Positions 1 through 64,000 of a stretch of DNA of 64,000 nt are shown here, in pieces. The number at the start of each line of letters is the position of its first letter. The first letter of the stretch is position 1. Position numbers and translations under genes: made by a program. The notes beneath the pieces were generated by a model that did not search any database, was not told where the DNA came from, and saw only the letters and a program-made list of their open reading frames with translations. The DNA is from Planctomycetota bacterium (GTDB taxonomy: Bacteria > Planctomycetota > Planctomycetia > Pirellulales > Pirellulaceae), in contig VGZA01000034.1 of NCBI GenBank assembly GCA_016872775.1, forward strand, positions 1-64,000, in the 5' to 3' direction.

Positions 1-2115
1 GGCGTCGACGATCTCCAGTTCCGCGCGATCCTCAACGCTCAGATTCGGATTCGCCGTCACTCTCACTCGACAGCTTGATACCTGACTCGGGTTCAGGCAC
101 AAACAATCGATGTTGTAAACCTTGCGCTGGCCGGGATAAACAGTTCGCAAGTCCCAGGTAAGGGGAAACACTCCCGGTTCCAGACCGGCCGTCACGGCCT
201 TCGGCTGCAAGGACCGATCCAGGTCAACGACCAGTCGCACATTGTTCAACGTTTCTCGCGAGACGTTCTCCACATCGACCTGATATCGAATTGTCTGTCC
301 GGTCCTGGCCTGCGTTGGGCCGTTAAGTCGAACCTGGACCTTGCTGCGAGCCGGCAGACCGCCGGGCGGCACAACCGCGCGCAGGCATGCGCGAGCCGAA
401 GCGGTGTGACCGCCGTCCGCCGTGGCCTGGACGGTATGGCAAGGATTGCCACTATCGCGCAGACGAAACGTCAATTCGATGGGGACGGTGTCGCCCGCCT
501 CGATCACCGGTATCGAACGCTCGATCGCCTGGCCAGCTTGGCTGACATGAGAGAAAGCCGGATCAAATCGGTCGACGACGCGCACGTTGGTCAAGCGCTG
601 GTCACTGCGATTGGTAATCTCCACTCGGTACTGAACATCGCTGCCAATCTCGGCGGAGTCGGGGCCGATAATCTCGATCGCCAATGCCGGTTCGAACAAC
701 TGGACCCGATCGTGTTCGTCCTCCGCGAGCAGTCCATCCAGACTCTGAGCCCGTACGGCGAATCGGGCGTCTCCTGACCGAATCGCTTCGACTTGAATAT
801 CGATAGCGCGGGAAGTCAGACCAGGCAGGTCGCCGATCTCCCATTCGACGCGGTCGGCTAACACCCGGCCATTGGGAGTGCTTTGCAGGAACCGCCAATG
901 CGGAGGAATCGTGCCGGTAACGACAATGCCACGGGCCGGCATGTCGCCGACATTGGACACCTCGATGCGCAGAGGGAAGTGCGTGCCGACCGGGTAGGAA
1001 CCTCCCCCGCTGACACGGACGGACAGTCCAGGCGCGCTCCAGGTCACTGAGGTCGAACTGTTGCCGATGACCGTCCGAGGGAGGTCGCCACTTCCGAGTG
1101 CCGGGCGAATGATCTGAATCGACAAAGGATAGGAACCGGGCATCTCGGATTGTGGACGGACAACGACGTTGGCCTGACCGTTCGTGTCGGTACTGACCTC
1201 GACCGCTCGATCGGTTCGGTCGACGATCGCGTCCGACTCGAGTGTGGCAGGAGCCCCTTCGGGGAGTTCATACCGCACGATCCAGTCCCGGATCGGCGAA
1301 CCGTTGGTCGCGCGAGTCAATTGCGAGCTAAGCACCATCGCTTCGCCGGCCCGCCCAACGGCGGGCGGCGGGAGTGCCCACTGCACGTCAATCCAGTGGA
1401 TGGTGGCCGTCTGGCGGCGCTGGTCCCAGTTCTCCGCCTTCGGCGCGATCACGGAAACATGGCTGGTCCCTTCGGTCGCGGAAGTAAGGCTGATCCAAGC
1501 CTGTCCCTTCGCGACGCGAACGTCGTCAAATGGCGATGGGCTTCCTCGCGTGATGCGGAATTCTTTGGTCGACGTCATTCCGACCGCGTAGTTCGCGCTC
1601 AGCTTCCTGGGTTTTTCATGCAGAAGCGCCGCGAGGTAGTCGTGCGATGCCTTGCCAACGTCGACGAAATGGCCGACGCTGTCGTGGGGCAGGATCCATT
1701 CGATCGGCTGCTTGGTGATAAAATACCCGTCGCAGCTGCAGTAACCCGCCACCAGCACGACCTCGGTGTTCACGGTCGCGATCAACCTGGCCGGGTTGAC
1801 GCGCAATTGGTTGCGTCCGCCAGGGATCGGACCGCTCCCGCCCACGGGAACCACGCGCGATTGATGGAATGGATCGACCGGAATCGCCGTTACCGCAGGA
1901 CAAGGCTGCGGTTCGGGAGGCGCGGAGAAGGCTGGCTTCGGCAGGCACGACTCGATCGTGGTCGACACGGGAGCGGGTAAGAAAATCCGCTCCCCGCTGG
2001 GATCGATGGCAGGCAAGCGCAATCGTGCACAGCCAGGGACGATCGTGCCGCAGCAGAGCAGCACAAGTCCCAGCATCAGCGACCGCGAAGTAAACTCCAT
2101 TTTCATCCTTGCCAT
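1..2115 (-). CDS. DUF11-type repeat lipoprotein (3' end outside the window)
   Basis: The frame is open from 2115 down to base 1 with no stop, so the C-terminus lies outside the window. The N-terminus has a basic start, a hydrophobic stretch and a Val-Pro-Gly-Cys sequence with Cys at residue 29, which suggests an exported lipoprotein. After about 330 residues of unrecognised sequence come several beta-sandwich repeats of the DUF11/COG1361 kind (phrases such as YPVGTHFPLRIEVSNVGD and EIGSDVQYRVEITNRSD). These usually mark cell-surface or adhesion-like proteins. Three in-frame ATGs lie at 2115, 2106 and 2100. I chose 2115 because GGAG lies 4 bases upstream. It is transcribed divergently from the next gene. 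The exact role is unknown. Confidence 0.8.
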   Translation of the reverse strand, partial: MARMKMEFTSRSLMLGLVLLCCGTIVPGCARLRLPAIDPSGERIFLPAPVSTTIESCLPKPAFSAPPEPQPCPAVTAIPVDPFHQSRVVPVGGSGPIPGGRNQLRVNPARLIATVNTEVVLVAGYCSCDGYFITKQPIEWILPHDSVGHFVDVGKASHDYLAALLHEKPRKLSANYAVGMTSTKEFRITRGSPSPFDDVRVAKGQAWISLTSATEGTSHVSVIAPKAENWDQRRQTATIHWIDVQWALPPPAVGRAGEAMVLSSQLTRATNGSPIRDWIVRYELPEGAPATLESDAIVDRTDRAVEVSTDTNGQANVVVRPQSEMPGSYPLSIQIIRPALGSGDLPRTVIGNSSTSVTWSAPGLSVRVSGGGSYPVGTHFPLRIEVSNVGDMPARGIVVTGTIPPHWRFLQSTPNGRVLADRVEWEIGDLPGLTSRAIDIQVEAIRSGDARFAVRAQSLDGLLAEDEHDRVQLFEPALAIEIIGPDSAEIGSDVQYRVEITNRSDQRLTNVRVVDRFDPAFSHVSQAGQAIERSIPVIEAGDTVPIELTFRLRDSGNPCHTVQATADGGHTASARACLRAVVPPGGLPARSKVQVRLNGPTQARTGQTIRYQVDVENVSRETLNNVRLVVDLDRSLQPKAVTAGLEPGVFPLTWDLRTVYPGQRKVYNIDCLCLNPSQVSSCRVRVTANPNLSVEDRAELEIVDA

Positions 2116-2452
2116 CCCGCTCCGGACAACCCCCAGGCGTCTGCCTTTTCCCAAGGCGCGAGGCCGCGGCGCACGGAGTCTTCCTGCCTCAAAGGTAGCA
2201 CGCGAAATGGCAACATGTGGCAATTAGGAAACCAGCGAGGTGAAAAAAGGCAACATCGGGATCGATCGTACCGGATAATCCAGTCGTACCGTCGTCATTC
2301 AAGGCCGACGGCTGCCAGCCTCTCGGTCGCAGATGCGATTCTGGTATTTGGCCGCGCCGACGATTACAATCCGTCACCGCGCGCGGTGACCATGGCCCGC
2401 CGCGGCATTCGTCGAGATCTCAACGGAAGATTCGTCGGGGGGAGTCCATTCG
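2116..2452. other. Divergent intergenic region
   Basis: About 340 bases separate two divergently transcribed genes, so promoters for both should lie here. I see no convincing ORF, hairpin or repeat. A GGGGGGAG ribosome-binding site for the right-hand gene lies at its end. Confidence 0.5.
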
Positions 2453-5400
2453 ATGTTAGGCGCGCGATCCTTGATCAACTCGATTCGCTCCTTGGTTATC
2501 TGTCTCATCCTTTGTTTGGCGCCGATGCCCGACCACGGGATCACCTGCGACGGCACAATCGCCACGGCGAATGAACCGGAAACTTCACGGCGACCGGCCT
2601 GGACGTCGTCTCGCATGAAAGGCACGCCGACGCCGCCGGCCCCCTACAAAGCGGTCGCGGCATTCCCAGGACTGCAGTTTCAGAAGCCGACGAGCATCGA
2701 GGAAATTCCAGGTACAAAACGGATCCTGGTTACCGAGATGGCGGGGCGCGTTCTGTCGCTGGAAAAACGCCCCGACGTCGGGCGAGCCGAGCTGATGATC
2801 GACCTGAGCGCCGTATTTCTCCCTGGATCAAAGGGCGGGGCAATTTCGCTGTTCGACGCGGAATTCGACCCCAATTTCACCGACAATCGATTCGTGTACC
2901 TCTGTTACGTCCATCCAGGACAGAAGGGACAGACGCGCGTATCGAGATTCCGCGTTGGCAACCTCAGTCCCCCGAGCATCGATGCCGATTCCGAACAAGT
3001 CGTCATTACCTGGCCGGCGGGTGGACACAACGGTGGATGCCTTGAATTCGGCAACGACGGAATGCTCTACATCTCCACGGGGGATGGGTCGGGTCCAAAC
3101 CCGCCCGATGGCCTGACGACCGGACAAGACGTCTCCGATCTGCTTGGATCGATCCTGCGCATCGATGTCCGGACCTCCACACCGGACCAGCCGTACGTCA
3201 TCCCGGACGACAATCCGCTGCGGTCCGTCCGCGGCGCGCGCCCGGAGATCTGGGCCTACGGATTGCGAAACCCCTGGAAGTTCGGCATCGACCATGTCAC
3301 AGGGGACGTGATGGTCGCCGACAACGGCTGGGAGTCCTGGGAGCTGATTTATCGCGCGCAGCGCGGTGCCAACTGCGGTTGGCCTGTGATGGAAGGGAGA
3401 GCCGCATTACGCACGGAGGTCAAAGTCGGCCCCACCCCGATTCAACCTCCGGTCAAGGATCATCCGCACACGGAAGCGAATTCCGTTATTGGCGGCCCGG
3501 TCTACCGAGGCTCGAAGCTCGCGGATTTGGACGGCTGGTTCATCTACGGAGATTACATCACCGGAACGCTCTGGGCCGTTCATCGCGAGCAGGACGAGTC
3601 CTATTCCCATCGGACGCTGGTTGATACCGACTTGCGGATTGTCGCTTTCATGCAGGGGACCGAAGGCGAGCTCTTTGTTCTTGACTACGATGTCACCGGA
3701 CAAATCTATGAGCTGCTGCCTGCAACTCGCCCCGATCTTTCCGCCGGCTTTCCTCGTCGACTGAGCGAGACAGGATTGTTTCGTTCGGTTGCCGATTGCC
3801 TGCCCGCTGCAGGCATCATTCCGTACACGGTACGTGTACCGCGATGGCAAGACGGAGCAACTGCCGAACGTTGGGTGGCGATCCCAGGCAATGCCGTGAT
3901 TCCGTCCGGCGCGTTGCCCGATCCCGCGGCGAAAGCTTCACAAGTCGGTGAGCCGGGCGCGACGCTCACACAACCTGCCGCTACTCCCTTTCCCGAGGGG
4001 ACGGTTCTGGTCAAGCACCTTTCGTTGCCAGCCGGAGATGGAAATAAATGGAAGAGGATCGAGACGCAGATCCTGCACTTCGACGACGGCACCTGGAACC
4101 CTTACAGTTACTTGTGGGACGAGGACGATCGCGATGGTTCGCTCGTGGATGCCATCGGCACGTCACGACAGGTGCCGTCACAAGACCCTTCCGGCACGCA
4201 GCGGCCCGTCGATCGGACTTGGCATATCAACGCCGTGAACGAGTGCAAGCTGTGCCATAACGCCGGTCCCGGTTATCTGCTCGGCTTTGTACCGAACCAG
4301 CTGCTGGCAAAGGGTGCCGCACGAAAAATGCCGCCGGGCGAGTCCGTCCGTGAATTTGTGGCAATGGGCGTTTTCGACGGCGTGCCCGACTCCGCCAACC
4401 ACGACGCGATGCGACTTATCGATCCCAGCGATACATCGCAGTCACTCGATGCCCGTGCCCGTTCGTACCTGCACGTGAATTGCGCGATGTGTCACCATCC
4501 CGGCGGTAACGCCATCGTTTCATTTTTCTTGCGGCGAGATCTACCGTTTGAGCAGCTGAACACGAACAAGGGAACCGGAATCGGCACCTTCGGCATGGCG
4601 GAAGCCCGGCTGGTGCGGCCGGGCGATCCGTACCGCAGTGTGTTGATGTATCGTATTTCCAAGTTGGGGTACGGACGCATGCCGTACATCGGTTCGCGAC
4701 TGGTCGACAGTTCCGGAGTCAGCTTGATCGAACAGTGGATTCGCTCCCTGCCGATGGGAGACGCTGCGGTGCGATCGGCACCATTGACCGAGTCGAGCGC
4801 TGATGCCGCCGCGCTGGCGTTGTTTTCGCAGCGCGACGCCGCGAATCCGACGCAGCTTGAGTCAGCCGCTCGGCGGCTTACCCAAAGCACCGAAGGCGCT
4901 TTGGCATTGGTTATGAGTTTGCATCGTGGAAAGGTCGACGCCGCGCGAGTCAAGGCCGCAGTTAGCGCCGGGTCGGAGTCAGCAAGCGATATTCGAGGGC
5001 TGTTCGAGACCTTTGTCCCGGAAGCGGAACGCCGTCCCACCCTGGGCCCGTCTCCAGATCCGACGACGATTCTGGTACGTCAAGGCAGCGTGGACCGAGG
5101 CCGACTGATTTTCCATAGCGACAATAGCCGCTGTCGGTCGTGCCACGATGTGGCCGACCGGGAAAAGTCGTTGGGACCAAGTCTCCGCGAAATCAACAAA
5201 AAATACCCGGCCGATCGCGACTTGTTACCGCACGTTCTACAACCGTCGTTGAAAGTGGAGGAACCGTTTGCTGCATACTCTTTGCTTACGGTCGACGGCG
5301 CTGCATGGGTCGGCTTGTTGCGCGCGCAGTCCGGCGAAGCAGTCGTCCTGCAGACTGCGGATCGGAAACTGGTACGCATCCCGCGGCAGCAGATCGATAC

Positions 5401-5527
5401 CCTGCAACGCAGCAGCAAGTCGCTGATGCCCGATCAACTGTTCAGCGACATGACCGCTCAAGAGGCCGCCGATCTGTTGGCCTATATCCGTTCGCTGGGC
5501 GCTGCCGATGAGTTGGACAAGGGCTGA
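2453..5527 (+). CDS. Secreted glucose/sorbosone dehydrogenase-like protein fused to triheme cytochrome c
   Basis: 1024 residues with an N-terminal hydrophobic export signal. Residues about 65-420 form a PQQ-type glucose/sorbosone dehydrogenase-like beta-propeller (motifs GGHNGGCLEFGNDGMLYIS, WAYGLRNPWKFGID, GANCGWPVMEG). A central domain carries two haem c sites, CKLCH (598-602) and CAMCH (677-681), in the style of SO2930-type proteins. A C-terminal planctomycete/verrucomicrobial haem-binding domain carries CRSCH (894-898). The likely role is periplasmic sugar or alcohol oxidation with direct electron transfer through its own haems. The substrate is inferred only at class level. The ATG at 2453 follows GGGGGGAG by 7 bases. 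Confidence 0.85.
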   Translation: MLGARSLINSIRSLVICLILCLAPMPDHGITCDGTIATANEPETSRRPAWTSSRMKGTPTPPAPYKAVAAFPGLQFQKPTSIEEIPGTKRILVTEMAGRVLSLEKRPDVGRAELMIDLSAVFLPGSKGGAISLFDAEFDPNFTDNRFVYLCYVHPGQKGQTRVSRFRVGNLSPPSIDADSEQVVITWPAGGHNGGCLEFGNDGMLYISTGDGSGPNPPDGLTTGQDVSDLLGSILRIDVRTSTPDQPYVIPDDNPLRSVRGARPEIWAYGLRNPWKFGIDHVTGDVMVADNGWESWELIYRAQRGANCGWPVMEGRAALRTEVKVGPTPIQPPVKDHPHTEANSVIGGPVYRGSKLADLDGWFIYGDYITGTLWAVHREQDESYSHRTLVDTDLRIVAFMQGTEGELFVLDYDVTGQIYELLPATRPDLSAGFPRRLSETGLFRSVADCLPAAGIIPYTVRVPRWQDGATAERWVAIPGNAVIPSGALPDPAAKASQVGEPGATLTQPAATPFPEGTVLVKHLSLPAGDGNKWKRIETQILHFDDGTWNPYSYLWDEDDRDGSLVDAIGTSRQVPSQDPSGTQRPVDRTWHINAVNECKLCHNAGPGYLLGFVPNQLLAKGAARKMPPGESVREFVAMGVFDGVPDSANHDAMRLIDPSDTSQSLDARARSYLHVNCAMCHHPGGNAIVSFFLRRDLPFEQLNTNKGTGIGTFGMAEARLVRPGDPYRSVLMYRISKLGYGRMPYIGSRLVDSSGVSLIEQWIRSLPMGDAAVRSAPLTESSADAAALALFSQRDAANPTQLESAARRLTQSTEGALALVMSLHRGKVDAARVKAAVSAGSESASDIRGLFETFVPEAERRPTLGPSPDPTTILVRQGSVDRGRLIFHSDNSRCRSCHDVADREKSLGPSLREINKKYPADRDLLPHVLQPSLKVEEPFAAYSLLTVDGAAWVGLLRAQSGEAVVLQTADRKLVRIPRQQIDTLQRSSKSLMPDQLFSDMTAQEAADLLAYIRSLGAADELDKG

Positions 5528-5538
5528 CCAGCGGCCGA

Positions 5539-6735
5539 TCAAGGGCCGACCAGGGGCCAGCGGAACGTGGACTGCAGTTTCACATGCGTACCGTTCGACG
5601 AGGACGCACGGGCCGCGGTGATGATTTCCAAGACATGCAATGCATGCTCGGGGGTGATCAGCAGTTCTCGATCCGTCACGAGACTTTCCGCGGCAAGCGC
5701 TGCGCCCTGTTGCCAGACGTAGCCATTCGCGTCGGTCACATGCCGCTCCAGACGCGGACGATCGTGCGTCGCCAGGTCGACTCCCTGCGGTTCCCAGTCG
5801 TAGCCGATGAGTCCCATGTAGCCTCGGCTGCCTACGATCGAGATCGTGTGGCGCTGCTCCTCTTTGCCGACGTGACCATGCGGATTGAAGTAGTTGAACC
5901 CGGACTGTACATGGGAAATCACCCCATTGCCATGGTCGAGCAGCAGCATCGCGTTATCTTCCTCGGTGACCTCGATGCGGCCTTTTTCCTGGATGTCGCG
6001 ATGAGGGGTGACGATGCTCAACATGGCCGTTACCGTGCGGACCGGACCCAGGATTCCGGTCAGGCTGGTCAAGTTGTAGACCGCCAGATCGGGCATGCTA
6101 CCGCCGCCTTTTTCGTAAAAGAACGACGACCAATTGGGACCTTCGTGGCCGTAGTCGGCGTGCGCGGCGGCAATTCGCCCCAGCGTGCCGCGCTGGATTG
6201 CACTTGCCATAAACGCGAACTGCGGACTCAGCGGCGTTATCGGGGCTCCCCAGATTCGCAGGCGATTCTCGGCTGCCAGTCGCAGCAACGCTTGTCCTGC
6301 CGCCAGCGAATTGGCGATCGGTTTCTCGCTCCAGACATGCTTGCCGGCCTCGAGTGCGCGGCGGTTTACTTTTTCGTGTTCCTGCATGTCGGTAAGGTCG
6401 ACGAGGAATTCGAATGGCTCTCCGGCAAGCATCGCTTCGATGCTAGGATAGTGGTGGGCAATTCGGAACTTTTCCGATTGCTTGCGAGCTCGCTCGTGAC
6501 GAATGTCACAAAGGCTCACGACCTCCACAAAAGGACTCTGTGTCAGCACCGGCAAGTAGGCGTTGGAAACGCTGCCGCAGCCGATAACCCCGGTGCGAAC
6601 ACGGCGGGCAGCGGCAGGCCTCTCGGAGGTTTTGACAGCCGCCGGAACGGCGCCTGCCTGCCCAGCCATCCCCGCTGCGATCGTCGCTGCGGTAAACTCG
6701 CGGCGGTTCCAATGCTTGCGATCGGAGGTTGACAT
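5539..6735 (-). CDS. Gfo/Idh/MocA-family oxidoreductase with Tat signal
   Basis: 398 residues. The N-terminus has a twin-arginine motif (NRREFTAATIAAGMAG), so the protein is probably exported folded with its cofactor. A Rossmann segment follows (VRTGVIGCGSVSNAYLPVL). The conserved lysine motif is EAGKHVWSEKPIANSLA, where EKP is the family's catalytic/NAD-contacting element. Such proteins oxidise or reduce sugars or cyclitols with NAD(P). Planctomycetes carry many exported paralogs whose substrates cannot be read from sequence. I chose the ATG at 6735 over an upstream in-frame start because GAGG lies 9 bases upstream and the Tat motif then sits near the N-terminus. It converges on the gene ending at 5527. 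Confidence 0.88.
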   Translation of the reverse strand: MSTSDRKHWNRREFTAATIAAGMAGQAGAVPAAVKTSERPAAARRVRTGVIGCGSVSNAYLPVLTQSPFVEVVSLCDIRHERARKQSEKFRIAHHYPSIEAMLAGEPFEFLVDLTDMQEHEKVNRRALEAGKHVWSEKPIANSLAAGQALLRLAAENRLRIWGAPITPLSPQFAFMASAIQRGTLGRIAAAHADYGHEGPNWSSFFYEKGGGSMPDLAVYNLTSLTGILGPVRTVTAMLSIVTPHRDIQEKGRIEVTEEDNAMLLLDHGNGVISHVQSGFNYFNPHGHVGKEEQRHTISIVGSRGYMGLIGYDWEPQGVDLATHDRPRLERHVTDANGYVWQQGAALAAESLVTDRELLITPEHALHVLEIITAARASSSNGTHVKLQSTFRWPLVGP

Positions 6736-6940
6736 ATAAGGTAGTCCTCGAGTTAATCGTCCATAACTTGACACACGAAAAAGTCGACGCAGCTCAGGCG
6801 CCATCGTACCGCTGGCAGAATTGGCCGTTCAGTAGGGGCGATCAAAAAATCCCGCGCAGACTGGCTGGGGAGCAAGCAGTAGAATTGATCGAGATCCGGC
6901 GAGGTGGGGTTCTGACATTTCCAGGTCGAGAGGGCATGCC

Positions 6941-7870
6941 ATGAAAGATCCTCCGATGCCGCTGCATGCGGCGCCCGAAGCCATACCGCCAAGACTCACG
7001 GAGTATGGCTCGATCATCGACGCACAATTAATGGTCACGCCTCCCGATGTCGAATCGCTCGAACTCGAACCGGGGCACCCTGGAATCAACGACCCCCGAT
7101 ACGTGCAACGGCGGCACGAACTATTCGTCCTCTGCCGGACGGCTCGACTGCACGGATCGGGCCCACCATGGATCGAGTACCAGCCCGATGAATTGCAGGT
7201 CTGGCGCGACGTCAGCCCCAAGCTCGATGCGCTGCATGTCCGCCATGCCAGTCGAATCTACCTGGCCGCCAAGCGGCAATTGGGAATTTCGGCCGACGAA
7301 ATCCCGCAACTGCGAGTGCTGAGCGAGCAATTGCGAACGCACAGCAACATGCACCTGGTGCCGGCCGAAGGGCCGTTGCCGTACCGAACCTTCTATGAGT
7401 ACATCGCCCAACGCGGATTTCCGGTTACTCAGTTTATCCGCCATCCATCGCACCCCGAATTCACTCCGGAACCCGACATGATCCACGACTGCCTCGGACA
7501 TGTGCCTCCGCTGATGAACCACGATTACGCCGAATTGCTGACCATGATCGGAAAAGCGGCATCGGCGGCCCGGCGCGGCGATCATCTGTTGGCACTCAAA
7601 CGATTCAGCTGGTTCAGCATCGAATTCGGACTCATCGCGGAGGATGGCGAAACGCGAATCTTCGGAGCGGGGATACTCTCGTCCACCGGTGAAATCCCGT
7701 TTGCTCTTTCGAACGACGTGCGGCGCCTGCCGTTCCAGACCGACCAGGTCATCGAAACCGACTACGATCCCTCCCGAATGCAGGACCTGTTGTACGTGAT
7801 CCCTGATTTCTCGTTTCTGCGGCGCGAAACCCAATCGCTGATTGAACGCCTTGGAATCACAGCCCTTTGA
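6941..7870 (+). CDS. phhA: Biopterin-dependent aromatic amino acid hydroxylase (phenylalanine 4-hydroxylase type)
   Basis: 309 residues covering the catalytic domain of the aromatic amino acid hydroxylases, with no recognisable ACT regulatory domain. The iron-binding facial triad is visible: His182 and His187 in PDMIHDCLGHVPP, and Glu228 in WFSIEFG. The family converts phenylalanine to tyrosine (or tyrosine/tryptophan to hydroxylated forms) using tetrahydropterin and oxygen. Phenylalanine is the usual bacterial substrate and is inferred here. GAGAGG lies 8 bases upstream of the ATG. The PilT-like gene follows after 18 bases, so the two may be co-transcribed although their functions look unrelated. 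No pterin recycling gene (phhB) is next to it. Confidence 0.9.
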   Translation: MKDPPMPLHAAPEAIPPRLTEYGSIIDAQLMVTPPDVESLELEPGHPGINDPRYVQRRHELFVLCRTARLHGSGPPWIEYQPDELQVWRDVSPKLDALHVRHASRIYLAAKRQLGISADEIPQLRVLSEQLRTHSNMHLVPAEGPLPYRTFYEYIAQRGFPVTQFIRHPSHPEFTPEPDMIHDCLGHVPPLMNHDYAELLTMIGKAASAARRGDHLLALKRFSWFSIEFGLIAEDGETRIFGAGILSSTGEIPFALSNDVRRLPFQTDQVIETDYDPSRMQDLLYVIPDFSFLRRETQSLIERLGITAL

Positions 7871-7888
7871 GCGAAAGCGCCGCAGTTC

Positions 7889-8986
7889 ATGGAAAACCAG
7901 TGGCATGGTGCCCGCACGATCCCGGTCAGGCTGCAACGCTGGCTGCAACTCGCCGTCGAATCCCAAGCGTCCGACCTGCACCTGATCGTGGGAAATCGTC
8001 CCGCATTGCGGTTGCAAGGCAATCTGCGCGAACTCGAGGAAGCCGAATTGTGCTCCGAGGACACACGGGAACTGGTGGCGAATCTCTGCGAGCCCGACGC
8101 GATCGTCCGCTTCGAGGGCCAGAAGAGTCTCGATTTTTCCTTCGACTATTCCGGCCATTCCTGGAGCAGCCGCTTTCGCGTGAACCTGTTCCATTGCGGG
8201 CGCGACATTGGAGCCTGTCTGCGGGTGATTCCGCACGCGATTCCCACATTCGAATGGGCCAATTTTCCCACGGCTCTGGGGCAGCGTCTGGCCTTGCTGC
8301 GAGACGGGCTCGTAATCCTGACCGGTGCAACCGGCTCGGGAAAAAGCACCAGCCTGGCCATGATTGTCAACCTGCTGAATCAGCAAGGCGGGTATCGGAT
8401 CATCACCGTGGAAGAGCCGGTCGAATATGAGTTTCCCAAGGCCAGCCATTCGATCGTCACCCAACTGGAAGTTGGACGGGACGTCCATTCATTTGCTGAC
8501 GGTCTGAAATATGGTCTGCGGCAGGATCCTGACGTGATCCTGGTCGGCGAGATCCGCGACAAGGAAACGGCCCAGATGGCATTGAGTGCGGCCGAAACGG
8601 GGCACCTGGTCTTCAGCACTCTGCACACCCGCGACGCGAAAGGGGCAATTACGCGTTTCGCGGATCTGTTTCCCCAAGAGGCACAGTCGGACATTCGCGC
8701 ACAGCTGGCGATGAGCCTGCGGTCGGTCGTCAGCCAGCGGTTGTTGCCCGATGCCAGCGGCGAAGTGCAGCGGCACCTGACGCTCGAAGTGCTGTTCAAC
8801 ACGTTTCCGATTGCCAGTGCGATTCGCATGGGCAAGATCGAGTCGATCGACAATTACATTCAGACCGGACGGGACGACGGGATGATTGGCTTCGATGAAT
8901 CGATTCGCCGTCTATATCGCGCCCAGAAAATCAGCCGCGACACCGCGGAAGAGAATATGCGCGAGCCCGGTTCACTGAACCGTTGA
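7889..8986 (+). CDS. pilT: PilT-family type IV pilus retraction ATPase
   Basis: 365 residues, the usual PilT length. The N-terminal PAS-like domain has the signature ASDLHLIVGNRPALRL. Walker A is GATGSGKST at 146-154, Walker B is DVILVGE at 215-221, and the His box is TGHLVFSTLHT at 237-247. PilT hexamers hydrolyse ATP at the inner membrane base of type IV pili and drive retraction and twitching. Other pilin-like proteins occur in the window but no pilus assembly operon is adjacent. Its 3' end overlaps the 3' end of the convergent fhcC by 15 bases. Confidence 0.92.
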   Translation: MENQWHGARTIPVRLQRWLQLAVESQASDLHLIVGNRPALRLQGNLRELEEAELCSEDTRELVANLCEPDAIVRFEGQKSLDFSFDYSGHSWSSRFRVNLFHCGRDIGACLRVIPHAIPTFEWANFPTALGQRLALLRDGLVILTGATGSGKSTSLAMIVNLLNQQGGYRIITVEEPVEYEFPKASHSIVTQLEVGRDVHSFADGLKYGLRQDPDVILVGEIRDKETAQMALSAAETGHLVFSTLHTRDAKGAITRFADLFPQEAQSDIRAQLAMSLRSVVSQRLLPDASGEVQRHLTLEVLFNTFPIASAIRMGKIESIDNYIQTGRDDGMIGFDESIRRLYRAQKISRDTAEENMREPGSLNR

Positions 8987-9799
8987 TCCGTTGCGGGGGC
9001 GCCAGATCAATAGTTCGCCTTTCCCCGGAACGGAAGAATCGCCGGAGTAGCAGTCGTAGGTGCCCTGATCATCGAGCGCTGGTAACGCGATGTCCCAGTC
9101 GGCAAGTTGGCGGGCGAGCAGCCGCAGGAATAACGGGTTGTGCGAGCAACTGGTGGCAAACGTCGGCAGCAGCGGCAGCGGGGCCAGCGAGATAATCGTT
9201 CCGCGAACCATCCAGGCTCCCGCGCGGATTTCGGAGCCGGCGCGCAGGAGTATTGTCCCCCCCTTCATTTGCAGACCGGCGAAATCTTTCACGCGTTTGC
9301 CGACGACAATCAGGCCGCGCCGCATCCGCATCCCGATTTCCAGCCCGGCAGTTCCGTCGATGATGATCGTGCCGTTCTTCATTCCCGAAACGCTGCCTCG
9401 ATAGGCCGCGCCCACCTGCCCGCCTGCATCTCCACGGACGCGGATCGTTCCCTGGCTCATTTCCGCACCCAGCCAGTCGCCCGTGTTGCCATGCACCTCG
9501 ATTTCACCGCCTTTCATGCGGGCTCCGAGGTGCATTCCGGCATTCCCGACGATTTCGATCCGGCCTTGCGACATGCCGCGCCCCAGCCACTTCACGCGCG
9601 AAAGGTCGCCGATCAATTTCAACTCCAGGCCCGGCGCACCGCTGATGTCGAAAAACTCGTCCAGTCGGCGTCGGTGTTTCCCAAGCTGCAGTGGCAAGGC
9701 GCGGATTTCATCGAGCGACATCCGGGCCAAGGTGTCCGGGGAAATCAGTTCCGCCTCCAGCGGCACCGGAGGATTCTGTTTGAGTGTCAGTTGCAGCAT
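8972..9799 (-). CDS. fhcC: Formylmethanofuran dehydrogenase/transferase subunit C
   Basis: 275 residues. The middle is a right-handed beta-helix made of GxxxGxxM-type repeats (IEIVGNAGMHLGARMKGG, IRVRGDAGGQVGAAY, IIIDGTAGLEIGMRM), the signature of FwdC/FhcC and the glutamate synthase alpha C-terminal domain. In the archaeal and methylotroph complexes this subunit packs against the amidohydrolase subunit and helps form the formyl-carrier channel. It is the last gene of the fhc operon, 18 bases after fhcA. In Methylobacterium the formyltransferase gene fhcD lies between C and A. Here there is no room for it. Confidence 0.92.
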   Translation of the reverse strand: MLQLTLKQNPPVPLEAELISPDTLARMSLDEIRALPLQLGKHRRRLDEFFDISGAPGLELKLIGDLSRVKWLGRGMSQGRIEIVGNAGMHLGARMKGGEIEVHGNTGDWLGAEMSQGTIRVRGDAGGQVGAAYRGSVSGMKNGTIIIDGTAGLEIGMRMRRGLIVVGKRVKDFAGLQMKGGTILLRAGSEIRAGAWMVRGTIISLAPLPLLPTFATSCSHNPLFLRLLARQLADWDIALPALDDQGTYDCYSGDSSVPGKGELLIWRPRNGSTVQ

Positions 9800-9817
9800 G
9801 CTCGTGTCGACAGGCCC

Positions 9818-11455
9818 CTATTCGGCCGGTATGCAGTTTCGCAATTCAGCGTGCTCGACGCGTTCCAGTTCCACCGGATAATTCTCGAACTGCATCGTAT
9901 AGCAATCCTCGAACAGCGGTCGTAAATACTCCTCGATCGTCGATTCGTATTGCGGCTTGATAACGTACGAACGGCCGAGCGGAGTGGCCCGAATCTCCCC
10001 CTCCTCAATCACAATCTCGCCATGCTTGATGACATAGCGTGGGTGGCTGAACATCCGTGAAATGTCTTGATCCTGGTTGTAGACCGCGATGTCCGCATCG
10101 GCGCCGATCCCCAGGTGGCCTTTGTTGGACAGGCCCAAGGCGCGGGCTGGACCGGCCGAGGTAATGATCGCGATCTCGAAAAGCGAATACTCTCGGTCGA
10201 GTTCCGGGAGCCGGATCCGCCTTTTGGCCTCCTCGGACATTTTCGCCATGCAATCGCGGCGAAAGTCGGCCGACATCAGCAACTGCAGGATCTCGGGATA
10301 CCGCCAGAAACAAGCACCATTGGGATGGTCGGTCGAAAGGGAGACGCGCCAGGGATCCTTGATCATCAGCAGCAGTTCCAGGCCGCTGGCCCATTGCACG
10401 GCATTCACGATATTGCTGGGACGATACGTATACGGCACGATACCGCATCCCGTTTCATTCTCCACATCCAGGTTGCCCCATTTGCGACCGGTAAGTTTGT
10501 AGAGCAGGTGCTGCCAAGGTCCGTCGGCCGTAATCGTCACCGTGTTGCCGAACAGTACGGCGCCGGCGTCGGCGGTGAGATTCGAGTGGGCGTTGAAATA
10601 GTCGGCGATCGCTTCGGTCTCCGATCGCATCGTATTCCAGTCGTCGCCGCCATAGGCATGGTACTGGAGATGGGCAAGATGAGCCCGGTGTCCTTCCAGG
10701 CTCTTCATCGATTCCAACGTCGTTGTGTAATTTCCGGGAGCGCCCAGGTTGTTGCAATGCAGGTGCAGCGGATGGGGCAGCCCCAGCTCGTCAATGATCT
10801 GCGCCAGGCCGGTAATGATCGTTCCGGGTGTAAGTTTTCGATACCCTTCCACCGTTTCACTCAACTGCTTCGCGTCCTTACCCCACTTCCAGGCCGCGAC
10901 CCCTCCCGGGTTCACCGCCTTCACGCCGTACGCCTTGGACGCCCAGATCTGCCAAGCCACGACCTGCTTGGCGCGTTCCAGTTCGCCGTTTTCAAGCAGG
11001 TCGAGCACGATTTCGTTATTGGCCATCAACACGCAGCAGCTCTTGTCGACGATCGGAACGTCGCGCAACTCCTCGTGCGTATGCTTGGCGGACAGAATCG
11101 GGACCGCCGCCTCATTCAAGGTGGTCCAGCCCATTCCCGCGTAGAGGTAACCGGTGGCGAATGTTGTGGGGGCCATGCCTCCCAGGCCCGACCGCTGCGT
11201 TTGCGTTCGGATAAAGGCAACGGTGCGGCGATGGTCCTCCGGGGTCATGGCCCGCGCGAAATTGATCGCCCCGCCGGCCACATGCGTGTGCACATCGACG
11301 CCGCCCGGAAAAATCACCATCCCCGAAGCGTCCAGTGTACGTGCGCCGTCGCCCACCGCCGCGGCAATGCGACCGTCGGCGATACAGACGTCGCGGATCT
11401 GCCCGTCGACACCGTTCGCCGGATCGTAAACTCGACCACCCGTGATGCGTAGCAT
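9818..11455 (-). CDS. fhcA: Formylmethanofuran dehydrogenase/transferase subunit A (binuclear metal amidohydrolase)
   Basis: 545 residues. N-terminal amidohydrolase signature MLRITGGRVYDPANGV, metal site GGVDVHTHVAGGAINFAR (His-x-His), and the later motif HPLHLHCNNLGAPGN. These match FwdA/FmdA/FhcA, which hydrolyses or forms the formamide of formylmethanofuran (or a methanofuran analogue) at a di-zinc site. In bacteria the complex links formate to tetrahydromethanopterin-bound C1 units. The gene lies 53 bases downstream of fhcB and 18 bases upstream of fhcC on the same strand, consistent with one operon. Confidence 0.94.
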   Translation of the reverse strand: MLRITGGRVYDPANGVDGQIRDVCIADGRIAAAVGDGARTLDASGMVIFPGGVDVHTHVAGGAINFARAMTPEDHRRTVAFIRTQTQRSGLGGMAPTTFATGYLYAGMGWTTLNEAAVPILSAKHTHEELRDVPIVDKSCCVLMANNEIVLDLLENGELERAKQVVAWQIWASKAYGVKAVNPGGVAAWKWGKDAKQLSETVEGYRKLTPGTIITGLAQIIDELGLPHPLHLHCNNLGAPGNYTTTLESMKSLEGHRAHLAHLQYHAYGGDDWNTMRSETEAIADYFNAHSNLTADAGAVLFGNTVTITADGPWQHLLYKLTGRKWGNLDVENETGCGIVPYTYRPSNIVNAVQWASGLELLLMIKDPWRVSLSTDHPNGACFWRYPEILQLLMSADFRRDCMAKMSEEAKRRIRLPELDREYSLFEIAIITSAGPARALGLSNKGHLGIGADADIAVYNQDQDISRMFSHPRYVIKHGEIVIEEGEIRATPLGRSYVIKPQYESTIEEYLRPLFEDCYTMQFENYPVELERVEHAELRNCIPAE

Positions 11456-11508
11456 GATTGCAGTGCGACTTTCCGATTCAGGAACCGAGCAAATCCCCAG
11501 GACTGCTG

Positions 11509-12843
11509 CTAAAACACCTGTTGGGTCGTACGCGGTTGATGGACCAGCCAGTCCGGCTTGACGCGGACAAGCTCGTGGATGCGGCGAACAACTTCCTCGT
11601 CCGTCGGGTACGGCGACTTGAGCGCCGGCCGCAACGGCAACGGCACTTCGTCCATGCGATAACCGGTTCCGGGCGCACTGATGCCGGTTACCGCCGTCGT
11701 GATATGCACACGCGCGAGGCGGCTGGTGTGCGTGACTTTGGGATCGAGCACAATCGTGGGAATCCTCGCCAGATGATCGATCGCGGGCTGCGGCATCGTT
11801 GCCCCCGGATCGGCTCCGAGGATCAACGCCGCGTCCGTGTCGCCGCGCACCAGCAGATCCACCGTGGAAAACTCGCCAGGATTGAACCTGGGATATCCGC
11901 GGTCAAAGCTGATTCCGAACGGATACCCGGTCGTCCAACGCATGATCACATCCGCCCCCGTCACATTGCCGTGCCCGCGCATCGGCATGGCCACGAATTT
12001 TGTGTAGGCGTTCAGTTCGGCGGCCAAGGTGAGTATGGCCGAGGAGTTCATATGTTTGCCGCGCGTCATCGACAATCCCATCCCGAAGAACATGACGCCG
12101 AAACGAGCCCGCTTCATGCGATCGACCAGGTCGCGAAGTTGTTCGATCGTGAGCCCTGTTTCGGCCACCATCGCAGGATTGACGTACTGGCCTTTCACAA
12201 TCGCGCGCAGAATCGTCAGCACCTCGAAGTCCCGCCCCGGACGAATCTGCAGGAAAATATCGGCCGCTTTGACACTCTTCGTTTCTCGAATGTCGACCAG
12301 CACCATCGTGCGGTCTTTGCGACCGCGCGGCAGATGCTTGCCCTTGGGCATCAGCGCGTACTTGGTAAAGTGCCGAGGATGACACTCGGCCGGATTGCCG
12401 CCCCAGTAAATCACCAGATCGGCCCGGTTTCGCACTTCGCCCAACGTACACGTTACCTTGCCACCCAACTGGGCGGCGATTTCCGTGGGGCCGTGTCACA
12501 ACGAAGTATGGCTGTCGACCACACCCCCTAAGCGCTCGGCCAGCGAAACCGCTTCTCGCTGCGCCTCGCAGGTGACGTTGCTCAGTCCATAGACCAGCGG
12601 CAAATGCGCCTTGTCAAGATATTCGGCGGCAACCGCGATCGCATCGTCCAGTTCCGCTTCGCGGCCATCAATCAGCGCGGAAGGATAGGCACGCTCCGCC
12701 GTGTGGTTGAGAAACCAGGACTTTCCGAGAATGCAGGCCGCCTTGGCCTCCACAATGCGCTCCGAATTGGCATGCAATTCGATGTCATCACATACGCAAC
12801 CGCAAAACGTGCACGTCGCATTCTTGACTACCGTCAGGTTCAT
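11509..12843 (-). CDS. fhcB: Formylmethanofuran dehydrogenase subunit B, predicted selenoprotein (TGA at 12496-12498 read as selenocysteine 116)
   Basis: The gene is one continuous frame of 444 residues if the internal TGA at codon 116 is decoded. Before it lie the start at 12843 (AAGGA 7 bases upstream) and Cys11, Cys14, Cys18 and Cys37, the 4Fe-4S site of FwdB/FmdB. The codons around the TGA read SHTSL-TGA-HGPTEIAAQLGG. In archaeal FwdB/FmdB this position holds the Cys or selenocysteine that binds W/Mo (Cys118 in Methanothermobacter, from memory), followed by the conserved His-Gly-Pro. The downstream part (VIYWGGNPAECHPRH, GDTDAALILGADPGAT) is full length and undecayed. A conventional annotator would report two fragments, 12496-12843 and 11509-12468. 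A nonsense mutation or sequencing error is the alternative. The exact position and the hairpin that follows make selenocysteine more likely. Confidence 0.87.
12448..12498 (-). promoter_or_regulatory. Putative bacterial SECIS element of fhcB
   Basis: Read on the minus strand, 18 bases after the TGA a 7-bp stem (GCCGCCC / GGGUGGC, one G-U pair) closes a four-base AGUU loop at 12467-12470. The first two loop bases include a G, 26 bases after the UGA, which is within the usual bacterial range. A lower stem can form between ACACG (starting with the A of UGA) and CGUGU at 12452-12448. This is the layout SelB recognises. The codons after the UGA (CAC GGC CC) match, from memory, those after the selenocysteine codon of E. 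coli fdhF. Found by eye and not folded by software. Confidence 0.72.
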
Positions 12844-12878
12844 GGCTAATCCTTGACGTTGGCTTCGGAGTTCATTGG

Positions 12879-12897
12879 GCCTTCCGTACCGGAAGGC
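12879..12897. repeat. Perfect intercistronic hairpin upstream of fhcB
   Basis: GCCTTCCG and CGGAAGGC form an 8-bp perfect stem around a TAC loop. It lies between the small ORF at 12912 and the fhcB start. There is no T-tract, so it is more likely an mRNA-stability or processing hairpin than a terminator. Confidence 0.5.
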
Positions 12898-12911
12898 GGT
12901 ACGACAAAGGA

Positions 12912-13064
12912 TCACCCTAGGGTACGGCCCAGGAAGCTGCCGCGAACGCGCCGCGGCATGAACCGCCCCGCGCTCACTTCTTCCCATGCTGGTATTTCCG
13001 AGTTTGCCGGCAGGTCGCCGACCGGCGCCGGATCAAGAAAATGCGGGCCTTGATCCCCGCTCAT
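12912..13064 (-). CDS. Possible 50-residue protein inside the fhc operon
   Basis: An ATG-TGA frame encodes 50 residues, ending in a basic tail (RFMPRRVRGSFLGRTLG). It fills the gap between the FwdD-like gene and fhcB on the same strand. Codon choice is strongly G/C at third positions, as in neighbouring genes. The Shine-Dalgarno sequence is weak (CGGA directly before the ATG). I do not recognise a family. It may be a real small subunit or a chance frame. Conservation next to fhcB in related genomes would decide. Confidence 0.35.
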   Translation of the reverse strand: MSGDQGPHFLDPAPVGDLPANSEIPAWEEVSAGRFMPRRVRGSFLGRTLG

Positions 13065-13160
13065 GTCCGATGATTCTGTTTCGCGATGCATCGAAAGCAA
13101 TCCCCTTGGCGCTGACGCCAGGCACGAGGAAGCCGGTTGGCACCGCAAGCTGCCAGGCGC

Positions 13161-13508
13161 TTAACCGGCCACCTTCACAGGTTCTAATTCCACTTCCCAA
13201 CCTTTGGAAATCGGCATCCCCGTCCCATCGGTGCCGCCACCCATCAGACGTGACGTAGGTGGCCCGTACGGTACGCAGAGCAGTCCATCCGGTACCTTTC
13301 CCGCCTCGCACTGAAAAATCGCTTCGCCATACTCCGTCCAGACACGCACCGAATCGCCCGCCGCCAGGCCCAGCGATGTCATGTCGGCCGCGCTCATTGT
13401 CAGCGTATTCACGATCTTCTGATACTCGGGAGTCTCCTTGCCAACGTTGATCTGCTGCCCCTGCTGCGCCGTCCGAAGCGGATTCAGAATAAATCGTCGT
13501 GTCGTCAT
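13161..13508 (-). CDS. fwdD: FwdD/FmdD-like molybdopterin dinucleotide-binding subunit
   Basis: 115 residues. The fold signature is that of the molydopterin dinucleotide-binding domain: early TRRFILNPLRT, then ADMTSLGLAAGDSVRVWTEYGEAIFQC, then a proline/glycine-rich pterin loop GLLCVPYGPPTSRLMGGG. In archaeal formylmethanofuran dehydrogenase this domain is subunit D, or is fused to B, and holds the W/Mo bis-pterin cofactor with FwdB. It opens the operon, about 320 bases upstream of fhcB. Its presence argues that this complex keeps the redox cofactor. I chose the ATG at 13508 over an upstream in-frame TTG because AAGGAA lies just before it. Confidence 0.82.
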   Translation of the reverse strand: MTTRRFILNPLRTAQQGQQINVGKETPEYQKIVNTLTMSAADMTSLGLAAGDSVRVWTEYGEAIFQCEAGKVPDGLLCVPYGPPTSRLMGGGTDGTGMPISKGWEVELEPVKVAG

Positions 13509-13565
13509 GTTTTCCTTAGACAAGGCAGAGCAAAACCCGGAGTTGCCCTCGATTGTACCCCGCCG

Positions 13566-14226
13566 TTACGGGGGCGGCAATGGCGGGAAAGCCCCGGGCC
13601 TGGCTCGACGTCGCGCGAAACTTGTTTCGAGCGACGCGCAGTCTAAGGCGACTTCGCAAACCACTCCCGCCTGCTCCGCCTTGATCAAATCGTTCCAGTA
13701 CTTGCGATGGGACAACCGATCCGCTTCAGAGATCGCCCTCGCTTCCTTTTCCAACGAACCCCAGTTCCAGACGACGATTCGCAGTTCCTCCAATTTACTT
13801 TCGGCCTCCACCAAGTCCAGCGCTCCCGGCCTGAGAACAATTTCATTCGCTTCGACTTTCATGAATCCTTCCGAAAACATACGGATCAGGAACGAAATGT
13901 TCGGCGAGCTCCCTGGCATCGACGGCGTGTACCACGACGATCCCGCGCGGCTTTTTTTGCGGGTTGGCCATCGGGCCGGCGATCGTCAATCTTTTCAAAC
14001 CGGCGAGGCGCGTAAAATTATCGATGTGGGCCTTCTGCTTCTGCTGGATTGCCTCGCAAGCAACACCGGCTGCCGTTTTGCCCGTGACCAGAAATACCCA
14101 GTAGTCGCGGAGCGGCTTTGCGTCTTCGGCCTGGAGCCAGAAAGGTAAACACGCGGGACAGGCGACGATGGTTACGGCTGCTCACAACAGCAACTTCTTC
14201 TTCCCACGCCAATCGAATTCCGACAT
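13566..14226 (-). pseudogene. Broken secreted YciI-like protein gene
   Basis: The start at 14226 (GGAG 10 bases upstream) gives 14 codons and then an in-frame TGA at 14182-14184. The same frame continues with a hydrophobic export-like stretch (AAVTIVACPACLPFW) and a YciI-like domain (WVFLVTGKTAAGV, QKAHIDNFTRLAG, LTIAGPMANP, PRGIVVVHAVDA, FVPDPYV). The family ending (SEGFMKVEANEIVL) is in another frame. One extra T in the TTTT run at 13874-13877 explains the shift. The reading tail then runs through the palindromic repeat at 13610. Two independent lesions indicate a pseudogene. The TGA is not at a known catalytic residue and I see no SECIS-like hairpin after it. Confidence 0.65.
13610..13635. 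repeat. Palindromic repeat copy 1 (CGAAAC-TT-GTTTCG core)
   Basis: Arms GTCGCGCGAAAC and GTTTCGAGCGAC with a TT centre and one mismatch. The same core recurs at 32956 and 60511. Here it forms the coding tail of the broken YciI-like gene (ASLETSFARRR), so it appears to have been inserted or to have replaced the original 3' end. Confidence 0.65.
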
Positions 14227-14395
14227 CGTTCAGTCACTCCACGTCGACCCCACGATCATCCCAAACGGAGACTTCCCGTCGCATTGATATAAGCTGGCGA
14301 AGCCCGGGTTACAACACGGCCCTTCCGCGGCCAAACAGTTGTCGCGAGCCCCCCCAATCGTCCTGGCTCCTTTTCGGGACCTGCCTCCGAGGGAC

Positions 14396-14423
14396 TTGAC
14401 GGCTTCGCAAAATTCGCTACCAT
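14396..14423 (+). promoter_or_regulatory. Putative sigma-70 promoter for the DUF1559-hemP pair
   Basis: TTGACG at 14396 and TACCAT at 14418 are separated by 16 bases, giving 5/6 and 4/6 matches to consensus. They sit about 110 bases before the prepilin start in the otherwise empty 14227-14533 interval. Prediction by eye only. Confidence 0.4.
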
Positions 14424-14533
14424 ACTCTTATTGATACTAGATCTCAATATCAGGACGAGCGACTAGCCAGCAGCCAGCCAGCCAACGCCCGGCCTGAGAA
14501 GGTTCCCGCTATTTCACTTTCCTGGAGGCTGCA

Positions 14534-15514
14534 ATGAACAACCGTCGAACCGGTTTTACCCTCGTCGAACTGCTGGTTGTGATCGCAATCATCGGTATTT
14601 TGGTGGCGCTTTTGCTGCCCGCAGTGCAGGCCGCACGCGAAACCGCCCGGCGAATCCACTGCCAGAACAACTTGAAACAACTCGCCCTGGCTGCCCAGAA
14701 CTACGCCGACGTGCAGTTTGGATTGCCGCCGAATGGCATCTACTTCCCCAACACACCCACCAGTAACTGGTCCGCGATCGCTCGCTTGCTTCCTTACATC
14801 GAAAAGTCGAATCTGGGGAGCAAAATCGATTTTACGATCTCGTATTCGGCCCAGCCTGCCTTGGCCGCCACACGCGTTTCCACATTCATCTGTCCCAGTG
14901 AAGTGAACGATCGCGGTCGCGGCAATGCGGCCGGCCAGGCTGCCCATTGGATGCTTAATTATGGCAGCAACCTGGGGCTCTGGCTGACTCTCGACCCCAG
15001 CACCGGCACGGGCAGCGATGGTACATTTTCCCCGTCCGCAAGCGTGGCGTTTCGCGATATTCTCGACGGTCTGAGCAACACGATCTGCATGGCGGAAGTC
15101 AAGTCGTTCAACCCCGTGCTTCGCGATTCGGGTAATCCTCAAGTCTATGGAGCGCCGATGCCACAGAGTCCGGCGGAGCTGCTGGCATGGGGTGGCAATC
15201 TGTCAACCGAAAGCGGGCATACGGAATGGGTCGATGGCAAGGCCTATCAGACCGGTTTCACAGGTTTGTTCACGCCCAACACCAAGGTCATTGTTCAGCA
15301 AGGAAACACGAAATACGACGTCGATTTCGTGTCGCAGCGTGAAGGCCGGGGTCTGTTCGTCTATTCCGCCGTGACCTCGCGCAGCTATCACGTCAACGGC
15401 GTGAACGTCGCGTTAATGGATGGTTCGGTACGCATCGTTGTCAACCAGGTGGACCGAGTTGTCTGGCAATCGATCTGCACGCGGGCCGGCGGAGAGTCCA
15501 CCGGTGAGTTCTGA
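14534..15514 (+). CDS. DUF1559 family prepilin-like protein
   Basis: 326 residues. It begins with a type IV prepilin leader, RRTG followed by FTLVELLVVIAIIGILVALLLPAVQAARE, with cleavage expected after Gly7 and the usual Glu at +5. The planctomycete-wide DUF1559 domain follows and ends in the H-X9-DG motif (HVNGVNVALMDGSVR). Such proteins are expanded to dozens of copies in planctomycetes. They are thought to be pseudopilins or secretion-associated structural proteins, but their role is not established. TGGAGG lies upstream of the ATG. hemP overlaps its last codons. Confidence 0.93.
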   Translation: MNNRRTGFTLVELLVVIAIIGILVALLLPAVQAARETARRIHCQNNLKQLALAAQNYADVQFGLPPNGIYFPNTPTSNWSAIARLLPYIEKSNLGSKIDFTISYSAQPALAATRVSTFICPSEVNDRGRGNAAGQAAHWMLNYGSNLGLWLTLDPSTGTGSDGTFSPSASVAFRDILDGLSNTICMAEVKSFNPVLRDSGNPQVYGAPMPQSPAELLAWGGNLSTESGHTEWVDGKAYQTGFTGLFTPNTKVIVQQGNTKYDVDFVSQREGRGLFVYSAVTSRSYHVNGVNVALMDGSVRIVVNQVDRVVWQSICTRAGGESTGEF

Positions 15515-15734
15515 AGATCGGCAGCCGGAAAGCGACGATCGAACGCCTCGCACCGAATCCGTCGAACAGGGCCATGCAGGCTCGCCGCCAACCGGGCCTG
15601 CCGGGCAAGATCGTCCACGCCAATGGCATTCGGAAACGTTGCTGGCAGGATTCGATGAAGCGCGGATCATCCACGGCGACGAAACGTATCGGCTTTGCCG
15701 AACACGAAATGGAAAGCTCATCCTGGTGAAGTGA
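15504..15734 (+). CDS. hemP: HemP family hemin uptake protein
   Basis: 76 residues. The C-terminal 31 residues are a clear HemP domain (GFDEARIIHGDETYRL, RNGKLILVK). The N-terminal 45 residues are polar and probably disordered. It starts with GTG at 15504, inside the end of the DUF1559 gene (11 bases of overlap in a different frame), with GGAGAG upstream, so translation is probably coupled. HemP/HmuP proteins are small factors tied to haem uptake gene expression in proteobacteria. Their role in planctomycetes is not known. Easily missed because of the GTG start and the overlap. Confidence 0.8.
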   Translation: MSSEDRQPESDDRTPRTESVEQGHAGSPPTGPAGQDRPRQWHSETLLAGFDEARIIHGDETYRLCRTRNGKLILVK

Positions 15735-15754
15735 CCGGGTGAGATGCCAGGCAG

Positions 15755-16264
15755 CTAGCGAATGGGCGGTTTGTTCAGAGTGCGGCGGATCATTCCGATC
15801 TGGCCGGCGTGGAGCATTTCGTGGTGTGCGCAGAACAACAGCGCTCCCAGCTTCGTTGGAACCGCCGCATAGGGCATATCGACCGATTCCGCCAGCTGCG
15901 AATCGGAGAATGTCTCGATTTCGCGCATCGCCTGTTCGTGCACCCGTGCCAGCACGTCACGAATTTCGCCGGGAGGTGGATTCCGTTGCGGATCGGGTTC
16001 GGGAATACTCCCGCGACTGAACTGTTTCCGAAAGGCGCTGGTCATCATCGAGCTGTCTACGTCGGCACGGCCCCGCTGTCGGAACAGGCAAAGTCCATAT
16101 TCCGCCATGGCCAGATGGCCAACTTGCCAGGCGACGTGGCTCTTGATTCCGGCCGGCATTTGAAACCAATCGCCGTCTTCGATGTCGGCGATCAACGATT
16201 CGGTGTAGGCACGAGCGAAAAGAATCTGCTTGTGAGCCAACTCGCGTGTGGACGGTTCGTTCAT
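15755..16264 (-). CDS. DinB family putative metal-dependent protein
   Basis: 169 residues forming the DinB/YfiT four-helix bundle. The expected metal-binding histidines are in SHVAWQVGHLAMAE and in HHEMLHAGQIG near the C-terminus. Family members include thiol S-transferases (mycothiol or bacillithiol) and many uncharacterised enzymes, so the substrate is unknown. The ATG at 16264 was chosen because upstream sequence is the antisense-like end of the next gene. It lies 19 bases downstream of the large cytochrome/WD40 gene on the same strand and may be its last co-transcribed partner. Confidence 0.85.
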   Translation of the reverse strand: MNEPSTRELAHKQILFARAYTESLIADIEDGDWFQMPAGIKSHVAWQVGHLAMAEYGLCLFRQRGRADVDSSMMTSAFRKQFSRGSIPEPDPQRNPPPGEIRDVLARVHEQAMREIETFSDSQLAESVDMPYAAVPTKLGALLFCAHHEMLHAGQIGMIRRTLNKPPIR

Positions 16265-16283
16265 GCCACGAGCGTAGCGGACG

Positions 16284-18950
16284 TTACTTCGCGGGGGAAT
16301 AGGCCTTGGTGAACGACTCCTGTTCGGCCAGTGCTCGTTCCAGTTCCGCCTGGGCCGCTTCGGACGCCGCTCGCGACTCCTCCACCGCCTTGGCTCGGGC
16401 GTTGAGCAGTGCCTCGGCCTGCTGCTGCGCGGCCTGGGCGGCCTGGAGCTCCGCCTGCAGTGCGGCAAGTTTTTCGGCAAGTGTTTTGGCGAGATTTTGT
16501 TTTTCCACCGTCGCCTTTGCCGCCGCTTCATGGTCGCCGGCAACGGCCAATTGACTTTGCTGAAGCTGCTGGAGCTTCTGTCGCGCGGCGGCCGCTTCCG
16601 CCTCGAGGCTGGCCGGCCGCTGCTGGAATCGCTGCAATTCGGCGGCCGCTTCCTGAGCCGCGGCCTGCGCCGCTTGCAGCTGTCCGCGCGCGGACTCGGC
16701 GGCTGTCGTTTTCAAGGCAACCTGTTGGTCGGCGGCGGTCTTGGCGGCCGTCTTGGCATCGACGTCGGCTTGAGCGTTGCGCATGGCATCTTGTGCCGCC
16801 TTCCTGGCGGCGACCGCGGCCGCCATTAGTTTCTCGGACTCGGCACGATCGGCCATCGCCTTCAGCACGGTTTGCGTGGCAACCAAGAGTGTTTGATTCG
16901 CCTGCTGCAGCGCGGCGGTTCGTTCCTCCAGAGCTTTCGCCGCGGCAACGCGTTCGGTCTCGCTCTTGCCTGCGAGTTCCGTGCTGGCCGCGACCTGCGC
17001 CTGGGCCGTTTCCAAAGCGGTCGCCTTTTCCATGGCCGTCTTGGTTGCGGCGGCAACCTCGGCCTGCGCTGCCGTTTTGTCGGCGGCAGTCTGGGCAGCC
17101 GCTGTCTTGTCGGCAACCAGTTTGTCGGCCGCGGCTTTTTCACCGGTCACTTTTTCCAGCACCGCTTTTTCCGCTGCGACTTTCTCGACCGCCGCCTTTG
17201 CCTGGGTCACTTTTTCTTGCAACAGCTGTTCCGCCGCGTTTCGCTCCTGCGTCGACTTTTGTTGGCCGGTTTGCGCAGCCGTTTGTTGTTCGGTGACTTT
17301 GACCATCGCTGCAATCGCCTCCTGCAACCGTTTTTCACTGGCACCACTTTCGGTGTCCGCTTTCTGCACCGCAGCGGTCGCCGCCGCCAGATTGTCGGCG
17401 GAGGCCTTCAACGCGGCAGCCGCGTCGGCAGCCGATTTTTCCGCGACAGCGCGCTGTTCATCCGCCGCATTGGCGACCGCCTGTGCAGCGGTTGTGGCGG
17501 CGGAAAGCGACTGCACGGTCTGATCCAGCGACGGCGGATTGGGGGGCAAATTACCAACTTCTGCAGCGTCGGCGAAATTCCAGAGCTTCACCGCGCCCGA
17601 CCAATCGCCAGCCAATACACGCTGGCCATCGTGCGAGAACGCCACTTCCAAAGCGGCTTCAGCAAACGCCGGAAACGACTTCAACGCCGCTCCATTCCCA
17701 TCCCAGCACTTCGCGGTATTATCCTTGCCGGCCGTCGCAATCCGTCCGTCATGCGTGAACGCGACTGACATCACGCCGCCGCCATGCGCTCCCCAACTCT
17801 TGATCTGGTTGCCGTCGTTCATTTCCCACAATCGGACGTTCGTGTCCTCGCCAGCGCTCGCCAGCACATTCGAGTCGAGTCGCCAACTGACATCGCACAC
17901 TGCCCCGTTATGGCCACGCAGATTCAAGTACTCGCGAGCGGTCGCCGCCTCCCAAACAAATAACCCTCCGCTGCGGTCTGCCGTCGCCAGGAGCACGCCG
18001 TCGGGGCTGAACTGCACGGCATAAACCCAATCCGTGTGCTTCTTGATTTCGTACAGCATCTCCCCGGTTTCCGTGGAGAAGATCCGCACCGTGCGCTGCG
18101 GGCCCCCCAGAGCGACCAGCGTATGATCATTGTTGATGTCCGCCGACAGAACCACATCCAGTTCGTCGCCAATTTTTTGCAGCCGACGGCCGGTCTTCAC
18201 GTCGTATAAGATCACTGCTCCCGAATGACCACCGCGCCCGCCTCCGGCCAGCAATAACGTCCCATCCCGACTGAAACGCAGCACGTACGGCACGCCTTCC
18301 GGAAAAGGCAGAATGCCGAGCAGTCGGGTCGTGTCGGAGTGATAGAGTGCGATCTGGTGTTGCCCGGCCACCGCAACCAGCGGGGCCCAGGGACTGGACG
18401 CGACTGCGGTCACCGCGGCGGCGCGCGCTGTCAGCACGGTAGGCTGACGAAAAATCCCCTCCGGCATGGCCGCGGGGCCTTCAGGCTTACCCGACTTGCC
18501 CGCGGCCGACATTGCGAACGCCGGCTTTTTTTTGATATTCGCCTTCGAGCCGGCGTTCTCCAGAGCCCCTCCTTCAATCCACTGGCGAATTACGTTCAGC
18601 TTGGCCTCCGGCAATTTGTCCTGCATGGGAGGCATGAACGGCTGTTCCTGATGGCTGACCAAAGCCCACAAACGCGAACTGCCGGGATCTCCGGCCAGTA
18701 CCACCTGGCCACCGCTCCCGCCTTCTATCGCCTTTCCATAACTATCGAGTGCCAGGCCCCCTTTGGCCCCATTCTGATTGTGGCAGCTGAAGCAATGCTC
18801 GCGCAGAATCGGCCGAACATGATCCTCGTAATTGACTTTCGGTTGATCGCCGGCCGGCTTGGCGTCCTCTGCGGTTGCAGGGACGGTCAACGCACTCACA
18901 TGCAGAACAGATGCGAACAACAAATTCGAAAAACGGAATGTAAAATTCAT
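16284..18950 (-). CDS. Planctomycete cytochrome c / WD40 protein with long coiled-coil tail
   Basis: 888 residues. A signal peptide precedes a PSCyt1-type haem domain (HCFSCH at 52-57). Residues about 170-470 hold WD40 repeats (DWVYAVQFSPDGVLLATADRSG, GAVCDVSWRLDSNVLASAGEDTNVRLW, VMSVAFTHDGRIATAGKDN). The last 400 or so residues are Ala/Gln/Lys/Glu-rich heptad-like sequence predicted to form a very long coiled coil. The protein is probably periplasmic. It sits downstream of the DUF1549/DUF1553 gene in the same operon, with 32 bases between them. Its molecular activity is unknown. The haem suggests redox or structural anchoring. Confidence 0.9.
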   Translation of the reverse strand: MNFTFRFSNLLFASVLHVSALTVPATAEDAKPAGDQPKVNYEDHVRPILREHCFSCHNQNGAKGGLALDSYGKAIEGGSGGQVVLAGDPGSSRLWALVSHQEQPFMPPMQDKLPEAKLNVIRQWIEGGALENAGSKANIKKKPAFAMSAAGKSGKPEGPAAMPEGIFRQPTVLTARAAAVTAVASSPWAPLVAVAGQHQIALYHSDTTRLLGILPFPEGVPYVLRFSRDGTLLLAGGGRGGHSGAVILYDVKTGRRLQKIGDELDVVLSADINNDHTLVALGGPQRTVRIFSTETGEMLYEIKKHTDWVYAVQFSPDGVLLATADRSGGLFVWEAATAREYLNLRGHNGAVCDVSWRLDSNVLASAGEDTNVRLWEMNDGNQIKSWGAHGGGVMSVAFTHDGRIATAGKDNTAKCWDGNGAALKSFPAFAEAALEVAFSHDGQRVLAGDWSGAVKLWNFADAAEVGNLPPNPPSLDQTVQSLSAATTAAQAVANAADEQRAVAEKSAADAAAALKASADNLAAATAAVQKADTESGASEKRLQEAIAAMVKVTEQQTAAQTGQQKSTQERNAAEQLLQEKVTQAKAAVEKVAAEKAVLEKVTGEKAAADKLVADKTAAAQTAADKTAAQAEVAAATKTAMEKATALETAQAQVAASTELAGKSETERVAAAKALEERTAALQQANQTLLVATQTVLKAMADRAESEKLMAAAVAARKAAQDAMRNAQADVDAKTAAKTAADQQVALKTTAAESARGQLQAAQAAAQEAAAELQRFQQRPASLEAEAAAARQKLQQLQQSQLAVAGDHEAAAKATVEKQNLAKTLAEKLAALQAELQAAQAAQQQAEALLNARAKAVEESRAASEAAQAELERALAEQESFTKAYSPAK

Positions 18951-18982
18951 GGCAGCGGCTCGGTCTGCGACTTGTTCCAGCG

Positions 18983-21430
18983 TTAGTGATTGAATACGAA
19001 TTCACGTGAGTTCAGTACGGCCCAGAAAACATCCTCTAATCCTGCCTGCGGGCTCTCTGCATCGGCGACGATTGCCGTCAGACGCTCGACTTCGACGGGA
19101 GTCGGCCGTCGGCCGAGCGAGCGAATCACGATCGACTCGACAATCTGGGGAACGGACTTGCCGGCATCCAGCCACTGTTTTACCAGTCCGCCCTGGCCGA
19201 TTTTGGTCTGCAGAGTGTCACCGTTAATCAAGTGCAGGGCCTGCGACAATGTCGGCTCCATCTTGACGTCGCAGGCGCAGACCGTGTCCCGCGCCGAGCG
19301 GCCGAATGTCGTAAGGAAGTAGGTGCTCGAACCGCCATCGGCCACCTGCACCGCGCGCGCGCCTAAAGGCAGTCCGCGGAACTTGTCTTTCGTGCTGGTC
19401 ACCTGACTGATGCAGTCCAGCAGCATTTCGGCCTGGATCCGCCGCACGTTGCCGTGCGCAAAATTCCGTTCATCATCCTTGTTACTGTCATTGCGCTCCG
19501 TGCTGCGTTGATAAGTCTGCGAGTTGCAGATATCGCGCACCAGCTGCTTGAAGTCATAATTGTACTGGACAAGTTTGTCGCCCAAGGTCTTGAACAATTC
19601 CGGGTTGCTGGGGGGATTACTGACGCGGACGTCGTCCACCGGTTCGACGATTCCTTTACCGAAGAAATGGGCCCAGACTCGATTGGCGACGCTGGGGGCG
19701 AAGTAAGGGTTGTCGGTCGAGGTCAACCACTCGGCCAACACCACGCGCCGATCGTTCCCGGCCAGATCCGGCTTGGCGCCGCCCAGGAACTTGGGCGGCA
19801 TCGGACGGCCGCCGACCAGGTGATTTACTTCGCCGCTGCCGCTGTTGAAGACGATCGTCTCGCGATAGTCCTCCCCCTGCTTGCGGCCGATCTGAGCAAA
19901 GAACGCGGCGAAACTGTAGTAGTCGTCCATCGTCCAGCGATCAAACGGGTGGTTATGGCACTGCGCGCATTGGGTGCGAATGCCCATGAAGACCTGCGCC
20001 ACATTCTCCGCGGTCTTCAGCGTGTCCCGTTCGATCTGGTAGTAGTTCGTCGCTGCGTTGCGAAACGTACCGCCGGAAGCCCCCAACAACTCCTGGATCA
20101 TCTTGTTGAGCGGGACATTGCTGGCGATCTTGTCGGTGAGCCAATTCGAGTAGAGGAACATCGATTTGTAGCTTACAGCGTTGTTCGATTTGACCATCAG
20201 AAGTTCGGCCCATTTCATCGCCCAGATTTCCGAGAACTCTTTGCGATCGAGCAGGCGGTCGACAAGTTTGGCCCGCTTGAGCGGATCGGCATCGGCGACG
20301 AAAGCCAGATACTCCTCTTCGGTTGGCAGTTGTCCGGCGATATCGATTGTCGCGCGACGCAGGAACTGCTCGTCCGAACAGATCCCGCTGGGCTGCACTC
20401 GGATTTTGTTCAATTTGGCGCCGACGAGTTCATCGACGTAATTGCCTTGAATGGGAGGTGCGGCATATTGCAGATCCTTGGGAAGCACCAGGATCTGGCT
20501 GCCAACGGTGTGGGTCTCGAATCGGGCCATGACAAACGCTTCGCCCCTGGCGGCGGCGGTGACGAGCCCATCGGCGTTCATCGGCGCCGAATTGTCGTTG
20601 CTGGTCATGAATGTCGCGAGGCTCGTGACATCGCGGTCGGTACCGTCGGTATAGGTCGCGCGCGCCAGAAACTGTTGCGTCGAATCGGCACCCTCCAGCA
20701 CGGCAGCTGGCGGGAAGATCTCCAGTCGAGCAACGACGGGCGGCTCGCCGGGGTCCTGCGGCGCGCCTGCTTCAAGCCAGCGCATCAAAGTCCGGCCATA
20801 TTCACTCTCCAATGCAAATCGTTTGCCGCCGGTATGCGGCACGATGCCGACGGACTTTTCGATGAGCAGACTCTCGGCAGGCAATGCAAGATTGATTCGG
20901 CGCGGGCCAAGTTCCCGGGTCAGTCGCAGATAATCACCTTTGGGATCGAAGCCGAACAGAGACAAACGAAACCCGTCCTTACCCCGTGCGGCGCCGTGGC
21001 AGCTGCCAGTATTGCAACCAGACCGCGCGAAGACCGGCATTACGTCCAAGTGGAAACTCACAGGTCGTTCCACCGCCGCATCCTTGACGTTAACGGGTAC
21101 CGTTGCCTTAAGTCCCTGAAAGTCGACGACCAATGCGGTTGTCCCGTCGGCGGTCGGATAAACAGTCGTACCGCCCAATCGCGCCAAGTTCGCGTCGGCG
21201 ATTTGGGCGACGGACTCCTTGGTGACATCGCGCGTCACCCCGTCCTCTCGACTGGCGATGACGACGTACCGCTGGAAATCCTGTTTGGATTGCAGATGGA
21301 TCTGCGGCGGATAGACGGTGATCCCCGTGAGCGGTGGATCGGCGGCATTACTATTCGACGCCGACGCGACCACCATGCAAACCATGAGGGCAAACGAAGC
21401 CCGAAAGAATCGTCGAATCAGGTGACTCAT
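18983..21430 (-). CDS. DUF1549/DUF1553 secreted cytochrome-like protein with Ig-like repeats
   Basis: 815 residues with a signal peptide. N-terminal bacterial Ig-like (Big2) segments contain an atypical CNTGSCH site at 139-145, as is usual in this family. The DUF1549 domain (YVDELVGAKLNKIRVQPSG, FLRRATIDIAGQLPTEEEY) follows, with CAQCH at 488-492. The DUF1553 domain (RRVVLAEWLTSTDNPYFAPSVANRVWAHFFGKGIVEP) ends the protein. Planctomycetes encode many such pairs with DUF1501 proteins. They have been linked to degradation of complex, often sulfated, organics, but the biochemistry is unproven. The start overlaps the stop of the upstream gene (ATGA), indicating translational coupling. Confidence 0.94.
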   Translation of the reverse strand: MSHLIRRFFRASFALMVCMVVASASNSNAADPPLTGITVYPPQIHLQSKQDFQRYVVIASREDGVTRDVTKESVAQIADANLARLGGTTVYPTADGTTALVVDFQGLKATVPVNVKDAAVERPVSFHLDVMPVFARSGCNTGSCHGAARGKDGFRLSLFGFDPKGDYLRLTRELGPRRINLALPAESLLIEKSVGIVPHTGGKRFALESEYGRTLMRWLEAGAPQDPGEPPVVARLEIFPPAAVLEGADSTQQFLARATYTDGTDRDVTSLATFMTSNDNSAPMNADGLVTAAARGEAFVMARFETHTVGSQILVLPKDLQYAAPPIQGNYVDELVGAKLNKIRVQPSGICSDEQFLRRATIDIAGQLPTEEEYLAFVADADPLKRAKLVDRLLDRKEFSEIWAMKWAELLMVKSNNAVSYKSMFLYSNWLTDKIASNVPLNKMIQELLGASGGTFRNAATNYYQIERDTLKTAENVAQVFMGIRTQCAQCHNHPFDRWTMDDYYSFAAFFAQIGRKQGEDYRETIVFNSGSGEVNHLVGGRPMPPKFLGGAKPDLAGNDRRVVLAEWLTSTDNPYFAPSVANRVWAHFFGKGIVEPVDDVRVSNPPSNPELFKTLGDKLVQYNYDFKQLVRDICNSQTYQRSTERNDSNKDDERNFAHGNVRRIQAEMLLDCISQVTSTKDKFRGLPLGARAVQVADGGSSTYFLTTFGRSARDTVCACDVKMEPTLSQALHLINGDTLQTKIGQGGLVKQWLDAGKSVPQIVESIVIRSLGRRPTPVEVERLTAIVADAESPQAGLEDVFWAVLNSREFVFNH

Positions 21431-23898
21431 TTTTTTCCCTGCTGTTCACGTTCAAGTCGAAGTTGTTCCAGCCGCGTCAGTCGCTTCTGTTCCGGCGGCT
21501 TGGGTTGTTCGGGCATGGGCGCGGCGGTCGGCATCGGCGGCGGCATCGGCGCGGCTACCTTGGGAGGCAACGGCTGATCGATGCGCAATTCGCCGGTCCC
21601 CACGGTCATCATTACCGGTTCGCCCGCGATCTGAAAAGTCGTACGGCAGAGAAGCTGTGCGTATTTTCCGGGCTTGGCGGCCGGGTTAACCTTGATCTTG
21701 AACACAAGTTCCGCCGTGTCCTTGTTGAACTTCAGCGGCGCCGTCGAAGTTTCCGGCGGTAATCCCAGCAGTTCCGCCGTGGCCTCGCCGTCGAAATCGA
21801 GTTTCTTCTCCACTTTGACGACCATTTCCGTATCCTGCCCCTGCTCGCATGCCGCCTTGCCGAAACTCAGGTTGTGGTACTGGTCGGCGATCACCAGATC
21901 GGCAAGTTGGGTCGAAGCCTCGACGGTGCCGTTGCCGAAACCCGCCCGCCCCATCACCACGATTTTCCAGGTCTTGATTTCCGCGCCCCCGTTCGCCGAC
22001 AGCGGAATCAACGCTTCGTTTTGTCCTTCCGGAATCGCAACCGAACCGGACGACCCGATTCCAGGCGGGTTGTAAAGCAGGAACACGGAAATCGGCGTTT
22101 TGAACTCCGGGGCCCGCGTCGCAACAATCTTCAGGTCCATCGCACCATTGCGAACGATCGGCGCTTTGGGTTGCACGATGTCAATCTTGAACGGGACCGC
22201 ATCGGCTAGTGCGACCGCCATTCGGTCCGCGTTGTGCCCCCAGACATCGATGTTGTTCTGACCGCGCACGAGCATCGTCCGCTGGTTCAGATGACCCTCA
22301 ATCTTCAAATTTGCGTCCGCGGAACGGCCAACCAGATCGACCAGTGCTCCCGCAGGGGAAGCTTCGGCCGCGGCCGAAATCAGCACGGGAATATCGGATC
22401 GGTTCGCCGGCATCGGCTGGGCCTCGAGTGCCAGCCCGGCCGGCAGTCCCTGCAAGTCGACCAGCAAATCCCCACCCCAGTTCGTCCGTCCGGCGGTCAC
22501 GAGGAACGCCGTGCGGTTGCCTTTGGGCACGACAATCGTATGCGGCACATACTGCGACCGCTCCGGCAACCCCATCGTCAGCGATGCCACGACCGGCGTC
22601 ACCTCGACGCGATAAACGAAACTGGGACCACCCTGTCGCAGGTGATCGTTCACGGATATCAAGTAGTCCCCGTCGGCGGGAACGGCGAACCTCGCGTAGC
22701 TATCCGGACCAATCGCATCGTCGTTGCCGACGATGCCGCCACCCTGGGCATTGTAGATGGTCATGACCGAGTCGAGCGGCGATCGCAGTACACCGCGGGC
22801 GTAGACGCGCACGTCATACTGCTGCCCCGCTTTGGCGGAGAACTTGAAGTAATCAACGTCACCCGGTTGCTCGATAATCCCGTTGAGCGCCAACGGTGCC
22901 GGTCCACTGGGGCTGGCCTGCGCCACCGCATCATTCGGCTCGACTTCCAGATGGTTCTGCAAATCGGCAACACGGACATTGTTCGGTGAAGGAGAAATCC
23001 CGCGATCATCCTGGGCATGCAGTCCCACTTCCGCGGCAAGCGTGTTGGGCAGCGTGACCTGGGAGGTAAAGTCGCCGCCGCCATCACCGATCCACCGCAC
23101 GGCCATGGTTTCGCCAGCACGTCCTCCCGCCGGGTAAACTGCCGTGGGGCGCGGGTAACTCCCGATATGCAGCCGATAGATGCAGTTCCCATCGCCGCCG
23201 TAGGCACTCTCCCGCACCTGAATGATGTACTTGCCGTCTTCCGGCGCGATGACCGAGCAGAGGCAATCCTGGTTCAGCAGTGCGTTATCGTCGCTGCGGG
23301 ACAGTTCAAAACGAGCCGAATTAAGGATTGCCAAATAGGGATCGAAAAAGGTCCGTCCTAGTCGCAGACCCTCGAGTTCCGCCGTGATTCGCTCGCCTTT
23401 CTTCGCTTCGACCACAAAATGATCGACATCCTCGTTCTGCACCACGCCGGAAATCGTCACATTCATCGGCACCGCCTGGGGCTGCCCAAATTCCGAATTC
23501 GGTTCGACCTCTGCAACTTCGGCGAATGGTCCCACGGTGAACGTCATCAAATTGCTGATCCCCGTCGCAGTTCGGATGCGCACCGCGTGAATTCCCATGC
23601 GGCAATCGGCAGCGACTGCCAAGGTTGCTTTAACCAACCCATCATTCGCGGCCTCCAGCTTCTTGACGGCGATACCCGGCGAATAAAACAACAATTCCTG
23701 TGCGTCGCTCAGGCGCCCGCCGCCGAAGCTGACCTCGACTTCGGAGCCGCGCTGCAGCCCATACGGTGAAATCGATCCCAGACCCGGCTCCACCGCTTGC
23801 AATCGACCGGCGACCAACAACGAGCAGGCAATCCATAGGCCGATTCGCAGCATCCCTGCGCTCAGGCAGAATCGCTTCCTGTTTCGCGGCAAGTTCAT
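21427..23898 (-). CDS. Secreted PPC-domain (pre-peptidase C-terminal) protein
   Basis: 823 residues with an N-terminal signal sequence (MLRIGLWIACSLLVAGRLQA). At least two PPC-like beta-sandwich domains are visible (VQNEDVDHFVVEAKKGERITAELEG and IIEQPGDVDYFKFSAKAGQQYDVRVYA). These usually accompany secreted enzymes and mediate binding or folding. The C-terminus is proline-rich and then basic (RLTRLEQLRLEREQQGKK). No catalytic motif was recognised. It lies between the DUF1501 gene (216 bases upstream) and the DUF1549 gene (4-base overlap), so it is probably a surface partner of that system. Confidence 0.88.
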   Translation of the reverse strand: MNLPRNRKRFCLSAGMLRIGLWIACSLLVAGRLQAVEPGLGSISPYGLQRGSEVEVSFGGGRLSDAQELLFYSPGIAVKKLEAANDGLVKATLAVAADCRMGIHAVRIRTATGISNLMTFTVGPFAEVAEVEPNSEFGQPQAVPMNVTISGVVQNEDVDHFVVEAKKGERITAELEGLRLGRTFFDPYLAILNSARFELSRSDDNALLNQDCLCSVIAPEDGKYIIQVRESAYGGDGNCIYRLHIGSYPRPTAVYPAGGRAGETMAVRWIGDGGGDFTSQVTLPNTLAAEVGLHAQDDRGISPSPNNVRVADLQNHLEVEPNDAVAQASPSGPAPLALNGIIEQPGDVDYFKFSAKAGQQYDVRVYARGVLRSPLDSVMTIYNAQGGGIVGNDDAIGPDSYARFAVPADGDYLISVNDHLRQGGPSFVYRVEVTPVVASLTMGLPERSQYVPHTIVVPKGNRTAFLVTAGRTNWGGDLLVDLQGLPAGLALEAQPMPANRSDIPVLISAAAEASPAGALVDLVGRSADANLKIEGHLNQRTMLVRGQNNIDVWGHNADRMAVALADAVPFKIDIVQPKAPIVRNGAMDLKIVATRAPEFKTPISVFLLYNPPGIGSSGSVAIPEGQNEALIPLSANGGAEIKTWKIVVMGRAGFGNGTVEASTQLADLVIADQYHNLSFGKAACEQGQDTEMVVKVEKKLDFDGEATAELLGLPPETSTAPLKFNKDTAELVFKIKVNPAAKPGKYAQLLCRTTFQIAGEPVMMTVGTGELRIDQPLPPKVAAPMPPPMPTAAPMPEQPKPPEQKRLTRLEQLRLEREQQGKK

Positions 23899-24114
23899 TC
23901 GAAACCTCGTGGGGTCGAAAGTGATCAGAAAACGGAAGGTGGGAGTCCCGCAGGCAGGGCCGGCAGCGTGGGAAAATGGTGGAGTTTCACGACAACGCCG
24001 TGGGTAACGGCGGATGCGTTTGGCTCGTCACGCGTCGCCACCTCGCCGCACGATGCCGGCCGCGTTCCTCCCACGGACGTTCGCATCGTTGCTTGTGGGA
24101 CGAATATCTATTCT

Positions 24115-25419
24115 TTATGCAATCAGCGGGCGAATCAACTTTCCACCGTCGATAATTTCGATCGGTCGGTTTCCCGGGGCCATCAGTTCTTTGTCGGCGA
24201 CGATTCCCAGTTGATGGTAGATGGTCGTGGCCAGGTCGCCCGGCTCCACCGGATCCTCTTCCGGCTCGGACGCCGTCGCGTTAGACGACCCGTAGATCAT
24301 TCCGCCCTTGATGCCACCGCCAGCGAGCATCACGCTGAAAACCTTGGGCCAATGGTCGCGTCCCGCCGTACCATTGATTTTGGGCGTGCGACCGAATTCG
24401 CTGGACACCATGATCATGGTAGTTTTCAACAGGCCTTGACGGTCGAGGTCGGTGATCAACGCCGTCAGCGCTTGATCGAGTTCCGGCATCTGGCCGCGCA
24501 TTCCAGCGGTAATCTGGTTGTGCATGTCCCAGCCGCCATAGGTCAAGGCGACGAATCGCACACCCGCGGCAACCAGCCGGCGCGCCATCAACAGACGCTG
24601 TCCAGCCGTGTTTCGGCCATACTCGTCGCGAACATTGGCAGGTTCGGCATCAATATTAAACGCCTCGCGCGCGGCCTGGGAACTGATCAAGTTGTACGCG
24701 CGATCGTAGAACGTATTGAGCGCCCCGACGTTGTCCGACTTGTCGCGCTGCGCGAAGTACTCGTTAACCGCTTCCAGAGCGCTGCGGCGGCGGGCAAACC
24801 GCTTTTCATCCACGCCCGACGGCAGATTCAAATCCAGAACGCGAAAGCCGCCCGCTGCAGGATCCGACCCCAGACTGAAGGGCGCGAACGACGAACTGAG
24901 ATACCCACTGCTGGCGAACTCGTTTGGTACCGATGGCACGCAAACGTACGGCGGCAGGTTGTTTCGCGGGCCATATTCGTGACTAACCACACTTCCCATG
25001 CTGGGGAAAATCAGCGCCGGGCTGGGGCGGTAACCGGTGAACATGTTGTGCGTTCCCCGTTCATGCGCCGCCTCTCCGTGGGTCATCGAGCGAATAATTG
25101 CGATCTTGTCGGCAACGGTCGCCAGTCGCGGCAATGTCTCGCTCAGTTCTTCCCCCGTATTGGTTTTCACCGTCCGCATCTCGCCTCGGTACTCGATCGG
25201 CGAATACGGTTTCGGATCAAATGACTCTTGATGGGCCATTCCACCAGGCAAAAAGATGTGAATTACGCTCTGGGCCTTCGCTTCAATAAAGTCGTAGTGC
25301 TTCTGGTCGGCGAGCGCCTCGCGCATCTGGAAGAAATTCGCCAGGTTCAGCCCCAAGCCGCCAACGGCGCCGACGGTCAGGAAACCTCGACGGCCAAAAC
25401 GATGTCCCTCACAAAGCAT
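24115..25419 (-). CDS. DUF1501 family Tat-exported protein (alkaline phosphatase-like fold)
   Basis: 434 residues. Twin-arginine leader FGRRGFLTVGAVGGLGLNLA. DUF1501 hallmarks are the early HIFLPGGMAHQESFDPKP, the middle LLMARRLVAAGVRFVALTYGGWDMHNQ, and the late MVSSEFGRTPKINGTAGRDHW. The family is related to alkaline phosphatase/sulfatase folds, but its reaction is not established. It is the first gene of the operon that continues with the PPC, DUF1549/DUF1553 and cytochrome/WD40 genes, a typical planctomycete set. AGGAG lies 6 bases before the ATG at 25419. Confidence 0.95.
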   Translation of the reverse strand: MLCEGHRFGRRGFLTVGAVGGLGLNLANFFQMREALADQKHYDFIEAKAQSVIHIFLPGGMAHQESFDPKPYSPIEYRGEMRTVKTNTGEELSETLPRLATVADKIAIIRSMTHGEAAHERGTHNMFTGYRPSPALIFPSMGSVVSHEYGPRNNLPPYVCVPSVPNEFASSGYLSSSFAPFSLGSDPAAGGFRVLDLNLPSGVDEKRFARRRSALEAVNEYFAQRDKSDNVGALNTFYDRAYNLISSQAAREAFNIDAEPANVRDEYGRNTAGQRLLMARRLVAAGVRFVALTYGGWDMHNQITAGMRGQMPELDQALTALITDLDRQGLLKTTMIMVSSEFGRTPKINGTAGRDHWPKVFSVMLAGGGIKGGMIYGSSNATASEPEEDPVEPGDLATTIYHQLGIVADKELMAPGNRPIEIIDGGKLIRPLIA

Positions 25420-25653
25420 GTCAAACTCCTCTCCAACTAAGTCCCGTTTCCAGCGACAAGCCGACTGTTTTGTATAGAACCAGTGACACGTTCACCGAAG
25501 AACAAAATAAAAGGCAGGACACTTTAATCAAGTGCCAAACAAGGGTGGGAGCAGTCACCAACAAACAAACGACTGCCTATGCGTTGAATGGTAACAACCT
25601 CGGAATTGACTGTCAACTTAACCGGCGAAAGGTCGCTGGTCGCCTTGAAGAGA

Positions 25654-25686
25654 ACGAGTCGCCAAGGATTAGCCCTGGCGGCTCGT
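25654..25686 (-). terminator. Likely terminator downstream of csrA
   Basis: On the minus strand a stem of ACGAG-x-CGCCA paired with TGGCG-x-CTCGT, plus an inner GG/CC, closes a short loop and is followed by TTCTCTT. It starts about 22 bases after the csrA stop. The T-tract is imperfect. Confidence 0.5.
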
Positions 25687-25708
25687 CAATGGGCACACGA
25701 ATCTGATT

Positions 25709-25951
25709 TTAATTCTCAGCCGTCAGCGATTCCGGTTGGCCCGTGGCAGTTGTTACCTCGCCCGCCACTTCCACCATCAGTCCCGGCCCTTCAGTGACAA
25801 CGTGGACCTCCAGTTCTTCCCGGAGAACCAGAACATCAGGCGGGGCATCGATCCCTAATCGAACCTTGTCACCCGACACTCGCACCACGGTGACTACAAT
25901 CGAGTTCCCCAGGCGAATGCGTTCACTTTCCTTGCGTGACAAGACGAGCAT
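25709..25951 (-). CDS. csrA: Carbon storage regulator CsrA
   Basis: 80 residues. The N-terminal MLVLSRKESERIRLGNSI, with the RNA-contacting Leu4/Arg6 region, and the VRLGIDAPPDVLVLREEL segment are typical CsrA. CsrA dimers bind GGA motifs in 5' leaders and repress or stabilise mRNAs, controlling carbon storage, motility and surface life. The C-terminal 20 residues extend past the minimal core. A strong GGAGG lies 8 bases before the ATG, and this GGA could itself be a CsrA site. The gene has its own promoter and terminator signals and stands alone. Confidence 0.96.
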   Translation of the reverse strand: MLVLSRKESERIRLGNSIVVTVVRVSGDKVRLGIDAPPDVLVLREELEVHVVTEGPGLMVEVAGEVTTATGQPESLTAEN

Positions 25952-25993
25952 ATGAATAACCTCCGTGTAGGTGTTGATTTGTGTAGTAGTGTA

Positions 25994-26021
25994 ATTATGT
26001 ATAGTTTTCCGCCCGCGTCAA
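25994..26021 (-). promoter_or_regulatory. csrA: Sigma-70-like promoter of csrA
   Basis: On the minus strand TTGACG (26021-26016) and CATAAT (25999-25994) are 16 bases apart, 5/6 matches each. The AT-rich tract is conspicuous against the GC-rich background. It implies a leader of about 35-40 bases before csrA. Confidence 0.65.
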
Positions 26022-26061
26022 GTCCGATTTCCCTACCAGTATGCCAGGGCTCAAAACGAGC

Positions 26062-26364
26062 CTAATTGGCTGCGGCATTTAATGCCAATGTGGGGACTTC
26101 CTTGAGCTGCGTGCGCGCAATTCGTTCTCCGGCCGAACCGTAGAACAAAATCGTATTGCGTTCGGTCTCCCAGATCGCCGTTAACTTCACCGAGCGTGGA
26201 CCATGGACGCAGAAGAAGATCCCACAGGGATTGCCCCCCCGCACAAGAATCCTCTCCGTCATCTCAAATGCTCCCAATTGAAGTTGACATTGATCACAAA
26301 TTCTCTCGTGGACGTAGTTTCGAAGTTGATCCAAGTTGTTAATTTCCGTGGAATTTGCCAACAT
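26062..26364 (-). CDS. Small conserved-looking hypothetical protein
   Basis: 100 residues, cytoplasmic, with no signal or membrane segment. It contains a CDQC pair (residues 23-26) and a compact core ending in VRGGNPCGIFFCVHGPRSVKLTAIWE and ILFYGSAGER. I recall similar small proteins as common in Pirellula-type genomes but know no function. The four cysteines might bind a metal. The Shine-Dalgarno sequence is weak. It lies upstream of csrA on the same strand, but csrA has its own promoter between them. The 204 bases upstream (26365-26568) hold nothing I recognise. Confidence 0.65.
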   Translation of the reverse strand: MLANSTEINNLDQLRNYVHERICDQCQLQLGAFEMTERILVRGGNPCGIFFCVHGPRSVKLTAIWETERNTILFYGSAGERIARTQLKEVPTLALNAAAN

Positions 26365-26568
26365 TGCAGGTGATGGCTCCCTATTAGCGGATTGAAGGAT
26401 TGCCGTAAGCGATACGGCAATCTGGAGAAACTGGGGTAGGTGTCAGCTAGAAACTGTATCGGCAGTTTGGCGAAGATAGTTTTGCTGGGGCAAGTATTAT
26501 GTCCCACGTTCCTCGCCATATCGCGAGGCGCAGCAGGCAATGAACCCGCATTTGCCGCACAAGAGTTT

Positions 26569-29500
26569 TTACTGTTCGTACAGTGAAAAACTACGGTTCT
26601 TGACTTCCAAAGACAGGAGGTTCATCGCCGTTACATAGATTCGACCGGCGTGACGCGCCCATCGATCCGGCAGAGGTTTCAGCGGGTCCCAACTGCCGGC
26701 GAATTCGCCTTCGAGCACCTGGGAGTCGCGCAGCAATGGAAAAAGATGTTCGCGCCATTGATCCCAAATCGCTCCCCCGCGATGCAGCATGACCTGAGTG
26801 GCATAGTACCAGTAGTAGGTATCGCGCTGGAGGTCGGAGTTTGTCCCGAGCTGGGGAGGGAACTGGGCCAGGTAATCGGCGCCGCGGACGAAATCGGGAT
26901 GGTTGGGCTTCCAGCCCGAGTATAAACGCATCAACAGGCCGACCGCGGTCATCGACTTGCTTGCGGCCAATCCCTGTCGCTGTTCTGGAGAATTCGTGGC
27001 CCAAGGATTGTAACGATAGAGATGGCGTTCACGGGCACTGGCCTGGGACTGGTCGAGCAGTCGAGCGATTCTTGCGTAACTTTCATCGGGAACGGCGAGA
27101 CCTGCCCGTTTGCCACTCTCGAGCGCCATGGTCATCCATCCGGAAACCGAAAGGTCGGTCCCCACTGTCGGCGCGTATCTCCAGCCTCCACGGTCTTTGT
27201 TTTGGGCCGCCGCGATAAAGTCGACGGCACGTTGGGCCGGCTCGCGCAGCGCCGGATCCTGTGTCATGCCATAGGCTTCGCAAAGCGCCAGGGCGGCGAT
27301 GCTGTGGCTGTAGAGCCAGACGTTTTTGTTGGATTCCTCGTCTTCGGGCACGAACAGATCGCCGTTCGACGCTTGGCGCCGCACGAGGTAATCCAATGCC
27401 ATGCGGACCTGATCCTGGTACTTGTCCTGGCGATGGTTGTAATTTGCGCCTTGGAATGCCAGCACAACCAATCCCGTCGCTGCGGTGTCGGACTGCAACA
27501 AGGATGTTTCCGAGCCGTTCGACAACGTCCAGCTTCCGTCGGACTTTTGCTGGCGGGCCAGGTAGGCCAGCCCTCTTTCGATGGCGGCATCGTATTCATC
27601 GCCGAGCTCCCCTGCCTTTCGGACCCGTACGCGACCTCGGTACGACTCCGCGCTGACGACCGCGGAACTGCTGAGCTTGGGAACCCCTCCTCCCGCGCGT
27701 TGAACAAAACGCGAATCGTTCATGCGCAACTCCGAGCCTGCCGTATCGACGACCTTCCGATCGAGTCCGGCGCGAGGCACAAAGATGTCACCGATGCCGC
27801 CGGGTCCTTCTGGAACGGTAACATCGGCAACGACGCCGCCACTTGCCGCACGCCCCAGCGCAGCACCCGTAGCATTCAACTCCGATCCTTCGACGGCAGT
27901 GCCCGATCCGGAGGACGCATCGGGAATTCCCACCGCTGCAACACCGTCCGCCGCCCTGCCAGCGCTGGCCGTCGCGGTACGGGCGCGTGGAATCGCATTT
28001 CCCGTCTGGCCATTCGCCGGAATTCTTGAGGCTTCCGTACCGGCACGATCCCCGGCTTCACGATTCGGCAGCGCAACCGTCTCCAACTGCCCGTCGCCGA
28101 TTGGACCGCCTGACGGATCGGTCGCCGATCCAGAACTCGCTGATGTTGCACCCGAAGCCAGTGAGTTTGGCGATCGACCCCGCTGGTCGGACAACTTCTG
28201 GGCGTCGAGCGACGGTGGAGATTTTGTTCCGGCCGGTTCCGAGGGTGATCCCGGCCCCATCCCATCGACCTGGGTTGAGACGCGTGTTCCGACGGCCGGT
28301 CCCGAGCGAGCGGAATTCGAATTGGCCCCCGCCCGCTGCACTCCCCCAGTCATGTTGGAAGAGGCGACAGCCGCCTCGCGCGCTTCGTCCAACGATGCGC
28401 GCTCCGAACCGTTCGCAGCGCTGACGCCAGAGACAACCGAATCAGGCTGCCCCTTCAGTTCGACCGCCGGGGGCGCATTTACCGAACCCGAAGGAGTGGA
28501 ATCGGAGACGTTTCTCCGCACGACAATATTGGCTTCCGCATCCAGCGAACCCTGATTTCCGGACTGGTTCAGCGCGGGCGAGCCATTGGCCGCCGAGCCA
28601 CTGCGATCCGAAGTTGCTCCGGCCCCAACCACCGTATTGGCGACTTGCGGTCCGGTCTGCGGGCCGCCACCGGTTGCGTTCCTTGCGATTCGCATTCCCG
28701 TTTCAACCGCCGGGTCACGCGACCGGTCGGCACCGCCGCGACGACCTTCACCGGCACCTCCGGCCGCGGTATCGGCACGACTCAGCACTAATTCGGCCGG
28801 CTGCGGCGATGTTCCCGCGCCGACGTTGACGTCAGCAAGTTGCCCGGAATTTGCGCCGGCAGATACGGTCCTGTCCCCGCCGGCCACCGTCCGCGGCGGT
28901 GTCGCTGCTGCGGCCAATGCCGTGGCGCTCGATCCGGTCTCGCTTCCGGCGGGAGCAGCCGGAAGATCCGCCGTCTGCGTTGCGGATAGCGACGGCTGAC
29001 CGCTGGCACGCGTCGGAAGATTGCTCTTGGTCGTCGCATTGCTTAGCGCACCCGGTTCCGGAGTTCCACCGCCGGAGACTCGCCCTTGCCCCTCTTCGGC
29101 AACGATTCGATTCGTCCCCGAATCGACCTCGACCGAACCGGCAGACGCCGATACGGCGCCTTGCGGCGCATTCGAGTTCGCGGCGATACGGGATGCACTG
29201 GAACTGGCGGTCAGCGGCATCGGTTGTTGGGCGCCGGTCACTTGAGGCGTGGAGACATCCTCGGCCTGAAATGGTGACGATGGCCGATCGGCGCCGGCGC
29301 GCGATCGCTGGACGGCCGCTGCCGTGCTGGGTGCGAGCGCCGGGCCTGGCAACGTCGACTGGCTGCTCTCTTGCCGTCGGGCCGCCGCGGAAGCGACACG
29401 CGCGGGGCTCTGTGCGCCCGGTGCCAGTTGGTCCATATTTTCACTGCGGCCGGTGCCGGAAGAGCCGGTATTCGAGCGCGACATCGATACGCGACCGGCC

Positions 29501-31389
29501 TGCATCGCGCCGCTCGCCGATTCCGATGGCGTTGCCGCCGGCACATTACTCTCGGGCACGCGTGTAGTCACCGCCGTCTCGGCGATCCGAGTCGAGCGAG
29601 CAGCTCGGGCGATTTCCCCCGTGGGGTTTTCGAGCCTCGATGCGGTTTCCACAGCGACGCGCGGCCCGGTCGCTGGAACGAGCGTCGCAGCGGGACTGGT
29701 TGACGATTCTGGCGACGGTTCAAGTTTCACGGCGGAAGCACTGGCATTGGGCTGTCGCGCCATTGCGGTGGCGGCGGGAATCGGTATCGCTTCGCCCGTC
29801 GGCTGCGGTCCTCGATTGGAGGTTGTGTCGGCAACTTTGGTCACCAGATTGGCGGTTGTGGAAAGGTTCGTTCGCCCGGCCATTCCGGCGCTCGGCGTTA
29901 CCATCGGCACTTCCTGCTTCGACTCCTGGCGGGATGCGGAAGCGAGATTGGCGGTCGCGACCATCGGAGCCGCTACGGGAGTGATGGGCCCCGCGGCGCG
30001 ACTGGTTTCGCTTTGGGCCGTCGTTTGTCTCCGTGTCGCCATTTCCGTGGCCGACAGGGCGATCGCATCCGCCGACGGAGACGGGCGACCCTTGGCCGAA
30101 TCCGTCGGCGGTGACGGAACCTGTGCCGCGGCAACTCGCTCACCGGTTGCGGCCGTTATCGCAGTCGCCGGCTGACGGGCAGGAGTGGCGGCCGTCAGGG
30201 AATCTTTCGGGGAGAGAAGATCCTCGCTTGGCTTAGCGCTGTTCGCTGGGCTGCGCTGCACAGTCGATTCGACCTTCATTGTCGCGGCCGGCGCCTCGGT
30301 TGAAGTCGCGCGCGCGGCAGGCGAATTCGTTGCCAGTTTCTCCGCGGCGGTCGCCTGGGGGCGTAACGGATCTGCCCGCGTTTCTGCACTCGCTGCCGAC
30401 AGGCTCGCCGAATCGGCTGTGGCAGTACGCATTGGGGGGAGAGCGGCATCGGCGCGGGCTATTTTCTGAACGCTCGTCGGCGACGTCGCCGGCTGTGGCG
30501 ACGACTCTGTCTGGCGAACCGCCGTCGGTGCGGGAGTCGGTACCGTCACCGTGGCTGCATTCGTCGCCACCGCCGATGCGGCGGCGGCAGCCGGCTCCGT
30601 CAGAGATGTCGTGGGCGACCTCGACGCCAACTCCGTGCGGGCCGCAATCGACTCCGACGTCGAACTGGGGGCGCGTGCCGCCGCCTCCTCCGCAGGCAAA
30701 TCCACCGGGGGCCCGGACCTTGTTCGTGCCTGCGTCGTTTGGCGACTCAAGAGTGACGGAGCAATTCCAGCCGACGGCTGCGCCGAACTCCTTTCCGCGC
30801 GCTCGGAAATGTCCGCGGTCAGCGGCCTGTTCGATTCGGTGACCTCAACCTGCTGTTCCACAGGTCGAGGAGGCGTCTCGGTTTCCTGACGGGTCGGTGT
30901 CTCGATCCGTTCGACATTAGGCGTCGATACTTCCAGAGGCTTTTCGTAGTCCTGGCGAGGACGCTGCGATGGGGCAATGAAATGGTGCGAATGGTAGTCC
31001 GGAAGAGTCACTTGAACACGTTTGGCGTCTCGCTGCTTCGGCTGCCGCGTGGTCATTCCGAGCAATTTCCAGTCAAACACTCCGACAAACAGACTGAGAT
31101 GAAAAAGCAGACTCAGAATCGTCGCCAATTGGACGGTGCGACGGATGGTGCGCCGATCGAGCCGTGGGAGGATTAGTACCAATGCGAGGAAAAATGCGAT
31201 GGTCCCGATCAGCCACACCCAGCCGTTGAAATACCAGATCGGTTCATCGAATTCCAGATAGGCGACAATCGTCCCGACCACAAAAGCCGCCAGCACCGCC
31301 AGCGCGACGTTCACCAGCCACAGCTGCTCGTCCAACGGTGTGGCGTGCACCGGCTGCAGTTTGCGTACGCTATTTCGCGATCGGTTCAT
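26569..31389 (-). CDS. Giant membrane protein: 3 TM helices, about 1000-residue Ser/Ala/Thr-rich linker, squalene cyclase-like C-terminal domain
   Basis: 1606 residues from the ATG at 31389 (AGGA upstream; an in-frame upstream extension is not needed). Residues about 20-115 hold three hydrophobic helices. A low-complexity linker rich in Ala, Ser, Thr, Pro and Gly follows with no recognisable domain. From about residue 1260 an alpha/alpha toroid of prenyltransferase/squalene oxidase-type repeats appears (YDAAIERGLAYLARQQKSDGSW, ALDYLVRRQASNGDL, AVDFIAAAQNKDRGGWRYAP). The toroid probably binds ligand or protein rather than cyclising a terpene, since no DXDD-type acid motif was noticed. It is the last gene of the TPR-ExbB-ExbD operon, so it may receive proton-motive energy from ExbBD, with the linker spanning the periplasm. 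Confidence 0.88.
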   Translation of the reverse strand: MNRSRNSVRKLQPVHATPLDEQLWLVNVALAVLAAFVVGTIVAYLEFDEPIWYFNGWVWLIGTIAFFLALVLILPRLDRRTIRRTVQLATILSLLFHLSLFVGVFDWKLLGMTTRQPKQRDAKRVQVTLPDYHSHHFIAPSQRPRQDYEKPLEVSTPNVERIETPTRQETETPPRPVEQQVEVTESNRPLTADISERAERSSAQPSAGIAPSLLSRQTTQARTRSGPPVDLPAEEAAARAPSSTSESIAARTELASRSPTTSLTEPAAAAASAVATNAATVTVPTPAPTAVRQTESSPQPATSPTSVQKIARADAALPPMRTATADSASLSAASAETRADPLRPQATAAEKLATNSPAARATSTEAPAATMKVESTVQRSPANSAKPSEDLLSPKDSLTAATPARQPATAITAATGERVAAAQVPSPPTDSAKGRPSPSADAIALSATEMATRRQTTAQSETSRAAGPITPVAAPMVATANLASASRQESKQEVPMVTPSAGMAGRTNLSTTANLVTKVADTTSNRGPQPTGEAIPIPAATAMARQPNASASAVKLEPSPESSTSPAATLVPATGPRVAVETASRLENPTGEIARAARSTRIAETAVTTRVPESNVPAATPSESASGAMQAGRVSMSRSNTGSSGTGRSENMDQLAPGAQSPARVASAAARRQESSQSTLPGPALAPSTAAAVQRSRAGADRPSSPFQAEDVSTPQVTGAQQPMPLTASSSASRIAANSNAPQGAVSASAGSVEVDSGTNRIVAEEGQGRVSGGGTPEPGALSNATTKSNLPTRASGQPSLSATQTADLPAAPAGSETGSSATALAAAATPPRTVAGGDRTVSAGANSGQLADVNVGAGTSPQPAELVLSRADTAAGGAGEGRRGGADRSRDPAVETGMRIARNATGGGPQTGPQVANTVVGAGATSDRSGSAANGSPALNQSGNQGSLDAEANIVVRRNVSDSTPSGSVNAPPAVELKGQPDSVVSGVSAANGSERASLDEAREAAVASSNMTGGVQRAGANSNSARSGPAVGTRVSTQVDGMGPGSPSEPAGTKSPPSLDAQKLSDQRGRSPNSLASGATSASSGSATDPSGGPIGDGQLETVALPNREAGDRAGTEASRIPANGQTGNAIPRARTATASAGRAADGVAAVGIPDASSGSGTAVEGSELNATGAALGRAASGGVVADVTVPEGPGGIGDIFVPRAGLDRKVVDTAGSELRMNDSRFVQRAGGGVPKLSSSAVVSAESYRGRVRVRKAGELGDEYDAAIERGLAYLARQQKSDGSWTLSNGSETSLLQSDTAATGLVVLAFQGANYNHRQDKYQDQVRMALDYLVRRQASNGDLFVPEDEESNKNVWLYSHSIAALALCEAYGMTQDPALREPAQRAVDFIAAAQNKDRGGWRYAPTVGTDLSVSGWMTMALESGKRAGLAVPDESYARIARLLDQSQASARERHLYRYNPWATNSPEQRQGLAASKSMTAVGLLMRLYSGWKPNHPDFVRGADYLAQFPPQLGTNSDLQRDTYYWYYATQVMLHRGGAIWDQWREHLFPLLRDSQVLEGEFAGSWDPLKPLPDRWARHAGRIYVTAMNLLSLEVKNRSFSLYEQ

Positions 31390-31478
31390 CCCATCTTCCT
31401 CGACTTCACTCCGAAACTCCGAGTGACGGCCCTTCGAAGCGCGGTCACGATACCGCCGAAAACGCACCCAAGGTCTCC

Positions 31479-31898
31479 TCAAGGCGATTCGTCGGCAGTC
31501 GCCACGGAATAACCATGCACCCCCGTGCGGTTGCACAGGTTCATGACGACGACCACGCGTTCCAACGCTACTTTCTTGTCGGCTCGAATGATCACACTTT
31601 GCGTGGACGGATTGTTGACGACGGACTGGCGAAGGAGCGATTCCAATTCCTGTTCATTGACGCGCCGACCATCGACAAAAAAATCACCGGCCGCATCGAT
31701 GTTCACGAACAGTTCGGTCGGCGCCGCAACCAGCGGCTTGGCTTCGCTCGCCGAGGGCAGCACCACGGCCAGATGCCGTTCCTCTTCCGCAAACCTCGAT
31801 GCTACCAGGAAGAATATCAAGAGCAGGAACACCATGTCGATGACCGGGGTCATATTGATCGTGCTCAGCGCGTCGCCCTTTTTGATTCGGACTGCCAT
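31479..31898 (-). CDS. exbD: ExbD/TolR family biopolymer transport protein
   Basis: 139 residues. Single N-terminal transmembrane helix with the key aspartate (INMTPVIDMVFLLLIFFLVAS, Asp21), then a periplasmic domain (ELFVNIDAAGDFFVDGRRVNEQELESLLRQS). ExbD works with ExbB as a proton-driven motor that passes energy to a TonB- or TolA-like partner. It starts 10 bases after the ExbB-like gene and lies 89 bases upstream of the giant gene. GAGG lies 8 bases before the ATG. No TonB gene is adjacent. The giant downstream protein could take that place, which is an inference. Confidence 0.92.
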   Translation of the reverse strand: MAVRIKKGDALSTINMTPVIDMVFLLLIFFLVASRFAEEERHLAVVLPSASEAKPLVAAPTELFVNIDAAGDFFVDGRRVNEQELESLLRQSVVNNPSTQSVIIRADKKVALERVVVVMNLCNRTGVHGYSVATADESP

Positions 31899-31908
31899 GG
31901 TAGCGCCC

Positions 31909-32931
31909 TCAAACGGTCGACCTGCCGCTGTTCAGAGTCTCCGAGGCAACCGGCGGTGCCGCAACGCGCGCCGATGCCGCCGGAGGCGGCGCGCCCGGAT
32001 CGACCGCCGGTGGGGCCGCGGACGGCGGGGCAGCGGCGGGCGGGGCAGCGGCGGGTGGGCCAGCGGCGGTTTCGGACTCGTTCACTCCCTCATCGTGGTG
32101 ACGGAACCGCGCGCGTCCTTCGTACCTTTCGATCTGCGGCAAAAGGCTGGAAAGCAGATTGTCAATGTCCAGGAACATGGTCTGGATCCGACCTTCAAAG
32201 TAATGTGCCGCGAACGCCGCCGGGATGGCGACACACAAACCGCCGAACGTCGTCACCAGGGCCGTGTAAATCCCGTTCGCTAGTTCGACCGCCTTGTTGG
32301 AGCCAACGGGAATCATGGTCGTACGATGGAACGCAACGATCATTCCCTGCACCGTCCCCAGCAAACCGATCAGGGGCGCGAGCGTGGAACAGAGGGTGAG
32401 CCACCTCACGTTGCCGTACAGGCGGGTCGCTTCGCGCTCGCTTACCGATTGGACCGTGGATTCGACCTCGGCATGCGGTCGACCTACCTTCAACAACATG
32501 GCGCGAATCACGGAGGCCGCTGCGGAAGGATAAGCCTGGCAGATCTTGTAGGCCTGCTTCGGATCGAAGCCTTCCCGAGAGTCTCCCAGTTGCCCCAGAG
32601 CGGATATCAGGGAACCGGGGAGAACGCGATCTTTGCGCAGCGCAATCGTCCGTTCGAAGATCACACCGACTGCCAACAGCGACAGGGCGTAAATCGGATA
32701 CATGAAGATGCCGCCTTCGTTCGCGAGGCGGAAGATCTCGATTCCTTCGTTCTGTTCCGAGTTTGTGCTGGGAGCGACGGGGGGCGTGGAGGTGCGGTCT
32801 GGCGTCGGCGACGCGGCGGCCCCGTCCTGCGCTCGTAGGTCATTGTCGCGTCGCGAGAGACGATCGGCTTCGAACAGAGCTGCCAGGAGCGCCGCGAGCA
32901 TTAACCATTGCCAGGTTCGACTTTTCAGCAT
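31909..32931 (-). CDS. exbB: ExbB/TolQ/MotA family proton channel
   Basis: 340 residues. An N-terminal signal/TM segment and a Pro/Ser-rich spacer precede the MotA/TolQ/ExbB core (IFMYPIYALSLLAVGVIFERTIAL; WLTLCSTLAPLIGLLGTVQGMIVAF; GIYTALVTTFGGLCVAIPAAFAAHYF). The C-terminal 45 residues are an Ala/Pro-rich tail. It forms the proton channel with ExbD. I chose the ATG at 32931 rather than an upstream TTG because GGGAG lies 8 bases before it. The palindromic repeat at 32956 separates it from the TPR gene. Confidence 0.92.
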   Translation of the reverse strand: MLKSRTWQWLMLAALLAALFEADRLSRRDNDLRAQDGAAASPTPDRTSTPPVAPSTNSEQNEGIEIFRLANEGGIFMYPIYALSLLAVGVIFERTIALRKDRVLPGSLISALGQLGDSREGFDPKQAYKICQAYPSAAASVIRAMLLKVGRPHAEVESTVQSVSEREATRLYGNVRWLTLCSTLAPLIGLLGTVQGMIVAFHRTTMIPVGSNKAVELANGIYTALVTTFGGLCVAIPAAFAAHYFEGRIQTMFLDIDNLLSSLLPQIERYEGRARFRHHDEGVNESETAAGPPAAAPPAAAPPSAAPPAVDPGAPPPAASARVAAPPVASETLNSGRSTV

Positions 32932-32955
32932 CGATGACTCCCGTACCTTCAATCT

Positions 32956-32977
32956 CTCGAAACAAGTTTCGAGCTAC
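32956..32977. repeat. Palindromic repeat copy 2 (CTCGAAAC-AA-GTTTCGAG)
   Basis: Perfect 8-bp arms around AA, followed by CTAC. It is the same family as 60511 (perfect 13-bp arms) and 13610. It lies between the TPR and ExbB-like genes and could act as an mRNA-processing hairpin. Confidence 0.7.
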
Positions 32978-32989
32978 TTCGCCGCCACC

Positions 32990-35900
32990 CTATAGTTTAG
33001 CCAGCGCCTCGAGCCGTTTCCTAGCTTCCGTTGCGAACGACGACTGCGGGTGCTTTTCGACCACGTAAGTATAGTGGCGCTTGGCCTCGGCCGTGCATTG
33101 CGCTTTGCGACCGGGGTCGGCGGCGGCGGCGATCTGTACTTCCCAGCAGCGGGCCGCCTCGAAGCCTGCCTGGGATTGCCAAACCTTGATGTCGGCCGTC
33201 GCCTGCTCCCCGCCATAAGTGTACATGACACGTTGAAACTGCTTGATCGCCTCGTCGAATTGTTTCTTCTCGAACATGATTTCGCCGATCATGAAGCGAG
33301 CTCGAGCTCCCACAACTTCGCGGGATTTGGCGGCCGCGAATTCGTAATTCTTCAGGGCCTCGTCGAGTTGTTTGAGGTTTTGTCGGGCCCGGCCAAGTTC
33401 GTAATGGGCTTCGGCCAGGTAGGGGGAATCGGCGAATTTCTGCAGCAGAGCGGCCAGAAGTTCCTGGCTCTCGTTCCACATCTTCAGCTGGCCGGCGGCC
33501 TGTCCGCCATGCAGCAAGACAAGCACCTCCAGTTTCGCCGGCAGGTCGGGCGCCTTGCGCGCGGCGACGAACGACGCATAGGCCTCCTGGAATTTCTGCA
33601 GCCGGAACAGGCATTCGGCCGACATGAAGCGACCGTCGGTTGCCAGCGTGCCGGCGGGCGCCGCCTCCAATTGCTGCTTGAAGTGATCCAGAGCCGGTTC
33701 GTATTGCTTCTGCTGGTAATGGGCCCATCCGGATTTGTAGGCCGCCTTTTCGGTCAGTTCGGCGGACTGGCTGGCGGGCAGCGCTTTGGCGTACTCCTTG
33801 ATGGCTTGATCGTACTCGCGCTGCTGGTAATGAAATTCGCCAATGTGGAAATGGCTTTCCGCGGCGAGCGGGCTTTTGGGAGTGGCGGCGACTAATGCTG
33901 CGAATTCCTGGCTGGCCTGCTCTTCCATTCCTTCCGACTTCAATGCCCAAGCCAGTTCGTAACGGACCTTGTCCAGAGCGTCGTACTTCGGGTGGTCCTT
34001 GATGATCTGCCGAAAGCTGGCGATCGCCGCGGGCAGTTGTTTTGCGCTGACTTCAGCCAGTCCACGTTCGAAGCTGGCGTGGGATAGTTTTTCAGGATCG
34101 GGCGAGGTTTTCAGGAAACCGTTCAGGTCTTCGATCGCCCCCGCAAAATCTCCGGCCAACCTGCGGCCCATGCCCCGCGCGTAGAGCGCTTCCGCCAGCA
34201 ATGCGTGCTGGGGGAACTTCGTGATCAGAGCCGTCAGATGTTCCACCGCTTTCGGATACCGTTGCAGTTTGAATTGACTCCATCCCTGGCCATAGATCGC
34301 ATAAGGCGCGAAGCTCGACTCAGGCCATTGAGTAGCGACTTGTTCATAGGCCGATCGCGCCTGTTCGAAATCGCCGGCAGCGTACGCGAATTCCCCTCGA
34401 CGGTAAAATGCCTGATCCCGCACCGCGCTGCCGGGGAATCCATCGATCAGTTTCTGGATCGTCTTTAATGCCTCGGGGATTTTCTCGAGCTTTCGCTGGG
34501 CGCGGGCAAGGCCCAGCAGTGCTTCATCCGCCTGGCGCCACTGGGCCTGCGCGTTCAGCGAGGCTTCGTAACTGGCAGCCGCTTCCACGTACTTTTCCAA
34601 GCCCCAGTGCCCCGAGGCGACGAGAAAGTTGGCCTCGGCGAGCATCTCGGGAGCTTTGAGAATCGCCAGTTGTGGCGCCAGTTCGGCGACGACCTCCGCA
34701 TATTTTTTCTGCAGCAGAAGCGCCAATCCCAATCGCATCCGCCATTTCGCGACGTCGGGCTGGTCTGGGAACGATCCAACCAGCTCGCGGTAAGATTTTT
34801 CCGCCTCCGCGTGCTGGTTCAACAACAGCTGTCCTTCGGACGCCACAGACTTCACATGCGGCATCAGGCGATCCTGGGGATATTTGCCGATGAAATTCCG
34901 GGCATGTTGAACCGCCGGTTCATATTGTTTGAGTTCAAGGCAACCAAATGCGGCGCTGTACAGGGCTTGCGGCGCCAGGTCATGTTGAGGCGAATCGCCG
35001 GCAAACTTCAAAAACGCGCTGACCGCTTCCGCTTTCTTGTCCGGCAACTCGTAGAGTGCGTCGGCGCGGTCAAAGCTCAACTGCGGCAGCCATTGCGCGT
35101 CGGGCCGTTGACCGAGGACCTTATCGACCAGCGCCAGCGCATCCTGGGCACGCTTGCCGCGCAAGTGAATTCGCGCGAGCCAATGTGCTGCTTCGGAGGT
35201 GTCAGGCTTTTCGCCATCGATGATTCGCTGAAACCAGACCGCAGCTTCCGGCAGCTTTTCCAGCCGAAACAGGCAACGCCCCGCGGCCAGCATCGCCGTC
35301 GAAAGCCGGCTGCTGTTCGGGTAGGTGGCTGTCACACGCTCGTAAACGGTCGCCGCTTCCGCCAGCTTGTCCAGTTTGACCAGCCCATCGGCCTGGCGCA
35401 TCAATGCATGATCCGCCAATGCGAAATCGGGAATCCCCGCCACTTCCGCGAAAATCGTCACCGCCTCGGCTACGCGCCCCTGTTGCAGCATCGTTTCGGC
35501 TTTACGCATTCGCACTTCCGTGGCGATCGGCTTGCCGCCGCAATCGGCGAGAAAGAGATCGTACGCCTTTTCTGCCTGGGCATACTGCCCCGACTCTTCC
35601 TGGGCAACTCCGAGGGCGTACGCGGCGTCACAACGATGCGAAGAACGGTCAAATTTGGCGAGTACCGCCTCGTAGGCGGCAATCGCTTCGCGGACCTTGC
35701 CCTGGTTATACAGACATTCGCCCTGGAAATAGGTCGCTTCATCGGCGTATTTACCTTTGGGGAACTTCTGCAACAGGGTTTCAAAGGTGGCCTGCGGCGT
35801 CTGGTAGGTCTCGGGCTTTCCCGAGATCGCCTGGGAATATTGGCTCCAGGCCAGGTTCAAGTACGCATCTTCCGCCAATTCAAAATCGGGTTTGGCCTTC

Positions 35901-36268
35901 AAAAGTGTCTGGAGCGTGGCCGTCGCCTTGGCAAACTGCTTCAACTGCACATGGCAGACCGCGAGATAATACTGGGCCTTGGGCGTTAGTGGGTCTGCCG
36001 GATAGGTCGAAATGAACTTGGTCCATTCCTCAATTGCCAGGTCGTACGCGCCGTTGTTGTGGATATTCGCGGCTCCCGAGTAGTCCATTACCGCCTCCGG
36101 CGAAGACTTCTCGGTAGTCTTATTCTCGCCAGTCTTACCGCCCCCTTTTGCTGCTTCCTGGGCCGCAGCGAAGTTGAATCCGGCATCACCAACCGCGACG
36201 ATCACTGATAGCACGATCCATGCCCGACAATTCAACCCGGGCAGCAGGCTCGAACCAATCCTTCTCAT
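32990..36268 (-). CDS. Large periplasmic tetratricopeptide-repeat protein
   Basis: 1092 residues. An N-terminal signal sequence (WIVLSVIVAVGDAGFNFAAAQ) is followed almost entirely by TPR units, more than twenty by eye (AYDLAIEEWTKFISTYPADP, AKATATLQTLLKAKPDFELAEDAYLNLAW, AIAAYEAVLAKFDRSS, QFDEAIKQFQRVMYTYGGEQA). Such solenoids scaffold protein complexes, and YbgF-like TPR proteins accompany Tol/Ton systems. It is the first gene of the operon with ExbB, ExbD and the giant toroid protein, so a periplasmic scaffold for that energised system is a fair inference. GGAG lies 8 bases before the ATG at 36268. Confidence 0.92.
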   Translation of the reverse strand: MRRIGSSLLPGLNCRAWIVLSVIVAVGDAGFNFAAAQEAAKGGGKTGENKTTEKSSPEAVMDYSGAANIHNNGAYDLAIEEWTKFISTYPADPLTPKAQYYLAVCHVQLKQFAKATATLQTLLKAKPDFELAEDAYLNLAWSQYSQAISGKPETYQTPQATFETLLQKFPKGKYADEATYFQGECLYNQGKVREAIAAYEAVLAKFDRSSHRCDAAYALGVAQEESGQYAQAEKAYDLFLADCGGKPIATEVRMRKAETMLQQGRVAEAVTIFAEVAGIPDFALADHALMRQADGLVKLDKLAEAATVYERVTATYPNSSRLSTAMLAAGRCLFRLEKLPEAAVWFQRIIDGEKPDTSEAAHWLARIHLRGKRAQDALALVDKVLGQRPDAQWLPQLSFDRADALYELPDKKAEAVSAFLKFAGDSPQHDLAPQALYSAAFGCLELKQYEPAVQHARNFIGKYPQDRLMPHVKSVASEGQLLLNQHAEAEKSYRELVGSFPDQPDVAKWRMRLGLALLLQKKYAEVVAELAPQLAILKAPEMLAEANFLVASGHWGLEKYVEAAASYEASLNAQAQWRQADEALLGLARAQRKLEKIPEALKTIQKLIDGFPGSAVRDQAFYRRGEFAYAAGDFEQARSAYEQVATQWPESSFAPYAIYGQGWSQFKLQRYPKAVEHLTALITKFPQHALLAEALYARGMGRRLAGDFAGAIEDLNGFLKTSPDPEKLSHASFERGLAEVSAKQLPAAIASFRQIIKDHPKYDALDKVRYELAWALKSEGMEEQASQEFAALVAATPKSPLAAESHFHIGEFHYQQREYDQAIKEYAKALPASQSAELTEKAAYKSGWAHYQQKQYEPALDHFKQQLEAAPAGTLATDGRFMSAECLFRLQKFQEAYASFVAARKAPDLPAKLEVLVLLHGGQAAGQLKMWNESQELLAALLQKFADSPYLAEAHYELGRARQNLKQLDEALKNYEFAAAKSREVVGARARFMIGEIMFEKKQFDEAIKQFQRVMYTYGGEQATADIKVWQSQAGFEAARCWEVQIAAAADPGRKAQCTAEAKRHYTYVVEKHPQSSFATEARKRLEALAKL

Positions 36269-36427
36269 TTGCGTATCTCCACTGAGGTATACAACCCCAC
36301 CACTTTGCGTCGAGCCCCCCGATCGACTCGCCGTTTCGCCGTCAATGTTCCCCGCCCAACTATCGCGACTATTATTTCACTTGACTGCGGTCTTGGCCAG
36401 CGTCCGATTTTGAATCATCCTGGAATC

Positions 36428-37411
36428 ATGAATCCCCCCAAAAAATGTCTCGTTACCGGCGGAGCCGGATTCATCGGGTCCCATCTTGTCGAATTGCTGC
36501 TTGCACGAGGTAACCTCGTAACGGTCGTCGACGACGAGTCAACCGGGCGTCGCCAGAATCTCGCCCGTTTTCTCGATCATCCCCAATTGCGGTATGTCGC
36601 TGGCGATGTCGGTCGCTGGTCCTTAATCGAAGAGGTGACGGACGACGTCGACGAGGTCTACCACCTTGCGGCGGCAGTCGGAGTCGCTTTGATCGCGAGT
36701 CGCCCCATCGAGAGTATTGAGCGGAATATCTATCCGACGGAACTGTTGCTGAAGGCCCTGCGGATGAAAGCCGCGGCCGGCAAAAGCATCCCCTTCTTCC
36801 TGGCCAGCACCAGCGAAGTGTATGGCAAGAACCCCAAATCCGTCTGGACGGAGGACGACGATCTGGTTTTTGGACCGACAACCCGTGCGCGCTGGTCATA
36901 CGGCGCATCCAAGGCAATCGACGAATTTCTGGCTCTGGCATGCTGGCGCGAGAACCGCCTGCCAGTGGTTATCGGGCGATTTTTCAACGTGGTCGGACCA
37001 CGACAGACCGGAGCGAACGGTATGGTCTTGCCACGGTTTGTGGATGCCGCGCTGGCCAACCGCCCGTTGATTGTCCACGACGATGGAAATCAGGTCCGCT
37101 GCTTTGCCCACGTCAACGACGTCGTGGAATCGGTCGTTCGACTCATGGATTGCCCCTCCGCGTTCGGACGGGCTTTTAACATCGGCAGCGACGAACCAGT
37201 ATCGATTCTCGAGCTGGCAACACGTGTCGTCCAAGTCACCGGCTCCCGTTCGAAGATCGAGTTTCAGTCGTACGCCGAAGCGTATGACGAGGATTTCGAG
37301 GATATTCGACGCCGCGTCCCCGATCTATCGCGGATCCGCCGGACGATCAGCTATTCACCGGCGTACGATCTGGATGCGATTATCCGCGAGCTGGTCGGTC
37401 CCAGCCGCTGA
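36428..37411 (+). CDS. NAD-dependent epimerase/dehydratase (nucleotide-sugar)
   Basis: 327 residues, extended SDR. NAD-binding GGAGFIGSH (11-19), the catalytic YGASK motif with Tyr158 and Lys162, and the sugar-binding RFFNVVGPRQTG. Best resemblance is to the UDP-glucuronate decarboxylase / UDP-glucose 4-epimerase group. The exact substrate is unresolved. It starts at an ATG 160 bases from the divergent TPR gene. An in-frame extension to 36269 is implausible because it overlaps the divergent promoter. It is probably used for exopolysaccharide or surface glycan precursor synthesis. Confidence 0.88.
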   Translation: MNPPKKCLVTGGAGFIGSHLVELLLARGNLVTVVDDESTGRRQNLARFLDHPQLRYVAGDVGRWSLIEEVTDDVDEVYHLAAAVGVALIASRPIESIERNIYPTELLLKALRMKAAAGKSIPFFLASTSEVYGKNPKSVWTEDDDLVFGPTTRARWSYGASKAIDEFLALACWRENRLPVVIGRFFNVVGPRQTGANGMVLPRFVDAALANRPLIVHDDGNQVRCFAHVNDVVESVVRLMDCPSAFGRAFNIGSDEPVSILELATRVVQVTGSRSKIEFQSYAEAYDEDFEDIRRRVPDLSRIRRTISYSPAYDLDAIIRELVGPSR

Positions 37412-37423
37412 ACCTTAGTTGTA

Positions 37424-37444
37424 GGACGGACATCTTGTCCGTCC
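37424..37444. terminator. Bidirectional terminator-like palindrome
   Basis: GGACGGACA and TGTCCGTCC form a perfect 9-bp stem around a TCT loop between the stop codons of two convergent genes (37411 plus, 37451 minus). There is no long T-tract. It may also be a dispersed repeat rather than a dedicated terminator. Confidence 0.5.
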
Positions 37445-37450
37445 ACGCGG

Positions 37451-38440
37451 TCACGGTTCGGCGGGCATGGGCGGGCGACGATAGGGATTGGGCGGCGGTT
37501 CTCCCGTTTCCGGGTCGATCGTCCCTTCGTCGTCGGGGGTCATCAATTGCACATACACCAGGTAATCGATCCGCTGATCCAGGAAGGCGGTCGAGCCGTC
37601 GGCCATCAGGCAGTTCACGCCTCGAGGGTGCAGGCTGGACGGTCGCGCCGTTGGAAGCAATTGATTCCCGGTCCCTGTACCTGGGCGTTGATTGATTGCC
37701 AGCAACTCGGGACCCGGAGCGGGAACTCCGTCGAGAAACGCTGCCCGCCAGACAAATCCTGTTTTGAATTCGTCAAAGTCGGTCCAACGGCCCGCGTCGA
37801 GGTTTTCGCTCATCAGGAGCGTCGATGATTCGCCGTCATGCCGCTGCAGGTAGCCTCGGTCGACATGATCCGTTCCTGAAACACGGTTCAGAAAGATACC
37901 GTTGGCTCGGTAGTCGAGCGGGGGCCGCTGGGCGTCCGGCATGCCGCAGTTGACGATGTAGCTCAATACCGGCTCGTGCTGGTTTCCAATGGCCGGGCAG
38001 TTTAGTGCGGCAAGATAATCATCGGGAGCGGGAAGATCCCGAGAGGACTCCTCTCGGTTCGGCGGCGGCCCCTCGGCCAACGGAGGCTGTCCGGGCCGTG
38101 GTTCATCGGCTGCCGATGAGGAAAGGTAGGGGAGAATCGTTGCGGCCCATCCGACAGTGACGGTGGCTGGTGCGGCCGACTGTCGCCCCCGATTCTGAAA
38201 GCCCGGGAATTCGGCCAATTCCGCCTCAAACTGGTGCAAAGCGACCCCCAGACGCGCCAATCGAAGCTCGCAATACTGGCGTCGGGCCTTGGCGCGGGCC
38301 TGCATCAAGGCAGGAATTCCGATGGCCAGGACCACCATCAGGCTGGCCGTGACCACGACAAATTCGGATCGCGAGATGCCACGGCGCTGCGGCGGCGGAC
38401 GTTTTCGTCTTCGGCAAAAGTTCTTGACAAATGGAGGCAT
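37451..38440 (-). CDS. Divergent DUF1559-type prepilin-like protein
   Basis: 329 residues. After a basic N-terminus (FCRRRKRPPPQRRG) comes a prepilin-type junction: RRG followed by ISRSEFVVVTASLMVVLAIGIPAL, with Glu at +5. The body resembles DUF1559 proteins (LGVALHQFEAELAEFPG; SSLHPRGVNCLMADGSTAFLDQRID, an H-X9-DG-like ending) and has a Pro-rich tail. The leader is longer and more basic than usual. The ATG at 38440 has a weak Shine-Dalgarno sequence. It is divergent from the next pseudopilin, so both may contribute to one pilus-like or type II secretion structure. Confidence 0.82.
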   Translation of the reverse strand: MPPFVKNFCRRRKRPPPQRRGISRSEFVVVTASLMVVLAIGIPALMQARAKARRQYCELRLARLGVALHQFEAELAEFPGFQNRGRQSAAPATVTVGWAATILPYLSSSAADEPRPGQPPLAEGPPPNREESSRDLPAPDDYLAALNCPAIGNQHEPVLSYIVNCGMPDAQRPPLDYRANGIFLNRVSGTDHVDRGYLQRHDGESSTLLMSENLDAGRWTDFDEFKTGFVWRAAFLDGVPAPGPELLAINQRPGTGTGNQLLPTARPSSLHPRGVNCLMADGSTAFLDQRIDYLVYVQLMTPDDEGTIDPETGEPPPNPYRRPPMPAEP

Positions 38441-38567
38441 CGCTTGTCGAATAAGTAGAGGCAGGGATTTTGCGGTAATTATAGGCCGTTGTGCGGCTTG
38501 CTCATCAGCGCGGCAGTATTCACGAACTCCAGTCCCGGCTCGATTAGCTAATTCGAGGAGAACGATA

Positions 38568-40265
38568 ATGAGCTCGCGCGTCAAGTCGCGTCTTGCGCCC
38601 CACCCACGCCGCGGCTTCACGATCGTGGAAATGCTGGTGACGATTGTGGTGGTGCTCTTTGTGCTGCTGACCGTAGTGCAGCTCTTCGACTGGGTCGGCA
38701 CGCGTGTCGCCCAAGGACGCGCTTTGATCGAGATGTCCGGCGCGCTGCGTGGTGCCGCGAGGCGGCTCGAACTTGACCTGCAGACGTGTACCGCCCCCGT
38801 CCGCCCGTGGCTCGACCCGGGGGCCGGCGAGGGCTATTTCGAGATCTATGAAGGCGCGATGCACGACCTGTCTGAGTATTGGCGCGCGGTAGCGGCGGGG
38901 GCCATTCCGGAATCGATCGACGGCGACGTGGACGATATCCTGATGTTCACCTCGCGGAACCGCGACGAACCGTTTGCCGGCCACCGCAAATATTTTCCGC
39001 TGGATTTCAACAATGCCTTCCAGGCCGAAGAGCTTCGAGGGTCGATCACTTCCGATGTTGCCGAAATTGTCTGGTGGAATCAATTTGACGATGTCAACAA
39101 AAACGGCAATTTCGAGCGCCATGAGCTCACGCTGCGGCGACGAGCCCTGGTGGTGCGTCCGGACCTCAACAACGTTCACGGAATCATGACGCGATTGATC
39201 GGCAGCAATCTGGCCGATCTGCAGATGAAGATTGCCAATTTCATGCACAACAACGACATTTCCGTGCGGATGGAGATCGCGGATCCAGTCAATTTTATCT
39301 GCAATGTGGTCGCCAATTCACTTTCGGACCTGACGCGACGCGAAAACCGCTATGCCCATTGGCGGGTCATGACCGTGCTGCCAAACCTGCAGTATGCGTC
39401 GATGCCCTGGCCGTTCCCGATCGACGCAGCCGACGATTTCCGCTCCGATCACGATTTCGCCAACTACAACGCCAGCCCGACGTCATTACGCCGGTTGGCG
39501 ATGGCCCGTTCCTTGCCGACGTTCGTGGGCGAGGACGTCTCGCGCTATGGCGAGGATGTGATCTTGGGCGGTGTGCTTGCATTTGACGTGCGCGTATTCG
39601 ATCCGGAGGCGGCCATTTTCAATATCGCGGCGGCACCCGCCGGCAGCACCGACGCTATGAATCGGGCCGTTGCTCCCGGCGATGCGGGATGGGGAGATGC
39701 TGTATGGCAATTCATCAATAATCCGCTCTCGGCCGCCGCCCCGATTGGAAAAGGGGCTTTCGTCGACCTGGGCTACCTGCCGCGGCACCATATAAATAAA
39801 AATAACGTCGGGTCGCATTTTTCCGACGTGCCGGACGAACGATCGGGTCTGCTGCACTGGGTCAACAATGTGACGGCGAACGACTCGCAGACTTTCCGAA
39901 TGTTCCTGCCCCGCTCGACGGCGTTCGACAATAATCTGCCGGTTGCGCTCTACAATGGGGCCGGATTGTACGACAAGCGATTCGGCATGCCGCGCGTTTA
40001 CGACACCTGGCCGAACGTCTACGAACGTGACGGCATTCAGCAGCAGGCCGGCCGAGCGATCATCCCCGCGAACACGACCATCGATCCGGCAACCGACGGT
40101 TTTGACAACGACGGCATAAACGGGACGGATGACGACGGGGAACGGGAGACGGCGCCGCCCTATGCCTTTAAGCTGCGCGGGATTCAGGTGACGATTCGGG
40201 CCTACGAGCACGACACGCGTCAAATCCGTCAGACCGCGGTATCGTCCAGTTTCGTTCCCGAGTAG
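38568..40265 (+). CDS. Oversized PulJ/GspJ-like pseudopilin
   Basis: 565 residues. N-terminal prepilin signature PRRGFTIVEMLVTIVVVLFVLLTVVQLF with cleavage after Gly16 and Glu at +5, then an amphipathic stretch (GALRGAARRLELDLQTCTAPV) as in minor pseudopilins of the GspJ type. The rest is unusually long compared with the roughly 200 residues normal for GspJ, and I do not recognise its domains. A stretch FDNDGINGTDDDGE near residue 525 looks like a calcium-binding Asp-rich loop. GAGGAG lies 7 bases before the ATG at 38568. Confidence 0.82.
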   Translation: MSSRVKSRLAPHPRRGFTIVEMLVTIVVVLFVLLTVVQLFDWVGTRVAQGRALIEMSGALRGAARRLELDLQTCTAPVRPWLDPGAGEGYFEIYEGAMHDLSEYWRAVAAGAIPESIDGDVDDILMFTSRNRDEPFAGHRKYFPLDFNNAFQAEELRGSITSDVAEIVWWNQFDDVNKNGNFERHELTLRRRALVVRPDLNNVHGIMTRLIGSNLADLQMKIANFMHNNDISVRMEIADPVNFICNVVANSLSDLTRRENRYAHWRVMTVLPNLQYASMPWPFPIDAADDFRSDHDFANYNASPTSLRRLAMARSLPTFVGEDVSRYGEDVILGGVLAFDVRVFDPEAAIFNIAAAPAGSTDAMNRAVAPGDAGWGDAVWQFINNPLSAAAPIGKGAFVDLGYLPRHHINKNNVGSHFSDVPDERSGLLHWVNNVTANDSQTFRMFLPRSTAFDNNLPVALYNGAGLYDKRFGMPRVYDTWPNVYERDGIQQQAGRAIIPANTTIDPATDGFDNDGINGTDDDGERETAPPYAFKLRGIQVTIRAYEHDTRQIRQTAVSSSFVPE

Positions 40266-40282
40266 CTTAATTCTACGTGCGC

Positions 40283-40849
40283 CTAGTTTTCCATGACTTC
40301 GTTTTCGCGAAGCTTCGCCATCTCGGTGACTTTGTTTTCGTAGTCCTTGGTCAGTTCCTGGATCTGTTCCTTGGCCGAGTCCCGCTCGTCTTCGCTCAGA
40401 GACTTGTCCTTTTCCGCCTGATCGGCCGCCTTGTTGGCGTCCCGCCGCACGTTTCGGATGGCAACCTTGGCCTCTTCCGCCAACTCCTTGACCCGCGCCA
40501 CCAGCTTGCGGCGCATCTCGGTGGAAAGCGGCGGGATGTTGATGCGGATCAGTCGTCCGTCACTTTGCGGATTAAAGCCGAGTCCGCTGGAGATGATCGC
40601 CTTTTCGATATCCTTGATCGTGCCGGCATCGTAAGGTCGGATGACGATTTGCGTCGGTTCGGGGGCGCCAATCGAGGCTAACTGCTTGATCGGAGTCGAA
40701 GCGCCGTAGGCGTCAACACGAAGGGAATCGACCAGTCCCGGATTCGCTCGGCCTGTGCGGATGCCCGCCAGACTCGCCCGGAGCACCTGCAGGGCTTTGT
40801 CCATTCGATCTTCAGCATCGAGCAGAATATCGTCGGTCGACACGATCAA
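40283..40849 (-). CDS. frr: Ribosome recycling factor
   Basis: 188 residues, normal length. Family motifs are [17 protein letters not shown] and [22 protein letters not shown], followed by the helical tail. With EF-G it splits post-termination ribosomes. It is the last gene of rpsB-tsf-pyrH-frr, and its start overlaps the pyrH stop by 4 bases (ATGA). Confidence 0.97.
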
Positions 40850-41592
40850 CCTCCAATAATGGTCCCCACGCGTTCGCCGCGAACCGCGCGTTGAATGTTG
40901 CCATCCTTCTTGTAATTGAATACCAGAATCGGCATCTTATGCTCCATGCACTGCGCAATCGCGGTACTGTCCATCACGCGCAGATTCTGCTCCCGAACCG
41001 CATTGTAATGTAATTCGCGGTACAGAACCGCATGCGGATTTTTTTCGGGATCGTCGCTGTAGACACCGTCCACCCGCGTGGCCTTCATCAGGATGTCGCA
41101 GCCCAATTCCAAGGCGCGTTGCGCGGCGGCCGTGTCGGTGGTGACATAGGGACTGCCGGTTCCCGCGGCCAGAATAATCAGGCGTCCCTTTTCCAGGTGC
41201 CGTTTGCCACGCCGGCGGATATAGGGTTCCGCCACGCCGTCCATCCGGATCGCGGACATCAGGCGCGTGGAACATCCCAAGGTCTCGAGCGCATCCTGCA
41301 GGGCCAAACCGTTGATCACCGTGGCCAGCATTCCCATGTAATGGGCGGTGGCTTCCTGGATACCGACATTGTGGTTCTTGAACTGCGCCCCGCGCAGAAT
41401 GTTGCCCCCGCCGATCACCAGGGCGATCTGGCAGCCGGATTCGGCGGCCTGCTGTACCTGGCGAGCAATCTGCATGACCTCTTCCATTCCAATGCCCCGC
41501 TCGCCGGCGTGGCTGAAACTCTCCCCGGACAATTTCAGCAGCACGCGCTTGTAACGAGGCTCACCTTCTGAGTTTGCGGCAGTTGCGGCCAT
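40846..41592 (-). CDS. pyrH: UMP kinase
   Basis: 248 residues of the bacterial hexameric UMP kinase, amino-acid-kinase fold. Motifs: [12 protein letters not shown] near the N-terminus, [10 protein letters not shown], and [17 protein letters not shown]. It makes UDP from UMP and ATP for nucleotide and cell-envelope precursor synthesis. It lies 18 bases after tsf and overlaps frr, in the classical order. Confidence 0.97.
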
Positions 41593-41610
41593 AGTCGATG
41601 TGACTCCTGA

Positions 41611-42438
41611 TTATTCCCGCCCCAACTCCCAATGCACGAACTTCCGTAACGTCAACCCGCTCTGCTCGGCGAACTTGCCCACGGTAAGCTTGTTATCCTT
41701 CACGAACGCCTGCTCGGAGAGAACTCGCTCGGCGTAGAAATTCCTCAATTGCCCTTCCACGACCTTATCGACAATATTCGCCGGTTTGCCCTCCTTGAGT
41801 GCCGTTTCTTTCAAGATCGAGCGTTCTTTCTCGACTTCGCTCGCCGGAACATCTTCCTTGTTGAGTCCCAGCGGCCGCATCGCCGCGATATGCATGCAGA
41901 TATCCTTGGCAGCCGTTTCGTTCGTTCCCTCAAACTGCAACACCACACCCGCGACGGTCGACGAATTGTGACTGTATCCGGCGCAAGCGCCGTCAAGGCG
42001 TGCCATCCGGCCCAGATTGAACACCTCGCGGATCCGGTTGAACATGTCGTCCTTCACCGCCCGCAACGTCATACCCGATTTACTTGGTGAGGGAAGGTCC
42101 AACAGGGCCTCCGCAGAAGTGACGCCGGGGTTGGCCGCAAACTGTTTCGCCAGATCATTCGCCAACAGGATGAATTCCTCGTTTTGCGTTACCGGAGCAC
42201 TTTCGCACTTCAGTTCGACGACCGCCCCGGACGCTGACGACGCAAAGATGCCGAATCGCCCGAACTCGGTCACCCGGTCCGATCGGTTGCTCTGCACTTT
42301 CAGTCCTCGCTCCCGCAACAGCCGAACCGCTTCGTCCGCATTGCCGTTGGCATCGGTCAATGCCTTTTTGATGTCCATTAGCGGGAGACCGGTTTTCTTC
42401 CGCAGATCATTGACTGCCGCAGCAGTGATTTCAGCCAC
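41611..42438 (-). CDS. tsf: Elongation factor Ts
   Basis: 275 residues. N-terminal UBA-like domain (AAAVNDLRKKTGLPLMDIKKALTDANGNADEAV) and the dimerisation/core region (VVELKCESAPVTQNEEF, KEDVPASEVEKER). It exchanges GDP on EF-Tu. I chose the GTG at 42438 over an upstream TTG because AAGGAG lies 8 bases before it and the protein then matches family N-termini. It follows rpsB with a 188-base gap that holds a strong hairpin. Confidence 0.96.
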   Translation of the reverse strand: MAEITAAAVNDLRKKTGLPLMDIKKALTDANGNADEAVRLLRERGLKVQSNRSDRVTEFGRFGIFASSASGAVVELKCESAPVTQNEEFILLANDLAKQFAANPGVTSAEALLDLPSPSKSGMTLRAVKDDMFNRIREVFNLGRMARLDGACAGYSHNSSTVAGVVLQFEGTNETAAKDICMHIAAMRPLGLNKEDVPASEVEKERSILKETALKEGKPANIVDKVVEGQLRNFYAERVLSEQAFVKDNKLTVGKFAEQSGLTLRKFVHWELGRE

Positions 42439-42574
42439 AATATGTTCTCCTTCCTGCAAAGTTCAAACGGTAGATATTCCTGTATTGAGGGGCGGCGCGG
42501 TGCGGCGGTACGGACGTTGTTGGGCTGCCGCGAGACGCATTGGCACCCGCAAGCCGTTCCGTGCGCCGAGAAAC

Positions 42575-42606
42575 GATCCCGCCCTCGGCATCTGCCTGGC
42601 GGGATC
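42575..42606 (-). terminator. Intercistronic hairpin between rpsB and tsf
   Basis: GATCCCGCC and GGCGGGATC form a perfect 9-bp stem just after the rpsB stop, with a GTTTC tail. The short T-tract suggests partial termination or transcript stabilisation that would set the S2 to EF-Ts ratio. Confidence 0.5.
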
Positions 42607-42626
42607 CGGCCGTCGTTCATTTTTTC

Positions 42627-43376
42627 CTAGGCTTCGACGGCGACTTTTTCCTGTTCGGCCGCGGCCACATCGTTCTGCTTCGACTTGGCGACCAGCGTCG
42701 CCTTGCCGGCAAGGACCGCATCGGCCAGGTGCCGCATGATGACTTCGATGGAACGAATGCCGTCGTCATTACCGGGAATCGGCAAGTCAATCAGGTCGGG
42801 ATCGCAATCGGTGTCGATCAACGCTACGGTGGCGATCCCCAACGACCGGGCCTCACGAATCGCGTTCTTTTCCTTGCGCGGATCGAAAACGACGATGCAT
42901 TCCGGCAGCCGATTCATCGTCCGCAACCCATTCAGGTTGCGATACATCTTGCGATATTCACGAGCTAATGCCGATTGCATTTTCTTGGAATAGGCGTCGA
43001 TTTCGTTGCCGGATCGCAGCTTTTCCAGTTCCTCGAGCCGGCCCAGACGGCTGCGAATGGTACGGAAATTCGTCAGCGCGCCGCCCAACCAGCGTTCGGC
43101 CACGAACGGCATTCCGGACCGCAACGATTCGCGTTCGATCGCCGCGCTGGCCTGCCGCTTGGTTCCCACAAAAAGAATTAAACTGCCCCCGGCGGCAACC
43201 TGTCCCAGGTACTTTTTCGCTCGAAGCAACCCCCGCACCGTTTCCCGCACATCGATAATATGGATGGCGTTTTTTCGGGCATAAATGTACGGCGCCATCT
43301 TCGGGTTCCAGCGACTGGCCCGATGTCCAAAATGTACGCCCGCTTGTACGAGCTCCTCGACCAATGTCTGTGACAC
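42627..43376 (-). CDS. rpsB: Small ribosomal subunit protein S2
   Basis: 249 residues. Typical motifs are [49 protein letters not shown], and [23 protein letters not shown]. Start codon is GTG with GGGAG 9 bases upstream. It is the first gene of the rpsB-tsf-pyrH-frr operon. The leader between 43377 and about 43468 should contain its promoter and any autoregulatory site, but none was recognised. Confidence 0.97.
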
Positions 43377-43468
43377 CTTTTACGACTCCCTTTGGGCGAT
43401 GCCCGCTTGATCAGCCACATGTGTGGCGGCGAGCACAGGTCGAACCTTCGCCCAGATCTTGAAAAAGC

Positions 43469-43504
43469 AAAAAAACGTGGCCATGCCTGAATTGTCCGCA
43501 TGGC
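43469..43504 (-). terminator. Rho-independent terminator after the sulfotransferase gene
   Basis: On the minus strand GCCATG and CATGGC form a stem with a 13-base loop, followed by CACG and seven T. It separates the sulfotransferase gene from rpsB. Confidence 0.6.
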
Positions 43505-43580
43505 AGGACCTGCCGAACTTCGGCGAAGTCGAAGAGTTTAACAGGGTCGATTCCAAGGGTCAACCGAACCGCGTCGGGCA

Positions 43581-44555
43581 CTACGCCGAGCGTTCCCTCG
43601 CAGCGGCCTGGAATTGTACGCCATACCGTGCGTAACAGTCGGCCGCAATCTTGCGGATATACTCCCAATCCGCCGAGAACTGCCGGTCAATTTTCTCGCC
43701 GTCGAAAGCGAACTCCCTGGCCCACCAGCGGGGGAGCCAGCTTTTCTGGCAAAGCCGCCGCGGCGTCACCCCCCATCGGTCAAGGGTCCTTCCCAACCGA
43801 CGAATTGTCCGAGGCAATGTCATGGTCGCGAGAACCTTGTTGAATCGCCGCAAGGTGGGATAGCCACCCAGGTGCCCCGAAACATTATGTCGATGCCGGG
43901 GGAGTGCGAAATCAACACTGGCTTCGCCGGTGTTGTCCCCCACGTGCCAGCCACGCTTCGCGACCCCCTGGCCACCTGTTCGCTCGCGGGGACCATCGTT
44001 TCCGTGCGCCGAACGCAAGAGAAAGCACCTCAAACTGGCGAGCACTGTGCGCGGCGATGCCAGCAAGTCTTCCTGCAGATAGACGAACACGCTTTCGGCG
44101 GGCACTTTGGTCAAGAGTTTGATATAACGACTTCGCCAGGGAGTCAGATCGAGTTCCAACAACCCGCCGCCTTCGAGCCGGTAAAACTCAGAAAATAACC
44201 CGGTTCCCCCCTCATGCAGGTATTGGCAGTACATGCTTCGAATCCACGACGCGTGCTGCCGGAACGCCACGACGTAACCGATCGGACGGAACAACGCGTG
44301 GAAAGTATCCAGACTTTCCGCGAACGAATCGATCCCGCCGCAAGGGGCAACCCATGCCGGAGTCGCCGAAATCGACTCGTCGCTTAACAGTACCACGGCG
44401 GCTTCGTCGCCGGGTTGGGGCATCATGAGCTTGCGGATCGAATCGAAGCCACGCACCAATTTCACCTCGGGGAGATTCGAAAAAAAATCCCTTTGAAGCG
44501 TGGTCGAACCGGTTTTGTGAAGCCCGATATGAGCTATGATCGAATGCGGAGGCAT
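43581..44555 (-). CDS. Sulfotransferase family protein
   Basis: 324 residues. The N-terminal PAPS-binding loop is IAHIGLHKTGSTTLQRDFF, and the 3'-phosphate region is GYVVAFRQHASWIRSMYCQYL. The protein is expected to move sulfate from PAPS to a carbohydrate or other acceptor. Planctomycetes are rich in such enzymes and in sulfated-glycan metabolism. It starts at ATG 44555 with a poor Shine-Dalgarno sequence. It lies upstream of rpsB on the same strand, but a terminator separates them. The segment around residues 175-250 is basic and poorly recognisable. Confidence 0.82.
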   Translation of the reverse strand: MPPHSIIAHIGLHKTGSTTLQRDFFSNLPEVKLVRGFDSIRKLMMPQPGDEAAVVLLSDESISATPAWVAPCGGIDSFAESLDTFHALFRPIGYVVAFRQHASWIRSMYCQYLHEGGTGLFSEFYRLEGGGLLELDLTPWRSRYIKLLTKVPAESVFVYLQEDLLASPRTVLASLRCFLLRSAHGNDGPRERTGGQGVAKRGWHVGDNTGEASVDFALPRHRHNVSGHLGGYPTLRRFNKVLATMTLPRTIRRLGRTLDRWGVTPRRLCQKSWLPRWWAREFAFDGEKIDRQFSADWEYIRKIAADCYARYGVQFQAAARERSA

Positions 44556-44730
44556 TATCCTAGTAGAATCGGTGCAAATGCCGGTAAATGTAAAGGTAAA
44601 AAAATGCGGTTGCTATCGTTGGCGTTACTTCGCCAGATTTCACGGAAAGGACTGCTAGCAGTACTTTAATTTGTCCGGTGGCCATCCATTCGCATTCCCA
44701 CGGACAGCTAGCAATGTATTCTTAGCAATA

Positions 44731-45399
44731 ATGTGCGGTCGATTTACGTTGCGGACTCCGATGGCGGAAATCGTGCGGGAATTCCAACTCGCTGCGCCGG
44801 CCGAATGGTCGGCCCGGTTCAATATCGCGCCAACACAATCGGTGCTGACCGTGACGCAGGAAGTCGGCGGACCGCGCGTCGGTCGTTGCATGCAGTGGGG
44901 ACTAATCCCATCATGGGCCAAGGACCGATCGATCGCCAATTCGCTGATTAACGCGCGCGCCGAAAGCGTCGCCGACAAGCCATCGTTTCGGGCGGCATTC
45001 AAGAGGCGTCGGTGCCTCGTCGTGGCGGATGGGTACTACGAGTGGCAGAAGGGCGGCAAAGCCAAACAGCCTTTTCACATTCACTTTCCTGGCAATCGAC
45101 CGTTTGGCATCGCCGGTTTATGGGAATCGTGGGGAGACGACCACCTGGAAACCTGCACGTTAATCACCACCGAAGCGAACGAGACGACACGCCCGATCCA
45201 TGATCGAATGCCTGTGATTCTCGACCCACCCGACTTCACCACATGGCTCGAATCGCCCTCGGAAGACCGCGACAAGCTACTGGCTCTCCTGCGTCCCGAT
45301 GGCGCGAACCAGTTGGTGGCCGACGTGGTCTCGACGTACGTCAATAACCCGCGTCACGAGGACCCAGAGTGCCTGACGGTGAATCGCCCCCTGTTTTGA
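44731..45399 (+). CDS. yedK: SRAP family peptidase (YedK/HMCES-like)
   Basis: 222 residues. Catalytic Cys2 is in MCGRFTL, as in all SRAP proteins. Others are FNIAPTQ, WGLIPSWAKD, NARAES, GYYEWQ (catalytic Glu) and IHDRMPVIL (His). SRAP proteins form a thiazolidine crosslink to abasic sites in single-stranded DNA, protecting them during replication, and need Cys2 exposed after Met removal. That fixes the start at 44731 rather than the in-frame start 60 bases upstream. It stands alone with no SOS gene next to it. Confidence 0.95.
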   Translation: MCGRFTLRTPMAEIVREFQLAAPAEWSARFNIAPTQSVLTVTQEVGGPRVGRCMQWGLIPSWAKDRSIANSLINARAESVADKPSFRAAFKRRRCLVVADGYYEWQKGGKAKQPFHIHFPGNRPFGIAGLWESWGDDHLETCTLITTEANETTRPIHDRMPVILDPPDFTTWLESPSEDRDKLLALLRPDGANQLVADVVSTYVNNPRHEDPECLTVNRPLF

Positions 45400-45524
45400 C
45401 GGTGGACGGCCCCGGCGGCGGATCGCGAAACTATCAATTTGGTCGCGCAGGTCGTTGATGGCGTTTTCGTCCTGGCCGCGAGCGGGTATCGTTTGACGGA
45501 TCAAGACTCTTGGAGGCTGAATCA

Positions 45525-46820
45525 ATGGCCAACGTTGAAGACCAAACCGGAACGATGTCGGAATATGAATTTCCGCAACATCCGAACGACCATCATTCGA
45601 CGACAGTGCCCTGTAACGAACCGTTCCAGGTGCGGTGGGCGGACCGAGTGCACCGCCTCCCTCCGTACCTGTTCGGGCGGATTAACGCGTTGCTGTACCA
45701 GAAACGGCGCGCGGGCGGGGATGTGATCGACATGGGGATGGGCAACCCGTCCGATCCTCCCCAGCCGATGGTCATCGAAAAACTCGCCGAAGCGGCGCAT
45801 GACCCCAACAATCACGGGTACAGCAAATCGAACGGTATCCAGAATCTGCGGCGTGAGGTCGCCGCGAAGTACTTTAAGAAATACGGCGTCCGGCTTGATC
45901 CCGAGTCCCAGGTCATGGTTTGTCTGGGATCGAAGGAGGGGTTCAGCCACATGTGCCTTGCACTGATGGGACCCGGGGACAACGCGATCATTCCGGCGCC
46001 CTACTTCCCGGTGCACATGCATGCGGTGGCGCTTGCGTCGGGCAACGCGATCGCGTTGGAAGTCGCCCAGAGCGACAAGTTCCTCTCGAATATTGCCTAC
46101 ACCTGTCAGCACCTCTATCCGACCCCCAAGCTGTTGATCATCAATTATCCTCACAATCCGTCGACGGTAACGATCGAGCCGGACTTTTACGTCGAGGTGA
46201 TCAAACTGGCGCGACGCTACGGCTTCATGGTGATCAGCGATTTCGCCTACGCGGACGTCGCATTCGACGGATACCGCCCGCCGAGTTTTCTATCGACGCC
46301 GGGTGCCATGGATGTCGGGGTGGAATTTACCACGATGAGCAAAGGCTACAACATGGCGGGTTGGCGGATCGGCTTCTGTGCCGGTAACGCCGAGATGGTT
46401 CGCGCGCTGGGAATCATCAAGGGTTATTACGATTACGGGATGTTCCAGGCGATCCAGATCGCCGCGATCGTCGCGCTGCGGCACACCGATGCGGCGGTTG
46501 AGGAACAATCGCGTTTGTACCAGGGCCGACGCGATGTCCTGGTGGAGGGGTTGCGACGGTTGGGGTGGACCATGGAGGTACCGCGGGCCGGCATGTTTGT
46601 CTGGGCGAAAGTACCGGAACCGTGGTCGTCCCAGATGAGCACCCTGGACTTTGCGATGATGTTGCTGGAAAAAGGCGACGTCGCGGTCAGTCCTGGCACC
46701 GGATTCGGTCCGGCGGGCGAAGGATACCTTCGGCTTTCGCTGGTCGAAAACGAGAACCGGTTGCGGCAGGCCGTCCGCCAGATCGGGCGCTGCCTGGGCC
46801 GGGAAGGCAAAAAAAACTGA
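45525..46820 (+). CDS. Class I/II pyridoxal-phosphate aminotransferase (AlaC-like)
   Basis: 431 residues, fold-type I. Substrate/cofactor motifs: [38 protein letters not shown], and the PLP-binding Lys273 in [16 protein letters not shown]. Closest by eye to AlaC-type glutamate-pyruvate aminotransferases and LL-diaminopimelate aminotransferases. Alanine formation is the best guess. I chose the ATG at 45525, preceded by TTGGAGG, over the in-frame TTG at 45510, which overlaps that site. The EEP gene follows 24 bases later and may be co-transcribed. Confidence 0.9.
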
Positions 46821-46844
46821 AAAAACAACCCGCCCGCGCGGAGA

Positions 46845-48017
46845 ATGCGTGACCATGCGGGCCATCGTTTGTCCCACGAGTCTTTCGCCGTGATGTCTCT
46901 CGTTTCCAATCGACCGTTGGGCGTAAGAACCGCACCGCGAGTTGGCATGCGGTTCGTGCGGCCACGCATGTTGCGGGATGCCGTTGTCCGATTTGCCTTC
47001 GCCCTCTTCGCGGTCGCCATGGCTGCGGTGATCTGCGGAGTCGCGGATCGGACCGGTGCGGCCGAAGAGTTGCACCTTGCGTTCTGGAACGTCGAGAACC
47101 TGTTTGATACTGCCGACGATCCCGAGGTGGAACTGGACGAGGAGTTCATGCCGGACGGCCCGAAACAATGGACGGAGGAACGGCTCCGAACGAAGATCGA
47201 TAATCTGGCGCGCGTGATTCGCGGGATGAATGATCAGCGTGGGCCCGATATCCTGGGCGTGGCGGAGATCGAAAACCGGCAGGTGTTGCGACGACTGGCG
47301 CGTTGGATCACGGTCCAACCTCGCCATTACAAGATCGTGCACCAGGATTCACCAAGCCGCCGTGGGATCGACTGCGGCTTGCTGTACGACGATCGCAAGC
47401 TCACTCTGGAATCGGCGCGATTTCATGCCGTTCCCGATTCAGAATCGCCGACGCGCGATATTCTCGAGGCCGAACTGATCGATCGAGGAGGCCGCCGACT
47501 GTTCGTGTTTGTTAACCACTGGCCGTCTCGGCAGCACTCGGACGAAGCACGAATACGCGCGGCGCGGGTCCTGCGGTCGCGAGTCGATCAGGTCCTCGAA
47601 ACCGACCCGAACGCCGACATCGTGGCGTTGGGCGATTTCAACGATTCGCCCGAGTCTCCGTCGGTGCGGGAAACACTGCGCGCCGCGGAGCATCTGGACG
47701 ATGCGGTTCCAGGCACGATGGTCAACCTGTTCTGGCCGGTGCATCGCCGTGGCGAGGGAACTTACGTTTTCGCGGACAAATGGGAGACACTCGACCAAGC
47801 CGTGGTTTCCGCGGGGTTATTTGACGATCGAGGCTACCGGGTGCGTCGAAAAACGGCAGATCGCGCCCTGGTGGTCCGCGATCAATTGTTCCATCCGGCG
47901 GCACCCGCGATTCCGCGTCCCAACCGGTCGTATTCCGGCAACAGCTTCCATGCCAGCGGGTATTCCGATCATTTGCCGATCAAGCTGGTGCTCGAGGTCA
48001 TGCCTCCAGTCAAGTAA
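46845..48017 (+). CDS. Secreted endonuclease/exonuclease/phosphatase family protein
   Basis: 390 residues. EEP-fold active-site motifs are AFWNVENLFD, ILGVAEIEN, RRGIDCGLLYDD, FVNHWPSRQHS, IVALGDFNDSP and SGYSDHLPI. The hydrophobic stretch FAFALFAVAMAAVICGVA suggests export. The start is uncertain: ATG 46845 (GGAG very close), 46893, 46947 and 46968 are all in frame, and the signal sequence favours the last two. The substrate (nucleic acid, phospholipid or inositol phosphate) cannot be told. The stop codon lies in a 17-bp tandem duplication. Confidence 0.82.
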   Translation: MRDHAGHRLSHESFAVMSLVSNRPLGVRTAPRVGMRFVRPRMLRDAVVRFAFALFAVAMAAVICGVADRTGAAEELHLAFWNVENLFDTADDPEVELDEEFMPDGPKQWTEERLRTKIDNLARVIRGMNDQRGPDILGVAEIENRQVLRRLARWITVQPRHYKIVHQDSPSRRGIDCGLLYDDRKLTLESARFHAVPDSESPTRDILEAELIDRGGRRLFVFVNHWPSRQHSDEARIRAARVLRSRVDQVLETDPNADIVALGDFNDSPESPSVRETLRAAEHLDDAVPGTMVNLFWPVHRRGEGTYVFADKWETLDQAVVSAGLFDDRGYRVRRKTADRALVVRDQLFHPAAPAIPRPNRSYSGNSFHASGYSDHLPIKLVLEVMPPVK

Positions 48018-48042
48018 GCAGTTCCGTCAAGTAAGCAGCTCC
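48009..48042. repeat. 17-bp tandem duplication over a stop codon
   Basis: Two adjacent copies of a 17-base unit starting GTCAAGTAAGCAG differ at one base. The first copy contains the TAA stop of the EEP gene. Probably a local replication-slippage duplication. Confidence 0.8.
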
Positions 48043-48138
48043 GCACGAACCAGCCCCTGAGTGATGCGCAGTGGGAAGAACACGTACGCGAGCATCTGGC
48101 GGTGATGATCGGACAGGGGCTACTGGAATGCGAGGACG

Positions 48139-49518
48139 TCAGCTAACCGCTTGCAGCAATGCGAATGCCACCTTCATATAGATCACGATCGCCAGAATGT
48201 CGCTGACTCCGGCCACGAAGGGGTTGCTCATCAACGCGGGATCGACCCCCAGTCGCTTGAAAAGCAGTGGCAGCAGCGATCCGAACACGGCGCCGCAGGT
48301 TACGACCAGGATCAACGTGAGTGGTACGATCAGAGCGGAGTATTGATACTTGTTCGCGGCGGGGTCATGGCGGGTCAGCAGCCAGGAGACCGTCAGCCCG
48401 AACAGACCTAGAAACAGCCCCAGGGTTAACCCGACCACCAATTCTCTTCGCAGCACCTGGAGCCAATCGCGCACGCGCACATCGTCCACCGTCAGCGATG
48501 CGATAATCAGCGTGGCCGATTGATTACCGGCATTGCCACCGCAGGACATGATCAATGGCAGGAAAAAGACCAGCCAGGGCCACTGTTCCAACTGACGCTC
48601 GTAGTACTTCAATGCGGACAGCGTGCAGATCGCGGTGAAGAACAGGATCGTCAGCCAAGTACCGCGTTTCCAGCTCAAAGTCATCAATCCCGCGCGCAGG
48701 TAGCTCTCCTGCAATGGGGTCACACCCGCGATGCGCTGGACATCCTCGAACGCTTCGGCCCGAACCACGTCGATCACGTCATCGTGGGTGATGATCCCGA
48801 CCATCCGCCGCTCGTGGTCAACGACAGGAATGGCCATCAAGTCAAAACGAGCAACCGCGCGCGCGACTTCTTCCTGGTCATCCAGTGCCGACACGGCGAT
48901 GACCTCGGTTTCCATCAGGTCGCTCAGTCGAGTTTCCGGCTTGCCGATTTTGGATACAAGTTGCCGAGCGGAAACGACGCCGCGCAGGTGGTTGGCGTCG
49001 TCGATCACGTAGATGTAATAAATCGTCTCCAGGTTCTCGGCCTGTCTGCTCAATTCGGACAGTGCGTCGCGCAGGCAGAGGTTCTCGCTGACCCGTGCGA
49101 ATTCCGTCGACATAATTGCGCCGGCCGTTCCTTCACCGTAGGCGCGCAGGCGGACGATGTTTCGCCGTACTTCGGGCGGCAACAGCGGCAGCAGTTCGTC
49201 GACGATTTTGGGGTCGACTTCCTGCAGCAGGTCGACGCGGTCATCCGACGCCAGTTCCACGATCAGTGCCGCGATATCGGGCCGGCTCTGGGTATGGAAG
49301 ATCTCGATCTGCTTGTCGTGGTCAAAATAGGCGAAGATCTGTTCGCGCAGGTGTACTTCGGCATGTTGCAGCACCTGCCAGGCCTCGGCGGCGGTCAGCC
49401 CTTCCATGAACTCGGCGGTCCGCGCGGGGTGCAGCGCCGTGCAGAATTCCCGCAATTCCGCAATATTTTGTTCCGCCAGATACTCGCGGAGCTCCGGTAA
49501 GTAGAGCGTATTCACCAT
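48139..49518 (-). CDS. mgtE: Magnesium transporter MgtE
   Basis: 459 residues, normal length. N domain (residues 1-130, AEFMEGLTAAEAWQVLQ), two CBS domains (about 131-250, IYVIDDANHLRGVVSARQLV and IPVVDHERRMVGIITHDDVID) and five membrane helices from about 290 on. The pore motif is FLPLIMSCGGNAGNQSA, with Asn and Gly typical of the family. Magnesium bound by the cytosolic domains gates the channel. The ATG at 49518 follows a GGAGG-like sequence. It converges on the EEP gene. Confidence 0.95.
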   Translation of the reverse strand: MVNTLYLPELREYLAEQNIAELREFCTALHPARTAEFMEGLTAAEAWQVLQHAEVHLREQIFAYFDHDKQIEIFHTQSRPDIAALIVELASDDRVDLLQEVDPKIVDELLPLLPPEVRRNIVRLRAYGEGTAGAIMSTEFARVSENLCLRDALSELSRQAENLETIYYIYVIDDANHLRGVVSARQLVSKIGKPETRLSDLMETEVIAVSALDDQEEVARAVARFDLMAIPVVDHERRMVGIITHDDVIDVVRAEAFEDVQRIAGVTPLQESYLRAGLMTLSWKRGTWLTILFFTAICTLSALKYYERQLEQWPWLVFFLPLIMSCGGNAGNQSATLIIASLTVDDVRVRDWLQVLRRELVVGLTLGLFLGLFGLTVSWLLTRHDPAANKYQYSALIVPLTLILVVTCGAVFGSLLPLLFKRLGVDPALMSNPFVAGVSDILAIVIYMKVAFALLQAVS

Positions 49519-49672
49519 GCGCGGTCGTCGCCTCCATCGCTGAACCCGACAAGTGTACCACTCAGGATAGCTTGGAACGACGGGTCAAGTCGTTTGGGAA
49601 CGACGCGAGAAGTGGCCGAGACCCAGAACGCCGCAAGTTGACAATTTTCAGGCGTCCTGATAGGGTCCGAAG

Positions 49673-50467
49673 ATGGCCGAAGATGATCTCCCCAACGCGG
49701 AAATACCCGATTTATCGGCACAGCCTCAACCGCTGAACGCCGCGCGGCTTGGTCCGCTGGAAGAACCGGTGGACAAGATCGGGCTGTGCGAGCATCGGAT
49801 CGGCTATGTATTTACCGACAAACAACTGCTGCGCAGTGCCCTTACCCACGCCTCCGGCGCGGAACATCGGTTGGCGTCGAACGAGCGACTGGAATTCCTG
49901 GGCGATGCGATCCTCGGCGCCGAAGTGTGCGAGATGCTGTTTCGCAAGTACACGGATAGCTCAGAAGGCGACTTGACCCGGATCAAGTCCGTGGTCGTCA
50001 GCCGCCATACCTGCGCCAAGATCAGCGGACTGCTGGGCGTCGATGAATTCCTGATCATGGGAAAAGGGATGTCGTCGGCGCCGTCGATCCCCCGCTCGCT
50101 GTTGGCCGACGTCTTCGAGGCATTGATTGCCGCGATCTATCTGGATGGCGGGCACGCCGAAGTAAGGGAGTTTATCCGGCGATATGTCGGGCCGGAAATT
50201 CAATTGGCCGTATCGGGCCAGATTGGCGACAATTACAAATCGATGTTACAGCAATCGGCCCAGAAGAAAAGCGGAATGACCCCCGTTTACCTGCTTATCG
50301 ACGAAAAGGGGCCGGATCACAGCAAGTGTTTCAAGGTTCACGCGCGGTTGGGACAGCAGGATTTTCTGGCTGCCTGGGGACGAAACAAAAAAGAGGCGGA
50401 GCAGCGGGCGGCCTGTAACGCCTTGGCGCAAATCAATGGCGAGCCGCCACCGTTCACCAGTGACTGA
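49673..50467 (+). CDS. rnc: Ribonuclease III
   Basis: 264 residues. The catalytic domain shows the signature NERLEFLGDAILG and the second acidic cluster ADVFEALIAAIYLDGG. A double-stranded RNA-binding domain closes the protein (DNYKSMLQQSAQKKSGMTPVYLLIDEKGPDHSK, GRNKKEAEQRAACNAL). It processes rRNA precursors and structured mRNAs. The N-terminal 35 residues are an extra acidic/proline-containing extension compared with E. coli. Confidence 0.96.
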   Translation: MAEDDLPNAEIPDLSAQPQPLNAARLGPLEEPVDKIGLCEHRIGYVFTDKQLLRSALTHASGAEHRLASNERLEFLGDAILGAEVCEMLFRKYTDSSEGDLTRIKSVVVSRHTCAKISGLLGVDEFLIMGKGMSSAPSIPRSLLADVFEALIAAIYLDGGHAEVREFIRRYVGPEIQLAVSGQIGDNYKSMLQQSAQKKSGMTPVYLLIDEKGPDHSKCFKVHARLGQQDFLAAWGRNKKEAEQRAACNALAQINGEPPPFTSD

Positions 50468-50569
50468 AATTCCCGGCAGGCGACCACTCGGCCCGTACCT
50501 GAATTCGTTCCGAAGCGGTTTCCCGGCCCGAATGACTCCGGACGCAGCCTGACCCCAAGGACTCCGACG

Positions 50570-51568
50570 TTGCGATGCGTAGCGTTATTCTCTGGCGGCC
50601 TCGACAGCATCCTGGCGATTCGGTTGATGCAGCTGCAGGGGATCGAGGTCGAAGCACTCAATTTCAAGACGCTGTTCACCTGCTGTCAGGACCAGTCCGC
50701 GCGGGCCGCCCGCGAACTCGGAGTGCGGCTCACCATCGTCGGGCACGATGATGATTACCTCGACCTGATCGCGCGCCCTCAGTTCGGGTACGGCCGCGGC
50801 GCGAATCCTTGCATCGACTGCCGAATCTACATGTTTCGACGCGCAGCGGCGTTCATGGCCGAAGTGGCGGCGGCGTTTGTCGTCAGTGGCGAGCTGGTCG
50901 GACAGCGACCGAAGAGTCAGAAACGGCGCGATTTGAGCCTCATCGCCCGACAGGCTGGGCTCGACGACCTCCTGCTGCGCCCGCTCTCGGCGCGATGCCT
51001 GCCACCGACGCGCCCCGAACGTGAGGGTTGGGTCGATCGTGAGGCGCTCTGTCGATTTACAGGACGCAGTCGCAAAGGACTGATCGAATTGGCACTGCGG
51101 CTGGGGATTCGCGATATCCCGACGCCCTCCACCGGCTGTGCACTGACCGAAGTTCCGTTTGCACGCAAGGTCTTCGACTTGATCCAGCTCGAGGCACCCC
51201 CAAGCCGCTGGGACTATGAACTACTAAAAATCGGACGGCACTATCGTTTCGACACGGCGACCAAGCTGGTCGTCGGTCGCCGTGAATCGGACAACGAACA
51301 GCTGCGTTGGATGTTTGAACGGCCAGACGCCGCGGAGTCGGCGCTGATCACTCCGCAGTCTTTTCCCGGCCCGACCGCGTTGATTGTCGGTACCATTAGC
51401 GATCGGGTATTGGAATTCGTCGGCGGACTGATACTGCGGCACACGAATCCACTCGCATTGCCCTCCGCCGGCCATCCTTCGATCATCGTGCATAATCGGC
51501 GCGAACAGATCCTGCGGCGTATTACCGCCGACGCATCGGCCGCCGCGGCAATCAATCTCGCCGAGTAA
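50570..51568 (+). CDS. PP-loop ATPase, tRNA 2-thiouridylase-like (MnmA-related)
   Basis: 332 residues. The PP-loop SGGLDSILAIRLM lies near the N-terminus. The motifs GANPCIDCRIYMFRRAA, SGELVGQRPKSQKRRDL, LRPLSARCLPPTRPEREGWVDRE and TPSTGCALTE match a group often named tRNA (5-methylaminomethyl-2-thiouridylate) methyltransferase in databases. It probably adenylates a tRNA base before sulfur transfer, with the CxxC and Cys motifs holding sulfur or a metal. The start codon is TTG at 50570. AAGGA lies 8 bases upstream and no in-frame ATG or GTG fits, because an ATG at 50575 is in another frame. Confidence 0.82.
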   Translation: MRCVALFSGGLDSILAIRLMQLQGIEVEALNFKTLFTCCQDQSARAARELGVRLTIVGHDDDYLDLIARPQFGYGRGANPCIDCRIYMFRRAAAFMAEVAAAFVVSGELVGQRPKSQKRRDLSLIARQAGLDDLLLRPLSARCLPPTRPEREGWVDREALCRFTGRSRKGLIELALRLGIRDIPTPSTGCALTEVPFARKVFDLIQLEAPPSRWDYELLKIGRHYRFDTATKLVVGRRESDNEQLRWMFERPDAAESALITPQSFPGPTALIVGTISDRVLEFVGGLILRHTNPLALPSAGHPSIIVHNRREQILRRITADASAAAAINLAE

Positions 51569-51773
51569 CCTCGGGAACCGGGACGACGACGTCTGGCCGC
51601 CAGCACCGACGGCCAGCATTGAACATCCGCCACCGTACAACCGTTTCATTTCAATTTGTAACGAATGCGTTAAGATGATCGCTGTTTGGTAGCCGAAGGC
51701 AATTCGGGCTCGGCGGGGAGCCTGAACCGTGCCCATCGAGCCCGTTTCGGTATTTCCCGGGGAGCACAAAATC

Positions 51774-53264
51774 GTGAATATTCTGTTTGCGACAAGCGAA
51801 GTGGTTCCCTTCGCCAAGACAGGTGGGCTGGCCGATGTCGGAAACGCGTTGCCAATCGAACTGGCGCGGATGGGAGTCGATGTCTCGGTTTTTGTACCCG
51901 CCTACCGCTGCGCACTGAACGCGGGTCAGACGATCGAAGTTACGTCCCACCATTTCGATATTCCGATCGGCGGAAAAATCGTATCCGGCCGATTGCTGCG
52001 ATCGCATCTGCCCGGAAGCGCCGTCCCCGTCTATCTGATCGACCAGCCCGACTACTTCGATCGGCCCGAGTTATACCGGGAACGAGGCGAGGACTACAAA
52101 GACAACTGCGAACGTTTCGTGTTTTTCTGCCGGGCAGTGATGGAGTCGATCCGGTTGCTCGATCTGCAAGTCGACATCCTGCACTGCAATGACTGGCAGA
52201 CCAGTTTGATACCTGCCTATTTGCAGGTCGAGTACCGACATGCCCGACGTTTCGAGCATGTTTCCAGCGTGATGACGATCCACAATATGGCGTACCAGGG
52301 CCATTTCTGGCATTGGGACATGCTGCTTACCGGACTTGATTGGCGCTACTACAACTGGCACCAGATGGAGTTCTACGGTGGCTTGAACCTTCTGAAAACA
52401 GGACTCGTGTTCGCCGACATGATTACGACCGTCAGCCCGCGATATGCGGAGGAAATCCAGAGTGATCCACACGGCTGTGGACTGGAGGGCGTGCTGCGAC
52501 AACGAGCGGATGACCTGCATGGGATAATCAATGGCGTCGACTACGACGTCTGGAATCCGGCGACCGACCCGTTGATCGCGGCGCAGTATGATCCCGCGAA
52601 CTGGCGGCAGGGAAAGACGCAGTGCAAGTCGGCCCTTCAAAAGGAACTCGGTCTTCCCCAGTTTGAACGTACACCCTTGATCGGGATGATCGGCCGTATG
52701 GCCGATCAAAAAGGCTGGGACCTGGTCGCCGAAGTGATGAAAGAATGGGGCATACGCGAAGCGGTCCAGTGGGCGATCCTCGGTTCCGGCGAACCCGGGT
52801 ACCAGCAACTGATCAGTAGGCTGGCCGGGCAGCACCCGGAACGCATCGCCGCCCGCCTCGAGTTTTCCGATCAATTAGCGCACCGGATCGAAGCGGGCGC
52901 TGACCTGTTTCTGATGCCAAGCCGTTACGAACCTTGCGGCCTGAACCAGCTGTACAGTCTCAAATACGGTACCGTGCCCCTGGTTCGTGCCACCGGCGGA
53001 CTTGCCGATACCATCGTCGATCTGGAATCGGGCATGGAGACCGCGAACGGTTTTCGATTCGAGAATTACTCGGCAATCGAACTGGAACGAACCCTGGCCC
53101 GCGCTTGTGACGTCTACCGCACTCAGTCCGACACCTGGAAGCGCCTGGTCGAAAATGGCATGCGCCAGGACTGGTCCTGGACGGCAAGTGCCCGCAAGTA
53201 TGTCGAATTATACCAGCGTGCCCTTTCGGCCCGTAAAACCGGGGCGCTGCTTGCCGCCCGATGA
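51774..53264 (+). CDS. glgA: Glycogen synthase (ADP-glucose, GT5)
   Basis: 496 residues. The N-terminal NILFATSEVVPFAKTGGLADV, with Lys15 of the KTGGL nucleotide-sugar loop, and the C-terminal SRYEPCGLNQLYSLKYGTVPLVRATGGLADTI are GT5 signatures. It extends glycogen from ADP-glucose. Two GTG starts have good ribosome-binding sites: 51729 (GGGGAG, 8 bases) and 51774 (GGGGAG, about 10 bases). I chose 51774 because it gives the family-standard N-terminus, MNILF. Followed by galT and GH57 genes on the same strand. Confidence 0.94.
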   Translation: MNILFATSEVVPFAKTGGLADVGNALPIELARMGVDVSVFVPAYRCALNAGQTIEVTSHHFDIPIGGKIVSGRLLRSHLPGSAVPVYLIDQPDYFDRPELYRERGEDYKDNCERFVFFCRAVMESIRLLDLQVDILHCNDWQTSLIPAYLQVEYRHARRFEHVSSVMTIHNMAYQGHFWHWDMLLTGLDWRYYNWHQMEFYGGLNLLKTGLVFADMITTVSPRYAEEIQSDPHGCGLEGVLRQRADDLHGIINGVDYDVWNPATDPLIAAQYDPANWRQGKTQCKSALQKELGLPQFERTPLIGMIGRMADQKGWDLVAEVMKEWGIREAVQWAILGSGEPGYQQLISRLAGQHPERIAARLEFSDQLAHRIEAGADLFLMPSRYEPCGLNQLYSLKYGTVPLVRATGGLADTIVDLESGMETANGFRFENYSAIELERTLARACDVYRTQSDTWKRLVENGMRQDWSWTASARKYVELYQRALSARKTGALLAAR

Positions 53265-53288
53265 CGTGAACTCTTTGAGCGCCTTGGC

Positions 53289-54326
53289 ATGAACGAATGG
53301 AGAAAAGACCCCTTCTCCGACCGGTGGACCATCATCGCCGACCATCGCGGCGATCGTCCCAATGAATTTGAATACGGTTTCCGACACCGCTCGCAATCGA
53401 TTTGTCCGTTCTGTCCCGGCCAGGAACATCAGACGCCAGCACCTCTACTGACGCTGCGCGATCCTACGTCCGGCGACACGATTCCCTGGCACGTTCGAGT
53501 CGTACCTAACCTCTACCCCGCTTTGCGTTCGGATGCGATCGAATCGGGTGAACACGTCGAGTCCTCGGCACTGTATCTCCGCCGTCCAGCCTGGGGTGCC
53601 CACGAGGTGATCATCGAATCGCCGCGACACGGCGAGGGCTTTCTGGATTTCAACGCTTCGCATGCTTTGCTCTGCCTTGAAGCATGGCGACAGCGACTAG
53701 CGGCCCACCGCGCGGATCGACAGTTCACGCATGCCATGGTCTTCAAGAATGTCGGGCCACTCGGTGGAGCCACTCTGGAGCACGCCCACAGTCAATTGAT
53801 CGCGAGCGACGTGGAACCGATCGAACGGTTGCGGCGGCAGGAGTGTCTGTATCGCTGGACGGCGGCACATGGCGGATGTCTGTTCTGTGCCGTTCTGCAA
53901 CACGAGGTCGATACGCGTGAACGGCTGATCCTGCAGTCGCCACGGTTTGTCGCGTTTTGTCCGTACGCGAGCCGCTTTCCTTATCTCGTCTGGATCCTGC
54001 GCCGCGAACACGGGAGAGCATTTGAGGATGCGGAAGCTGGAGAACTCGGGGAATTCAGCGAATGCCTGCGCGTTGTACTGCATGCAATGAATGTCGAGCT
54101 TGGTCCGGTCTCGCAAAACCTGATCCTGCAATCGACACCGTTTGACAGTTCCGCAACAAGCCACTATCACTGGTATCTGGAGCTTTTTCCGCGGGTAACG
54201 ATGGCGGCAGGATTTGAGTGGGGCAGCGGATATTTCATCAATGCGGTCGCTCCGGAAAAGGCGGCCCAGGTAATGCGCACGGCTGTCGCATCGGCGGGGT
54301 GCCGGCTGGGCACTTTTTCCGTTTAA
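53289..54326 (+). CDS. galT: Galactose-1-phosphate uridylyltransferase-like protein
   Basis: 345 residues, HIT superfamily. Zinc-site Cys39/Cys42 (CPFCPG), NLYPAL, and the catalytic HAHSQ motif with His165 and His167. The family transfers UMP between hexose phosphates (Leloir pathway). The glycogen gene upstream makes ADP-glucose phosphorylase activity an alternative. It starts 24 bases after glgA. GalT length is normal. Confidence 0.88.
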   Translation: MNEWRKDPFSDRWTIIADHRGDRPNEFEYGFRHRSQSICPFCPGQEHQTPAPLLTLRDPTSGDTIPWHVRVVPNLYPALRSDAIESGEHVESSALYLRRPAWGAHEVIIESPRHGEGFLDFNASHALLCLEAWRQRLAAHRADRQFTHAMVFKNVGPLGGATLEHAHSQLIASDVEPIERLRRQECLYRWTAAHGGCLFCAVLQHEVDTRERLILQSPRFVAFCPYASRFPYLVWILRREHGRAFEDAEAGELGEFSECLRVVLHAMNVELGPVSQNLILQSTPFDSSATSHYHWYLELFPRVTMAAGFEWGSGYFINAVAPEKAAQVMRTAVASAGCRLGTFSV

Positions 54327-54504
54327 AAAAATTGGTAAAGATGCCTGGAGTTTGCCGATCAGAATCGTCGCAGGATCCGAAATGGAGTTCTCCCGCCGGT
54401 ACCATGCCGGCGGATGCCGACCGCCCGCGTGATTCGGCTGGAATCTGGCAGGTACCGGTCGGAATCCTCAAGGGTATCCCTCAAGATCCATTTCAAAGGA
54501 CACC

Positions 54505-56670
54505 ATGACTAATCCGCTTCGCTTGTGCCTCGTACTTCATAACCACCAGCCGGTGGGCAATTTCGAGGGCGTGATCGAGCAGGCGTACCGGGACAGCTAC
54601 CTGCCGTTCCTGGACGTTTTCGAGTCGTACGGCAACCTGAAAATCTCGTTGCATACAAGCGGCCCTTTGATGGAATGGCTTGATGCACGACACGGCGATT
54701 ACCTGAATCGCCTGGCTACTCTGGTTCAATCCGGACGCATTGAGATCGTTGGTGGGCCGTTCTACGAGCCCATCCTGACGATGATCCCGGCTCGGGATCG
54801 CATAGGACAGATCCGTGCGTTCACCTCCTGGCTGGAGAACCGGCTGGGCGCCTACGTTCAAGGCATGTGGATGCCGGAACGGGTCTGGGAACAGAACTTA
54901 ACCAGCGATATCGTCTCCGCGGGGATCAAATACACCGTCCTCGACGATTTCCACTTCAAGAACGCTGGTCTTGGGGAGGACGATCTGTACGGTTATTACC
55001 TGACCGAGGACGACGGACGATTGTTCGGTGTGTTTCCCGGCAGTGAGCGGTTGCGCTATCTGATCCCGTTTGGCCGTGCGGAGGAGACCATCGACCACCT
55101 GCGCTACATCGCGGACAGGGCGCCGAATGCGGTGGTCGTTTTCGGCGACGACGGCGAGAAGTTTGGCACCTGGCCCGATACGCGGCGGCACGTCTACGAC
55201 GACGGTTGGCTGCGTCGTTTTTTTGACGCCCTGTCTGCAAACGCCGATTGGCTGAAAGTCACGACGCTGAGCGAGGCGGTGCAAAACGTTCCGCCGCTGG
55301 GCAAAGTCTATCTGCCCGACGCCAGTTATCGGGAGATGACGGAGTGGGCCCTGCCGGTGGCTCGACAGATCGAATACGACGAAGTAACGCATGCGTTCGC
55401 CAGCGACTCCCGTTGGCCGCGCTTGAAACAGTTTGTGCGCGGTGGTTTCTGGCGTAATTTCAAGGTGAAATACTCCGAAGCCAACGAGATGTACGCACGG
55501 ATGATGATGGTCAGCCGGCGACTGGCGGAAGCCGAGCAGCAGGGGATCGCCAGCAACGAATTCAAATGGGCGCGACAGTGCCTGTACCGGGCACAGTGCA
55601 ACTGCGCTTACTGGCACGGGGCGTTCGGTGGTATCTATCTGCCTCATCTTCGCAACGCCGTCTACAACCAGCTTATCGCCGCCGACAATCTGCTGGATCA
55701 GGCCCAAGGTAAGTCCGGACCCCGCGTGGAAGCCCAGGTCGACGACTTCAATTTTGATGCCCGGCAAGAAGTCAAGCTGGCGAACGAGCGTCTGACCTGC
55801 CTGATCGCACCAGCGACCGGTGGCCAGATCTATGAGCTGGATGTGCATTCGATCTGCCACAATCTGCTCGCTACGATGACGCGTCGACCGGAATCGTACC
55901 ATCGAAAAGTCGCGGCCGGGCCGTCGAGCTCGCAAGCCGCCTGCGAGAGCATTCACGACCGAATCGTTTTCAAGCAGGCCGGTCTGGATCAGCGTCTGCA
56001 ATACGACAGTTATGCGAGGAAATCGCTGGTCGATCATTTTTTCAGCGCCGAGACTTCGTTGGAAGATGTCCTCCAGTCGCCTCGCGAACGGGGCGATTTC
56101 GTGCAGGGTGCCTACGACGCGAAATTGCGGAAAAGTTCCGAGAGGATCCAGGTCCTGATGCAGCGGCAAGGGCAGGTCAGTGGCATTCCCGTCCGGATCA
56201 CCAAGAGCATCACCGCCGCCGCCGGCAGTTCGCGGCTGGAAGTGACCTACCTGCTGGAAGGCCTCGTCGGATGCGACACGACGCGCTTCGCGGTCGAATG
56301 GAATTTCGCGGGATTGCCGACCGGACTGGAAGACCGTTTTTTCTATCGCGGGCAGGGTGAACGGCTGGGCCAGCTCGGGACCAGGCTGAACCTCAACGAC
56401 GCCCTGGAATTGGGACTCGTTGACGAGTGGCTCGGGATCGATCTGCGCTGGACCACGAATCGCCCCGGGGGAATCTGGACATTTCCTGTCGAGTCGGTCA
56501 GCCAGTCCGAAGGTGGATTCGAGCTGGTGCACCAATCGGTGGTCGTCATGCCGCACTGGATTGTCGTGCCCGATGCCGAGGGACGCTGGACAGTGACGAT
56601 GGCGTTGAACGTCGACACCCGTAATGCCGAGCAGCGGATGGAAACATTCGCGCAGGTCGCCTCGTCCTGA
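54505..56670 (+). CDS. GH57 family alpha-amylase / 4-alpha-glucanotransferase
   Basis: 721 residues. N-terminal catalytic barrel with LHNHQPVGNF (family region 1), GMWMPERVWE containing nucleophile Glu125, and VVFGDDGEKFG with the acid Asp215 or Asp216. These match the Glu/Asp pair of the Thermococcus 4-alpha-glucanotransferase. The C-terminal half matches the DUF1925/DUF1926 domains found in this subfamily. It should rearrange or shorten alpha-1,4-glucans, consistent with glgA nearby. AAGGA precedes the ATG at 54505. It is about 180 bases downstream of galT, in an interval with nothing recognisable. Confidence 0.92.
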   Translation: MTNPLRLCLVLHNHQPVGNFEGVIEQAYRDSYLPFLDVFESYGNLKISLHTSGPLMEWLDARHGDYLNRLATLVQSGRIEIVGGPFYEPILTMIPARDRIGQIRAFTSWLENRLGAYVQGMWMPERVWEQNLTSDIVSAGIKYTVLDDFHFKNAGLGEDDLYGYYLTEDDGRLFGVFPGSERLRYLIPFGRAEETIDHLRYIADRAPNAVVVFGDDGEKFGTWPDTRRHVYDDGWLRRFFDALSANADWLKVTTLSEAVQNVPPLGKVYLPDASYREMTEWALPVARQIEYDEVTHAFASDSRWPRLKQFVRGGFWRNFKVKYSEANEMYARMMMVSRRLAEAEQQGIASNEFKWARQCLYRAQCNCAYWHGAFGGIYLPHLRNAVYNQLIAADNLLDQAQGKSGPRVEAQVDDFNFDARQEVKLANERLTCLIAPATGGQIYELDVHSICHNLLATMTRRPESYHRKVAAGPSSSQAACESIHDRIVFKQAGLDQRLQYDSYARKSLVDHFFSAETSLEDVLQSPRERGDFVQGAYDAKLRKSSERIQVLMQRQGQVSGIPVRITKSITAAAGSSRLEVTYLLEGLVGCDTTRFAVEWNFAGLPTGLEDRFFYRGQGERLGQLGTRLNLNDALELGLVDEWLGIDLRWTTNRPGGIWTFPVESVSQSEGGFELVHQSVVVMPHWIVVPDAEGRWTVTMALNVDTRNAEQRMETFAQVASS

Positions 56671-56799
56671 GCACCGCTGCCTTACCGAAGTAATTCCCGC
56701 ATTGTTCGAAGCGTACCAGCCTCCCGGTCGAAACCAGGTTGTCACGGATGACGCCGGCCGCGAGGCAGGCCAGCCGAATCGCTAACGATCTGTCGCGAC

Positions 56800-57477
56800 A
56801 TGGAAACGTCACTGCACCGCGAGCTGAAATCGGTATACGGTGGGGGTGCCGCGGCCCGGCAAGAGGTTCCGTTGGCCGGATACCGGATCGACGTGGTCGA
56901 TGGCGATCGGTTGATTGAAATCCAACACGGTTCCCTCGCCGCCATTCGACGCAAAGTTTCCGAATTGCTCGCCACACATCGTGTCGTGGTGGTCAAGCCG
57001 ATTGTCGAGCGAAAAACTCTGGTCAAACTCGATCAGGCTGATGGGGCGGTGATCGATCGGCGTTTAAGCCCGAAGCGCGGGTCGCTCTGGGATATCTTCC
57101 ACGAACTGATCTACTTCATCCGCGTGTTTCCTCATCCCAATCTGACGCTCGAAGTGCCGCTTGTCGAGGTCGAAGAATGGCGCTATCCAGGGCATGGTCG
57201 CCGTCGTCGTTGGCGCCGGAACGACTTTCAGGTGGCCGATGAAAAACTCGTCGCAATCCGCGAGCGCCATGCGTTTCGATCTCAACGCGACCTACTGGAA
57301 CTGCTGCCCCGCGGACTGCCACGCAAATTCGACACGGGAGAACTCGCCGCCGCCGCTTCGATCCCCCGCTGGATCGCCCAACGTGTCACCTACTGCTTGC
57401 GCCACGCCGGTGCCCTGCGCGAAGTTGGCAAGCGTGGAAACGCCATTCTCTACCGTCGGCAGTCGTGCCGCGACTGA
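56800..57477 (+). CDS. DUF8091-like hypothetical protein, possible PD-(D/E)XK fold
   Basis: 225 residues. The N-terminus has the sequence YRIDVVDGDRLIEIQHGSLAAI, where Asp and the Glu-x-Gln pair resemble a PD-(D/E)XK nuclease active site (inference only). Next come HRVVVVKPIVERKTLVKLD and the strongly basic PGHGRRRRWRRNDFQVADEKL. The C-terminal 100 residues look like a winged-helix DNA-binding domain (IPRWIAQRVTYCLRHAGALREVGKRGN). I recall the family as conserved in planctomycetes and named DUF8091, with no known function. It is not in an obvious restriction or defence cluster. Confidence 0.72.
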   Translation: METSLHRELKSVYGGGAAARQEVPLAGYRIDVVDGDRLIEIQHGSLAAIRRKVSELLATHRVVVVKPIVERKTLVKLDQADGAVIDRRLSPKRGSLWDIFHELIYFIRVFPHPNLTLEVPLVEVEEWRYPGHGRRRRWRRNDFQVADEKLVAIRERHAFRSQRDLLELLPRGLPRKFDTGELAAAASIPRWIAQRVTYCLRHAGALREVGKRGNAILYRRQSCRD

Positions 57478-57636
57478 GGCGGGTGCTGGTCAGCCCGCCG
57501 TGCCCTCCAAGCGAAACCGGGCGGCGGGGGATGTTCGCCAGCCGCATCGCATGCCCATAATTGCGATCAACAAAACGCTAGTTCTGACGAACCAAGCGTC
57601 GTGCTCCCACCACCGTCCCCGATGGGTACTCCCGTG

Positions 57637-57981
57637 ATGCGAGACTACCGATTCGGCAGCGATACAGCACGTTGGCTTGCGATGGGCATGCTGTTAGTCC
57701 CAACGCTGGTACTGTGTTCAACGACTTGCGCGGACGAAACACGGATCGACGATGCGCAAATCGTGACGTTCACGACGCAGGAATACCACAGCAACATGCT
57801 GCGACAACTCGACATCACCCGATTGCGACCGGGGCCAAGCGGCAACGAGTCGGCCCCGAATCACGCGAACTACGACGAGTCGCTTGCCAATCCATTTCCC
57901 GTACTCCCCCAGCTGCTGATCGGCAAGAACGGCGAACGGGTTACGAGTCACAGGAAAATGCGAAACATGTGTTCCCCGTAA
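57637..57981 (+). pseudogene. Truncated secreted glucuronoyl/acetylxylan esterase (CE15-like) N-terminus
   Basis: A signal peptide (WLAMGMLLVPTLVLCSTTCA) is followed by the N-terminal part typical of CE15-like esterases (EYHSNMLRQLDITRLRPGPS, NHANYDESLANPFPVLP, LIGKNGERVTS). The family continues with a long alpha/beta-hydrolase domain of about 350 residues, which is missing. Right after RVTS the sequence leaves the family, and the frame stops in the first GTAACCC repeat. The catalytic serine, acid and histidine are absent, so the fragment cannot be an active esterase. Confidence 0.72.
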
Positions 57982-58068
57982 CCCGTAACCCGTAACCCGT
58001 AACCCGTAACCCGTAACCCGTAACCCGTAACCCGTAACCCGTAACCCGTAACCCGTAACCCGTAACCC
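57978..58068. repeat. Array of 13 perfect GTAACCC heptamers
   Basis: Thirteen identical 7-base units in 91 bases, ending AAAATG at the next start codon. It lies exactly at the truncation point of the esterase fragment. On the minus strand it could encode repeats of GLRVTGY, but this is not a real gene. Confidence 0.95.
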
Positions 58069-58071
58069 AAA

Positions 58072-59313
58072 ATGCCGCACATCGTCAACCGCTTCATGCT
58101 TGGTCTCTTCGTCTTGTCATGGTTAACCACGGCCAGGTCGGAACTTGTGGCCGAAGACCTGTTCGCCTACGTCGGCACGTTCAGTGCGCCCCTGCGCGAC
58201 GTGTTGCCGACGCAGGTCGATCTTCCTCCGGGAAATGGCCGCGGGATTCATATCTTCAAGGTGAATCGCGAAACGGGAGCCCTGGTGGCGGTCGGCGATT
58301 ATGAAATGGGCACAAGTCCGAGTTGCCTGGCGGTCAGCGCGGATCAGAGGCGACTGTATTCCGCGAATGAGACCGATCGTTTTGGCGCGTCCAAAGAGGG
58401 TACGGTCAGTGCCTTTGAGATCGAGCGTTCCAGCGGAAAGCTGAAGCTGCTCAATACTGTGCGATCCGGCGGAGCCGGTCCCACCTATGTCAGCATTCAT
58501 CCCTCGAAAAAATTCCTGCTGGTAGCCAACTACTTCGGCGGCTCCGTTGCCGTGTTGCCGATGCTGCCTGATGGCCGACTGGGTGAGCCGTCGGACACCA
58601 AGAACGATGAGGGGAAAATCGGGCCCACCAAGGCGATCAACGCTCCGCCGGGCAGCTTCGCCTTCAGCGGTCACGACCGTACGCACGCTCATATGATCGA
58701 GTCCGATCCGTCGGGGAAATTTGTGCTGCATGTCGATCTGGGCCTCGACCGGATTTTTGTTTGGCGATTCGACGACAAACAGGGCAAACTGCTTGCCAAC
58801 GATCCGCCTGGGATCTCGCTGCCGCCCGGCGACGGACCGCGCCACTTTCATTTTCATCCCAACGGTCGCTGGCTCTACTCGATCCAGGAGGAAGGATCGA
58901 CCGTGGTGCTCTTTGACTATGATGCCGAAACGGGCCGATTGACGGGTCGTCAGACGTTGTCCACACTGCCACCGGGATTTGCCGGCAGCAATTTTTGTTC
59001 GGAGATCCTGGTATCGCGGGACGGCAAGTTTGTTTATGCCGGTAACCGGCTGCACGACAGTATCGGGATCTTCTCGGTCGGCTCGAAGGGCGAATTGAAG
59101 TACGTTGGCGAGGAATGGACACGCGGCAATTATCCTCGCAGCTTCAGCTTCGATCCGACCGGTCGATTCTTGTATTGCTGTAATCAACGCGGCGACAATG
59201 TCGCGGTGTTCAAGGTAAATCGCGATACCGGCGGTTTGGATTTCACCGGACAGTATGTGCCGGTTGGCAACCCGTCGATGGTCCTCTTTGTCGACTTCGG
59301 CAAGGAGCCATAG
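58072..59313 (+). CDS. Secreted lactonase family protein (6-phosphogluconolactonase-like, seven-bladed propeller)
   Basis: 413 residues with an N-terminal signal (FMLGLFVLSWLTTARS). Repeats of the Pgl/YbhE type follow: YVGTF, GIHIFKVNRETGALVAVGDYEMGTSPSCLAVSADQRRLY, GPTYVSIHPSKKFLLVANYFGGSV, GPRHFHFHPNGRWLYSIQEE. Export makes cytosolic pentose-phosphate work unlikely. The substrate is an unknown lactone. No Shine-Dalgarno sequence exists because the heptamer array ends 3 bases before the ATG. The next Met (residue 9) has none either. Its upstream region was apparently replaced by the array. Confidence 0.85.
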   Translation: MPHIVNRFMLGLFVLSWLTTARSELVAEDLFAYVGTFSAPLRDVLPTQVDLPPGNGRGIHIFKVNRETGALVAVGDYEMGTSPSCLAVSADQRRLYSANETDRFGASKEGTVSAFEIERSSGKLKLLNTVRSGGAGPTYVSIHPSKKFLLVANYFGGSVAVLPMLPDGRLGEPSDTKNDEGKIGPTKAINAPPGSFAFSGHDRTHAHMIESDPSGKFVLHVDLGLDRIFVWRFDDKQGKLLANDPPGISLPPGDGPRHFHFHPNGRWLYSIQEEGSTVVLFDYDAETGRLTGRQTLSTLPPGFAGSNFCSEILVSRDGKFVYAGNRLHDSIGIFSVGSKGELKYVGEEWTRGNYPRSFSFDPTGRFLYCCNQRGDNVAVFKVNRDTGGLDFTGQYVPVGNPSMVLFVDFGKEP

Positions 59314-59409
59314 GCGCAGTGTGAGCCGAGGTATTCCGGGGCCGACCCGTGGAGTGAACAACATTCTGGTGGGCCTGGGAATACCTCGGTTCACCTTCCA
59401 ATAGGCGCA
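59310..59409. mobile_element. MITE-like 82-bp inverted-repeat element with 9-bp flanking direct repeats
   Basis: Terminal inverted repeats GTGAGCCGAGGTATTCC (59321-59337) and GGAATACCTCGGTTCAC (59378-59394) are 17 bp with one mismatch. They sit inside an 82-base unit (59319-59400) flanked on both sides by ATAGGCGCA (59310-59318 and 59401-59409). The direct repeat looks like a target-site duplication. It encodes nothing, which fits a non-autonomous element. Alternatively it is a large hairpin that ends transcription of the lactonase. The lactonase TAG stop lies inside the left direct repeat. Confidence 0.55.
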
Positions 59410-59423
59410 TGAGGCTGGATGGC

Positions 59424-60515
59424 ATGAATCGGCGACTTTTCCTGCAAATGGGACTGGGCTGTGTACTTGGGCAACGCATCGTGGGGGCCACAGAGATGCC
59501 GAACTTCGACACGGCCGCGAGCATTTTGGCGGAGGCGGTTCGTTCGCGTCAGATCGCAGCGGCCGTCCTGCATGTCGCAAGACGTGACTTCCGCCAATCG
59601 GCGGCGTTCGGACCCGGGGTCGTCGCCGACTCGATGTTCCTGTTGGGCTCGATCTCCAAGCCGGTCGCCGTTGCCGCGCTGATGACGCTGTCCGATCGCG
59701 GCGAATTTTCGCTTGACGATCGGCTGCAGAAATTCCTGCCGGGCTTTTCCGGGACCGGACGCGAGCAGGTAACGATACGCCATTTGTTGCGACACGTTTC
59801 CGGCCTCCCCGATCAACTTCCCAACAATGCGGCACTTCGTTCGTCTCATGCGCCATTGTCGGCGTTTGTGGAACAGGCGATGGCGACAGCCCTGCAGTTC
59901 GAGCCCGCAAGCCGATATCAATACTCCAGCATGGGCATCCTGCTCGCGGCACACGTCGCGGAACGCATCGCAGGCGTCGATATTCTGACTTTGATCGAAC
60001 AGACCGTCTTCAAGCGACTCGAAATGCGCCGCTCAGCGCAGGGCCTGGGTCGTTTTCGGCTGGAGGACTTCGTTCCCGTACAGACCGAGCGCGCCGCACC
60101 GGAGTCGGGAGGAGGCGATCCGGCGTCGCGGGACTGGGACTGGAACAGTGCCTACTGGCGCAGGCTGGGAGCGCCTTGGGGCGGAACCCATGCGTCGGCG
60201 GGTGATATTGCGGTTTTCCTGCGGGAATTTCTCGAAGGCCAGGGCAGGCTGGTCAAACCGGAAACAGCCCGGGCGATGATCGCCAATCAGAATCCAGCGG
60301 GCATGACACCGCGGGGCTTGGGATTCGCCGTCGGCCCGAACGCCGGAAGCGTCGGATGTTCCGATCGGGTGTTCGGCCATACTGGCTCCACCGGGACAAT
60401 CTGCTGGGCCGACCCGGCCGACGAATCGATCTGTGTCGTGCTCACCTCGCTCCCCGCAACCGCCGCCAATCCCCACCCGCGCGATCAAGCGGCCAATCAG
60501 ATCGCCAAATCGTAG
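59424..60515 (+). CDS. Serine hydrolase of the beta-lactamase / class C penicillin-binding family
   Basis: 363 residues. An exported N-terminus (RRLFLQMGLGCVLGQRIVG) precedes the serine hydrolase core: nucleophile in LLGSISKPVAV (SxxK), YQYSSMG (YxS) and a late FGHTGSTG that takes the KTG place. Members act as esterases or D-aminopeptidases as well as beta-lactamases, and resistance cannot be inferred. I chose the ATG at 59424 (GAGG 9 bases upstream) over the ATG at 59409, which lacks a Shine-Dalgarno sequence and abuts the MITE-like element. Confidence 0.85.
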   Translation: MNRRLFLQMGLGCVLGQRIVGATEMPNFDTAASILAEAVRSRQIAAAVLHVARRDFRQSAAFGPGVVADSMFLLGSISKPVAVAALMTLSDRGEFSLDDRLQKFLPGFSGTGREQVTIRHLLRHVSGLPDQLPNNAALRSSHAPLSAFVEQAMATALQFEPASRYQYSSMGILLAAHVAERIAGVDILTLIEQTVFKRLEMRRSAQGLGRFRLEDFVPVQTERAAPESGGGDPASRDWDWNSAYWRRLGAPWGGTHASAGDIAVFLREFLEGQGRLVKPETARAMIANQNPAGMTPRGLGFAVGPNAGSVGCSDRVFGHTGSTGTICWADPADESICVVLTSLPATAANPHPRDQAANQIAKS

Positions 60516-60555
60516 CTCGAAACTTGTTTCGAGCTACGTGCGTTTCGAGCTACGT
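60511..60555. repeat. Palindromic repeat copy 3 with an extra half-copy
   Basis: CGTAGCTCGAAAC and GTTTCGAGCTACG form 13-bp perfect arms around TT (60511-60538), followed by a second GTTTCGAGCTACG half at 60543. This is the best copy of the family seen at 13610 and 32956. It overlaps the end of the serine hydrolase gene, whose last codons and stop read through the left arm. Confidence 0.75.
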
Positions 60556-60711
60556 TGCCCGTCGCCATTTCCGCTCCACCACGCTATGCTGTTTCCAGGT
60601 GGTCTTGGTTTCGCTCGACTTTTCCGCATTCCGCGACCTCTGTGTATTTTAGCTTTGGAATCTGGCATCGTAGGTATCCCGAACCGCGTTTCTTGCCAAG
60701 GAGTATTGGCC

Positions 60712-61035
60712 ATGCGAATGCCTGCACGTTCACTCGCACTGTGTTGCGCCTTTCTATCGGCAATCATCGTGTGCAGTCCAAGCAGCGCGTGGGCGGAGGA
60801 CTCGCCGCCCAGTAAGGAACCCGATTTCAACGCGAGTTTCGGGCAATTTGGCAACGCACTGGTCATTTCCTGTTTCGAAGATGGACGCATCTTTGGCTGC
60901 CAGGTCGTCCACGATGCGCATGGCGACCGCCAGGGATTCAGCTCGGTCGGCGCGATTCGCATTCATGACTTCGAGTACGAAGACGGCCAGTTGACGGGTA
61001 CCATCAAGACCGAAGGATTTGACTGGGACGACTGA
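60712..61035 (+). CDS. Small secreted hypothetical protein
   Basis: 107 residues with a clear signal peptide (SLALCCAFLSAIIVCSPSSAWA). The mature part of about 75 residues is acidic and ends IKTEGFDWDD. A weak beta-rich pattern (NASFGQFGNALVISCFEDGRIFGCQVVHD) may be a small single-domain fold. No family was recognised. A strong AAGGAG lies 8 bases before the ATG. It ends 2 bases before trpF, so they are probably co-transcribed. Confidence 0.7.
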   Translation: MRMPARSLALCCAFLSAIIVCSPSSAWAEDSPPSKEPDFNASFGQFGNALVISCFEDGRIFGCQVVHDAHGDRQGFSSVGAIRIHDFEYEDGQLTGTIKTEGFDWDD

Positions 61036-61037
61036 CG

Positions 61038-61694
61038 ATGTTCCGAATCAAGATCTGCGGGATAACTCGCGCCGACGACGCCCGGGATGCCGCCCGATTC
61101 GGCGCGGATGCGATTGGATTGAATTTCGTACCGGGAAGTCCGCGCTTTGTGTCGACCGAATTGGCGGCGCAGATCGCCGCGTGCGTTCCACCGCACGTGG
61201 AGCGGGTTGGCGTCTTTGCCGATGCCGACGTCGCGTCGATCCGGGAAACGGTGCAGGCGGTCGGCCTGACCATGGTACAGCTGCATGGCGCCGAACCGAC
61301 AAGTCTGATCGGTCAGTTGGCACCCTGTCCGATTGTGCGCGCTCTTCGAGCGGACCCGGATCGACTGCTGCCAATTCTCGACGAAATACGCGAGTATTTG
61401 CGCACGCAAGGCGGCAATCTGAAGGCGCTGCTCCTGGACGCTTATCAGCCAGGACAGTTCGGTGGTACCGGCCGACGGGTGGCCGGCGAGTTGCTTGCGG
61501 AATTTCTGCGAAATAAGCCAGATGTGCCATGGGTGTTAGCTGGCGGACTGCATCCCGGTAATATTGTCGATGCCATTCGCCAGGCTCGACCCGATGGCGT
61601 AGATACTTCCAGCGGCGTTGAAATACAGCCTGCCGTGAAAGACAGCGAGAAGGTTCGTGAGTTTATCATCAATGCTGCAAAAGAGTTAGGTTAA
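61038..61694 (+). CDS. trpF: Phosphoribosylanthranilate isomerase
   Basis: 218 residues, single-domain TIM barrel. Catalytic Cys in KICGIT at residue 7, GLNFVPGSPRFVS, GVFADADVA, VQLHGAEP, and the C-terminal PDGVDTSSGVE with the phosphate-binding glycine loop. It catalyses the Amadori rearrangement in tryptophan synthesis. It stands apart from other trp genes, directly after a small secreted protein gene. Confidence 0.96.
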   Translation: MFRIKICGITRADDARDAARFGADAIGLNFVPGSPRFVSTELAAQIAACVPPHVERVGVFADADVASIRETVQAVGLTMVQLHGAEPTSLIGQLAPCPIVRALRADPDRLLPILDEIREYLRTQGGNLKALLLDAYQPGQFGGTGRRVAGELLAEFLRNKPDVPWVLAGGLHPGNIVDAIRQARPDGVDTSSGVEIQPAVKDSEKVREFIINAAKELG

Positions 61695-61821
61695 ACTTGA
61701 TCGCCACTGCGAGTTGTGTCGCTGGCCGGCTGTTCGACGGCTCGGGTTGCCCGGAATCGGCCGGCAAGTTACAAAATTAAGCTAGTTTTCCGCTCTCGTT
61801 TTCCTCATAAGGGATCCGCAC

Positions 61822-63147
<1,326 letters not shown>

Positions 63148-63223
63148 ACTCCGTCTGCCATAGATGAACCGTCGGATGTTTGAAGGCGTGAGGCATTGAG
63201 CCCACAGGAGGGAGTCTGCAGCG

Positions 63224-64000
63224 ATGCCGCATATTCAAGCCTTTCGCGGCCTGCGTTATGACCTGGGGCATGTCGGGTCGCTCAGCGATGTCATCGCCCC
63301 ACCGTATGACGTGATTGACCCCGCGCTTCAAGAAGATCTCTACAAGAAGCACCCGGCGAATGTCATACGGTTGGAGTTGAATCGCGACGAGCCCGGTGAC
63401 GACGCGAACCACAATCGCTATAGCCGTGCCGCGCGATTTCTCAAGAATTGGAAGCAGGAAGGCGTACTGCAACTCGATCCCGATCCCGCCCTGTATGTCT
63501 ATCACCAGTCGTTCCAATATGCGGGACGAGCCTTCTTGCGACGCGGGTTCATGTGCCGTGTTCGCCTCGAACGGTTCGGCGAAGGCAGGATTTACCCTCA
63601 CGAGGAAACGCATTCGGGGCCCAAGCAGGACCGCCTGCTTCTAACGCGAGCCTGCAAGACGAACCTCAGCCAGATCTTCGGCATCTACCCTGATCCCGAA
63701 AACGAAGCGCAGGAATTGCTGGAAACGGCGATCGCGGGGAGTACGCCTTTGCAGGCCACGGACCATCTCGGTGTGGTGCATCGGCTCTGGGTTGTGCGGG
63801 ACGTTCGAACGATCTCTGCCGTTTCGGCGCTGCTCGATCCAAGATCACTGTATATCGCCGACGGGCATCATCGATATGAGACGGCGTGTAACTATCGTGA
63901 CGAGTTGGCGAGTGCTGCCCCAATCCCGGATTCGCATCCGGCGAATTATGTGCTGACGATGTGCGTCAGCATGAACGATCCGGGGATGATCGTTCTGCCG
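63224..64000 (+). CDS. DUF1015 family protein (3' end outside the window)
   Basis: 259 codons are visible and the frame is open at the window edge. Family motifs are PHIQAFRGLRYD at the N-terminus, SDVIAPPYDVID, IYPHEETHSGPKQDRL and LYIADGHHRYETACNYRD. Proteins of this family are common in bacteria but lack an established function. The ATG at 63224 has GGAGGGAG upstream. Confidence 0.9.
   Translation, partial: MPHIQAFRGLRYDLGHVGSLSDVIAPPYDVIDPALQEDLYKKHPANVIRLELNRDEPGDDANHNRYSRAARFLKNWKQEGVLQLDPDPALYVYHQSFQYAGRAFLRRGFMCRVRLERFGEGRIYPHEETHSGPKQDRLLLTRACKTNLSQIFGIYPDPENEAQELLETAIAGSTPLQATDHLGVVHRLWVVRDVRTISAVSALLDPRSLYIADGHHRYETACNYRDELASAAPIPDSHPANYVLTMCVSMNDPGMIVLP

Follow-up and report, generated by a model that had tools for sequence, protein, structure and literature searches.

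Does the TGA that interrupts a formylmethanofuran dehydrogenase gene of a Planctomycetota bacterium end translation, or is it read as selenocysteine (Sec), and what enzyme would the gene then encode? We analysed a stretch of 64,000 nucleotides, referred to as the window (positions 1 to 64,000 of contig VGZA01000034.1, assembly GCA_016872775.1), together with the remainder of its genome and a large set of relatives.

A single in-frame TGA in an otherwise intact fmdB

The gene and the codon at issue are the following.

11509..12843, minus strand: fmdB (fwdB-type), formylmethanofuran dehydrogenase subunit B, 444 aa with predicted Sec116, TIGR03129 499 bits, single in-frame TGA
12496..12498, minus strand: TGA codon 116, predicted selenocysteine, TGA in Sec-class rows and named loci, Cys in the next clade

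When the TGA is read as U, the frame gives 444 residues with U116 as the sole internal stop, in the context SHTSL-U-HGPTE, and closes with a terminal TAG, so that the original prediction of one open frame broken at codon 116 alone holds. It had also anticipated that standard annotation would list two broken ORFs, and translation with table 11 indeed gives 12496-12987 and 11509-12468. The protein matches the TIGR03129 model (formylmethanofuran dehydrogenase subunit B) over residues 8-424, well above the cut-off of 327.8 bits, and the Fdh-alpha model reaches only 48.5 bits, far under its cut-off of 666.25, indicating a different family. The predicted 4Fe-4S ligands Cys11, Cys14, Cys18 and Cys37 are all present, as had been noted, and CCCC is found at these positions in 57 of the 57 covering rows (59 aligned); as Fhc-like rows share it, this pattern has no power to discriminate between FmdB and Fhc.

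The genome is a draft of 5.85 Mb in 141 contigs, 99.91% complete. Its single FmdB match at E 0.001 or better is the window fmdB, in the Sec form. A search with the Fdh-alpha model returned six matches, 0/6 over the cut-off, and only the match at fmdB contains an in-frame TGA.

Codon 116 is TGA in all rows of the Sec class and Cys in the next clade

Homologs of the window protein were sought in two overlapping draws, 392 genomes from the phylum and 296 from the order, and loci were taken from the best matches. The alignment holds 59 rows, of which L049 and L081, where codon 116 is uncovered, were excluded from the tree and the class counts. Results showed that codon 116 is TGA in 30/30 rows of the Sec class (the window row plus 29 from other genomes, 73-100% identity). 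In the next clade, 13 rows at 57-62% identity, it is Cys in 13/13, within the motif TTSV-C-HGP; the original prediction had placed the TGA at the Cys of an SHTS-x-C-H-G-P motif. Relatives with neither Cys nor TGA at this codon would have spoken against that prediction. The two closer classes carry one or the other, and more distant homologs depart from this: among the 13 rows at 31-47% identity, five show Gly, two Cys, one Ser and one Ala, and four have a gap where the motif is absent. Further matches of the 54-63% class, from the order search, have no internal stop, and G446 contains another Sec-class fmdB, split across contigs, with one TGA. In the plasmid collection no match reached 60% identity, all 143 matching records being below that value.

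A second sample came from a named collection, consisting of the best 80 of 435 confirmed loci, which were found via two other motifs and ranked by likeness to the window protein. Codon 116 is TGA in 80/80 of these best-ranked loci, a ranking that favours the Sec clade, and some of them share genomes with the 30 rows. Because rows are related, neither row nor locus counts are counts of independent events. By label, 75/80 are planctomycete and 4/80 Acidobacteria. The Acidobacteria-labelled loci (L122, L125, L135, L158) have a Sec-type fmdB with an identical SECIS loop, which may reflect either transfer or an error of binning or labelling.

The Cys or Sec residue of FwdB/FmdB ligates Mo or W. Among PDB chains, residue 116 aligns with X in 9sfi_Q and with C in 8rja_B. 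The window protein thus has at the ligand position one of the two residues typical of FwdB/FmdB, encoded by an in-frame UGA for which Cys homologs exist. We also considered the TGAs of the distant matches G544, G526, G524 and G452 as signs of further selenoproteins and rejected them, all four being 3'-terminal stops; the TAA of G428 and the TAG of G460 likewise lie at the 3' end. Several Sec genomes (e.g. G266, G307, G395, G505, G592) contain an FmdB paralog at 43-48% identity, and a second FmdB-like gene was seen near the Sec-type operon at L149:3547-4857 and G266:C18:132128-133378.

A quick tree of 71 rows groups the 42 Sec rows used with L076, a row from G596 that lacks the residue, in a single clade (SH-aLRT 100) that excludes the Cys and Fhc-like rows. 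This tree is compatible with Sec having arisen once within these bacterial rows, or with an older Sec that was lost in others. The apparent stop at codon 116 almost certainly stands for selenocysteine, placed at the expected metal-binding site of FmdB.

The genome encodes the selenocysteine machinery

A genome search for selA, selB, selC and selD had been suggested as a check, and all were found, each over its cut-off: selA at 538.3 bits, selB at 315.8 bits and selD at 381 bits, and tRNA-Sec at 66.9 bits with the Rfam model. ARAGORN calls this tRNA SeC, with anticodon TCA, and a second Rfam match over the tRNA-Sec cut-off is a tRNA-Ser. The selA and selB genes are neighbours on contig C26, and SelD is presumably the Cys form, judging by its GCAAK motif. 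The selD cut-off is also passed by a further SelD-family match at G000:C13:89823-90731, whose open frame runs to 808 codons; it too has a C-x-x-K-like start and is possibly a fusion.

Across genomes, selB is over the cut-off in 30/31 Sec genomes versus 20/30 genomes chosen for lacking the Sec form (29 with a best match of the 55-63% class and no stop, plus G596), giving a Fisher p of 0.0026 with kinship ignored. The lone Sec genome without selB over the cut-off is G457, 65% complete. As two thirds of the comparison genomes carry selB, its presence is not specific to the Sec form. The selD gene is near the fmd operon in 5/96 loci (apparently four genomes); examples are L164 (G582), L165 (G422), L143 and L178 (G430), with selA and selB also present at L164 and L165.

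A predicted SECIS hairpin is conserved at the codon level

Downstream of the TGA and inside the coding region lies a candidate for the element that would direct decoding.

12460..12477, minus strand: predicted hairpin of the bacterial SECIS kind, spanning nt 19-36 downstream of the TGA, with a 7-bp stem and the loop AGUU (12467-12470)

This hairpin begins 18 nt past the TGA and its loop 25 nt past it. A published bSECIS model, as given in the accessible part of its source, sets a loop of 3-9 nt, an upper stem of 4-16 bp, a G in the first two loop positions, a spacing of 16-37 nt and an MFE of at most -7.5 (PMC13188914). The fmdB hairpin lies within every one of these limits, with its loop AGUU, 7 bp, 25 nt and -14.6 kcal/mol. 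As a 23-nt fold it has a z of -3.82, and 0/200 shuffles were equally stable; longer folds did not exceed shuffles in stability (45 nt z -0.42; 65 nt z -0.09), and Rfam at gathering scores returned no match in the window.

Conservation of the hairpin was measured against a null in which synonymous codons, taken from each gene, were redrawn. Stem cells are paired in 205/210 cases (97.6%) across 30 loci, compared with a mean of 73.9% (sd 2.7) and a maximum of 82.4% in 2000 draws, a calculation that treats rows as independent although they are related. Moreover, among the 192 degenerate columns with an invariant residue in the 30 rows, the codon is invariant too at 115, 125 and 126 alone. Codons 125 and 126, CAG-TTG, form the hairpin loop and are invariant in 30/30 rows and in 80/80 named loci, with TTG making up on average about 23% of the Leu codons in these genes. 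Codon 115 (TTG in 30/30) was dropped as a signal, because its invariance fails in the set of 80 loci (TTG 43, CTC 21, CTT 15, TTA 1). Machinery, TGA conservation and hairpin all lend support to the selenium-dependent formylmethanofuran dehydrogenase originally proposed.

The operon is of the Fmd/Fwd type

The gene is flanked by three others that would encode its partners.

13161..13523, minus strand: fmdD, molybdopterin-dinucleotide-binding subunit, PF01568 34.4 bits (cut-off 26.8), NF042908 FwdD 70.8 bits (below the cut-off of 175)
9818..11455, minus strand: fmdA, amidohydrolase subunit A, TIGR03121 698.5 bits (cut-off 392.75)
8972..9799, minus strand: fmdC, subunit C, TIGR03122 254.5 bits (cut-off 130.65)

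Here fmdD is upstream of fmdB, fmdA and fmdC are downstream, and all four genes are whole. The complete order fmdD-fmdB-fmdA-fmdC was found in 46/57 loci, a set made up of the window and the 56 named loci (out of 80) whose flanks reach 2 kb or more on each side. The FmdD partner expected of a redox complex is present by PF01568, though NF042908 stays under its own cut-off. In flanks of up to 1.5 kb, fmdD was detected in 27/28 Sec rows (2 of the 30 were dropped for short upstream sequence), 8/13 Cys rows and 0/13 Fhc-like rows, where distant fmdD genes in the Cys and Fhc-like rows may be missed because the model was built from the Sec clade. The lone Sec row without a flanking fmdD is that of G671, where fmdD is matched on a different contig.

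Judged by its gene content, this operon marks a putative redox enzyme of the Fmd/Fwd type, not the methylotroph FhcB. The gene had originally been called FhcB, a protein expected to have no Mo/W ligand residue; with a predicted Sec at the ligand position and fmdD adjoining, FmdB/FwdB is the better name.

The annotated neighbours of the operon include neither an FwdF- nor an FwdG-type subunit, and we saw no polyferredoxin or other low-potential protein beside it; among the shared neighbours that were identified, no recurrent electron partner was recognised. The formyltransferase gene ftr is close to the operon in 27/80 named loci, many of those 80 being incomplete. In the window's own genome ftr is found twice and mch once, over the cut-off, the second formyltransferase (FhcD/Ftr) gene lying at G000:C61:24705-25595.

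One genome has lost the Sec motif

Genome G596 (99% complete) contains a full-length fmdB (L076, G596:C2:26860-28170) without internal stops, in which the Sec residue is deleted. It averages 65% identity with the Sec rows and 48% with the Cys rows, and it is changed at 22 of the 125 columns that are invariant in Sec and Cys rows. In the tree it falls inside the Sec clade, though its branch is long and the position of such rows is unsure. The fmdA and fmdC genes still adjoin it; the window fmdD as query gave no match at E 0.001 in this genome, and no selB was over the cut-off. We read this one genome as having probably lost the metal site together with Sec decoding, reaching an Fhc-like state. 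G596 offers a natural comparison for how a redox enzyme may turn into a cofactor-free hydrolase.

Proposed function and alternative explanations

Our main reading, to which we give a probability of about 0.93, is that the window fmdB encodes the catalytic subunit of a bacterial Sec formylmethanofuran dehydrogenase, with SECIS-directed insertion and the oxidative end step as the likeliest role. Computation shows the TGA codon, the Sec genes, the conservation of the hairpin, the operon and the clade; what we say on Sec insertion, metal, direction and electron acceptor of FmdB we infer. SelB and Sec-tRNA would decode UGA116 as selenocysteine, steered by the hairpin that spans nt 19-36 downstream of this codon. 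Judging from homologs, the selenium of residue 116 would be a ligand of Mo or W in a bis-pyranopterin cofactor that FmdB and FmdD bind between them, with one 4Fe-4S cluster (Cys11, 14, 18, 37) beside it. FmdA would hydrolyse formyl-methanofuran, and FmdB would oxidise the resulting formate to CO2. As the genome has formyltransferase and methenyl-H4MPT cyclohydrolase genes, this would most likely be the end step of H4MPT-linked C1 oxidation.

A decayed gene or a sequencing error, with fragments as the only products, would agree with the two ORFs of table 11 and with a draft in 141 contigs. The recurrence of TGA at codon 116 in 30/30 rows and 80/80 named loci excludes chance or a base-call error in practice, and both halves of fmdB are conserved, with no other internal stop, within an operon of four whole genes; we regard this explanation as negligible. 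Decoding of TGA116 as another amino acid without selenium, either Trp through a changed code or the product of near-cognate read-through, is hardly more credible. The next clade has Cys at this codon, not Trp, the TGAs of the four distant matches examined are terminal stops, and the genome has the Sec machinery as well as a conserved SECIS hairpin after the codon.

The direction of the reaction is where a rival deserves more weight. The Sec FmdB complex might instead be reductive, making formyl-methanofuran from CO2, or serve as a conditional alternative to the hydrolytic Fhc. Archaeal FwdB reduces CO2 according to the portion of the literature available to us (PMC10100899), and the FmdB paralogs at 43-48% identity in several Sec genomes would suit an alternative role. 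Yet we saw no low-potential partner adjoining the operon, and a single FmdB together with ftr and mch in the window's own genome would fit the oxidative end step, so we consider this rival unlikely, though well ahead of the other two. If the enzyme is active in the oxidative sense that we favour, C1 oxidation here would be selenium-dependent and its product CO2 instead of formate. Such an end step of Planctomycetota C1 metabolism is easily missed, because table 11 splits fmdB. On a wider scale, with odds that we place slightly short of even, a large Planctomycetota clade, with a few Acidobacteria-labelled loci, may end H4MPT-linked C1 oxidation via a Sec redox dehydrogenase yielding CO2 directly, not formate. 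In at least one lineage (G596), losing Sec decoding may then have been accompanied by losing the Sec codon and fmdD, so that the remaining FmdABC would be akin to the cofactor-free Fhc hydrolase, a redox-to-hydrolase conversion apart from the Fhc-like clade.

Comparison with known systems

E. coli formate dehydrogenase H carries a U-H-G-P type motif. With it and other FdhA selenoproteins the window FmdB has the Mo/W-bisPGD superfamily in common, 1aa6_A being a weak match (E 0.00058), but they belong to a different family, as the Fdh-alpha score below cut-off indicates. FhcA, FhcB and FhcC are homologous to FmdA, FmdB and FmdC. Chain 6s6y_B, from what we take to be the methylotroph formyltransferase/hydrolase complex Fhc, matches the window FmdB at E 5e-14, and the H4MPT-linked C1 pathway is common to both. 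However, methylotroph FhcB is described, in the accessible text, as a scaffold without Mo/W cofactor (PMC10100899), whereas the window FmdB has a predicted Sec ligand.

Archaeal Sec FwdB shares family and motif with the window FmdB; 9sfi_Q, which we take to be archaeal, has the nonstandard residue X. A selenium-dependent FwdB was reportedly described in Methanopyrus kandleri by Vorholt in 1997. Archaeal SECIS elements lie in untranslated regions, according to the section available of one source (PMC1088965), in contrast to the bacterial kind, inside the coding region, predicted in the window fmdB. Bacterial FwdB homologs are known, and Sec or Cys is named as the ligand, from the part of the review at hand (PMC10100899).

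The original prediction was not aware of any bacterial FhcB selenoprotein in the literature, but one exists: in 2016, fmdB was reported as a selenoprotein in planctomycete P2 and two unclassified bacteria, by the available text of PMC4807772. There, P2 (Rhodopirellula) has a Sec FmdB and an operon as in the window, and a relative on a Lake Washington fosmid is described as well. P2, which we set beside the window by its description only, is said to hold both Sec and Cys FmdB forms, unlike the window's own genome, which has the Sec form alone (PMC4807772). In the open-licence literature searched, as far as its accessible text extends, we met no other account of a Sec FmdB from bacteria (including PMC1242214, PMC9312934, PMC8141765, PMC1794560, PMC7435645, PMC8808070). 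Part of another paper states that fwdD is absent from Planctomycetes (PMC5020050), a statement contradicted by the window fmdD and by fmdD beside nearly all Sec-class rows. A bacterial Sec fmdB with this operon has therefore been known since 2016, and what is new here is its breadth, the codon-level evidence for a SECIS and the G596 case.
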